Positions 1 through 64,000 of a stretch of 64,000 bases of DNA are shown piece after piece. Under the pieces are notes generated by a model that made no database searches, was not told the origin of the DNA, and saw nothing but the letters and a program-made list of their open reading frames with translations. This DNA is from Antedon mediterranea (lineage: Eukaryota > Echinodermata > Crinoidea > Comatulida > Antedonidae), in contig NC_092672.1 in the NCBI RefSeq assembly GCF_964355755.1, positions 27,090,501-27,154,500 of the forward strand, in the 5' to 3' direction. A program made the position numbers and the translations under genes. Position 1 is the stretch's first letter, and the number at the start of each line of letters is the position of its first letter.

Positions 1-110
1 AGCAGGCCCGTAGCCAGGGGGGTTTTTATGGTTCGGGCGAACCCCCCTTTACAGCGACACCCCCCCCCCACCCTCTTAACCGACTGCGAACTCCTATCCC
101 CGACATCCAC
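1..110. repeat. Transposon end with poly-C tract
   Basis: The window opens inside a repeat that reads AGGCCCGTAGCCAGG followed by runs of G and C. A closely similar end in the opposite orientation (cctggctacggccctg) occurs at about 2289-2306. This type of end is common in invertebrate DNA transposons. The left end of the copy lies outside the window. No coding sequence is visible. Confidence 0.4.
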
Positions 111-694
111 AATACCTCACCACAACCTCATCTCTGAAAATCCTCCAAATACGTGCCCCACAATACAAAAGGTTGTTTGTAAATTGAAAAATTTGTAAAC
201 TTGTTCGTGAATACCTTATTGTTAAACAAATGAATTGGTTGCCGATTTTTACCTGAAAAATAATACGAATTTTTGGTCCCAGGATGTAACATGATATTGA
301 CGCGAGCTTGGGCACGAACGAATCGTACAAAGAACACCGCTAGACAACCGCGTACCTATTGTTTCGATCACTGGCAGTCAGCATGCATAAAGTATATAGC
401 CTTCCGACGTACATCAAAAAATGGAACGCTGCGGTTACCTACAATATTTATGTGTGGCTATGAAGTATAGTGTATCATCATCATCATAGAGGATTATAGT
501 GAATTTAATATATTACACTATAATATCTATGGTATCATGTACTGTAGTTTACATTAGGCCTATGGCATTCGATTATTTTTTTCTAGACCATCAGCCGATA
601 CGTAGGCCTACTCAACTGTATCAATACCACCTATTTACATTGATATATTTAGTTTCCTCAACAAATTGCTGTAAATAAATATAGATAGAGCTAT
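111..694. other. No gene seen; AT-rich repeat-like DNA
   Basis: I see no supported coding sequence here. The stretch at about 609-690 (tactcaactgtatcaata onwards) recurs at 43657-43735, so at least the right part is dispersed repeat. Confidence 0.4.
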
Positions 695-2131
695 CAGGGG
701 CGGTCGCAGGACTATTTTAAGAGGGTTGCCCAAAGACTCCAGGGCTGTAGACACTGAGTATTTGAGCAAGCAAATTGTTAAATGACACCCCTAGATGGCC
801 GCAAATAGTACTCTCGCACGTAAATTTATGATAATTTTTTTTTCGTTCAATGCAAACGTCGCGGGGAAGTCTCCGATTAAGGTACTTTTGGTACGGTAAT
901 ACATTCTAATAACTGTACTCAATTAATGTAAATTAATTATCAATTAATAATTTTAAAAAGTTGTACAAAAAATATGAAGCAGTTGCTATAAATATATTGA
1001 GCAAAAGGTTAAATTGTATAATTTGGAATTTTAATTCATTTAAAAATGCTAAATAAAGTCAGATGTTAAAACCACATTTTCCAAAAATTCATTTTCATTT
1101 ATCCACTATAAACTTTACAAAAGTGTTGTTTTAAACCACACTCCAAATAAAACAAAGAAAATAATGATAGGAAATTTGCAGAAAGAAGCAAACTTTGCTC
1201 TGTTACCGGTATAACACGGTTCAAATTTTGGAACGTCTATAAAATAACTACGGAAATTCGGCCTATTTACGACGAACGTACGGAAATGAAGATAAATAGG
1301 GTACTACACGCATCGGAAATACAACACTATACGCACAATTATGATTTGGCCTAAAAATTGGCCTTAGATTATGGAAAACCCCCGGCAAAACGCAATAATT
1401 ATGGACAAATCGATTATTAGCCTTGGCAATATGCCTAATATTTAAAAAGAATGAATATAGGCTATATTTCGTTTGTCGATGAATTTTTTAAATCATGTGT
1501 GAATGATTGATCCATTAGAGGTAATCTGTGATGGTTCTAGTAACACTGCTATGCGTGCGTAATTTGTGAATAACGTAGTAGTATGCTACATACACGAGCC
1601 TAGATAGGGAGGATCTGTACTGTCGTTCATTGCGAGAGGAGGGGGAAGTCCGGTAATGTGTCATGAAAAATGTAACAAGCCAGAGATGAAATAAAATTAC
1701 TAACATTTAGCTGATTGTCGTTGTTTTAGTCGTCGTCAGAAGTTTATCGACCGACATCTATTTCTCATGTGTAGTAGAGCGTTTCTTTGATTGAATAATT
1801 TTTTTTGTATTATAACACAAGTTCATTTTGGATTTTCAGTAAATTACCAATTGTTTATTCAAAGTCAAACTGTAACTAATCCCTCACTATTCAATCAAAA
1901 TGTTATTATACTACTATATTGTTGAAAAATGGATTGCGTGACTTGAAAATAGATTGATAGTAAAATGTAATAAAGACACGTTCTTGTCTGGTTATTAGGT
2001 ATGCATGCTCTGATAAAGCAGAAGATTATTTTTGTAGCGTTCCATTTAAAATAGATTTTATTACAAAGAAATATTTTGGTTGTGAAGGTCGTTTTAACAA
2101 TGAGGCTAAGCCTATCAAGTTCCGTGTCCGG
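695..2131 (+). repeat. CAGGGGCGG-ended repeat, copy 1
   Basis: The copy starts with CAGGGGCGGTCGCAG at 695 and runs to about 2131. A reverse-complement copy lies at 15120-17281, and a short third copy starts at 26614. The CAGGGGCG-type terminus is common in hAT-like DNA transposons, but I see no transposase and no clear target duplication. Superfamily is therefore undecided. I see no convincing coding region in it. Confidence 0.6.
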
Positions 2132-2261
2132 ATTGTATACGATGAAATGGAACTAAATTTCAATTTAGTGGCAGAAACAACATTTAGTATGAAATTAAGG
2201 CTGTTGCCCGGGCCACAAGGGAAACACAGTGACAGTGGGACAGTGACCCAAATACTTAGTG

Positions 2262-2312
2262 TCCGAACCCCCCCCCCCCCCCTTGACAGATCCTGGCTAC
2301 GGCCCTGTGTAG
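2262..2312 (-). repeat. Poly-C transposon end fused to the gene fragment that follows
   Basis: A run of about 16 C is followed by cctggctacggccctg, the reverse complement of the type of end seen at position 1. It sits directly before the first recognisable residues of the PIN/CXC-family pseudogene. The original 5' end of that gene has been replaced here. Confidence 0.45.
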
Positions 2313-3811
2313 GTCAACAAATTGTGCAATCAATGACAAACCAAAAGGTCGCCGACTACACATTTCGGAAAAAGAGCCAATCCATTACAATGAACTCTAA
2401 AAGCGCATTGAAGATAAAAGATGATGTGGTCAATGTAGATCCTTTACTTCTATTTCAACGACTTGTAACTGCCGGCACAAGATGCGATAATGTATCAGAT
2501 ATATTTAGATTGTTTGAATCACCAGATATGATGAGGTCTGCAAATAAAGCTAGTTTAGCTGATAGTTTGTGGTCAACAGCAATCGAGGTTGCTCCAGAAC
2601 CTCCTGGTCAAATTCAGTACGTCTTAGATGGAGGAGCACTACTTCATAAAATTCCATGGACAAGAGGGGCTTCAGGGGTGACATTATGAGAGTATACACT
2701 AAATATGTTTCTCACAAATATGGAAAATCCATTGTTGTTTTTGATGAGTACGATAACTCACTAAGTACAAACGACTGTACACATACAAGGAGAAGTGGTG
2801 GTGGTGGTGGTGTAGCTGTACACTTTGACCAATCTATGACATTACAAACCAAAAAAGAAGAATTTCTGTCAAACGTTCAAAACAAACAAAGATTCATTAA
2901 GATTTTGGGAAATAGTCTTGAAAAAGAAGGTTGTATTGTTCACCACGCAGAAGCTGACGCTGACTATCTTGTGTCGAAGATGGCTCTGTCCTACGCAGAA
3001 CAAATAGGCACGGTTGTCATCGCAGATGATACAGATATCCTGGTCCTCCTTATCCACCATGGTGGTCACACCAAACATAATGTATGGTTCAAGCCAAACC
3101 AAAGGAAAGAAACTAAAAAGGTGCAACGATGTTGGAACATTGCGGCAACAAGACTTGACCTTGGCAGCGACGTTTGTAAATAATATCCTATTTTGTCACG
3201 CGTTCCTTGGATGTGACACGACATCGCGATTTTTTGGTATTGGGGAAATCAAAGCAGTAACTAAAGTAAGAAGTGACTGTTTCTTTTCTGAACAAGCCAA
3301 AGTGTTTATGACTTGTAAGGCAAACAGACAGGAGGCAATTGCAGCGGGTAATAACGCCATTTTGTCTTTGTATGGTAGCAGCAATAATGAAAACCTAGAT
3401 GAATTGAGGTTTCGTAAATTTCATGAAAAGACTACATGCAGTACTAAAGCAGTTCATCCACGTTCTTTACCCCCAACGGCATCAGCGGCAAAGTATCATA
3501 GTCTAAGGGTGTACCAACAAGTTCAAGTTTGGCTTGGAAATGAAGAAAATGTACCTCCAGATAAATATGGATGGAAGATCAGCCAAGGCAGGATGATACC
3601 ATATTTGACGGACAACCCCCCAGCACCACAATTGCTCCTACAAATCATAAGATGCAAATGCAAAACAGGCTGCTATAATATGAAATGCAGCTGTAGGAAC
3701 AATGGATTAGATTGCTCCATGGCATGTAGTGAGTGTCGAGGTGTATGCGCAAACATTTCACTAGATGATAATAAATATACCGATTCTGAAGATTCAACAA
3801 TGGGTTTGTAA
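2313..3811 (+). pseudogene. PIN-like nuclease / CXC cysteine-rich family gene, 5'-truncated and frameshifted
   Basis: The protein belongs to a multi-copy invertebrate family of unknown function that I recognise by pattern. It has VGQQIV near the start, then YVLDGGALLHKIPWTRGA. An acidic nuclease-like core follows with DADYLV and ADDTDILVLLIHH, then the family motif GCDTTS. The C-terminus is a cysteine-rich tail (CKCKTGC, KCSC, DCSMAC) like a CXC DNA-binding domain. The acidic residues fit a PIN/FEN-type nuclease fold; this is inference. The reading frame breaks twice. One break is near 2682, just after the WTRGA motif. The other is near 3177-3181, where one extra A after DVC gives a stop, while the next frame continues NNILF. 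The first part of the gene is missing and replaced by a transposon end. It is a decayed copy, probably spread with mobile DNA. A second member lies at 57490-58460. Confidence 0.7.
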
Positions 3812-3984
3812 AATCAGACGATTGGTAAATATTCTCTACCAGGCCTATTTGGATATTTTTCTGTTTTGTGTGTTTTTAGAGTAAATATAAACAGAATAAT
3901 GAATAGTTAAATGTTATCTTGGGTGCTGATCTATGAAGAAATATAACACCAATATATTGCCCGAATTACTAAACGTTTTCTGGA

Positions 3985-4985
3985 TAGACATCAAAGGTAA
4001 AAATAATTACTTTCGCATTGACTATATACACAGACATTTTTTATTAGAGTGGATATCCTTCTGAGTTGTTTGACACAAAAAATGCTCATCTAAACCCATA
4101 GTTCACAAAGATACAAATATATAAATATAATAGTTGAAAGCTTCCGGTCATTTTCTGTAAAAATAGTTTCATTAGAGTAAATAAATATGGTTCTTCTGAA
4201 TTGTTTAACACAAAAGTTACGCTTATTGGTCACCGAGATACAAAAAATAAATTTAGTGAGATATGAAATAAAGAATATATGTTAACGGTCAAAACGATGA
4301 CTTTTTCATTAGAGTGAATATAAGCATAGACCTTTTGAATATTTTGACACAAAAAATGCTCATCTACGCCCATTGGTTACAAAGATATGAATATACCAAT
4401 ATAATAGGTCAAAGGTCAAAAGAGTAGTTTCCGGTCATTTTTTTGTAAAAAGTTTTATTAGAGTGAATATAAATAAGGGTCTTCTGAATTGATTAACATA
4501 AAAATTACGAAGTTACGACTATTGGTCACCGAGATACAAAAAATTGAATTAGTGAAATAATATAAAATAATGAATATGAATATGTCAAAGGTCAAAATGA
4601 TGTCGTCTGGTCATAATACACAAAACGTTTTTATTAGAGTGAATATAAACATAGACCTTCTGGGTATTTTGACACCAAAAACGCTTGTTTACGCCCAGTG
4701 GTTACCGAGATATGAATATGCCAAAATAATAGGTCAAAGGTCAAAAACATGGATTCCGGTCATTTTTGATAAAAAACTTTCATTAGAGTGAATATAAATA
4801 TGGGTCTTCTGAATTGTTTGACACCAAAATTACCAAGTTCGGCCAAGCGGTTACTGAGATATACAAATATATAATTTGACCCTCATGACCTCTTGACCCC
4901 TTAAAAAAGTATGTTCCACTGAACCGATTTTGGTAGATTTTGGAAATGTTTCTTCCAGGAACATATAGAATCAAATAAAAAAGGT
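3985..4985 (+). repeat. Tandem AGGTCA-rich repeat array
   Basis: Degenerate modules of roughly 150-240 bases repeat here. Each has cattagagtgaatataaa, then cttctgaattgtttgacac, then ttggttaccgagata, and often aggtcaaaggtca. Perfect AGGTCAAAGGTCA occurs at 4406-4418 and 4731-4743. The same modules recur at 39.4-42.3, 53.6-53.8, 56.1-56.6 and 59.5-60.3 kb. The array abuts the stop codon of CCDC157 copy A. Confidence 0.65.
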
Positions 4986-5033
4986 TAGGAAACTATTGCA
5001 ATTTGTTTTGGGTCTATCGGTAGATTGACTGGA

Positions 5034-14118
<9,085 letters not shown>

Positions 14119-14292
14119 TTACCTAAACACAAAAAGTATGTTAAATCATCAAATCAATTTCTAAGATTTCTTGTAATAAATATATGCATATCTGTTTTTT
14201 AAAAAGGGGAAATAGGTTACGCCTACACACAGAAATTATTTTTGTCACCACCATTTTTCCGCCTTATACACTATGGTGTTTTTAGTCCCGTG

Positions 14293-14461
14293 GACGCGAC
14301 TCAATAGTTCACTATGTCGGTCGGTCGGTAGGTCTGTCTGTTGGTCCGGTATCACTATGCGTTTTATCGCTTTTCTGTACTTTGAACTGTTTTGATGTAC
14401 AGAAAAGTTTTAAAGTACATTACTTTTTGAAAGTTCATTTTTTTCTGAGAGCACGCGACTT
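14293..14461. mobile_element. Small TIR element upstream of CCDC157
   Basis: It starts near gtggacgcgact and ends at cacgcgact, with gtcggtcggtcgg inside. These are the same end motifs as the 6905-7569 element. It lies about 180 bases upstream of the CCDC157 start codon, so it may lie in the promoter region. Confidence 0.4.
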
Positions 14462-14689
14462 ATGGCTGTTGGCCTTGTTTTCTATTGATTTTGAACGATG
14501 ACAACATCTTTCTAATTTTTTTCAGTCTTTCATACAGTTATGTAGGCTAATCATTTTACAGTAATTTTTTTCTCATAAATGACCCTCTGTTCAGGGGGTA
14601 CGATTTTTTAATTAACATGGTTTTCACAACTGTTTGTCATCTCTGATGAAGATGGCTTCTGTTGCACGAAAATCATCTATTCTTACAGT

Positions 14690-15003
14690 TAACGAAACCG
14701 TCACAAGCCCAGTGGAGATTGGTGCAGATAATGGCAGAGCAATTTTGGAAGAGATGGCAGATCCAATACTTAAATACACTTCAACTACGTCGCAAATGGA
14801 ATGTACAGGAAAGAAACGTTAGAGATGGTGACATAGTGATGTTGCGGGATAAGAATGTCAAGCGTAACCAGTAGCCAATGTGGACAAGGTGTTTGAAGGA
14901 GCCGATGGTAGTGTTTGGCAAGTTAGTGTGCGTGTGTCAACCAATGGGAAGAGCTATTGCAGACCGATTCATGATCTTGTGATGCTCGTCGAATCTGATC
15001 AAT
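14690..15003 (+). pseudogene. BEL/Pao retrotransposon pol C-terminus (DUF5641-like), broken
   Basis: The stretch resembles the C-terminal domain after the integrase of BEL/Pao elements. It has an FWKRWQ segment, then GDIVMLRDKN, then a region rich in valine ending with an HDLVML motif and a stop at 15003. The frame is broken: an in-frame stop follows the KRNQ segment at about 14872, and the similarity continues in another frame. The purine tract at 15098-15118 is where such an element would have its polypurine tract, but no LTR pair is visible. It is a short dead fragment. Confidence 0.6.
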
Positions 15004-15119
15004 AATATTTTATTTATTACCGTACCAGAAGTACCGCATTGACGCAAAAAAAAATTGTATTTAGTGTGTTTCTCTAAAAGAGGGCACCTTTAACATTTAG
15101 GGGAGGTGGGGGAGGGGGC

Positions 15120-17281
15120 CCGGACCTGGAACTTGATAGACTTAGTCATAAAATAGGCTTAGTTACAGAGTTGCAGGGCATTTTATCATTGTTGAATGTT
15201 TTGATGTTAGCTTAATTGGTAAAGTTGGTAAAAGAATTAATGTTGGCGCCAACGAATTTAACGACCTTCACAACCAATATACTTCTTTGTAATAAAATTT
15301 ATTTTGAAAGGAATGCTACAAAAATAATCCTCCGCTTCATTTCTGCATGAATACCTAATAACCAGACAAGAACGTATCTTTGTTGCGTTTTACTATCAAA
15401 CCATTTTCATATCACGCAATCCATTTTTCAACAATATAGTATAATAATAACATTTTGATTGAATAGTGAGGAATTAGTTACAGTGTTGACATTGAATAAA
15501 CCATTGATAATTTACTGAAAATCCAAAATGAACTTGTGTTATAATACAAACAAAATTATTCAATCAAAGAAACGCTCTACTGCACATGAGAAATATAATA
15601 TATACTGTATATTCAACTTTAGTTGTCACAACAAAATAAATAGATGTCAGTCGATAAACTTCTGACGACGACTAAAACAACGATAAATGTATTAATTTGT
15701 GATTTTATTTCATCTCTGGCTTGTTACATTTTTTTAAAATATCTAAATTAATTTCCGACATTTAAATAATACAATTTGCAAAATAAAATGAAAACCCCAA
15801 AACCACTTTATTTTCAAAAAGCACACATACTTCTTGGCACCTATGAAATAAATTGACAACAAAAATGTATTAGGTTTAATAAACATTCTTACATTATAAA
15901 TGTTTGCTGAAAATATCATTAATATTCACTGTTGTGGTGACAATGTGCATGCCATAAATATCGCTGCTGTTTCTGGAATTGAAGACCGCCGATTCGGCTT
16001 TATATTAACATGTTAACACATATGGCGTGTCATACATATGCAACAATAATTACAATTCTGGCGGCCGACATGAACGATACATATTTTTTCCTTTTTGGCG
16101 TTTCATGAATTTGGCAATTCCATATCCGGCGGCCGAAATGACTGGCGGCCGAAATGATCAGACACCACATGAACTTTGCGTCAACAAATTATCGACAAAC
16201 GAAATATAGCCTATATTCATTCCTTTTAAATATTGGGCATAATGCCAAGGCTATTAATTGATTAGTCCATAATTATTGCGTTTTGCCGTGGGTTTTCCAT
16301 AATCTAAGGCCATTTTTTAGGCCAAATCATAATTGTGCGTATAGTTTTGTATTTCCGATGCGTGTAGTACCCTATTTATCTTCACTTCCGTACATCCGTA
16401 AATATTAGGCCGAATTTCCGTAGTAATTTATGGAGTTCCGAAATTTGAAACCTGTTATACCGGTAGCAGAGCAAAGTTTGCTTCTTTCTGCAATATCCTA
16501 TCATTACTTTGTTTTTTTTTTTTTTTGTAGTGTGGTTTAAACCACACATTTGTAAAGTTTTAGTGGATAAATAAAAATGAATTTTGGAAATTGTGGATTT
16601 AACATCTGACTTTATTTAGCATTTAATTCAAAATAATACAATGTTTTTGCTCAATATTTATACAGCAGCTTCATATTTTTTGTATAACCTTTAAAAATTA
16701 TTAATTGATAATTAATTTACATTAATTGAGTACAGTTATTAGAGGAGTTGGATAGCCGAGTGGTTAGGACACTTGACTGTCGTACAGATAGACAATGCCC
16801 GACAACTCCCAGTCCACTCAGCTGTAAAATGAGTACCTGGTTGAAAATACTAGGGAGAAAAAAGGCGGCGTGGAAAGGAACTGGCCACCCTACCACATAA
16901 TGCCGAGGCTTAGTTCAATGAGCTCCTAACAGCTCATTCCCCTACGTTCAGAGAACACGGGACTCACCCTATTAGAATGTATTACCGTACCAGAAGTACT
17001 TTCATCGAGGACTTCGACGTGACGTTTGTATTGAACGAAAAAACATGTTATCCTATAATATTGTTAATGTTAGTCGTGTATGTTTTATTACCGGCGGAAT
17101 AATATAGGCTACAATCATCTGTTTGCTAGCGCACTATAGAGTGAACTGCAATTTATCATGAATTGTACCCGCGAGAGTACCATTTGCGGCCATTTAGGGG
17201 TGTCATTTAACAATTTGCTTGTTCAAATACCCAGTGTCTACAGCCCTGAAGTCTCTTAAAATTGACCTGCGACCGCCCCTG
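15120..17281 (-). repeat. CAGGGGCGG-ended repeat, copy 2 (inverted)
   Basis: This is the reverse complement of 695-2131, ending in CCGCCCCTG at 17281. It is longer because a SINE sits at 16743-16969 and about 100 extra bases lie near 15150-15245. It also cuts off the reverse transcriptase of the neighbouring LINE. Confidence 0.6.
16743..16969 (+). mobile_element. tRNA-derived SINE
   Basis: It begins with a tRNA-like head: GGAGTTG pairs exactly with CAACTCC about 50 bases later, and TAGCCGAGTGG matches an A box. A body of about 150 bases follows. Compared with the copy at 695-2131, it interrupts the host repeat cleanly. TATTAG is duplicated at 16737-16742 and 16970-16975. Confidence 0.7.
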
Positions 17282-18960
17282 CTCTTTCAAAGAAGAATTA
17301 AATATATGCGTTAGGGGCTCTGCTATTTCGGGTGAAAATTCCTTGATGATAACTGGTGGAATTTCTCCAGGTGGAACTGATTTATTAATCTGCACTTTTA
17401 ATAATTGTTGTTGGACTTAAACAATTCTGTGGCGGTTGACCCTCAGCTGGGAGGTATGTAGGCAATTCATCAAGTTTGAGAGGATCCAGTTCACGACAAA
17501 TTTTTGCGAGGTGTTCATTAATTTGTTTAGAGGCAACGCAATCTGGGATCGGTAAAGGGTTATCAAATGCAATTCTTGGTTTGTCTTTTTGCTTACCACA
17601 AATCTGCTTCACTTTGTCGTACCATTTACGGTAATTGCTCACCTCAAGCGTTCTTACTTTATAACGATAGTACTTCTCCTTTATTTCCCAAATTACCTTA
17701 TTTCTAAGTGTTTTGTAACGTTCATGTTTTTTCTTTCTAAAAGCAGTTTGTCTATACCTGATCAGTTTCTTAATGTATGGAGTAATCCAAGGTCTATCGG
17801 TAGAATAAACTCGCAAATGTTTGGTAGCAAATAACTTGTTTTACGTGGTGGTGAGGGTATAGTTCATTATATTCACTTTATCATCTACATCTTTTATACT
17901 ATAGACCTGCGACCAGTCAAATTTGGTAATCCAGTTTCCGAAACCTCTCATCGACGAATCAGTACAAGGCTTAAAAATCTTTGTAACCATTTTACCATTA
18001 CACTTAATGGAGTTCAGAGGTTTCCAAATAATGACATTGTGATGTGATGTGATGTGGGGCTTGAATTATAGGAGTCATATAACAATCTTTACGGACCGAT
18101 ATTATGAGATCAAGAATTTTGTCTCCTCTGGTTTTATCTTTAACAACTTGGTGCAAATCAATGACATGTTTAATTAGAGGGGAGATATCAAAACTCTTGA
18201 AATCCCCAGCAATAATGACTTTTGCTAAATTTCTCCTTGAACGAATAGTGTCAATCGAATTTCTAAGATGGTTTAAGAGGTCACGTTGATGGTCTTTGTT
18301 TTGGCTAGGACTAAAATAAATGGTACACACATATATTTCAGAAACTTCACGGAGAAGCTTATATGCTGTAATTTGACCCAAACACATTCTAGTTCGTCAT
18401 CAGAAGGAATGCTGTTGTGGACGTATGTTGCTATACCTCCTCCTCTGGTATTTGTGCGGCTCTTATAGAAAATATTATAGTCACTGACCTTGCAAATATA
18501 GTCTCCATTAAACCATGTTTCCGCAAGTGTACAAACTTGAATGCTATTATGTTCCAGTGTTACCTGAAGGTCTTCCATTTTATTATAAATAGAACATGGA
18601 TTTGTAAATAGAAAAGTGGAAAATTGGAATTTCGTCACCTTATTATTAATCTTATTAATTAGCTAAGATTGAGTCTGGAATCAGGTTAGATTGATTGACG
18701 CTTCTTGATTTATTTAGTCTAACTGAACGGTTTGTAATCAAAGTATCAATTGTTTTCCTCATTTTACGGCCACCGTGGCGTCCTCGGTGACGTCTACGGC
18801 TTTTAATGACACCTTTTCCTTGCCATATATCAGGTTCGTTTCCATTACGAAATATTCCATTTTCTATTAGAGTTTTACAGCAATAATCGTTCAGTATTTG
18901 ACTCTCGCATGTAGAAGAAAGAAGTGAAATTTCATTTCGAGTATAGCAAATCATCGTTAG
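17207..18960 (-). pseudogene. LINE remnant: endonuclease and start of reverse transcriptase
   Basis: On the minus strand an arginine-rich leader (SRRRHRGRHGGRK) comes first. An apurinic endonuclease domain follows with NPCSIYNKMEDL, LAETWFNGD, RGGGIATYVH and IIAGDF. A linker around 17816-17400 has RPWITPYIKKLIRYR. The start of reverse transcriptase (PPGEIPPVIIKEFSPE) follows, then the sequence stops at the inserted repeat at 17281. The frame breaks between 18004 and 17816 and near 17400, and the usual SDH motif of the endonuclease is lost. The domain order fits a CR1/L2-type LINE. It is inactive. Confidence 0.7.
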
Positions 18961-19209
18961 GGTTGAAATGACCGATTTATGTTAGGCCGACGCAAGTTCA
19001 AGTATGAGTGACAAGCACACCACCTGCAGGCGGCTCACTACGCGTATTCCCAACACAACAGGGCTACCTAGGCGCATAGGTTCAAATTTTTATCCGGAGA
19101 GTAAACAAAACCTCGCACAAAATTAGATTATCCACAAAATAAAAAGCAAAACATCAAAATAAAACAAAGATTGGGTAATGCTTTGGGAATGAAACCGAGT
19201 TTTTTTTAC

Positions 19210-19375
19210 CCCTTCTAATTACCAAATCTCTTCTCCATACCTCAATCCTAATTACATACAAAACACAAATTAAGTTTGCTTAAATTTGACTCAAACAATT
19301 GGTTTCATTTTTTGACAAGTTTCACTTTCGGAAGTAATTGATTCCCAGTGTGCTCATTCTAGTTGAGTACATACA
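19210..19375 (-). repeat. Repeat family D fragment
   Basis: Resembles 29695-29830 (acatacaaaacacaaatt and cggaagtaatt in both). It replaces the upstream part of the plus-strand LINE that follows. Confidence 0.4.
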
Positions 19376-19446
19376 TTTGTATTAGAGAGGTAATCTCTCA
19401 ACCTACCACTTTAAATTACTCTGTTCCGCAAGGATCTGTGTTAGGT

Positions 19447-21646
19447 GGGTGTCACGAAACCTCAGACCACGAAAGCTCAGACCCCCTAAGACCTAAGATC
19501 ACGAAAGCTAAGACCCAACACCTAAGATTACAAATACTAAGATATACTACAGCTTAAAAACAATACTTGTTTATCCATACATAATTTTAAACACAGTAGG
19601 TTTCATTTATTACCATAAATATAATTTAATACTACCGCAAAACATAGATAAACTCACACTATTTTCGCCCGTTGAGTAAATGTATATTTTTTCTTTACAA
19701 CAAACAAACTTGACGGGTTGTTTGTTGGTATATATTTACTCCATTGTGTTGCTTCAGAGGATGTTTTTCTCACGCACCTGCCTTTCTTGTATTTTGACTC
19801 CAAATTTGTTGACTAACTTTATCCTGAACACCAAACTTTAAAAAGGTGTCACGAAAGCTCAGACCACGAAAGCTCAGACCCCCTAAGACCTAAGATCACG
19901 AAAGCTAAGACCCAACACCTAAGATTACAAATATTTATCTTTCGCACCTGCCTTGTATTTTAACTCCCAACATTTATTCTGAATACCACACCTTAGAATT
20001 GGCACTTTCATGAAAAAGAATCACATAAAAAGTAACAAATACATTTTTAAATTGATGATTTTACAGACGTTTTTCTCGCACACAAAATGACTAGCCTACA
20101 GTACAGTAGGCCTACCTACCCCATGGGCCATGTTCAATGTTTTTGTTTCTATGGAACGTCAAAAGAGCAAAAATTATATAGAGGGCTGAAAACTCTGTGG
20201 AATCCATCTACAGTGTGGATGGAACAATGTAAAATTAAAATTGTAATGATAATAGTATAATCATGCAAGTACGAAGAAATAAATACTGGCAAATAAATTT
20301 TAATTTAAAAATCATTATAAGTTTTTTTGTTTCGTTTTCTTTCTGTTTTTATACTTGTACTATTATTGTTGCTCTTTTGGCGCTCCATAGAAACAAAAAC
20401 ATTGAGCATGGGGAGCTCGAGGAGTTACATTGTCATTACAGTATACAGTACAAAGAAACACATCTGTAAAATCATCAATTTAAAGGATTTATTTATTTGT
20501 TATTATGTGTTTCTCCTTCTGAAAGTACTTATAAGTCCTAATTTTAAAGTGTGGTGTTCAGGATAAAGTTAGTCAACAAATTTGGAGTCAAAATACAAGA
20601 AAGGCAGGTGCGTAAGAAAAACATCCTCTGAAGCAACACAATGGAGTAAATATATACCAACAAACAACCCGTCAAGTTTGTTTGTTGTAAAGAAAAAATA
20701 TACATTTACTCAACGGGCGAAAATAATGTGAGTTTATCTATGTTTTGCGGTAGTATTAAATTATATTTATGGTAATAAATGAAACCTACTGTGTTTAAAA
20801 TTATGTATAGATAAACAAGTATTGTTTTTAAGATGTAGTATATCTTAGTATTTGTAATCTTAGGTGTTGGGTCTTAGCTTTCGTGATCTTAGGTCTTAGG
20901 GGGTCTGAGCTTTCGTGGTCTGAGGTTTCGTGACACCCCACTTTAAAATTAGGACTTATAAGTACTTTCAGAAGGAGAAACACATAATAACAAATAAATA
21001 AATCCTTTAAATTGATGATTTTACAGATGTGTTTCTTTGTACTGTATACTGTAATGATAATGTAACTCCTCGAGCTCCCCATGCTCAATGTTTTTGTTTC
21101 TATGGAGCGCCAAAAGAGCAACAATAATAGTACAAGTATAAAAACAGAAAGAAAACGAAACAAAAAAACTTATCATGATTTTTAAATTAAAATTTATTTG
21201 CCAGTATTTATTTCTTCGTACTTGCATGATTATACTATTATCATTACAATTTTAATTTTACATTGTTCCATCCACACTGTAGATGGATTCCACAGAGTTT
21301 TCAGCCCTCTATATAATTTTTGCTCTTTTGACGTTCCATAGAAACAAAAACATTGAACATGGCCCATGGGGTAGGTAGGCCTACTGTACTGTAGGCTAGT
21401 CATTTTGTGTGCGAGAAAAACGTCTGTAAAATCATCAATTTAAAAATGTATTTGTTACTTTTTATGTGATTCTTTTTCATGAAAGTGCCAATTCTAAGGT
21501 GTGGTATTCAGAATAAATGTTGGGAGTTAAAATACAAGGCAGGTGCGAAAGATAAATATTTGTAATCTTAGGTGTTGGGTCTTAGCTTTCGTGATCTTAG
21601 GTCTTAGGGGGTCTGAGCTTTCGTGGTCTGAGCTTTCGTGACACCC
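19447..21646 (-). mobile_element. TIR element with self-insertion (outer copy)
   Basis: The ends are GGGTGTCACGAAA at 19447 and its complement ending at 21646. They are flanked by TGTGTTAGGT (19437-19446) and TGTGTTGGGT (21647-21656), a 10-base duplication with one mismatch. Its two halves (19447-19843 and 20939-21646) are the reverse complements of the two halves of the inner copy. Without the inner copy and one target duplicate it is 1095 bases. No coding capacity is visible. The long duplication and long ends suggest a Mutator-like family, which is inference. Confidence 0.8.
19844..20938 (+). mobile_element. TIR element with self-insertion (inner copy)
   Basis: This is a complete 1095-base copy in plus orientation, inserted inside the outer minus copy. 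The target duplication is ACTTTAAAA (19835-19843 and 20940-20948), or 10 bases with one mismatch. About 90 bases at each end carry several copies of cacgaaagctcagac-type motifs, likely transposase-binding repeats. The left part (about 19985-20545) is itself a loose inverted repeat (aaattgatgattttacaga and its complement). Confidence 0.8.
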
Positions 21647-22358
21647 TGTGTTGGGTCCACAATTGTTTACAATTTATGTATATCCTATTCGTGATATCTT
21701 TAAGAAATATAATCTTAGCTATCATGTTTACGCTGATGACACTCAGATATATATATCGTTTAAACCTACCATGACACATAGTGAATTATCAATTGATTTG
21801 CTTGGAAAATGTATCTCTGAAATTCGTGTCTGGATGGCCAAAAACTTTTTAAACTTAATGATGATAAGACTGAGTACATTATATTTGGTTCGCAACAACA
21901 ATTAGAGAAAATTCCATCTAGGAGGGTTTCCATTGGTACACAAGTTAGAAATCTTGGTGTAATTCTGGATTCTAATATGACAATGACGGCTCATATTTCT
22001 AAAATTACGTCTGCATCGTCATATCATTTAAGAAATATTCGAGGCATCAGAAAATACTTAAATCGTGCAGCTGCTGAGCAACTTGTACATGCATTTGTTA
22101 GTTCGCGTCTCGATATGTGGTCCTTGTTATTTGGTCTCCCACAAGATATGCACACATATCAAATACCTTGGGAACTTTGCATTGGCTTCCTGTTAGGTAC
22201 CGCATTGTTTTTAAAATGTTACTCTATGTTTTTACGTCTATTACTGGCATGGCTCCTGAATATATTTCTGACATGCTTAGGCTGTATGTTCCCAGACGGA
22301 ATCTGCGTTCTAGTGATACGCTGCTTCTACATCAACCCAAGTCTCACCACTCATGGGG

Positions 22359-25038
22359 CAGTCGGAAAGTCGCGTTGGTAACGCATCACTGATTTCATTC
22401 ATTGTGAGGGCGCGCTTCGTGGAAAATGTTGGAATTTTTGCTATTTTAGTACACTTTGAAAATTGTATAATTTTGATATTAGATGAAATCAATAAACGTA
22501 TTTCAATAGTTGAACTGCAAGCGTAAATAATGATAAAAACTGTGATCTAAATTCCACAGTTTTTTTGTTTCAAGAAATATCATTATTTTGTGTATAAACT
22601 TTTTTATTTATATTTTTTTTTAAATGATGGTAAAAAATCATTAAATTTCATATTTTCTAGATAAGGTTTCAAAGCGAATTTAAAATCCTTTCAAGATAAA
22701 CTATTAAGCTATCTATTAAAATAAAAATCTAATTTTAAGCTTTCTTGGGATGCAACTCCCACTAATCAAACCAAACCTACTACATTTCTGTTCAGTTACG
22801 ATCGAAAAACCGCCATTTTGAAACTTTGTTTACGTTTTACGAAGCTGGTACGAATCGACCCGGACCGAATCGTGTCCCTGTTTAATCCAGTTGTTCATGC
22901 AGGCGTACTGCGTCACAGGCCTAAGGTTTCAATCTGCTGCCCGATTATTGTTCTATTTGGTTTCTGAGCTAGGAAAGGCCTACTTAGACTAGCTACTATA
23001 ATTACTTACTTAACTTCTAGCCTAGCTAGGCCTAAAAATAGTATTTTCTAGGCCTAGTTAGGCTAGGTAATTCTGATTAGTTTGTGTTATAGTAGTAGGG
23101 CCTATAGTAGCTGGAGTAGAAGTAGACATAATCTGGGTATTCCATAATCTAGGCTGGTAGGTCTATCCCAGCTCATATACCAAGCAAGAAGAAGCCTGAA
23201 GAAGAACCTAGGCCCAGAAAAAATTACAAAAACTGTTAAAAAACAATAAATTGAAAAACAAAGTGCCAAAAGATAACCCATTTTTAATTTATATATAAAT
23301 ATGGTGGGGAATGTTATTTATAAAATCAGGCATCTTTTGTTTGAGAGACTCAACCATGTATTTTTATATGGTCATGTTTTAAAAAAAGATAATTATTAGC
23401 CCATCATTTACTTGAGTATTGTTAATTGGTTGGTACTTATAAGTATATCAATATCTGGCAGTAAATGTCACACTTGTATACAGAAATATTCTATTACTTT
23501 ATTAGATACAAATTACATTTCACACAAGCAATACATTTTTTCTTTTTATGTATACATATACAGAATGTGAAAAAATACAACCTTTCAAACAATTACTGAT
23601 ACAAATAGTAAATACTACTGTATATAAAAACTTCTAATAGCACCTTGTTCATCAGACATAACAAACTAGCTAGGCCTAATACTGTAAATATAAAATATGC
23701 CACCATATGTACTTTTTGAGATATCATTTTTACTTGACGTCTTACTGTTGTACTGATTTTATGATTGTTTTATGTTTATATTGTATGCATCTGTGAGACT
23801 CTGGTTAATAAAGTAAATCAATCAATCAATTGCAACTTAATTTATATCTTTATAAAAATTTACTGATCTGAAACACTTCTACAACTTAAATGAATATAAA
23901 TTTATATGTTATATTAGCGAATAAAATGAAAAACTATCAGCAATGATATTGAAATCGAGAAAACCACTTTACAGCTTCCACCGTCCAACCTCATATTGAA
24001 GAACGAGATAGAAAATCTTGATACCAACAAAAAACCTGAAATGAAAATGAATAGCTGAAATGTAAAGAACTATTTAAATAATTGTCACTATGACGAAAAC
24101 ATTTTCTTAAATACTGTATAATTATATAATTATTCCACAACCTGAAAACATATTCAGATAAAATATGACTGTACTGTAGGCCTACCATAAAAAAGCACTA
24201 AACACAAAACTTATTGTATAATTATTAATACAGTAAATAAATTGTACCCATCAGTTGCCAATAATGAGGATATTTAACTATATGTCAGGCTGCGATTGGC
24301 TTAATTATCTTTTTAAAACCTTCCCAACGCATCTTCAATATAGAGTAGGATTAACGAATCTTTAATAATACTAAATTGTAACTAAAGTATTTTAATTATC
24401 AACATGTTACTAAGGCTAAGCCTAGGCCGATATTACGACAACGATCCACCAGGTCGTGCACACACCCACACCTGCAACAACCACAATCAACACACCATGC
24501 ACCACACACGACGGAACTAGTGCCGCGAGACGTAACAATTATGTGAAATGAGGACCTTTTTTAAAATGTTCGCTGTAGGAAGCTTAAATAGGGTTTCAAG
24601 CCAATTTTAACGTAAAACAGACTATTGATACTTACTCTATCCATATACGCCGATTTTTTGGTAATTCACTGTATGGGATGCAAATCCCACTAATGGAAAA
24701 TTTGTAAACAAACACAAGTTAGAAAACTTCAGCTTTGACGGCTGCACACGAACTTTGGAAAGAAACTGTCACTGACAACAAATCCAACAGATTATTCCGA
24801 AAATTAGGTGACCTGCGACATCTTAAACATATAAGGAACTGATCTTACCATATATGGTTAATTTTTCGCCTATTAATGTTTATTAAACAGCTATAAAATG
24901 ACGTATACTTTATGCTAATGTTTTCGCGCGAAACGTTGATGCCTCTGTGCCGAGAGAGGGCTTCTAAAATTAATGACGTCATGCGAAGTCGAAAATTTCG
25001 CGATAACGGTCATATTTCCCAACGCGGCTCTCCGACTG
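22359..25038. mobile_element. 2.7 kb TIR element inserted in the LINE
   Basis: The left end is CAGTCGGAAAGTCGCGTTGG and the right end is CCAACGCGGCTCTCCGACTG, 20-base TIRs with two mismatches. The flanking GGG is a 3-base duplication, and removing the element restores the LINE frame. The interior has TAGGCCTA-rich DNA and an ATCA-repeat tail near 23815-23835, which suggests another retroelement end. I find no transposase. Confidence 0.7.
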
Positions 25039-25351
25039 GGGAGATAGAGCTTTCACCGTTACTGCTCCTCGTCTATGGAATGCTCTACCGAGCTATATCA
25101 GATTTTGCAAAACTGTTGATACTTTTAAAAAATTATTAAAAACACATTTATTCATTAAGGCATATAGAAATCATGAGGTTTCTTAAAGTTCTAGAATTTT
25201 ATAGTATACTTTTTCCTGACCAGCATTATCTTTGGGGTGCCTCTGTCTTGGTTGTTGTCTCTCTTTTTTTTTTTTTTTAATGCGCCTTGAGCACTCTTGA
25301 GTGGTATGTGCGCTATAAAAATCCTGTTATTATTATTATTATTACATCACC

Positions 25352-25925
25352 GTGTCTATTTATTCGTTCCTGTAAACGACATGTATAATTGTCCTATGGT
25401 ACGTATTTGAAAACGCCAGTTATTTAACGCTGAAATTACTATGTATTCGAGAACCATCCGGTGGGCACGACCTAGATGGTACCATCTAGTCATAATAATG
25501 TAATAAAGGACCAAATTGTGCTTAAATAAATTTGGGTTAGGTGGTACGCTCGCATCGCTTCAACATTATGATGCATGCACTCGAGCTGTTCACCCGGTTT
25601 TCAGCTATTAAAAACAATTGTCGTAGAAGGAGATAGGTATATGGGAAGCATCGTTGTATTATTATGTGCGGGTATTTTTCAAGCCTAGATAGACATTCAT
25701 TAGACAGTCTATACCACGATCGGAAAACACCCCTATTTGGGGCAAATTGTTGAACCTAAATTCGTTTTAATTGTCAAATTATTTTAACTCAATTTAATTT
25801 ACATCCAATTTTAGTTACATCAGGTAGTCAGCCGAACACTTTATATACCCTCTGGTAAACATTCTAGAAGTAACGCGCAATTTTACAGAATTTTGCCTTT
25901 TCGTAAATTTATATATTGATACATT
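25352..25925. repeat. Two family D pieces in opposite orientation
   Basis: 25352-25490 matches 29822-29990 in plus orientation. 25548-25925 matches 9520-9890 and is therefore minus. The right piece ends in the same ttcgtaaatttatata sequence as other copies. Confidence 0.5.
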
Positions 25926-26613
25926 ATTTAATACAATGTTGTAATTGGTCCATTTTCAACTTTGACCATTTATATCTTGAAAACGCTTCATATCCTGATC
26001 GGAAAATTCGGGTCTAGTTGGATGGCAATTTGTCTCCCGTCGGGTGGTGATAACAACCGCCACGGACCAACCCCTCCCCCCCACCCCCCACCTACCACTG
26101 GATCTCTATAGTTTAAATAAACTTCGTAGAATATCTTCAATCTTAGATTTAGACCTTTGCGTGAGAAGTTTGATATGCATGATGTAAAATAAATTGGGTA
26201 TTATATGGGTATTTCCCAAGGATGCTGTCTTCTGCATGTTTATATTATACTTTCATAGTATATCTTGGAATAGTTGATTGTTATTTTTGCTTAAAAGGCT
26301 AAGCCTATTATCAGTCTGTTCAATTAATTGTTATTGCTTATCACATGGTAAATTAACAAGCAAGGTTCATAGATTGCAAACAAATAGATTACACCGAGTG
26401 CAAACATGTGTATTTATTACAGAAATCCTGCGTGAGAAATTTGATATGGGTGAATTAAGATACATTATTCGTACATAACCATACTCCAAAATAATTATAA
26501 TTGCAGCAATCAATTCAGATGCACTTTTTATGTGTAGCCAACATATTGTCTGAAGTCAATATTTTGACAGTTTAAGTCATTAACACGAATCATCTCGAAT
26601 TAAACTATATTAA
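25926..26613. other. No gene seen
   Basis: Includes a C-rich stretch at about 26060-26095. A segment with gcgtgagaagtttgatatgca (26159) has relatives at 43400-43500 and 44975-45092, so part of this is dispersed repeat. Confidence 0.4.
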
Positions 26614-26810
26614 CAGGGGCGGTCGCAGCACTATTTTAAGAGGGTTGCCCAAAGAGTCCAGGGCTGTAGACACTGAGTATTTGAGCCACAGGAACTCCAT
26701 CGTGGGGCCTGTGGTGAAGCAAATTGTTAAATGACACCTCTAGATGGCCGTAAATGATACTCTCGCATGTAAAATTCATGGCATTTCTAGTTTGCCGGAA
26801 TTGTCACTCT
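26614..26810 (+). repeat. CAGGGGCGG-ended repeat, copy 3 (fragment)
   Basis: Starts with CAGGGGCGGTCGCAG and follows copy 1 for about 190 bases, with an extra segment (cacaggaactcc). It is then cut by the poly-T start of the L1-like element. Confidence 0.6.
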
Positions 26811-28100
26811 TTTTTTTTTTTTTTTTTTTTTTCTTTTTGAACACTTTCATATTTAAATTTAAAAAATAGCTTAAAATAATAACACTTTCTTATTAATAGT
26901 AATACACAATATACATTTCTCTTAAGAAAAAAATATAAATAATTTCATAATGTAATAAATATAAATCTATTTTTTCTTTTCTCTTAAAAACAAAGTCTAT
27001 AAATAATTTGTTGTCCATTTTTTCTTTTTTAGCATATTTCCACTAAAAAATAATTTAATTAAACATAAAACTTTCTTATTCAAATAAATAGTTATAACTT
27101 ACTAAATAAACAGATGATAAAAGTTCTATAAATTCAAGATTAAAAAAAAAACATTATATGAAAACAGTGCTTTTATTGAACACTATCATATTTCAATTTA
27201 AAAAATAGCTTAAAATAATAACACCTTTTAAATAATAATAATATATAATATACATTTCTCTTAAGAACAAACTATAAATAATTTCATGATGTAATAAATA
27301 TAAATCTACTTTTTCTTTTTTCTTAAAAACAAAGTCTATAAATAATTTGTTGTCAATTTTTTCTTTTATAACATATTTCAACTAAATAATTTAATTAAAC
27401 ATAAAACTTTCTTATTCAAATAAATAGTTTAACTTACTAAATAAACAGATCATAAAAGTCTATAAATAATTCAGGATTAAAAAACATAATATAACAAACA
27501 GTACTAAGTCCTTTTTTTTTTTAATGCAAAGTTACCAGTCAATAAGTTCATGTTTTTCCAAGAAAGGACTCCATTTGTTTAAGTAAGTATGATGCTCCCC
27601 TTTAGTTTTCAAAATAAATTCTTCTTGTTTAACGTGTAACTTAATCTCATTCACGAATCGAGCAATATTAGGCTTAATTTTTCTCATTTTACAGCTATAT
27701 ATGTAGTGTCGACAAATTAGTAAAATAGTATTTAGGGCTTTAAATGTTTTTTTTGTAACTCCAAAAAGGCATAATTCGGGGTTGATAATTACATTTATAT
27801 TAAAATATGATTTCAACCATTGTTTAATCTTTCTCCAAAATATTTTAATTTCACAGCATTGTGCAAAAATATGTATTAAGGTTTCTGTTTCTGCTTTACA
27901 TAAAGCACATAAAGGTGAGTCAATTTTCCCAATTTTATACAAAAAGGAGTTATTACCTAAAATGCTATGCACAATTTTATATTGAAACCAGATTAGTGGT
28001 GTGGACATAGTAAGTGAGAAAAACATGGTATTAATAATTTCCCACTCTTTATCAACATATAAAGTATCCAATGCCTTCTCCCAGGCCTTCACCCAACCCA
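26811..28100 (-). pseudogene. L1/Tx1-like LINE 3' end
   Basis: The minus strand encodes an intact 3' frame (28092-27532). It contains PLIWFQYKIVHSIL and a zinc-knuckle-like CALCKAETETLIHIFAQC, as seen after the reverse transcriptase of L1/Tx1-type LINEs. About 700 bases of AT-rich 3' UTR follow, ending in a poly-A tail (poly-T at about 26811-26834). The UTR carries a direct duplication of about 334 bases (26837-27170 and 27171-27505). The copy is 5'-truncated near 28100. I did not find a clear target duplication. Confidence 0.7.
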
Positions 28101-28117
28101 GCAGACTTGTTCTTGGC

Positions 28118-28320
28118 TATATAATATAACAGATATTGCCTTTTATATCGGTTAAATATAAGATTTGACATCCCCTCGGGAATGATATTAAGTTCTCGGG
28201 GAATATATATTTCCCTCAGCTGGCGCTTCGGGAAATGTATATTCCCTCGAACTTAATATCATTCCCTCGGGGATGTCAAATCTTATATTTAACCTCTAAG
28301 CGATCAATATCTGTATAATA
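28118..28320. mobile_element. Foldback (hairpin) MITE-like element
   Basis: 28151-28213 (gttaaatataagatttgaca onwards) is almost the exact reverse complement of 28230-28293, around a loop near 28214-28229. Outer parts (acagatattg and its complement) extend the match. It is short and noncoding. Confidence 0.7.
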
Positions 28321-28811
28321 TTGTATGTTGCAAATTTTGTATATTTTTATTAGTCTGAAGGTACATGCATGTAAAAGTTACCCAAAATCTGGCCTTTGGC
28401 CACTAGTGGTAACTAGTTGCATGGTGGTTTTTGGTTTGTCCCTTTTTAATGTTTTATATGAAATAAAGAAATAATAATAATAATAATAACAATCTCTGAC
28501 AAATGTATATCACATGAAATTACTTGATGTGACATTCTCATAATACTCTGACTTGGACGCATCAAGTTAACAATGTGACCTCAAAATATAACAAAATGAA
28601 GGGTTTATGCAGTATGCAGTAATAATACTGAAAAGCAATTGTAATACAAATTCAATTTTACCTGTAAATAATTTTGCATTTTTATTTTTATAAAATCCTT
28701 TAAATAATACATTTTAATGTATTGTATATTTAATACTAATTTATTCATTGAAACAGAATTCAATAATAATATTTTTTTTGTATATAAACATATTTTTTTC
28801 ATATTTTAATG
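28321..28811. other. LINE-tail-like and AT-rich DNA
   Basis: An AATAAAG plus (AAT)n tail at 28462-28488 looks like the 3' end of a retroelement. I see no supported gene. Confidence 0.35.
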
Positions 28812-29993
28812 TTATCTATATATAAATTTACGTAAGGGCAAAAATCGGTAAATCGTGCGTTATTTCTAGAATGTTTACGCGATGGTATATAAAGTTGGTT
28901 CGTACTTTCGGTACTAATTTTAACCACCTGATGTAACCCTGTTTACTAATTAAATTGAGTTCGATAATTAGTTATTGACGATTAAAACGAATTTAGGTTC
29001 AAAGATTTGCCCCAAATAGGGGTGTTTTCCGATCGTGGTATACACTGTCTAATGGATGTCAATTTGAAAAATACCCGCACACAATAATACGAGGACGCTT
29101 CGCATTTTCCTATCTCCTCCTACGATAATTGTTTTTAATAGCTGAAAACCGGTTGAACAGTTCGAGTACAGCATCATGATGTTGAAGACAGGCCGATTTT
29201 CTTTAAAAAATGCTATTTTGATACATGTAATATACGTTTTTACAAATGTATTGATTTGTGATGAATGGAACATTCCAAATTATTTGGTTTAACCATAGAG
29301 GTATAGATTTAGATTTATGGGCCCCCTTGGAGAATAAACATAAATAGTATTGCAATGCTGTACAATACTGTTAAGGTATTGTTAGATTATAAACATATAA
29401 TATACAAATAAATAAACGTTATTACTGACAGTTGCTTCTCAACGTTTGTATTAATTAATAATTTAAAAATATAAAAACGTACGTAGTGGTACGTGTATCG
29501 TTACATGTACTTTACTTTTTCAATAGACTATGACAGTGAGAGTTTTAACAAAGTATTAAATCGTAAATGTTTTACTGTATTTAGTGGTATATTATTTATA
29601 GGCCTATAAAACATTTAAAACAATATTTCGTTACTGAGTGGATAAGAATATATTTTAAAATGTTTCCTCTTTGTACCTATCTTCTTCCCCCATCCCTCAA
29701 CCCTTAATGTTACATACAAAACACAAATTGGGTTTGTTTAAATGAGTCCAAATAAAAAAATTTGACTCATTTTGTTTCTCTCTCGGAAGTAATTCCCAGG
29801 GTGCTAATTTTAGCTGACTACATAAATCATCGTGTATATTTATTCGTTTCTGTAAACGACAATGTATTATAGTCCTGCAGTACGTACCTTTGAAATCTCC
29901 ATTTTTTTCTCGCTGGAAAATACTGTGTATTCGAGAACCATCTGTGGGCACGACCTAGATGGTACGCGAGCGAAGCGAGCGTGCCATCTAGTC
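28812..29993 (+). repeat. Repeat family D, complete copy
   Basis: Starts tatatataaatttacgtaagg and ends with gcgagcgaagcgagcgtgcc followed by atctag. The last part contains the perfect hairpin CGCGAGCG-type sequence. Noncoding as far as I can see, apart from a family-wide open frame of unknown meaning at 29049-29273 (minus). Confidence 0.6.
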
Positions 29994-32543
29994 TATATAT
30001 AAATTTACGTAAGGGCAAAATTCGGTAAATCACGCCTTACTTCTAGAATTTTCACTCGATGGTATGTAAAGTTGGTTCGTACTTTCGGTACTTATTTTAA
30101 CCGCCTGATGTAACCCTGTTTACTAATTAAATTGAGTTAGATAATTAGTTATTGACGATTAAAACGAATTTAGGTTCAAAGATTTGCCCCAAATAGGGGT
30201 GTTTTCCGATCGTGGTATACACTGTCTAATGGATGTCCATCTTGAAAAATACCCGCCAAAAAAATGCGAGGAGGCTTCGCATTTTTCTATCTCCTCCTAC
30301 GATAATTGTTTTTAATAGCTGAAAACCGGTTGAACAGCTAGAGTACACCATCATAATGTTGAAGACAGGCCGATTTTCTTTAAAAAATACTATTTTGATA
30401 GATTTAATATACGATTATACAAATGTATTGATTTGCGATGAATGGAACATCCCAATCTCTCAGTCTGCCAGAGTTGGTTTAACACAAGTACTGTAGGTAA
30501 ATTTATGAGCCCTTGGTTTAACACATACGGTAGGTAAATATATGGGCCCTTTGAGAATAAACTTGCAATACTTTGACAATACTGTAAATACCTATTAACT
30601 ATTTTTCATTTGAATCGAACATTTCTTACTGTGAATGTTCGTACTGTTAGATGTAATATAAAAATATATACAAATAAACTTTATTACTGAGACTGTGGAG
30701 GGCTCTACTGTTAGATATACAAATAAACTTTATACTGACAGTTCCTTCTCAACGTTTGTATTAATTAATAATTACCAAAAATATAAACGTCGTAGTGGTG
30801 TATCGTGACATGTACTTTAATATTTCAATCGATTATGACAGTGACAATTTTAACAAAGTATTAAATCGCAAATGTTTTAGGCCTACTGTATTTAGAGGTA
30901 TATTATTTATAGGCCTATAAAACATGAACAAAATATTTCGTTACTCAGTGGATAAAGAATATATTTAAAAATTGTTCCTCTTTGTACCTATCCGCTTTCC
31001 CATCCCTCAACCCTAATGTTACATAGCGAGGAGGCTTCGCATTTTCCTATCTCCTCCTACGATAATTGTTTTTAATAGCTGAAAACCGGTTGAACAGCTA
31101 GAGTACACCATCATAATGTTGAAGACAGGCCGATTTTCTTTAAAAAAATACTATTTTGATAGATTGCTAGAGTACACCATCATAATGTTGAAGACAGGCC
31201 GATTTTCTTTAAAAAATACTATTTTGATAGATTTAATATACGATTATACAAATGTATTGATTTGCGATGAATGGAACATCCAGTAGTTTGGTTTAACACA
31301 AGTACTGTAGGTAAATTTATGAGCCCTTGGTTTAACACATACGGTAGGTAAATATATGGGCCCTTTGAGAATAAACTTGCAATAGGTTCGGAAAATGTTA
31401 AAAACCAATTTCTATTATTTGAATCGGTAAACAGTTTCCATTTATTATACATTGATAATGAAACATGAAATATTCCTATTTATGTCCCTCGAGGTTCATT
31501 ACAATTTATATTTAGTAGTCCCACGGACTTCATCTTAGCCACTCCCCCGAGTGCTAAGGCCAAATTTATGATACCCTACTTTCTATGTAGTTACAGTTAG
31601 TTCTTGACGATAATAATAATACAACGAATTTAGGTTACACCCTTCGGCCGCAAAAACGTTTCTGTACAAATATGATACCGATTGGCTTTATTTCATTCAA
31701 CAGCGACCATAATCTCGGCAATTACAGGATAGATAAACTATTTTATTATTGATGTGCTTATAAATTAAGACTCATGTAAACAGCTTGATTACATCATTTT
31801 ACAGACAAACGAAACTTTTTTAAACCTACTGTTTCAATAACTGAGTATAATACTGTATACGTTTTCATAAGTAAGTGCATATACATTTTCGTGTTTTCAT
31901 TGACGAGATTGTAATAGTAACTTCAGTAACTATTACAGTACTTATTTATTATACGACACAAGACAATTGTATCTGACAGGTACGTACATTATTCTAAAAA
32001 ATAAGTCTAGATAGATCCCTTAGGCGTCATAAATCACAGGCCAACAAATCAGTACTCATGACAGAAATTCGACCCAGTTTGGTTCACACAAATGTTTACA
32101 GGAAGTTCAACACCACAACCGATGATTTGCCCTAAATATTTAGGTAGACTACAGTTTAATTTTTCACTGAATAGGAGCTTGAATTTCCGATTTCCATTTC
32201 GCAGAATGTCTAGGTCTATTTATTTAGTTTGGTTCTTATAATATATAAATACAATCAACTTTATTACTGCGGTTCCATCACCACCACCACGTGCTGCCGC
32301 CCAATTCCCGTACATACATTTCCATTTCTCCCTAATTTCTTTAATCCACATAAATTAATTGTCCTTTATGGAATCCAGTATTGGTTTTGTTGTCTCTATT
32401 TCTGAATACCCCAATTAGGGGGACACTTCCGTTTTTGTTTAGTGTCCCAAAAAAGTCCCCGTCCGTGGATTCTACTGTATTCGAGAACCATCTGTGAGCA
32501 CCCCTAGATGGTACGCGAGCGAAGCGAGCGTGCCATCTAGTTT
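29994..32543 (+). repeat. Repeat family D, second head-to-tail copy with internal duplications
   Basis: It begins directly at the end of the previous copy with the same sequence and ends with the same gcgagcgaagcgagcg motif at 32515-32531. A block with gacaggccgattttcttt occurs three times (30364, 31125 and about 31193), and aggaggcttcgcattt twice. The piece at 32400-32475 (ending ggattctactgta) resembles a Tigger/pogo-type MITE end. Confidence 0.5.
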
Positions 32544-34173
32544 CTAATAATTATTGAATGTACTGGACGTTAGAGTGGAGGGGCACACCATTCCCGGTGA
32601 TAGTGGTTATTGCATTGCTCTTCCTCCACCTCTCTTCCTTTGTTTTTACATCATGTTTGTTTTTGTGTTCTGTTTATTTGTCTCCAAACTGTCATAAAAA
32701 AATATATAAAAAATAACCATTGCAATGAAAGGTATTGGTATATTGGTTAATAGAGACTTGTTAATAATGCATTGTGGTTCATGACCCGAATATGTTCTTC
32801 TAATTTAACCACATCAATAAAAGTCTACAACACTGCTTCATTTACAGTATAGTCTTTCCATGGAGAAATATTAATATTACTGTCTGTTCTAACCATAGAT
32901 ACATTCATTTTAGGATTTTATTATAGTTTACTGTTCTTCAGGGGCTAATTAAAAGTCAGTTTAAACATGATTATGAATACAACAATCTTGTGCCCTCAAT
33001 TTCTAAAAGTATTATTTTTTATCTGTCTTGTAGTTACCATACTGTGAAAGGTGTAGTAATTAAACTAAAATACTAGTTGAATATCAATCAATCAATCAAT
33101 ATAAACTGGACTCAATGATTAATAATCATATTTCAATTTCCCAATGGTACTTTAACAACTTTTAGGGGCTATAACGCAATGTAATTACAGAGAGTAATCA
33201 TGTGTATATCTTTTTAAAATGAATTGTATATAAGTGCATAGACCGTGGACAAGTTTTTGTGACATCATATATAAAGTCAATAAGCATATTATGTGAATAA
33301 ACACTAAATATGAAAATAGACTGTAAGGAGTGGTAGGCAGTTGGTGCTACAAATTGGTTGAATTTTTAGTTGATTTGTAAAGTCAGTATAGTTTCAATTT
33401 CAAGTCCAAGTTGAGTCATTATTATATAAATGTGCACTGCACTGTAGTTCATATTAAAAGATGAACATCAATTTACATTATTTGCATACTCAGATTTAAT
33501 GCTTCAGCCTTTACAGTATTAGTTTCTATCTTTTAAACATTAAGAGTGAGAGCAAGACTATTACATGGCTAAAGACAATTATTTATTTTAGAGATTAAGA
33601 GTGGGATCAAGATGATAAAAATTGAAAAATCCACACCGGCTAATTGTTCAAATATTAATTCTACATTTTTCTATTTAGGTAATTTATATTTTTTAACATT
33701 GGGGTACGGTAAACAAACAAATAGCATTGAACGTGTATCCATAATCACCAAAGATATAATTATGAATGCCTCTAAAAAGTGTTATTTGTTAAATTTTGGG
33801 TTTTTTATTGATCTTTTAGGATTTATATTAAAATAGTAATCGTGACATGTTTCAATCTTAACGCCTACGAGTTGGTTTTGCACACTTGTTGTTAAAATCC
33901 CTTGATTTGATTGGTTACATCTGTTGGTATATAGATGCATTGTCAGATTTTAAAATCATTTTACGGTGCTGAGAATTGTTGACGTTGAACTACGAAGTAC
34001 ATTGTGTTCTCGTCAAAATACAGGAACTAAGGGAAGAGTGAGTAAAGTCTCACTCTTCCCTGGGCACAAGAAAGAAAAGAAATTATTATTTCAGTCTTAC
34101 ATCAATAACAAGTATAAGGTTAGTTAATGATCATTTTCTCTTATTAAGCTGTAATGTAGTAACATTTATAATA
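32544..34173. other. No gene seen; dispersed repeat pieces
   Basis: 32765-32860 resembles 43528-43610. An ATCA repeat lies at 33084-33100. The frame at 33612-33836 has no recognisable domain. A short perfect hairpin lies at 34029-34058. Confidence 0.35.
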
Positions 34174-34505
34174 ACTAGATTTAATTCGTCACTATGACGA
34201 ATTATAGGTTATATGCATTGATTTAGATAAAGATAATTGATTTTAAAAGATATATTGATTGATTGATTTTCTCAGAATCTTTAATTATTTATAATATATG
34301 ATAGGTCCTTGCTAACGCGAGCACCATAGCCGGTATCACAATCCGATCAAAGATCCATATGCGTATAATGTCATAAACCACATTTGTTGTTACATGATAA
34401 TAAAGACATAAGTTAATTTTATCTAGATTTCATTATAATTCATGTGTATAATCTATACACTAAGAAATAAATTTGAACAAACAATACGGAAAATAAAAAA
34501 AATCT

Positions 34506-34585
34506 TATTTAGTTCCCAAGGTGAGACTCGATCTCGGTACCTTGAATGCCATAGACACGAGCACAGACCATTGAGCCATACACAA
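34506..34585 (-). other. tRNA-like sequence, degenerate
   Basis: Minus strand TGGCTCAATGGT (A-box-like) and GATCGAGTC (T-loop/B-box-like) at tRNA-like spacing. The other arms do not fold well. Probably a SINE or pseudo-tRNA. Confidence 0.35.
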
Positions 34586-35563
34586 CTGACTAAAAGTTGC
34601 AGAAAAATTCCTCCGTGTATTTACTATGCAGTAACCACTTTGGTGCAAATAGATTTTTACATACCGCAATGAATTATAATTTTTTACTATGATGACATCT
34701 TTAAAATGTAAACAAATGATGCACTGTCAAACTATATACTTTTAACTTTAATATATGAACTTTTGAAGGAAGAAAGTTAATGTTAAGTTTGTTATTTTGG
34801 CCTAAGAAAATGTCATAATTTGTTTGATTGTCGAAATTATTTTTTTTAAATTTAATATGCAATTAATGATGACTTAATCAACTTTTGTTCTCTTAATTTG
34901 ATAATAAATCATATATATGATACATACACTTCAAGAAAATGAAATAAAAAATAGGTGTTCCCCTGCATTCTGACGATATATATTAATTTTAAAATTTAGC
35001 ATATTTTCACCATTTTGTTAACTTATACGTGCGTAGCCAGTCACTTTTGACGTGGTCGTATAACGCAATTTCGAGTTGAAATGTGAATCAAATATGATGA
35101 TATTAATAAAGAAAGATTGTAAAACAGAAATCGGGCATAAAGAGTGCGCATTAACGTTTAACGCGCAGTGCGCGTGCAAAAATCTGCGCACTCATGGCAA
35201 TTTTTTAATCGCTTAAAATTGCATGAAACGTACTCTAATTTCAACGAAAATAAATTTTGACCATTTTGAACATTTTAAGCGCGCGTACGCAAGCGTTATA
35301 TGCGCTACGCACGTGATTGTATTGCCATATGATGAAATATGACCTGAAATTTATGAGTACCAAATTTTGTTTAATTGTGATTCATGCTTGTGAAGATATG
35401 ATTACAAACGTGATTTCGTAAAATCGCGCGTAGACCGCGTAATTTTTGATTGCGCATCGTGAAAATATAACCACATAAGGAATATACTCTAAAAACTTGA
35501 CTTAGCTAGATGAAACTGATGCCAAGATAATTCACGGACAAAATAGTGCTAAGGAAAGAATAA

Positions 35564-36951
35564 ACTAGACATGAAACTCGTCACTTTGACGAGTTAGTTA
35601 TCCGCTCGACAAACGCCACGTGCACGTCATACGTTGGAATGACCTGAACTGAAGAATATGATATGTTGTTAGTGCTAAATTCTGTCTATTTTGTGTCATA
35701 TAGTATATACATTTTAAAGTACACAGTATAATCTGTATACACGTAATTTAAATTTTTAGGCATGATTATGTCATAAAAATTAAATATTTTTAACACATGC
35801 ATAAGATAGTTGATTGACCTAGACAATATTAAAATCTCGGAGAAAAAGGAATACAGATAAGCGTGATGCGCTCCATTTAATGTGATGAGCAATAAATGAA
35901 AGAGACAAAAATCATATATTTTACATTCGTGTGGCCATATGATGATGTCACAATGTCCGGTTAGCCATATTGATTAATGATCCTATATCTACAACTCATC
36001 ACCTTCCAGAATATGTAAGTAAAAAAAAGTTTACCTCGTAGTTTAGAATCTATGATTGTTTAAAAAAAGGCATAATTTTGACGAATTTTTGAATTATTTC
36101 TTTAAAAACACGCACAAATTGTATAATTCGACGTGCTCGTATGACGTAATTGTAAGTCTAAATTGTTTTAAAATTTGATAAAATTACTATAAAAGGCTGG
36201 AAAGACATAATTCACGCAAAAAAAGATGTTTTTAGCGCTACGTGCGGACCACGCGCGTAAAATTGTTCGCGCGCGTGGGAATTTTTGACATGCTCAAAAT
36301 GTCATGATCAGCGTAGAAAATTGATTAGAAATTAATTTTGCGCATTTTAAATTTTAAATGCGCGTGCGTGCGTAACTTCGTTTAAAAAATGCCATTTTTA
36401 GTGCACAAAAAGTTAGCGCAAGATATAAATTAAACTTTTGCTAAGTTTCAACTTACATAGTTATATGGTTTTCAATCTATGTTAAATACGGGAAATTCAT
36501 AAAATCACGCGTAAGTCACGTTACGCATTTCTGACGTCATTCACAATAGTAGGTGCACAACTTCACGTGAATGCCCATATGTTGACAAAGTTATGAAATG
36601 TTATGTTTACACATTTTTTATATAAGTGAGACACAAAAATAGAGGAGAAATGCGCGTGCGCGCGTAACGTCTTGTAAAACATGGCATTTTTAATCCACAA
36701 AAAGTTTGCCCTTGATATGACTTAAATTTTCAGAAAGTGTCAAAATAAAATTATGCTTGGTTTTTAGCCTATGATCAATCATACAAAATCATAAAATCGC
36801 ACGTAAGTCACGTTGCGCAACTCTGACGTCATTCAAAATAGGAGGTGCACAACTTCATGTAAATGCCCATATGTTGACAAAGTTATGAAATGTTATGTAT
36901 ACAAGTTTTTGAGATACGCGAGACACAAAAATGGAGGAGAAAGAAAAAAGA
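35564..36951 (+). mobile_element. Inner Helentron-like unit 1 (no 3' hairpin)
   Basis: Starts ACTAGACATGA, hairpin AACTCGTCA-ctt-TGACGAGTT (35575-35595), then GTTATCCGCT. It runs directly into the next unit with the same start. It contains repeated segments of about 300 bases (for example 36360-36650 and 36655-36945). Confidence 0.55.
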
Positions 36952-38373
36952 ACTAGACATGAAACTCGTCATTTTGACGAGTTAGTTATCCGCTCGACAA
37001 ACGCCACGCGCACGTCATACGTTGGAATTTTGCACACAGAAAAAGATTATGGCATTATTACCTGAACTGAAGAATATGATGTGTTGTTAGTGCTGAATGC
37101 TGTATATTTTGTGTCATATAGTATACACAGTATAATCTGTATACATGTCACAAACAGTGTAAAATAGGTGAAATTACGGGACCCGTATTTTATTTTAATT
37201 TTCAAAAGGAAACGCGAAGGTACAGTAGTAATTTCGGAAGAAAATTATCTCAGCAACAACATATTAACGTTTAGAAGAAATTTGAATACGTGAAATATTA
37301 ATGCGCGCTTTTTTAAATGTAATGAACTATGACGCAAAAGATGAAAATATGACTTTGTTTATTTAACTGGCCATATGATGACGTCACAACATCTGATTGG
37401 CGAAAAGTTCACATGATTTCGTATCTACAATCCCATAGCTTCCTGAAAACGTTTTAATCGTGATTATCACATTTTATTCTTACGAGCTATAACAGATTAA
37501 AATTTACTGTAAAGATGAAATTAATGATGCTGTTAATTAAAATTTTTGGGCATGGTGACGTCATAAAAATTAAAATATTTTTAACTCATGCGTAAGATAG
37601 TTGATTGACCTAGACAATATTAAAATCTCAGAGAAAAAGGAATACAGATAGGCGTGATGCGCTCCATTGAATATGATGAGCAATAACGAAAGAGACAAAA
37701 ATCCTATATTTTACATTCGTGTGGCCATACGATGACGTCACAATGTCCGGTTAGCCATATTGATTCATGATCCGATTTCTACAACTCATCAACTTCCAGA
37801 ATATGTAACACAATTAATGTAAAAGAAATGCTCATACGCGTTCCCTGCGCCGTGCGCGCCTAAAAATGTGCGCACCAGTGGGAAGTTTCTAAACGCTTGA
37901 AATGACCTGAAACGTGCTCTAATTTAAGCAGAAATTAATTTGAAGCATTTTAAAATTTCAAACGCCATTTACGCGCACACTTTCTAATGTTACATGCCAT
38001 TTTTAATCCATAGAAAGTTAGCTTATGATGTAAATTAAACTTTGGCTAAGTTTCAATTTAAAATGTTATTTGGTTTTTGACCTATGTTAAATACGCGAAA
38101 TTCATAAAATCGCGCGAAAATCACGTTGCGCAATTGCAAACGTCGTGAAAACCTTCGCTGCACAACTTCACGTGAATGGCGATATGTTGAGAAAGTTACG
38201 AAACGTTATGTTTGCAATTGTTTTTGAGATACGCGTGACACAAAAATTACAGAAAGAAGAATGGGGTAAAAAAAAAAATATGATTTCGTACAATTACAAG
38301 AGGTTATCCAGCAAAAAAAAAAAAAAAAAGTAACACTACAATAACAAAGGTTATCCGCTTGAGGCGGATAACC
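36952..38373 (+). mobile_element. Inner Helentron-like unit 2 with 3' hairpin
   Basis: Starts with the same ACTAGACATGA and hairpin (36963-36983), then GTTATCCGCT. It ends with GGTTATCCGC-ttgag-GCGGATAACC (38349-38373), which repeats the subterminal 5' motif. It is clearly homologous to unit 1, head to tail. Confidence 0.6.
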
Positions 38374-38678
38374 AATAAATAAATAAAGATTCTGACAGGA
38401 TCAAGAGGTTATATGCATTAATGCATATAACCTAATTATGTTTGTGATTACAGAAAACAATTTAGGCCTACTCTTAATGGGGTGCAATCAGGTGGTATCA
38501 TAGATAGATAAAAGCGTTTAATTTATTTCAATATAAACTTGTCTAGTTATTAATAAATGTGTAAAAGATGTTATTCTGTGAATTAAGCAGAGAGTAGGAC
38601 AATTTTTTTTTCGTCTAGCTCATATTTCCGTTTTTAAGAAGCTGTGGTTTGCGCAAGTAGGGCTTAAAAAAGAACAAA

Positions 38679-39365
38679 CTAACAAATCTTTTTTTTATAA
38701 TGCCGTACCCCAGCTGGGTAGAACGAGTACTTGTAACGGTCCGTCTGCGCGTTCATCGTCCTCATCCTACCACTTCTAACGATAACGGAGCTGATAAAGT
38801 CGTTATGAAGAGGATGATTGGTGTCTTCCAATATAGCATGGAACACATCGGCAAGACGTTCGCTGTATAAAAAGTCAAGCGTTTGAACAGACGAACCAAT
38901 ACATTTCCCCGCTTTACCCAGCACCTTTTCAATTCGGTGGTTATCCCCCTTACTGATATTCCCTGCCCAGCCCAACATACAATAACACCAAAATATATAA
39001 CATCACTGATGAGTAGGCCTAAAACATTCTACAAATATCTTGCTTTACCCAAAATGAACCGAGTTTCCTCAGGCAGTAGGCCTACAGCCTTGTATTTAAC
39101 TTCTTAACTATATTATGGTCAACATGATCCACCCATTTAAGCTTATAATAGTCAAACACTACTCACAGATACTTATAATTGTTAAAAATCTTTACCTCCT
39201 TTCCATTAACGTATACCGGGTCCATACAGCCAGACCTATTGTGTTTTTGAAAATCAATCCGCATTTCTTTCGTTTTATTTATGTTTAGTTCAAGAAAAGT
39301 ATTGCCACAGTAATCGGAAAATTTCACGCATTCCGCGCCACACTTACTTCATATCATTACTTTTA
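38679..39365 (-). pseudogene. LINE reverse transcriptase C-terminal part
   Basis: Minus strand: a segment with NTFLELNINKTKEM, a frame-broken middle with NYKYL, then WAGNISKGD, LERLADV-type residues and NDFISSVIVRSGRMRT near the end. This order is typical of the end of many animal LINE ORF2 proteins. Several stops interrupt it. It belongs with 42361-43000, the endonuclease-side part of the same or a similar element. Confidence 0.6.
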
Positions 39366-39370
39366 AATTT

Positions 39371-42355
39371 ACTCTAGTAGCTAGATCAACTTTCGTATGC
39401 ACTTTGAGGTCCAGAGAATTTCACTTCAGAAATTGGTTTAGGGTGGTCAAACAATCATTTTTGGCTTGGTTACACATTTTGAAAATGTGGCGAAAGGTCA
39501 AAAGGTCAGGGTCAAAGGTTATAAGATCAAACACCATTATGTCCTTAAATCTCGACAACCACTGGTCACAGCAAGGTAATTTTGGTCTCAAATTGATCAG
39601 AAGGTATACATTCATATTCAGTTTAATGAAACATTTTAGTCGAAAATGACCGGAAATGCCATTTCTGACCTTTGACCCATAAACCAGGGCATGTCTGTAT
39701 CTCCGTAACTATTGGCCGTAGAGACTTGAATTTGGGCTCAAATTGTTCGAAATATACATTTAGTTATTTGTTACACATTTTGAACAATGTTACAAAAGGT
39801 CAAAAGGTCAAGGCAGGGGTTATATAAATAAACACAAATAGGTATTTGTATCTCGGCAACCACTGGTCACAGCGAGTAAATTTTGGTCTCAAAATGTTCA
39901 GAAGGTATACATTTATATTCAGTCTAATGAAACATTTTAGTCGAAAATGACCGGAAATGACATTTCTGACCTTTGACATACATACCAGGGCATCTTCTTA
40001 TCTCTGTAAGTACAGGTCGTAGAAACTTAAATTTAGTATCAAATTGTTAGAAATACACATATTTACATTCATTCTAACAGAAAATTTGGATAAAAGATGA
40101 TCAGAAATACTATTAATTACTAATCTTTTAAATGAAAAACATATCTACCCAACTTATCATTAGACAGTAATGTTATGCAATAATTGATGCTTAATAATTT
40201 CATTATAGGAATTAAAACAAATCCTTTACTGTTTGTAATAATTGTACTTTTGCTATAATAATGATAGAAAGTATTGTTGACCCCCGAACGTTCAAACATT
40301 TTGAGAATGCTAAAAGTAATTTACTGTAGTTACCTGAATAAAAGCCTCGGGCATTTATTTATTCAGGGAAGGCGTTTATTTTGTTGGGTGTAATAATGGT
40401 AACATGTATAATCTAATAAATACACCCCAGATATATATATGAAAAAAAATATATATATATAATAAGAATAATAACGAGATTAAACCTCATTCTATCCTGG
40501 TGGAAGTACAATCATGTAATAAAAGGTATCGGAGACCACAATAATAGACCAAGTCATTGTCATTATTACGTAACACTGTTGCATAATAGTTTTGAATGTC
40601 AACGACAAAACGTATACATATACACGTCTGTTCCCAGTGTAGATAATAAAACAATATATATTTCTGGAGATTTATTATCAATACCACTAGAAACTTTGAC
40701 ATGTTTTAGGTACTGAATGCATTGACAATAAAAGCATCAGAAGTTTATCATGATAAAATCATACTACAACACTGTACTACAGTACACAAGGGTGTTTTCA
40801 GGAAAGCTGGACATATTGTACAATATTAATGAAACTATGTATTGGCATTTAAAACTATGCAAAAGATTGTTGTCAAATTTGTAGTTACAAACAAATAGAT
40901 GATAGAATGAAGATCCATTATGAGTGCAATCGTGTCCGGATAATGATGTGTCATTGTTTTATATCATTATACTGGCACCTGAAGGAGAAGATTCATTTAA
41001 TGGAATCTATCACTTTTATTTTAAAAGACAGAAACATTTCGTTAAAAAGCATAAAGAGGAAAACGAATCATGTATTAAGTACCTTTTATCAGTTGAGAAA
41101 CGAAATACAATTATTAAAATTGTGTATTCCTTCAAATAAACGCCACCATTCCCTCCAATAGAACACCATGTGGAATAAACGCCCCGCCACTTGCATTTAC
41201 ACAATAATTGTATCACGTCAACACATTTCATTAACTACCATAATCTACAATTTACCAAGCATTTTGACATAATTTTATCACTTTTTTATATTAATTGTGC
41301 AGTATTTTTTTACATCTAGGTGGTATTTATTTGATTATACATGTTACCATATTATACCCCAAATAAAGATGCCTCCTTTCCCCCTAAAAACCCTTTTGAA
41401 CAATAAATGCCTGGGGCGTTTAATCGGATACATATGGCAAGTTACTTCTAGCATTCTGAAAAGAACTGTTGAGCTTAAAGTTTCTATCAAAATGTCCTCG
41501 GGGAAAGCAATAACTAGTACTTGAAATTAAAACAATTTAAAGTATCAGTTATTGCATAACATTACTGTCTAAGGATAAGTTGTGTAGATATGTTTTTTGT
41601 TTGAAACATTAGTAATAGTATTTCTGTTCATCTTTTAACCACATTTTCTATTACAATGAATGTAAATATGTATATTTCGAACAATTTGATACCAAATTTA
41701 AGTTTCTACGACCTGTACTTACAGAGATATGAAGATGCCCTGGTATGTGGGTCAAAGGTCAGAAATGGCATTTCTGATCATTTTTGACTAAAATGCCCCA
41801 TTAGATGGAATATAAATGCATGCCTTCTGAATATTTTGAGACCAAAATTGACTTGCTGCGACCAGTGGTTGCCGAGATACAAGTACCTTTTTTTATTCAA
41901 ATAACCCTTGACCTTGACCCTTTGACCTTTTGTAACATTTTTCAAAATGTGTAACAAATAACAAAATATATATTTCGAAGAATTTAAAACCAAATTCAAG
42001 TGTCTACGACCAGTAGTTACGGAGATACATACATGCCCTGGGTTGTGGGTCAAAGGTCAGAAATAGCATTTCCGGTCATTTTTTTACTAAAATGTCCCAT
42101 TAGACTGAATATAAATGTATACCTTCCGATTAATTTAAGACCAAAATTACCTCGTTGTGACCAGTGGTTGTTGAGATTTAAGGACATATTTATGTTTGGT
42201 CTTATGACCTTTCACCTTGACCTTTTGACCTTTCGCCACATTTTCAAAATGTGTAACCAAGCCAAATATGATTGTTTGACCACCCTAAACCAATTTCTGA
42301 AGTCAAATTCTCTGGACCTCAAAGTGCATACGAAAGTTGATCTAGCTACTAGAGT
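39371..42355. mobile_element. 3 kb inverted-repeat element inserted in LINE
   Basis: 39371-40270 and 41520-42355 are reverse complements, separated by a spacer of about 1.25 kb. Ends are ACTCTAGTAGCTAGATC and complement, flanked by AATTT (39366-39370 and 42356-42360). The arms carry the AGGTCA-type modules. The spacer has open frames at 40907-41161 and 41297-41524 without recognisable domains. Confidence 0.7.
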
Positions 42356-42360
42356 AATTT

Positions 42361-43000
42361 GCTTTCGACTTTATGTGTACTCTAATTTGTTCTTACGTAT
42401 TACTCGTTTCAACTCCTTCTGAATACCTTTAGCTTGGGCAACGTCACCAATATTAAAAGCTCGTATTTATTTCTTAATAACTATCTCAATTAAGTTTTCA
42501 TTGATCCATGGTTTAAAATTACCATACACTTTTACTTTCCTAATTGGATCACATTATCTGTACAAAAGTTGATAGAGGCAGTAACAGTTTCCGCCAATTC
42601 AACCACATTCTCAGAATTGTCCTTGAAAACATTCCAGACTGTCATTTTGAACACAAATTGAAGTTGTTCAATTGCTTCATTAGACCACTTCTTTACCGTA
42701 ACCATCTTCGGCTTTTGGGCGGTACTTTGTTGTAGATGCACCAGGTTATGATCTGATAAACCCAGGTTAGGTAATTTCCGTGATGTGAAGGCATCCTTTA
42801 CGTTTGAATAACAGAGACCAAGCGTGTACTGCACTTTACGTGTTGGTAAAAATAAATACTGCTCCTATATAATGTACAGTGGTTAAAGTCCCCGCTCACG
42901 ACGATGAGCATCAGGATATGCGATTTCTATCTCGCCAATGACATTACTCAATTCTGCTCTAGCTTCCCTAGCGTTCTTGTCGTTCTATCTATCTGTCATA
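42361..43000 (-). pseudogene. LINE endonuclease C-terminus and linker
   Basis: Minus strand 42834-42532 encodes LGLCYSNVKDAF and LPNLGLSDHNLVHL, the end of an apurinic endonuclease with its SDH motif. A linker with FKPWINENL follows. Stops and frameshifts occur upstream (about 42850-43000) and downstream. Most of the first half of the reverse transcriptase is absent. Confidence 0.65.
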
Positions 43001-45220
43001 GACCTGCCAATTGGCAGATAACAAGGTAGACAAGGTAGGTAGACTATCTATATTGTCCTCTGCTGCTTGTACAATGAATAAAACATATAGTGTAATTCAG
43101 GGACGACAGGCACCCTTTATATTTGTAAAAAAAAAGAAAAACGAAAGGAAAAGAAAGGAATTTAAAAAAAGGAGTAAAATACAGTCACGGACTAACAGTA
43201 TATATTTCGTATTACATTACGCAATAAATTATATTAACTTAAAAATCAGTCTGTGCAGACTAACCAAGGTCTGGGTGAACCACCCAGCCCCTGGAATGCG
43301 CGTACTGCATGTAATGTTATAACTTTGCCGTCGCCCGAAATTTCCTGTTTTTTTCTATTCAGTTTTGTAATTATCGCAGAGATTAAACAAAAGAAAAGAC
43401 ATACTGTTAATATGATATGCATTATGTAAGATACGTTATTCACATTGTGACGTCAACATACCCCATGGAAAGTTATATTGTGTATATTGTCCTCTTGAAA
43501 TATATTGTTCAGACTCTCTAAATGCATTTTGGTTCAATGAACCGAGTATATGTTCTTCTAACCACAGCAATAAAAGTCTACAACACCAGTTCATAGTCTT
43601 TCTATGGTACTAAATTTCTCTATTGTACTCTTTTCTAGGCAACCCACGGACATCTACTCAACTGTATCAATACCTATTTATATTGATATATTTAATTTCC
43701 TCAACAAATTGATGTAAATAAATATTGAGCTATAATAAGCATTGCATTTTGCGATTTTTTCGGGACTTCCCCTAGACGATGTACTGTACGTTCGCATTGA
43801 ACTTGAATGCAACGCAAACAAAATACTGAGTGAATGAAATCGGCAACAACATGTTATCGTCCTTTAATTAGTTAAGTGTGTTTATTGGAGGGAAAAGTAT
43901 AATCGTTTTGCTCATTGGTACTGGTAGCATGCTACATGAGAGTGCCTTTTCCTGTAAATTATAGGTGCCATTTATCATGAATTTTATGTGCTAGAGTACC
44001 ATTTCCAGCCATCTGGGGCGTCATTTAACAACGTTCGCTTCGCCATAGGTCATGTCGACGGCCCTGGACAAGCACCTTTTTTTAGGCCAAGCAAGACTTG
44101 CGCGAGTACCCTGCTGTGACGCTTTTACTCAAAATAGGCATGTGGAGGAAAAATGCCACCTTTTCATAGGCTAGTAGTTTTCATATTTAAAATCAATATC
44201 AATTTTTAATACATTTATAATAATCTGAGAGTGCTATTTTCGACCATCTAGAGGTGTTATATTTTCACAATCTCCGCAACTCAGCCCCCACCATGGTGGG
44301 GATGAGTTGGAGTGGACTCTATACAGTTGCCTCTTCCCGCCACCCCCTTCCCGCGTCCACCACTTTAAAAAAAATTCTGGATCAGCCCCTGTAATTTAAC
44401 CAAAGTTCTAGTAAAGTTACAATCATGTATAAATTAGCAGATGGGTCCAATGGTCATCAGATTTTACACCCATACCTTGCAGAATAAAGTGAAATTAGCT
44501 TCTTTTAAATGTTTTCACAGATTAAAACTTATATAGGGATACTAGAAAAAAGCTTAAACAATTTAATAGTCTGATAAACCAACACGTCAAAGTGCAAATA
44601 AAATATAATTCTTTTTCTCGATTGTACAGTATGTATTGGTATTTCTGTTGCTTTCACTCATTGTTCTGCTAAAGCAAACTCCTAATAAAAATTGAACAAT
44701 AGTCATAGAATATCTTTTGCTTAACAAAGACTAGTATCAAACTGTTCATCGTACTTTTTCACCTTTGTATTGTTATTTTAGTTTTCGCTGAAAGAAAAGA
44801 CATACTGTTAGGCCTACTGTTACAACGATCAACGTCGAGCGATACGTGTCTGTAAATAAAGAGTTGCGAATGAATTGCATATTTTCACCTGAAAAATAAA
44901 CATATGGTCATTGGTCCCTGGATGTATTGACGCTTGATATTAAAGCTACCAATCAAATTAGCACAAAAGTGTATTCTTTGCGTGAGAAGCTTGATATGCA
45001 TTATGTAAGATACGTTATTCACAGTGGGACGTTATCATACCCCATGGGAAGTTATACTGTGTACATTGTCCTCTTGAAATGTATTAGTCTACAACTGCAA
45101 AGAAAAGAACACACAATGTGTAGGTGCAAACCTCATCATTTTTTCTCAGATACACTACAATAAATAATGAAAAATATGCACAATATGTAATTTATTATCT
45201 AGTATTTATTTATTTTACAG
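43001..45220. other. Repeat-rich region upstream of the NACHT gene
   Basis: 43400-43500 and 44975-45092 share gatatgcattatgtaagata and ccccatgg(g)aagttata with each other. 43640-44060 contains pieces related to the CAGGGGCGG repeat. A hAT-like right end (ctggatcagcccctg) occurs at 44382-44396. I see no supported coding sequence. The last 150 bases may include promoter DNA of the gene that follows. Confidence 0.4.
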
Positions 45221-45246
45221 ACGAGGGGCTACTATACTTTTTTTAA
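45221..45246 (+). other. 5' UTR part of the second exon of the NACHT gene
   Basis: tattttacag just before 45221 is a good splice acceptor, and no other start codon lies between it and the ATG at 45247. This implies at least one upstream noncoding exon that I could not place. Confidence 0.45.
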
Positions 45247-48200
45247 ATGGCAGATGATGATGCTAAAAAAAGGTTCTCTAAATTTAAAAATAATCTCAGT
45301 AAACTATATGAAGGTGACAAATACCCTTGGCTCAGATTTTTTCTGTTTGAACATCTGGATTTGGAGGACGTCACTCAACCAAGCAAAACAGCACTGGATT
45401 TATTCAATGGACTGGAAGAGAAAGGTATCATTTCGCATACTAATGTTGCACTTCTCTTAGATATTGCTACGGTATCAAATTTGAAGAAAGTTATAGAACT
45501 TGTAAGGCAGTATATATCGAGCAATCAAAGTACGTCTGAAGACGATATAAATCACCAGTTGTCACAATATAGGAAAAGGCTTTTTATTGCGTTAAGACAA
45601 GTAGATCCAGATGCATTCAAGCATGTTATGTCTGTTTATGAACTAACCACATTCGGATTCAAAAATATCTGGGAAGCAGTACATAAGTTGGGGCTTACTG
45701 GTCGATTATCTACTGAACAACAACATACAATAATTGAGTTTGCTGAATGCCTTAGCGAACGTGCAAAAAACATATTACTAGGTAGAGGTACGTGGAAAAT
45801 GTTTAGTTTATTTGGAAGTCTTAATTTTCTGTAACATTGTAGCAACATGATGATGATGATGATGATTACATCAATTGTTGTTTGCGAATGTATTGCATCT
45901 ATAATGGTGTATATCAGCAAAGTAATACAAATCATTTTTGAATCAGTACATTGCGTCTATCAGTTCAAAAATTAAATAAAATAAAAATTAAATTAAACCA
46001 CTTTTAAGTTATTGGCGTTTTGTGCTTATTATGGTATGGTTATTTTATGGAAATCATTGATAATTTTATAATTATGTAATTTATTATGTATTTATTTTAA
46101 CATGTTTATTTCTTTGAAAGGTGAAACGGTTTGTGTCACTGTAAATAAGTCTTATATGGGCAGCATGTTTAATGAAGGTTTGAAATCTATTGAGCCACGT
46201 GGTGTTTTAAATAAAATGGAATGGAAAAAGTTAGGAATCAACAACCCAGAAGCATCGATATATTTTTGTTTTTGTACAAAAAATCGACCAGCTTTGAAAG
46301 AATTAATTGACATGCATTACGAGGACGAGCTAATTTACGCTTTAGCAAACGTTTTAAGTGACACAGAAAATCGACAGAAATTTCTAGAAGACTGGGAAGT
46401 AAAGATTGACTCAGATAAAGCCAAAGATGCTTTAAAGAAATTAAAAACTGAAGGTAAATTTTAACAGTTAGAAACCAAAAAGGATCAGTATAATAGAATT
46501 ATGAAGAGTTATTCTATTGTGTTAAATCAACAGTTAGTGTTGGTCAATCATGTGTCAATACTGCGATGTTAGCATTAGGCCTATATTATTGTTTCTCTCA
46601 TACTTTCTTTTATCATTTAAGAGGTACTCACTTCTTGAAGGAAAAATAGTTCAGACATCATTGTGAATTAATTATTTTAACATATTGTTGCATTTAAAGT
46701 TTATTGTCACTAATCGCGATCGTGTCTGTTCAATACAGCTTCAACTTATAACTGATAATTGACTGTAGCGTTCGTTAATGTAGTCCTTTCTGCTTGCGTT
46801 GGCACTTCAGATGTAAAACGTAACGCTCTTTCTTACGTTAATCATTTGTAGCCTGCTATATAGGCATACTGTTGAATTAATGTACCATAAAATACACCTT
46901 AGATAAGCAATTCGATTTTTCTTTTTGATTTGTTGTATATTTCAAATACATTTAACAAGTACATAATTTAACTAATAAATATCTTACAGTTTCATCAAAC
47001 ACTGCGCAGGAAAGCTATGAAGGTAATTATTATTTTCTACTTTTCATGTTCATTTCTGTTGACAAATAATTTCAAGTTATTAACTGAATTATTCCACTGG
47101 ATTACCTAAATTGTGTTAATTATGTTGGCATAACATTTAAGCTGAAATATGCAGAAGTGAAGTAGATAACGTTGCAAATTTCTGAAAATGCCATTTTTTT
47201 TATTTCATTTATAGTCGGTAAGAAACATTTTTTTAATTTTCTCACCTTTGTATTTTAATCTAACTTTACATGACGAGTAAGTTAAAACCAGTAAATTTTT
47301 CTAACTTGTAAGGTTATTGTTTTACTAGTTATCCTGTCATATAGTTCTGTCCAATACAGGGTGTACTCTAATTATGCTGTGTTTTACTTAAATTACTTAT
47401 AACAGATTTAATAGACATGATGACCAAATTAAAAATAACTTTTCTCTTTTTCATTTAAGGTGTGGAAATTGCATTAACTCTCATTAGGAACAAAAGTGGA
47501 AGTGGGAAACCACATGCACTAGAACTCCTTTTCAATTTATTGGCAGAACAGAAAGAGTGGAAGATAAAAGCTGTCAATGAAGTTAACAAAACTATGAAAA
47601 AGCTTGCCGATTATTTCGAAGAAAAGCATCTATATTTTGAGAAAGTAGAAAGTGGAAGTATAGTGTTATATCTAGTGGCACACGACTCAGAAGCATTGGA
47701 AAATCTGTGGGAAATGTATTCAAATAACGAGCTGAAACACGATTTAGTGAAAATATTAGTAACAGATGAATATCAGAATGTAGAGATGGACATTGCAATT
47801 CGTGAACGGGATTACAGCAAAGCATTGGAAAAACTAAAAAAATTTGGTAAGAAAATGTGTTTAGTTGAAAGATTGACTCGTATATAAATGTCTATCTAGA
47901 CAATGGTTTTCAATTCATACATGATTTTTTAAACAGAAAAATCAGACAAGAAATGTGCATTTAAAGAAGAACATAGCTCACAAGCAGGTTAGTCATCAAC
48001 GTTTTAATAAAGTATATAATAGTGTGAAGCGCTAGTAAAATCCACAAACATACACAATACAGCGGGGGCCGAAACGCAAAATGAAATAAAGATAGGCCGC
48101 AAGCATCACGTCTGCCAGTTTCGACTTTATAATATGAGTGTCAGGTTTTCGAATTAGTAAACATGGTGTCATTTATCAATCTATCTATATAAAGAGTTAA

Positions 48201-51200
48201 ATTACAAGTTCTCAAAAACCTTTATTTCAAAATGCATATCGTCGCATATAACAATGACCATGAAAGTATACTGATAGAAAAATAATTAGGACCATATTGG
48301 TGTAAATAAAAGAAATTCATTCTATCACCAGTGAAAAGTAATCTCATTCTACCCTTTCAGTTCATAACTATTGTTATGTTCATAACCCGTGTCCACGGCC
48401 TAATATTTTAAAACCAATTTGACTTACAACAAGTTTTAGTATATTTTTAAAGAAAAAGAATGTTTCAAGTTCTGATAATTCTACGCACGATGCATATTGC
48501 AAGAGTGTTATTATAATACGAGGTCGAACTTGAAGACAGGAGGTTAGAACACAATGACCTGTATTTGTGTGTCAAAGGCCCTGTTCAGACCCATGGCGTT
48601 AGACCGTTTTAGCGTACGACGCTAAAAGAATGTGTGTCTGAACAGTTGGGGATTAGCGTACAACGCGTCGTACAACGGTTGTAGCGTTGTAGTGGAAAAC
48701 GGTTGATAGTACCGTTTTAGCGTACGACGCTACTGTAAGTCAACGTTGTATCCAATCAGAACGTTTCCTGTTATGACGCGAAACAAGGTTTGACCTAGGC
48801 TGACATCTTGTATCGTCAATGTGTGAGATGGATTTCAATAACAAAAAGGCCAGAATAAATAAGGCCTAACTACACTACAAATACAACTGTTACAAAGGCT
48901 ACAAACTATTATCATTTGATTACCATTATATTTTCTAACAAATGACATAAATACATGCACCTTGTATTTAAACATAGGGACTACGATCCCATCCGCTTTT
49001 AGGCCTAGCTAGGCCTAGAGCCATTTACGCATTTCATTCAAGCTAAAAACTAGCGTGGGACATCAAGTCACTCATTCATACAAGGCAGACTAGACTGGAC
49101 AAGTTTAATGCTGAAAACCCCCTAACTCCTAAAAAAATCAGTAAACAAACAAGGGGAGCTGTGTCCCTTTTATTAGCAAGTTAAGGGTTATTTTCAACCG
49201 ACTGGACCAAAGAATATATATATCTTTGACTGGACTGGATAGACTAATCACAATCATATTTTTCTTCATCATTACGATACGAGGCCTGCTTTATTTTCGT
49301 AACGCAAGAGCCTGGGGAGAATGTTTTTAACTACAAAATAAAAACAATAGAAACAGAAATTTGGCTTTACTATATTTTTCTTAAATAAATGCTGAGGTAT
49401 GTTTTATTTACGGCAAATTTTGTCATAATAATAGGGCTGAGATCTAGGCCTATATACAGTGGAAATAATGATGAAAACACGTGGGTAAAAGCACATGAAT
49501 ATGCAACTGGAACCAACCTGGATGACGTACTTCCGTTGTAACGATAATCGTACGCTATGGGTCTGAACACCTCGTTTTTTTCTCTGCGGTTTGTAACGTG
49601 ACCTTGATAGTAACGTTGTACGCTAAAACGGTCTAACGCCATGGGTCTGAACAGGGCCTAATAGTACTTTCTTTTTAATAGGTATGGAATTGAGTGAAAA
49701 AACAATACAGCATTTCTCTTCTATCTCTGAAAAAAACACACTGTCACCAACAGAAAAGGGTAAATGTAACCATTGATTTTTTTCTGTACTGTAATGGACT
49801 TTTCTTATTATATGTGAAACTACTCAAAAAATAGTCTCTCTATTGAATTCCAATTGAAAAGGCACCTGTATTAAGGTTTGTTATTATAATAACATGTTTT
49901 TTTTCAGACGTTATGATATTTCTGAAAGAACAACAAGAAGATTCGTATAGATATATAAACCTAATGGAAGCAGCAGTTTTTGGTGAACAATACAAAGTTG
50001 ATATTGCAGATGTATTCACAGATCTAGAGTTACTTCAATCTACAAAACAAAGACATGTCGACCATGCAACAAGGATGCAAGAATCTAAACGTACACATTT
50101 GAAAGATGTTTTGAAGGTTATCAAATCTAAACGTTCATGTAAAGTTCTTATAACAGGTAAAGGGGGGATGGGAAAGACAACCCTTCTCAGATATATTGCT
50201 TATAACTGGGCTAGCAATAAAGATGATACCTTTTCTGATAAAATATTGTTTCTAATAAATATCAGAGATTTACAGGCTGGAAAGACAATCATAGACACGA
50301 TTGTTGATCAAGTAAACCTTCAGGTTTTCAGTTCGTTTATGAATACAAAATCTCCAAAAGAATTAATTCAACAATTTTTGATCAAACAGGGGGATAAATT
50401 AGTTGTACTATTAGATGGATTAGATGAGATAAAGCAAGGTGTTGAAGTTCCAATAAGCTTATTTATAAGTAGGAATTTTAAAACTACAACATTAATAACA
50501 TCACGACCGGAGAATATTACTAAATTTGTTGAAGCGTGTGATGTGCACATTGAAGTAAATGGATTTAGTAAAGAAAGTCAGAGGCAATACATTGGGAAAT
50601 ACTTTGTCAATAATGAGGATCCCAATAAAGGGAAAATGTTATGTAGTGAATTAACACATAATTCACACAAAGAGAATTCAATAGTTGAACTGTGTTCCTC
50701 GCCACTTTTACTGCTCATGATTTGTAGTATATGGGAAGAGTTCGGCAAGCTTTCTAAACACTTGTCAGATCTTTTCAAAGAATTAATTTGTTGCACTTTA
50801 AATCAGTTTATATTGAAAGAAAATAGGGCGGTAGACAAACCTAGAATTGAAAATGTTGAGAGAATTCCAGTTGAATATAAAAAAGCAATATTGGCATTAG
50901 GCCAATGTATATATGAAGGACTAAAGACAAATAAACTGATAATTGACAAGTATAAATTCACATGTATGGTTGAGAAAAGACCAATAGTAGACTTGGCACT
51001 TAGAATTGGATTTGTTTACAAAAAGCAACCTGTTTCTAAAAGAGATAGAAAGGAGATTTTTGCTCCTCCACACAAGCTACTTTCAGATGCATTAGCAGGG
51101 TTTTACCTTGCTGATAAGTGCCAGTCAGGTGATTTGAATGAGGAAGAGTGTGAAATGATAATGTTTAATGACTATTTGCATACGACAATCGTATTCACTA

Positions 51201-51802
51201 TAGGATTCTTAGGTGCTGATGCTGGTAGATTTATGAAACATTGGTTGAAAGTAAAAGCTTCAAACTATTACTCACTAGCAAAGTACTTTAGATATGTAAA
51301 GGCAGAACACAGAAATTCAGTATTAAAAGAATTAGATAAAGAGATATCGAGGGACAAAATACTGAGAGAAACATGCTCAGAAATGACAGAGTCATTTAGA
51401 AGTGTTCTAAGAATTGGCTCTGTGGGTAAGCTAAAAGCAACACTTAAAAAGACAGATGAACATTTAGTGCAACTTATGAGCAAATATCTAAAATATGTAG
51501 ATGATCAAAGCAATTGTTATGACAGAATTGAAAATACGCTATCAATGATTATGACAACAAGAGCAACTAAATCGACAGCAGATTTTTGTGCTATGCTAGT
51601 TCATATCTATATAATCGTACATGGACTAATGCGTGATAGACACATGCTTTGCAGATATGGCAATGAAAAACGAATATTTGAATTGCATTCATTGGTAGAC
51701 GACAGTGCACTTGATACCCTTTCAGCTGTAATGGAAAATTTTCAATTTCACTACAGCTTTCATAATGTTACAGTTGCAAAATCAGTGACTCCCAAATTCT
51801 AG
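45247..51802 (+). CDS. DED / TRADD-N-like / NACHT receptor-like protein
   Basis: Coding exons: 45247-45787, 46121-46453, 46990-47022, 47460-47846, 47937-47987, 49682-49759, 49908-51802. They join in frame to 1105 residues. Residues about 15-85 look like a death effector domain (ALDLFNGLEEKGIISHTNV, as in FADD or caspase-8). The rest of exon 1 is helical and unassigned. Exon 2 (181-291) and exon 4 (303-431) hold related repeats with pattern SIVLYLVAHDS and ENLWEMYSNNELKHDLVKIL, resembling the TRADD N-terminal domain. Exon 7 carries NACHT: Walker A GKGGMGKTT (558-566), Walker B LVVLLDGLDE (639-648), sensor TTTLITSRPE (667-676), then a winged-helix-like region. It stops 430 residues later without leucine-rich repeats. 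Expected role: cytosolic oligomerising immune or cell-death receptor. Exon 1 could instead end at 45781 (donor GTAGAG), also in phase. Confidence 0.8.
45849..45866. repeat. (ATG)n microsatellite
   Basis: Six ATG/GAT units in intron 1 of the NACHT gene. Confidence 0.8.
48577..49658. mobile_element. TIR element in NACHT gene intron 5
   Basis: The ends GGCCCTGTTCAGACCC and complement are identical for about 42 bases, and subterminal copies of gttttagcgtacgacgct occur. Length is about 1.08 kb with no transposase. I could not see a matching target duplication. The GGCCCTGTT end resembles PIF/Harbinger-type MITEs, but that is not settled. Confidence 0.7.
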
Positions 51803-52128
51803 AATCATTTTTTGAAATTTTCTTCTAACCTGGACTTTCTAGAAGTTACACATGAACGTGAAACATATCGATCTTATGTTGTGTATATAGGCCTAACCTC
51901 AATGGAAAATTCTTCTGAACTGAAGGCAAACAAAAAGTCTTTCATATGGTAATGAAACAATGACGGCCTTTTTTAAAACTCATCAATCAAATTAAATTTT
52001 ACATCGAATTTATGTTTCAATGTAGCTTGTATACAAGTACCTTGTCTATTGGTAGACACTCATAAAGCGAGTTTAAAGCTCACAAAATGGTATAGAAATG
52101 GGATTAATTAATTATACCGTTTTTTCTG
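51803..52128 (+). other. 3' UTR region of the NACHT gene
   Basis: Noncoding. An ATTAAA at 51991-51996, about 190 bases after the stop, is a possible polyadenylation signal. Confidence 0.4.
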
Positions 52129-53053
52129 TTAGGTTAAGGCAGAAACTATTGAGGGCCTGAATCCCTACATAAATATTCATGATGTGACGGAAAACCATGG
52201 AAATAGTTTTCACGTGGTAATCGAAAAGATCTCTCGTCGCGCTGCTAGGGTAGCTGCTGCAAAAAATCACCAACCATTTAGCCGCACGTACGTATAGTAT
52301 TAAAAATTGAGTCTAAATGAAATTGAATAAGAATTTGACACTTAAAATGACATTTTCTATATATACATGGGAAAATCCATGGAACTGCTAATGCAAAAAC
52401 AAAATAAATAAAAATAAAATCGTTATAAGATATATATGTTGCTTATGTTTCTGAAATATTAATTTTTTTGACATCCGATCCAATAATGTACATATTAAAT
52501 GAAGTAATTAAAACTCACACATAGCCTTAGAATCAATTGTGATACAGGTTTAATTATATCAGGCCTACATATTAACGGATTCTTCCTAAAAAAGAAAGTA
52601 AAATGTATTCAGCAACGCGACAACGTCAGGCTACTGTAGGCCTATATAACTAGCGTACGATGTTCGTCCAGCCAGCTTACAAAACTAAGCCCAACTAAGC
52701 TGGGCCTAAACGTCTACAAGAGAACTTTCGACGCGAGCTACTTATAGGTAGTGCATTGTTTTTCTCTTTTTATCATAATCAACCTTAATATAACGCACAA
52801 TTAAGACAAGAAATGACCTGGTTTAATGTTTTTAAAGTTATTTAATGCATTATTTTTTTAAACGTCAAAATTTGCAGGTCTAGTGTCTTTAACAACAACA
52901 TCGAGAGAAAAAGAGTACACTGACTCCGATCTGCACTGCGAACGTGCATCAGACAGTTAAGTGTGTTTTGCAAGTATGACGTGAGGAGCTCAGACATGAA
53001 TCATGAATATTCATGATATATGCACGCCCTCTATAGTTTCTGTCTTAACCTAA
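52129..53053. mobile_element. 0.9 kb TIR element
   Basis: Starts TTAGGTTAAGGCAGAAACTA and ends tagtttctgtcttaacctaa, about 28 bases of inverted ends. AATATTCATGAT occurs near both ends. No coding sequence. Confidence 0.65.
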
Positions 53054-54639
53054 TAGGAAAAAATTCCGGCGGGACAAGTAATTTACAAAAAAATGAAAAA
53101 GGACAGTGAATATTTTAATTTTAAGCTTTAGAAAATTTGAGAAAAACAGCTTTAGAAATAAATGAAGTATAGCATACTAAAATACAGCATTATCTGGTAT
53201 GAGTACCGGAGCACGGACGACGATTTAAACACACAAATACCCAATGATCACATATTATTAGTTATATGAGTATTATTACACTTAAGTTTTTGTTTAATAT
53301 CTTACCAATCGATCTAAAACTTAGTCTACATTGTAAAAATGTCAGATATTATTGATGTGGTTTTATTTTCTAAACAGGTGAATCTTCTGGTTAATGAGGA
53401 AATCATTAACTAGAACTGATCCTGTCAGTTAATCACATCATAATAATATCTTGCAGATCTGTAATTGGTTCTAAAACATGATAGGGGTCCAGTCATTCTA
53501 GCGTAAAAATAGGGTGAACCTGGAACAAATTGCAATATATTTTTTTTTCTTCAGAGACGTCATCTATATCATGTCTAGTACTCCAAAAAATCTAAACAAA
53601 TCCGATTTGGGGAACATTTTTAAATCTTCATTTCAAAATGGACGCTATTTTAATAGGCATGTATATATCTTTGTAACTAGTGGACATATATAGAGTCGTT
53701 TCAGTGTCATATTGTTCACAATGTATATGTTTATATTTGCTCTGTGCATGGGGTGACTAGAACAACCCATGGGATTTTGATATTTGACTTGTGTTTGAAA
53801 TATCTAAATAACGAATGGTCGTAGCTAACTTTAAGCCAATTTAAATTCAGCTATTTATTAAATGTATTTCTTTAAAATGTTAAAATATTTGCTGTAGAAT
53901 GCTACTTGTGCCAAATATTTCAGTTTGCAATTGAATGTTAGTACTGTAAGTGACTATGTCAATTTAAACTTTAAGCCAATCATAATAATTCAGCTATTAA
54001 ATTAAATTTTAAATAGATTTGTTGCTTGTCTAATATAATGCAAAATATTTCTATCAACGACATTTAAGTGAATGTCTCCTTAAAAGCAAGGGCTTCATAG
54101 AACAAAGCCAAAACCATGAGACTCGCAAAAAAGTTTCTAAACAATAAAAAAATTGGATCATTGGAATATTGAAGCGTTGTCAGTAAAAATACAATATTGT
54201 ACAAGCTCATTTTTGGATCCAAAGATTGCAAGAATCACTATAATAGGCGCACATGAACAATTTGAATATCATTTGGAAATAAAGAATTGTTGGTGGTGGG
54301 TTTGATGCTTGCCTTCCAATCCACGGGTACTCTGAGTTAAAATCCAGTGTCTCATGCTTTTATTTCATGATGGATTACAAATCCATTTCCCAAGTTTCGG
54401 GTAGACACAGCACTGCGGTTACCGTGGGTCAGCAGCAAGACCCGTATCTCCCGATATTAGGTGATAAGGTGATTAGTAGTATTATAGTCCAAACTTCCAC
54501 CTCTTACTTTCGACAGCGACATGTCTATCTATCTGCTTCAGATATAGTGTCAACATTGCATTGCATAATCACCATCGGACCAATATTCACCATATTTCAT
54601 CTACAATGATATAATTATAATCTAAGGCACAGTGATACA

Positions 54640-54783
54640 CATCTATTCATCCCGAAGCCAAAAACCGATTTTAAAAAACAAATGTCTGTCTTATCGTGGA
54701 GCAATTATATGGAATAGTCTCAATGTTGATACCCTTCTAAATTCAGTTAAGTTGTTTAAAACGTATCTGAAAAATGCATTGTA
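54640..54783 (+). pseudogene. LINE C-terminal fragment
   Basis: With a frame change it reads WNSLNVDTLLNSVKLFKTYL just before a stop at 54783. This matches the end of many CR1/L2-type ORF2 proteins. Very short, dead. Confidence 0.45.
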
Positions 54784-54912
54784 AAACATAATGGTATGGT
54801 AATCTACGGTGGTCTACATCCAACTTTTAAAATGGCTAAATACCATGTAAAATGTGTGTTTTATCACTATTATTTTAAGGTAAATGAAATCAAAAAGATT
54901 TATTATGTATTA

Positions 54913-55020
54913 CAGTAGAATCCCCATAAATTATACACTTCAATAAGGGTTCCCGTTTACACGGGAAGTACCGGTATGGTGTACCCTAAATAGAGGTGTC
55001 AGATGAAGGGGATTCTGCTG
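54913..55020. mobile_element. 108-base Tigger/pogo-like MITE
   Basis: Ends CAGTAGAATCCCC and GGGGATTCTGCTG flanked by TA on both sides (54911-54912, 55021-55022). Short and noncoding. Confidence 0.65.
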
Positions 55021-56744
55021 TAATTTTGTTTCTTTTCAATTTCAATTTTTTCGTTTCTGTCGTATTTATATGGTGTTGGTTTTTTTTTGTTATACAGTAT
55101 CACGAACTTGTGTAAAAACAATCAATATTGATTGAACGAGTTGTACTGCACATCAGTCTCGTGTCTAAATAAAGTTTATATATATACTGTCAGAGCAATG
55201 ATGTTATCTTTCAGTAGGACTTTGTTTTGGCATTATCCCCTTTGCCAAACCATCCGGTCACAGCAGTTACGTAGGCTATCACATCATTCTTGTGTTAATG
55301 ATTGGGGAAAAACTAGATATTGTCAACTTTCGCTGGCGTCCTTACTTCAAATCAAGTCATATTCATTCATAGAAGCCATGGAAGTGCTGATAAAGACGAT
55401 CCATCTGGCATATAATGAATAGTATAACCTTAACTAACTTTAGCAGAAATATTTATTAGCCTATAAATGAATAAATATAAACTTAAACTTAACTGAAGTT
55501 TTTGTTGAAACTAATGTATTTTAACTACAGTGTAAATAGTGTACCGTATTGTATCATAAATATATAATTAATTATTTATACATTGAAGTCAATATACACA
55601 ATTCTGTCTCCTTCATCTTTTGTCAAACAAGGTAATAATTAAATAAGTACATTTAACAAATAGCTGAATTGTGATTGGCTTAAAGTTAGAATTAAATCAG
55701 ATTACTTAAATAGCTTACGGTAGAAAAAAAAGTTAATGAGAACACTTGTATTTATATATCAAAAGATTACAATGTGTGTTTTGAAGAATTTGAAATCACA
55801 AGTACCATTCCGCGGCTGCAATTTTTAAAGGTTAATGGTCAATATTACGGTTCCAGTAAAAACAAAATATTCCATTCGAGTAAATATAACTATAGGCATA
55901 TATTATGAACAATTTTCGCTTAGTTCTCTCTCTAATAGACAGGTTCCATTTCTCAAAAAACGGCCTAGAAAACGAATCAAGAAGCATTTTTGGGTAGAAG
56001 CTGGGATCCACTTGGTTTAGGATATTTCGACCTCGCTGATTACGAATATGGCGGATCCCAAGCGAAATTCGGCCATCTAAGCCCTTAATTTGCATAATTA
56101 AAAATGGCGGCCATTTTTTATAATTACCCTATATCTCGAGAACCACTAGTCACAGATAATTAATTTTGGTGTCAAAATGTTTTAAATATATGGTTTTATA
56201 TTCACTTTAATGACACATTTTCTCAAAAAATTGATGCAAGTCGTATTTCTGACATTTTGACCTTTGACCTTGATTTATCGTATCTCAGTAACCAATAATC
56301 GGAGAGACACAAAATAGGGCTCAAATTGTTCAGAAACTATACATTCATATTTATTATAATGAAATGTTTTTACAAAAAATGGCCGATTCTACAACTATTG
56401 ACCTTTGAACTATTAGTCAAATATAATAATATAATAATAATATAACTTTGAAAATTGTGGTCTTATGAATTTTTTTTTCTTTTTAAATTGTTTAAAACAT
56501 GTGTGTTTCTATCCAGTCTAATGGCATATTTTGTACAAGAATGGCCGATAGTATGGTTATTGACCTTTTAACTACAGCATAGGCCTACTGTATACTAAAT
56601 ATAATATAATTGCATAACTATGAAATTATTTATACACAATAATAATTAGTAACATTATAAAATTCACTGCCATCAAATATGATGTGTTATGATTTATATA
56701 GATTTAAAAAGGAATTTGAATACGCAAGTTACATTTTTTGAAAT

Positions 56745-57385
56745 TTGAAATTTGAAATTACCTGCCATCAATATGATGGAGTGTGCTTATAGATTTTCTA
56801 AAATGTGAACATGTCAGCTACATTTGGAAATTACCTGCCATCAATATGATGGATTATGATTATAGATTTAAATAAAAATTTGAACACGTAACCTACATTA
56901 GAAAATTACCTGCTATCAATATGATGGATTATGATTATAGATTTAAAAAAGAATTTGAACACGTCAGCTACATTTGGAAATTTGGAAATTACCTGCCATC
57001 AATATGATGGATTATGATTGTATAGTACCTGCCATCAATATGATGGATTATGATTATAGAATTAAAAAAGAATTTGAACACGTCAGCTACATTTGGAAAT
57101 TGGGAAATTACCTGCCATCAATATGATGGATTATGATTATAGATTTTAAAAAGAATTTGAACACGTAAGCTACATTTGGAAATTTGGAAATTACCTGCCA
57201 TCAATATGATGGATTATGATTGTATAGTACCTGCCATCAATATGATGGATTATGATTATAGATTTAAAAAAGAATTTGAACACGTAAGCTACATTTGAAA
57301 ATTACTTGCCATCAATATGATGAATTATGATTGTATAGATTTAAAAGAAAATTTGAACACGTACGTAAGCTACATTTGGAATGAA
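56745..57385 (+). repeat. Minisatellite, left arm
   Basis: Nine units of about 35-90 bases. Each contains the palindromic core CATCAATATGATG, followed by gattatgattatagatttaa and gaacacgtcagctacatttg. It lies in the left arm of the inverted repeat. Confidence 0.85.
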
Positions 57386-57489
57386 CATGTTAAGGGCATC
57401 AGTTAAGATCATTCATGCAAAGGTTTCCGTCATCTTTAGCGTTGTTACAGCGGCATAAAGCTGTACATGGTAGTTTTGACTTCTTGCAC

Positions 57490-58460
57490 CTACATCTATT
57501 GGCAGGTTATGTATCGTGTCTTGCATCCACAATAAATCATCTCTAACGAAGCAGTAGGAATAGCTTCATTTTTCAGAAGCACTGGTTGAAGTTTACCATT
57601 AGATAGCTCCCAACCAAAATATGTTGGTGATGGCAAATGCTGGATTGGCGATACAGCTTTTTTCCATACGAGTGCTTGGAAGTGTGCTCTTTTTATATGT
57701 TGGTGCACTGCATCGCTTGTTGGAGGTAATGCCTTTTTTTTTTAAAGCCTAACTTTATTGGTACTTTTAACTTGACCAACACCGTAAACGTAGCAAATGA
57801 ATCTTTCCGATTTCATAATAACTTGGTCACTGATAGGTTTTCTCCCAGGTCTTTAATTAGTTCATACCTTTTTTTAATACTTCCCATGCCGATGCCTTTG
57901 AGTGACCACTTAGATATGAGCAGTGAAGAGTTAAATTACTGTATGTATGTATTAATATAATTTAACTCTTCCCTGGATATGAGGTAGTATCGCATCCACT
58001 AATAGTGTGGAATGGAATCAGTGCTTTTGCAGAACCCTCGGGCAAGGCTTGAAAAATGTCTTTTATAGATACTTTCTTTTTTTGGATGTCCCTGTCATCA
58101 TCCATTTGGATACCATGCTTTGGTAGTGAGACACTAGAATCACTAGTACGTCTGTATCCCTAGAAGCAACTACAACTGTGTCGTATCGGACATTGGCAGC
58201 ATGACAAGTCTCGTGTCCGATTCTTCATGGTCTGACCAGAGACAACGTATTCGTGTACAATTTTGATGATTTAACAACTGATTCTTTCATAAATCCACCA
58301 GCTGTGACAATTTCTTTGTCTATAGGAGCTTGACGAATCAACTCCTCTGATAGAAATCGTGTCAGATCTGCATTATTATCTTGTAATGCCAACAAGTTTG
58401 ACCAGCAATTTGGCAGCGGTATTTCACCACTTTCTATAATTCGACGAATTGGTCTCTGTG
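57490..58460 (-). pseudogene. PIN-like nuclease / CXC family gene, second member
   Basis: On the minus strand, from 58460, I read NCWSNLLALQDNNADL, then SRDTDVLVILVSHY (acidic nuclease-like motif), then PFHTISGCDTTS (57978-58013). A broken middle leads into HFQALVWKKA, PSPTYFGWELSNGKLQPVLL and CGCKT at the end. It belongs to the same superfamily as 2313-3811 but a different subgroup. Several stops and frame changes interrupt it. The C-terminal part lies in the arm of the inverted repeat and the rest in the unique spacer. Confidence 0.65.
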
Positions 58461-58504
58461 TTTTGGTTCATCTTTGTCTGGTGGTGTCCTTTATCGACAG
58501 TTTT

Positions 58505-58771
58505 AAGTTAGGCATGCCATGTTTAAAAAAAAAAAAATTACCTCCAACAAGCGATGCAGTGCACCAGCATCATATAAAAAGAGCACACTTCCAAGCACTC
58601 GTATTGAAAAAAGCTGTATCGCCAATCCAGCATTTGCCATCACCAACATATTTTGGTTGGGAGCTATCTAATGGTAAACTTCAACCAGTGCTTCTGAAAA
58701 ATGAAGCTATTCCTACTGCTTCGTTAGAGATGATTTATTGTGGATGCAAGACACGATGCATAACCATATAG
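58505..58771 (+). pseudogene. Inverted duplicate of the PIN/CXC gene 3' end
   Basis: Encodes HFQALVLKKA, the PSPTYFGWELSNGKLQ segment and CGCKTRC almost identically to 57750-57490 on the other strand. It has no upstream part and is a product of the inverted duplication. Confidence 0.8.
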
Positions 58772-58929
58772 ATGTAGGTGCAAAAAGTCAAAACTACCAT
58801 GTACAGCTTTAATATGCTACTGTAACAACGCTAAAGATGACGGAAACCTTTGCATGAATGATCAAAACTGATGCCCTTAACATGTTCATTCCCAATGTAG
58901 CTTACGTGTTCACTATTCTTTCAAACCTA

Positions 58930-59400
58930 TACAATTATAATCCATCATATTGATGGCAGGTAATTTCCAAATTTCCAAATGTGGCTGACGTGTTCAAATT
59001 CTTTTTTAATTCTATAATCATAATCCATCATATTGATGGCTGGTACTATACAATCATAATCCATCATATTGATGGCAGGTAATTTCCAAATGTAGCTGAC
59101 GTGTTCAAATCCTTTTTTAAATCTATAATCATAATCCATCATATTGATGGCAGGTAATTTTCTAATGTAGCTTATGTGTTCAAATTCTTTTTTAAATCTA
59201 TAATCATAATCCATCATATTGATGGCAGGTAATTTCCAAATGTAGCTGACATGTTCACATTTAAAAAAATCTATAATCATACTCCATCATATTGATGGCA
59301 GGTAATTTTAAATTTCAACAAATGTAACTTGCGTGTTCAATTTTTTTTTAAATCTATATAAATCATAACACATCATATTTGATGGCCGTGAATTTTATAA
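58930..59400 (-). repeat. Minisatellite, right arm
   Basis: Six or seven units with CATCATATTGATG, the reverse complement of the left array, with fewer units. Confidence 0.85.
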
Positions 59401-60424
59401 TTTTACTAATTATTATTGAGTATAAATAATTTCATAGTTATGCAATTATATTATATTATATTCAGTATACAGTAGGCCTATGCTGTAGTTTAAAGGTCAA
59501 TAACCATACTATCGGCCATTCTTGTACAAAATGTGCCATTAGACTGTATAGAAACACACATGTTTTAAACAATTTAAAAAGAAAAAAAAATTCATAAGAC
59601 CACAATTTTCAAAGTTATATTATTATTATATCATTATATTTGACTAATAGTTCAAAGGTCAATAGTTGTAGAATCGGCCATTTTTTGTAAAAACATTTCA
59701 TTATAATAAATAAGAATGTATAGTTTCTGAACAATTTGAGCCCTATTTCGTGTCTCTCCGATTATTGGTTACTGAGATACGATAAATCAAGGTCAAAGGT
59801 CAAAATGTCAGAAATACGACTTGCATCAATTTTTTGAGAAAATGTGTCATTAAAGTGAATATAAAAACATATATTTAAAACATTTTGACACCAAAATTAA
59901 TTATCTGTGACTAGTGGTTCTCGAGATATAGGGTAATTATAAAAAATGGCCGCCATTTTTAATTATGCAAATTAAGGGCTTAGATGGCCGAATTTCGCTT
60001 GGGATCCGCCATATTCGTAATCAGCGAGGTCGAAATATCCTAAATCAAGTGGATCCCAGCTTCTACCCAAAAATGCTTCTTACATCATATTTCAGAGGAA
60101 ATAGAACTTGTCTATAACTGTACGACGATACAATATTTCGATAGGCAAACACGGCTCAAAGGTCAAAATTGCAGAAAGGGTTTTCTAGTCACTTTTAGAA
60201 GAAAAAGTTGCATTAGAGTTAATATAAATATACATTGTGAAGAATTATGACACCGCAATGACTCTATACGTCCACTAGCTATTTTGAAATTACTATTTAA
60301 ACATGTTCCTTGACTTAGATTGCAATTGATATTTTGGAGTACTAGACATTGTATAGGTGGAATCCCTGTAGAACAAACATGTTGCAATTTGTTCTAGTTC
60401 CATCACTAGAATGACGGGACTACT

Positions 60425-62657
60425 GTAAAATTGAGGCATTTGAACTTCAGTTATCTCAATCTACTTATATAAATAAATAAATTGGCTTAACCATGGGTAA
60501 AATATAGTTTTGTTTTTTTTATCGACGTTAGCTTGATTTATAATGTTCTCCACAACTACAACGTCTTGATATGAGCAAATGCCACCTCCAACAGTAGTAC
60601 TCCCAAGACATTTATTGAACTAATGTGATAGAAACAAAGCTAACCCGACAGGCTTGATCTAAAGAAAAGCGATACATGTATTATGTTTCTGGTTGGACAA
60701 ATAAAAACTATATATCATTGCTATCTGTTCCCTGTTTCCGGACTAATAGACTTAGGCCTACGTGGACTCATTTTCCTTTGTTGCATCCTCTTCTTGTAAC
60801 GAACTACCTCCTTTTGTTAATCTTTCCCCCACTCATTTAAGATTAATTTAAAAATTCATTTATTTAGCAAATTTCATGATACAAGGCGCATTTGATCATC
60901 TTTTTTTGGAATTGGCACTATATAAATGTTTTATTGGTATTTTTATCTAAAATTATATACATTATCAGAAATAAAGTTATATAAAACAGTGTCATTTTCA
61001 TTCATTGAGATAATAATAATATGGGCAGCGCACATCTAATAGTCCTACCCTAAGGATTTATACCTGATTCGTCAGGTTTTAACTTGACCCTTTTTAACAT
61101 GACACGCCAATTAATTTCTGAAGCTCCGGCGTAAATAATTTGAAATCAAAACACTTGAATAACCAGGACAGAGTGAAATTAATAGTAGTAATTTCAATCT
61201 TCACTGGAATAACGAAGATACTAGCTGTTGGCCACACAAAGCGAATAAAAAATGTATGCAGTCCAATATAACTGTCGCCATGAAGGATGAACTTATTCAT
61301 TAATTAGTCAAAATCGTCAACTCCCAGTGATGCACGATTTAACTTATTTCCGGAATTTGAATATAAAGAAGATGGTTTCTTTTATCTGGTATTTTTGTAT
61401 ACTTTGGGAAGAAATGTTGCCATTTTACCCAATTAACCTACGACGACGATGATACTGTAATTTACTGCTGTTTTATATAATTTATTAAAATAATTATTCA
61501 TGCGTCTATTTTTATAATCTTTAATGTGCGTATGTAAATCTTGTATGCCTAGCCTATAAACTAATGCGTCAATTCAGCTATTATCTGCTGACGTCTTTTG
61601 TATTTTATAGTGTCTTGAGGAAATTTATAGAAAAGCCTGTTTTTATAATTTCGTAGTTTCTATTTTATATACATTTAAATATGGATTTTAATATTCTTAT
61701 ATTGTTTATGTGATCAATTATATTTTAATAGATTTATATTTTATAGTGTTTTGATACAATACTGGACTAGCTTAAGAGCCTACCTATAGGGCCTCTCATG
61801 ATGCAATTTCTTTCTGTTTTAATTGTTGTAACATATATTTCAAATAGTTTGTATGTTATTATACTGTTTTTATCGGATGTTTTATTATTTGTAATTCTTA
61901 TGTTAAGTGCATTTAAGACTTGTTTGTATTTTATAGTGTTTTGATACAATACTGGATTAGCCTAAGTCTTTTGATGCAATTTCGTATTGTTTCTATTGTT
62001 GCGCATACATTTTTAAATACAAATTTTCTTATTACTGTTTTATTGGATGATTTATGTTTTATAATCGTTATACCAAGTGTATTTAAATGGATGCCTAATT
62101 ATGGTGGTGGTTTGATGCAATAAATATATCGAAATAATATAAAACATAACTTTCTTTGTGTTAGTTATTTTTTCTTTTCGACATTAGCTCTACCTAACGA
62201 AAAGTGATATCTAATGGTGATAATTAATGCACGTTCAGCTTTTTGTAAACATTTTTTTAACATTTTGCTACACTTCGTTTGACTGATATTTCGAAAAACA
62301 AGCTGTAGAAGTGCGTGACTTCTATAACTACTATACTTCGCATCTAAAGTTTGAGCGCTCTTTTGACCTAGCATCCCGGCCTAGCATTTGTCAATAATTT
62401 ATGACAGATAAGTTTGTTGAATGGAGAGAATAATACATTCGATGAAAAAATAAACAACCTATGAAATATTCTCACTATCCAACTCAAACATTCATTATTT
62501 GTATATTAGTGAATGTTTATGAATTTACTGATGAGAAAATTTCATGAGATGTCATTGTCCTAAAAAGAAGCCCATTGGCTTCTTTACGGTATGCATTTTG
62601 AGCCAAAAAGAATAAACCAAGAAGCAAGACGGTCAAACTTCATGAAGCAGTGCACCA
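60425..62657. other. No gene seen; retroelement tails and tandem repeat
   Basis: 60800-60945 looks like a CR1/L2-type LINE 3' end (ggcactatataaatgtttta). 61610-62120 holds degenerate tandem units of about 190 bases that start attttatagtgttttgataca (61739 and 61929). Open frames at 61094-61300 and 62165-62374 (minus) have no recognisable domain. A hairpin AAGAAGCC-catt-GGCTTCTT lies at 62564-62583, shortly after the CCDC157 copy B stop. Confidence 0.4.
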
Positions 62658-63853
62658 CTATTCATAACAATATGACTTATGTATCTCAAGATCTTGTTCT
62701 GTTGTGTACATCTTATCACAAGTATTGCAAATATATGTGGGTGATGAAATGTAATCAGAGTCTGAAGAAGGTGCTGGTGTCTTCCAGCCAATTTTGGGGT
62801 TACCTGGTGGATTATCTATGAAAACAAAAAGAAAGAATAAATAAATACATATTTTTAAAAATAAGTAAAAAAATAACCAAATTAATATAATATCACTATA
62901 TTAGAAAGTATATAATTCCTTTAAAAATAAATTAGTAGAATACTAAAAAAAATTATTTTTGGGTTAACAAATAATAAAGAACATAAATATATTACAGTAC
63001 ACTGTAATACAAAGATGTCAATACTGTCCGTGGCCTATGGTAATATTATTTAAATTAAAAGTTAATATCATGAAAAATTTGCATGGGTTGATTTTTTTAA
63101 AGTTGATGGTTGTTGAGTCATGTGATACAATTTGACCACTCTTAGATCTACAGTATTTGACTACCTAAGATGAGTTTTCCAGATCTAGAAAATTCAGGTA
63201 CTGTATATCTGAGATACGACTTTTCTAGACAACATAACCACCCATATAATTTGACCTGTAACCTTTGACCTTTAAAATAAAGAATACCTCTACTACTATA
63301 CAGTTACTTACCATAAGAATCTCCAGCTGATTTGATGCTACCAGATGCTTTCAGTTTCCTGTAAGCTCCTAGACTTCCATTACCAGACCCTATTAACCTT
63401 TCAGACTGCACATTGTTTACTGGTATTCTTTTCTTTTCAGCTGTAGGAAAAATAATTAATTACACCCTATGTATATTGTATCACTGTAGAACCTGAAAAC
63501 ACTGTAGAGAATAATCAAGCGAGGAAGCGCATCTAAAATCTCTGCATGCGCACAACCAATTGCAAAAGAGTCGCAAATTGGAAGCTCTCGATTATTACGA
63601 TTATAAATGTCATGTTTGTCTTTATTATTCAGCTAACAAGGTCTGTCTTTATGGTTTGTTTTACTCTAACAATAAGTTGTACGAATTCCTTAAAGTTATT
63701 ATACTAATCATTTAGAAAAAGAAAAACACTTTTGTTTAATAAGCATAAGTATCTATAAGTATCTATTTACCCGTTTTTCTTGTTCCGCCACGTGATGGTG
63801 GTCTTGGAAGACTAGAGCCACTATTTTTATCATGTCTGTCTACTGGAGGACTT
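62658..63853 (-). CDS. CCDC157: CCDC157 copy B, last three exons (partial)
   Basis: Exons 63853-63771, 63440-63312 and 62815-62658 correspond to exons 11-13 of copy A with the same phases and good GT-AG sites. Exon 12 differs from copy A at about three of 129 bases. Exon 11 is three bases shorter and more diverged. The last exon reads CNTCDKMYTTEQDLEIHKSY and then C before a YE-stop end, so the C-x2-C-x12-H-x3-C finger is complete here. Introns are only partly alignable with copy A, which argues for an old duplicate more than an assembly artefact. The rest of the gene lies beyond the right edge. Confidence 0.85.
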
Positions 63854-64000
63854 CTAAAAAAATGCAGAACAAGAAATTAATTAACAATTTCTGTGCTTGT
63901 AAATGCAATAGATAGTTGACAGAGGCGTAGGCTGGTTGGGGAGACTTCTACTTGGTGTAAAGAGCTACAGAAAAAAGTCCTGAAAAATCTGATCTTGCAA
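63854..64000 (-). other. CCDC157 copy B intron, start
   Basis: Similar to 5954-6060 and then 6596-6660 of copy A. About 500 bases (around 6070-6595 in copy A) are absent here. Confidence 0.55.

Follow-up and report, generated by a model that had tools for sequence, protein, structure and literature searches.

The gene described here occupies positions 45247 to 51802 of a 64,000-nucleotide stretch of DNA (the window; C3:27090501-27154500) from a genome that was searched as 354 Mb in 18 contigs. Rebuilt from the raw sequence, the predicted chain of seven exons gives a single frame of 1103 residues, in which all introns are of phase 1 and of the GT-AG type, the splice sites are intact, and stops other than the terminal TAG are absent. 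This chain confirms the central claim of a preliminary description of the same DNA, namely that a DED-type exon, a pair of related domains, and a NACHT with its motifs intact share one frame; the two domains, placed there at residues 181-291 and 303-431, coincide with exons 2 and 4 to within a few residues. These are the exons.

45247-45781, plus strand: exon 1, DED-type, comprising the start Met, a DED, and a helical-looking C-terminal half
46121-46453, plus strand: exon 2 (T1), first TRADD-N-like repeat, by profile homology to T2
46990-47022, plus strand: exon 3, predicted 11-residue linker with phase-1 splice sites
47460-47846, plus strand: exon 4 (T2), second repeat, assigned by Pfam to TRADD-like_N (PF20694)
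47937-47987, plus strand: exon 5, predicted linker, matched in part by a T-family locus (L014)
49682-49759, plus strand: exon 6, linker of the NLR family, with DNA matches in three NACHT paralogues
49908-51802, plus strand: exon 7, the NACHT ATPase with its helical region, ending in TAG at 51800-51802

Exon 1 has a possible alternative end, a second phase-1 GT located 6 bases downstream, that leaves the frame unchanged. Although the exon misses the Pfam cut-off for DED when it is considered alone (22.8 bits, E 1.1e-4; cut-off 35.9), we have called it DED-type because 14 of the 15 aligned members of its family, the window's copy included, match DED at E ≤ 0.1, the best of them at 6.8e-9. The DED-type exon reported earlier is upheld. 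A search of the genome with exon 1 retrieves at least 150 rows, the window among them. A second DED within the exon is not supported by a comparison of its two halves, which do not match each other (hhalign 0.6%). Profiles of exon 1, T1, and T2 found nothing better than E 0.11 among PDB sequences.

Both domains that follow the DED-type exon had been likened to the N-terminal domain of TRADD. They are homologous to each other: a profile-profile comparison with hhalign pairs T1 and T2 with a probability of 98.3% (E 1.4e-14), whereas 200 column shuffles of the T1 alignment reach at most 5.5% (E 0.007). T2 passes the Pfam cut-off for TRADD-like_N narrowly (23.9 bits; cut-off 23.7), and 11 of the 13 members of its alignment match that model at E ≤ 1. 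Further, the same genome holds a DEDD-like gene (L022; C8:15156223-15157812) with a TRADD-like_N match of 44.7 bits. The T2 profile finds the TRADD-N domain of this gene at an i-E of 2.8e-5 in a very small search (two short loci), and hhalign aligns the two at 73% (E 3.1e-5); 200 shuffles of the L022 sequence reach at most 8.5% (E 0.004). One hallmark of TRADD-N domains, the uS motif, pairs a tiny residue with a following Ser, or occasionally Cys, in the turn that links strands 2 and 3 (Kaur et al. 2021, PMC8195603). Of the 13 members of T2, 12 have Gly-Ser here and the remaining one has Gly-Cys; in T1, all 13 have the Ser, which follows Ala or Ser in seven of them and Thr in six.

Taken together, the narrow Pfam pass, the match to the DEDD-like gene, and the conserved Gly-Ser support the placement of T2 in the TRADD-N superfamily. 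T1 is, as judged from its profile, a divergent paralogue of T2. We call it TRADD-N-like only by homology to T2, because the Pfam model matches none of its 13 aligned members; compared directly with the TRADD-N domain of L022, it gave no match (0.4%). With this qualification for T1, the earlier reading of two TRADD-N-type modules is upheld.

Two AlphaFold models of T2, one from a single sequence and one from two rows, are poor (pLDDT 53 and 50). In both of these low-confidence models the Gly-Ser sits between two strands, and the second (pLDDT about 50) has the order E-H-H-E-E-H-H-E-H, as expected for an RRM-like fold. Fold searches with the low-confidence models returned generic neighbors, many of them ferredoxin-like, with Z at most 5.5; TRADD was not among the matches listed. 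When T2 was compared with 250 random open frames, the best eight were all T2 relatives, and this set, being uninformative as a control, was left unused. It speaks against the TRADD-N reading that a genome-wide search with PF20694 at E ≤ 0.001 returned two places, neither of which is the window exon. An origin of T2 in the NCOA6 clade was considered and rejected, there being no match to the TRADD-like_N locus on C11, which is called NCOA6-like solely from its long, glutamine-rich frame.

The preliminary description had suggested that paralogues in the same genome would show whether the gene belongs to a family. For the front of the gene, such a family exists. The genome contains 51 places matched by T2 at E ≤ 10 and 36 matched by T1, the window included in both counts. 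We chose 12 loci in which DED-type exon, T1, and T2 seemed to be neighbors in one row; they are not a random sample and do not furnish a rate, and the set left out the candidates C4:33018480 and C4:13446532 as well as weaker ones. In all 12 the order is DED, T1, T2. Phase-1 boundaries are common to most of the T1 and T2 exons shown in the paralogues, and both L007 and L011 have, in the interval from T1 to T2, peptides that weakly resemble the short exon 3 (E about 2). What lies downstream of T2 varies: a further DED-type exon in L007 and L013; RING-type frames in L007 (with NHL repeats), L008 (with B-boxes), and L009 (with both); and LRRs in L015. A fusion of TRIM-NHL modules to the cassette is not supported, as we found no phase-1 acceptor where the RING-type frame begins and the frame in L008 opens with its own Met.

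The back of the gene has different relatives. Exon 7 matches Pfam NACHT at E 2.1e-20 (73.7 bits; cut-off 26.7), and its sequence retains both GKGGMGKTT and VVLLDGLDE, which we take to be the Walker A and Walker B motifs; the earlier claim of intact Walker motifs is borne out. A search of the genome with this exon yielded at least 77 rows, in which several copies appear split; the rows come to about 71 places, the window's own among them (scored: 71 of 163 candidates), and Pfam NACHT is present in at least 103 places, the window included (103 of 162 candidates scored). The closest paralogue is 64% identical over 618 amino acids. Six paralogues (L001-L006) were fetched from among the eight best rows after the window. 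None of the six has a T domain; in five, the fetched piece also includes an upstream DED-type exon, and that of L004 lies just outside. In all six, the NACHT frame runs on, in the same frame, into LRRs. In a NACHT tree of nine rows, the window groups with L001 and L005 (support 96/96).

These two sets of relatives suggest an explanation that we consider probable: the gene would be a chimeric NOD-like receptor gene, composed of a T-cassette front and a back from the NACHT-LRR family, whose LRRs were lost later. The front (DED, T1, and T2) would derive from the local DED-TRADD-N-TRADD-N gene family and the back (linker exon 6 and NACHT) from the family of DED-NACHT-LRR receptors, the two having come together in intron 5 through the shuffling of phase-1 exons. 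An in-frame stop and transposon insertions would subsequently have cost the gene its LRR part. Of this account, the anatomy, the relationship of each half to its own gene set, and the LRR homology beyond the stop are shown by the sequences. The features downstream of the frame bear on this last step.

51803-51840, plus strand: in-frame homology to paralogues past the stop, aligned to L001 and L002
52120-53063, plus strand: inverted-repeat transposon between the LRR-homologous blocks, with relatives in the genome (best 40 of 1761 candidates)
53286-53401, plus strand: possible LRR remnant, first block, 68% identical to L002 (E 2.0e-4)
55979-60081, plus strand: foldback transposon with 632-nt arms, 99% complementary
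60520-60668, plus strand: decayed LRR remnant, 73% identical to L002 (E 1.9e-17)

It had been stated that the chain ends soon after the ATPase. That is true of the frame, which closes with TAG 51800-51802 and contains no C-terminal sensor repeats, but the homology to LRR-bearing paralogues runs past this point. The TAG sits at the NACHT/LRR junction of the paralogues, and beyond it the window sequence KF*NHFLKFSSNLDFLE aligns with KFMIHLLKYSSKNLIYLKF in L001 and KFLSYLLKYSPNLEYL in L002. Repeat-encoding sequence is thus found past 51802 at the DNA level, although it is no longer open. The block at 53286-53401 is called only a possible remnant because its E value improves on that of the best of 30 crude shuffles (0.002, in blocks of two bases) by only about ten-fold. 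The block at 60520-60668 has acquired stops and frameshifts. As LRR arrays are repetitive and this last block resembles further repeats in L002 as well as repeats in L001, L003, and L004, its position in the array is a best fit. Both blocks have the order and strand of their best matches in L002. The gaps between the three homologous blocks are 43 and 136 bases in L002 versus 1,445 and 7,118 in the window. The foldback element probably moved recently, because matches to its arms are 99-100% identical (best 40 of 1321 candidates, the window's two arms included). Ten other open frames of the window gave a single weak reverse-transcriptase zinc match, with no others at E ≤ 0.001. Because LRRs are present in six of six paralogues, homology continues in frame past the stop, and decayed LRR DNA follows, the lack of LRRs is most likely a secondary loss by way of a stop codon and mobile DNA.

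A gene that has lost its repeats in this manner might be a decaying pseudogene without a product. We regard this as rather unlikely. In its favor, the stop falls at the LRR boundary, a young transposon occupies the former LRR stretch, and T1 shows little sign of constraint by one method, with a dN/dS of 0.94-0.95 by YN00 versus 0.40-0.59 by NG86. Against it, the seven exons have retained their splice sites and acquired no other stop. Relative to L001, the closest paralogue, the NACHT exon has a dN/dS of 0.44 (NG86) or 0.38 (YN00), and relative to the other four paralogues 0.35-0.55; these figures are averages that do not isolate the period after truncation. The NACHT branch of the window (0.28) is no longer than that of the intact L001 (0.29). 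In comparisons to T-family paralogues, dN/dS is 0.34-0.56 for the DED and 0.51-0.68 for T2. The NACHT ratios and branch length fit either ongoing constraint on the NACHT or a recent truncation.

The proposed junction is in intron 5, which is 1.7 kb long and carries the following element.

48576-49659, plus strand: inverted-repeat element in intron 5, with 49-nt ends, 96% complementary

The DNA of exon 6 matches stretches upstream of NACHT in L001 (71%, E 1.4e-5), L004 (73%, E 1.7e-4), and L005 (71%, E 0.002). Exon 5 matches only the T-family locus L014, downstream of its T2, over 35 nt at 80%; this match is weak (E 0.089), and an origin of exon 5 in the TRADD-N gene family is perhaps indicated by it. 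Because exon 6 is akin to NLR linkers and exon 5 to a T-family locus, the two parent gene sets most likely meet in intron 5. Viewed in this light, the NACHT half with its linker exon 6 appears to come from the DED-NACHT-LRR set, and the gene has the look of a chimera produced by exon shuffling, with the join in that intron.

The same intron could instead separate two adjoining genes, a DED-TRADD-N-TRADD-N adaptor that ends after exon 4 or 5 and a NACHT gene that begins at exon 6. The length of intron 5 and the inverted-repeat element in it would suit such a boundary. The frame of exon 4 reads on to a stop at 47887, and an ATG lies in frame two bases into exon 6 (49684), so that a separate NACHT gene could start there. 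Also, the 12 other triplet loci have no NACHT within the 10 kb fetched. Nevertheless, we think this arrangement unlikely. The NACHT and linker exons start in phase 1, which fits the phase-1 donor of T2. No DED-type exon is listed between the window's T2 and its NACHT, whereas such an exon precedes the NACHT in the fetched pieces of five of the six paralogues. Moreover, two other places in the genome keep the module order on one strand, with gaps of 14 kb (L010/L019) and 8 kb (L020/L021).

In the first of these places, DED, T1, and T2 (L010) are followed 14 kb on, on the same strand, by a NACHT with 11 overlapping LRR matches (L019); the interval has no DED match and does have a retroelement-like frame. 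In the second, a DED and one T domain precede a NACHT-LRR by 8 kb, all on one strand (L020/L021). The NACHTs of the two places form their own clade (100/100) apart from that of the window in the nine-row tree. If these loci are single genes, the cassette has joined NACHT receptors at least twice. A further reading, to which we give limited credence, is that the window gene is a working, LRR-free signaling NLR, in which DED and paired TRADD-N modules sit on a NACHT ring that has ceased to sense a ligand and acts as a helper or decoy for the numerous intact receptors, the cassette having moved as a unit through its phase-1 exons onto separate NLR clades. Very improbable, by comparison, is the view first taken of this locus, here read as that of an ancestral sensor class of its own, with DED, TRADD-N, and NACHT but no LRRs. 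In its favor, the frame closes where the NACHT helical region ends and is otherwise intact, but the in-frame homology past the stop, the LRR remnants, and the LRRs of the six paralogues and of the two other TRADD-N-plus-NACHT loci all contradict it.

The general kind of protein to which a chimeric receptor of this sort would belong, DED/TRADD-N/STAND fusions and DED-NACHT receptors, is already published. Kaur et al. 2021 describe, in marine invertebrates, DED-TRADD-N fronts whose partners vary and include STAND NTPases (C. virginica; PMC8195603). The lineage-specific expansions of the metazoan DEDD2 and NCOA6 clades treated there resemble the window gene in their constant DED plus TRADD-N front, variable C-terminal modules, and uS motif; the window gene differs in that its TRADD-N is duplicated and its NACHT stems from an LRR-receptor clade and lacks in-frame LRRs. 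Likewise, DED-NACHT combinations are described for amphioxus, sea urchin, and Nematostella (PMC2575513). There, too, the DED is an N-terminal connector on a NACHT, whereas the window gene adds two TRADD-N-type domains and has no in-frame LRRs. The DEDD-like gene L022 shares the succession of DED and TRADD-like_N with the window, but TRADD-N is matched only once in it, and the 3 kb fetched contain no match to NACHT. Titles and the starts of abstracts of the papers listed disclosed no duplicated TRADD-N on an NLR, though supplementary tables may hold one.

The locus offers an exon-level view of how an expanded invertebrate immune repertoire may build new receptors. A ready-made DED-TRADD-N-TRADD-N cassette of matching intron phase would be placed before a NACHT of another family, and in two separate NACHT clades provided that each of the other loci is one gene, while a stop and transposons at a domain boundary would provide a route to an LRR-less sensor. 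It also counsels caution: one should read past the stop before naming a short NACHT frame a new class.

If the gene is the chimera that we propose and both halves are in one transcript, a mode of action can be envisaged. The NACHT would bind ATP and oligomerize, and the DEDs clustered in this way might recruit relatives of DED-caspases. The TRADD-N pair, for its part, might recruit TRAF-type MATH partners; TRADD makes such a contact with TRAF2 (Kaur et al. 2021, PMC8195603). Lacking LRRs, the protein would presumably not sense a ligand by itself. Its role could be that of a scaffold or regulator, or of a helper or decoy for intact relatives; it could be constitutively tuned, or it could be becoming a pseudogene. 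The connection between TRADD-N and an NLR would constitute a testable bridge from TNF-type to inflammasome-type signaling. Potential partners on both sides are encoded in the same genome: TRAF MATH domains are present, and two caspase domains that each follow a tandem pair of DEDs on one strand (C2:9118468-9119073 and C2:8900438-8901088) are candidate DED-caspases.

Our TRADD-N comparison was anchored on a DEDD-like gene of the same genome, L022, whose TRADD-like_N domain was the top match of the genome in a genome-wide search (44.7 bits).

C8:15155800-15158799, L022: DED, then TRADD-like_N

At three loci with the order DED, TRADD-N-like repeat (T1), TRADD-like_N repeat (T2), namely L007, L008 and L009, RING-type frames lie 3' of this trio, with B-boxes at L008 and L009 and NHL repeats at L007 and L009. 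It is possible that these frames form TRIM-NHL fusions with DED-T1-T2, or that they are mere neighbours. At a further such locus, L010, a retroelement-like frame sits between DED-T1-T2 and the downstream NACHT.

L010:7363-9831, retroelement-like frame (DUF1759)

DEDs also accompany caspase domains in this genome. Two loci on C2 are candidate caspase-8-like genes:

C2:9118468-9125547, minus strand, two DEDs then a caspase domain
C2:8900438-8902232, minus strand, two DEDs then a caspase domain

Elsewhere, tandem DED frames recur about 57-58 kb from a caspase-family frame on the same strand:

C9:14107698-14165504, tandem DED frames and caspase-family frame
C3:17087114-17145462, the same
C4:16658379-16716849, the same

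Across these three places the tandem DED frames score identically and the caspase-family frames identically or nearly so; additional copies are found on C3 and C4. These genes are perhaps the cargo of a large mobile or viral-type element.

The window itself bears traces of repeats and mobile elements:

48576-49659, inverted-repeat element in intron 5, with near-identical 49-nt ends
27535-28116, minus strand, weak zf-RVT (reverse-transcriptase zinc-binding) match (3.3e-4, under the cut-off), perhaps a LINE remnant

Window positions 62173-62383 match, at about 75% (E 6e-11 and 5e-6), the DNA directly 5' of the NACHT frame of L003, a NACHT-LRR paralogue; this L003-like DNA, oriented opposite to the NACHT gene, is probably a shared repeat.
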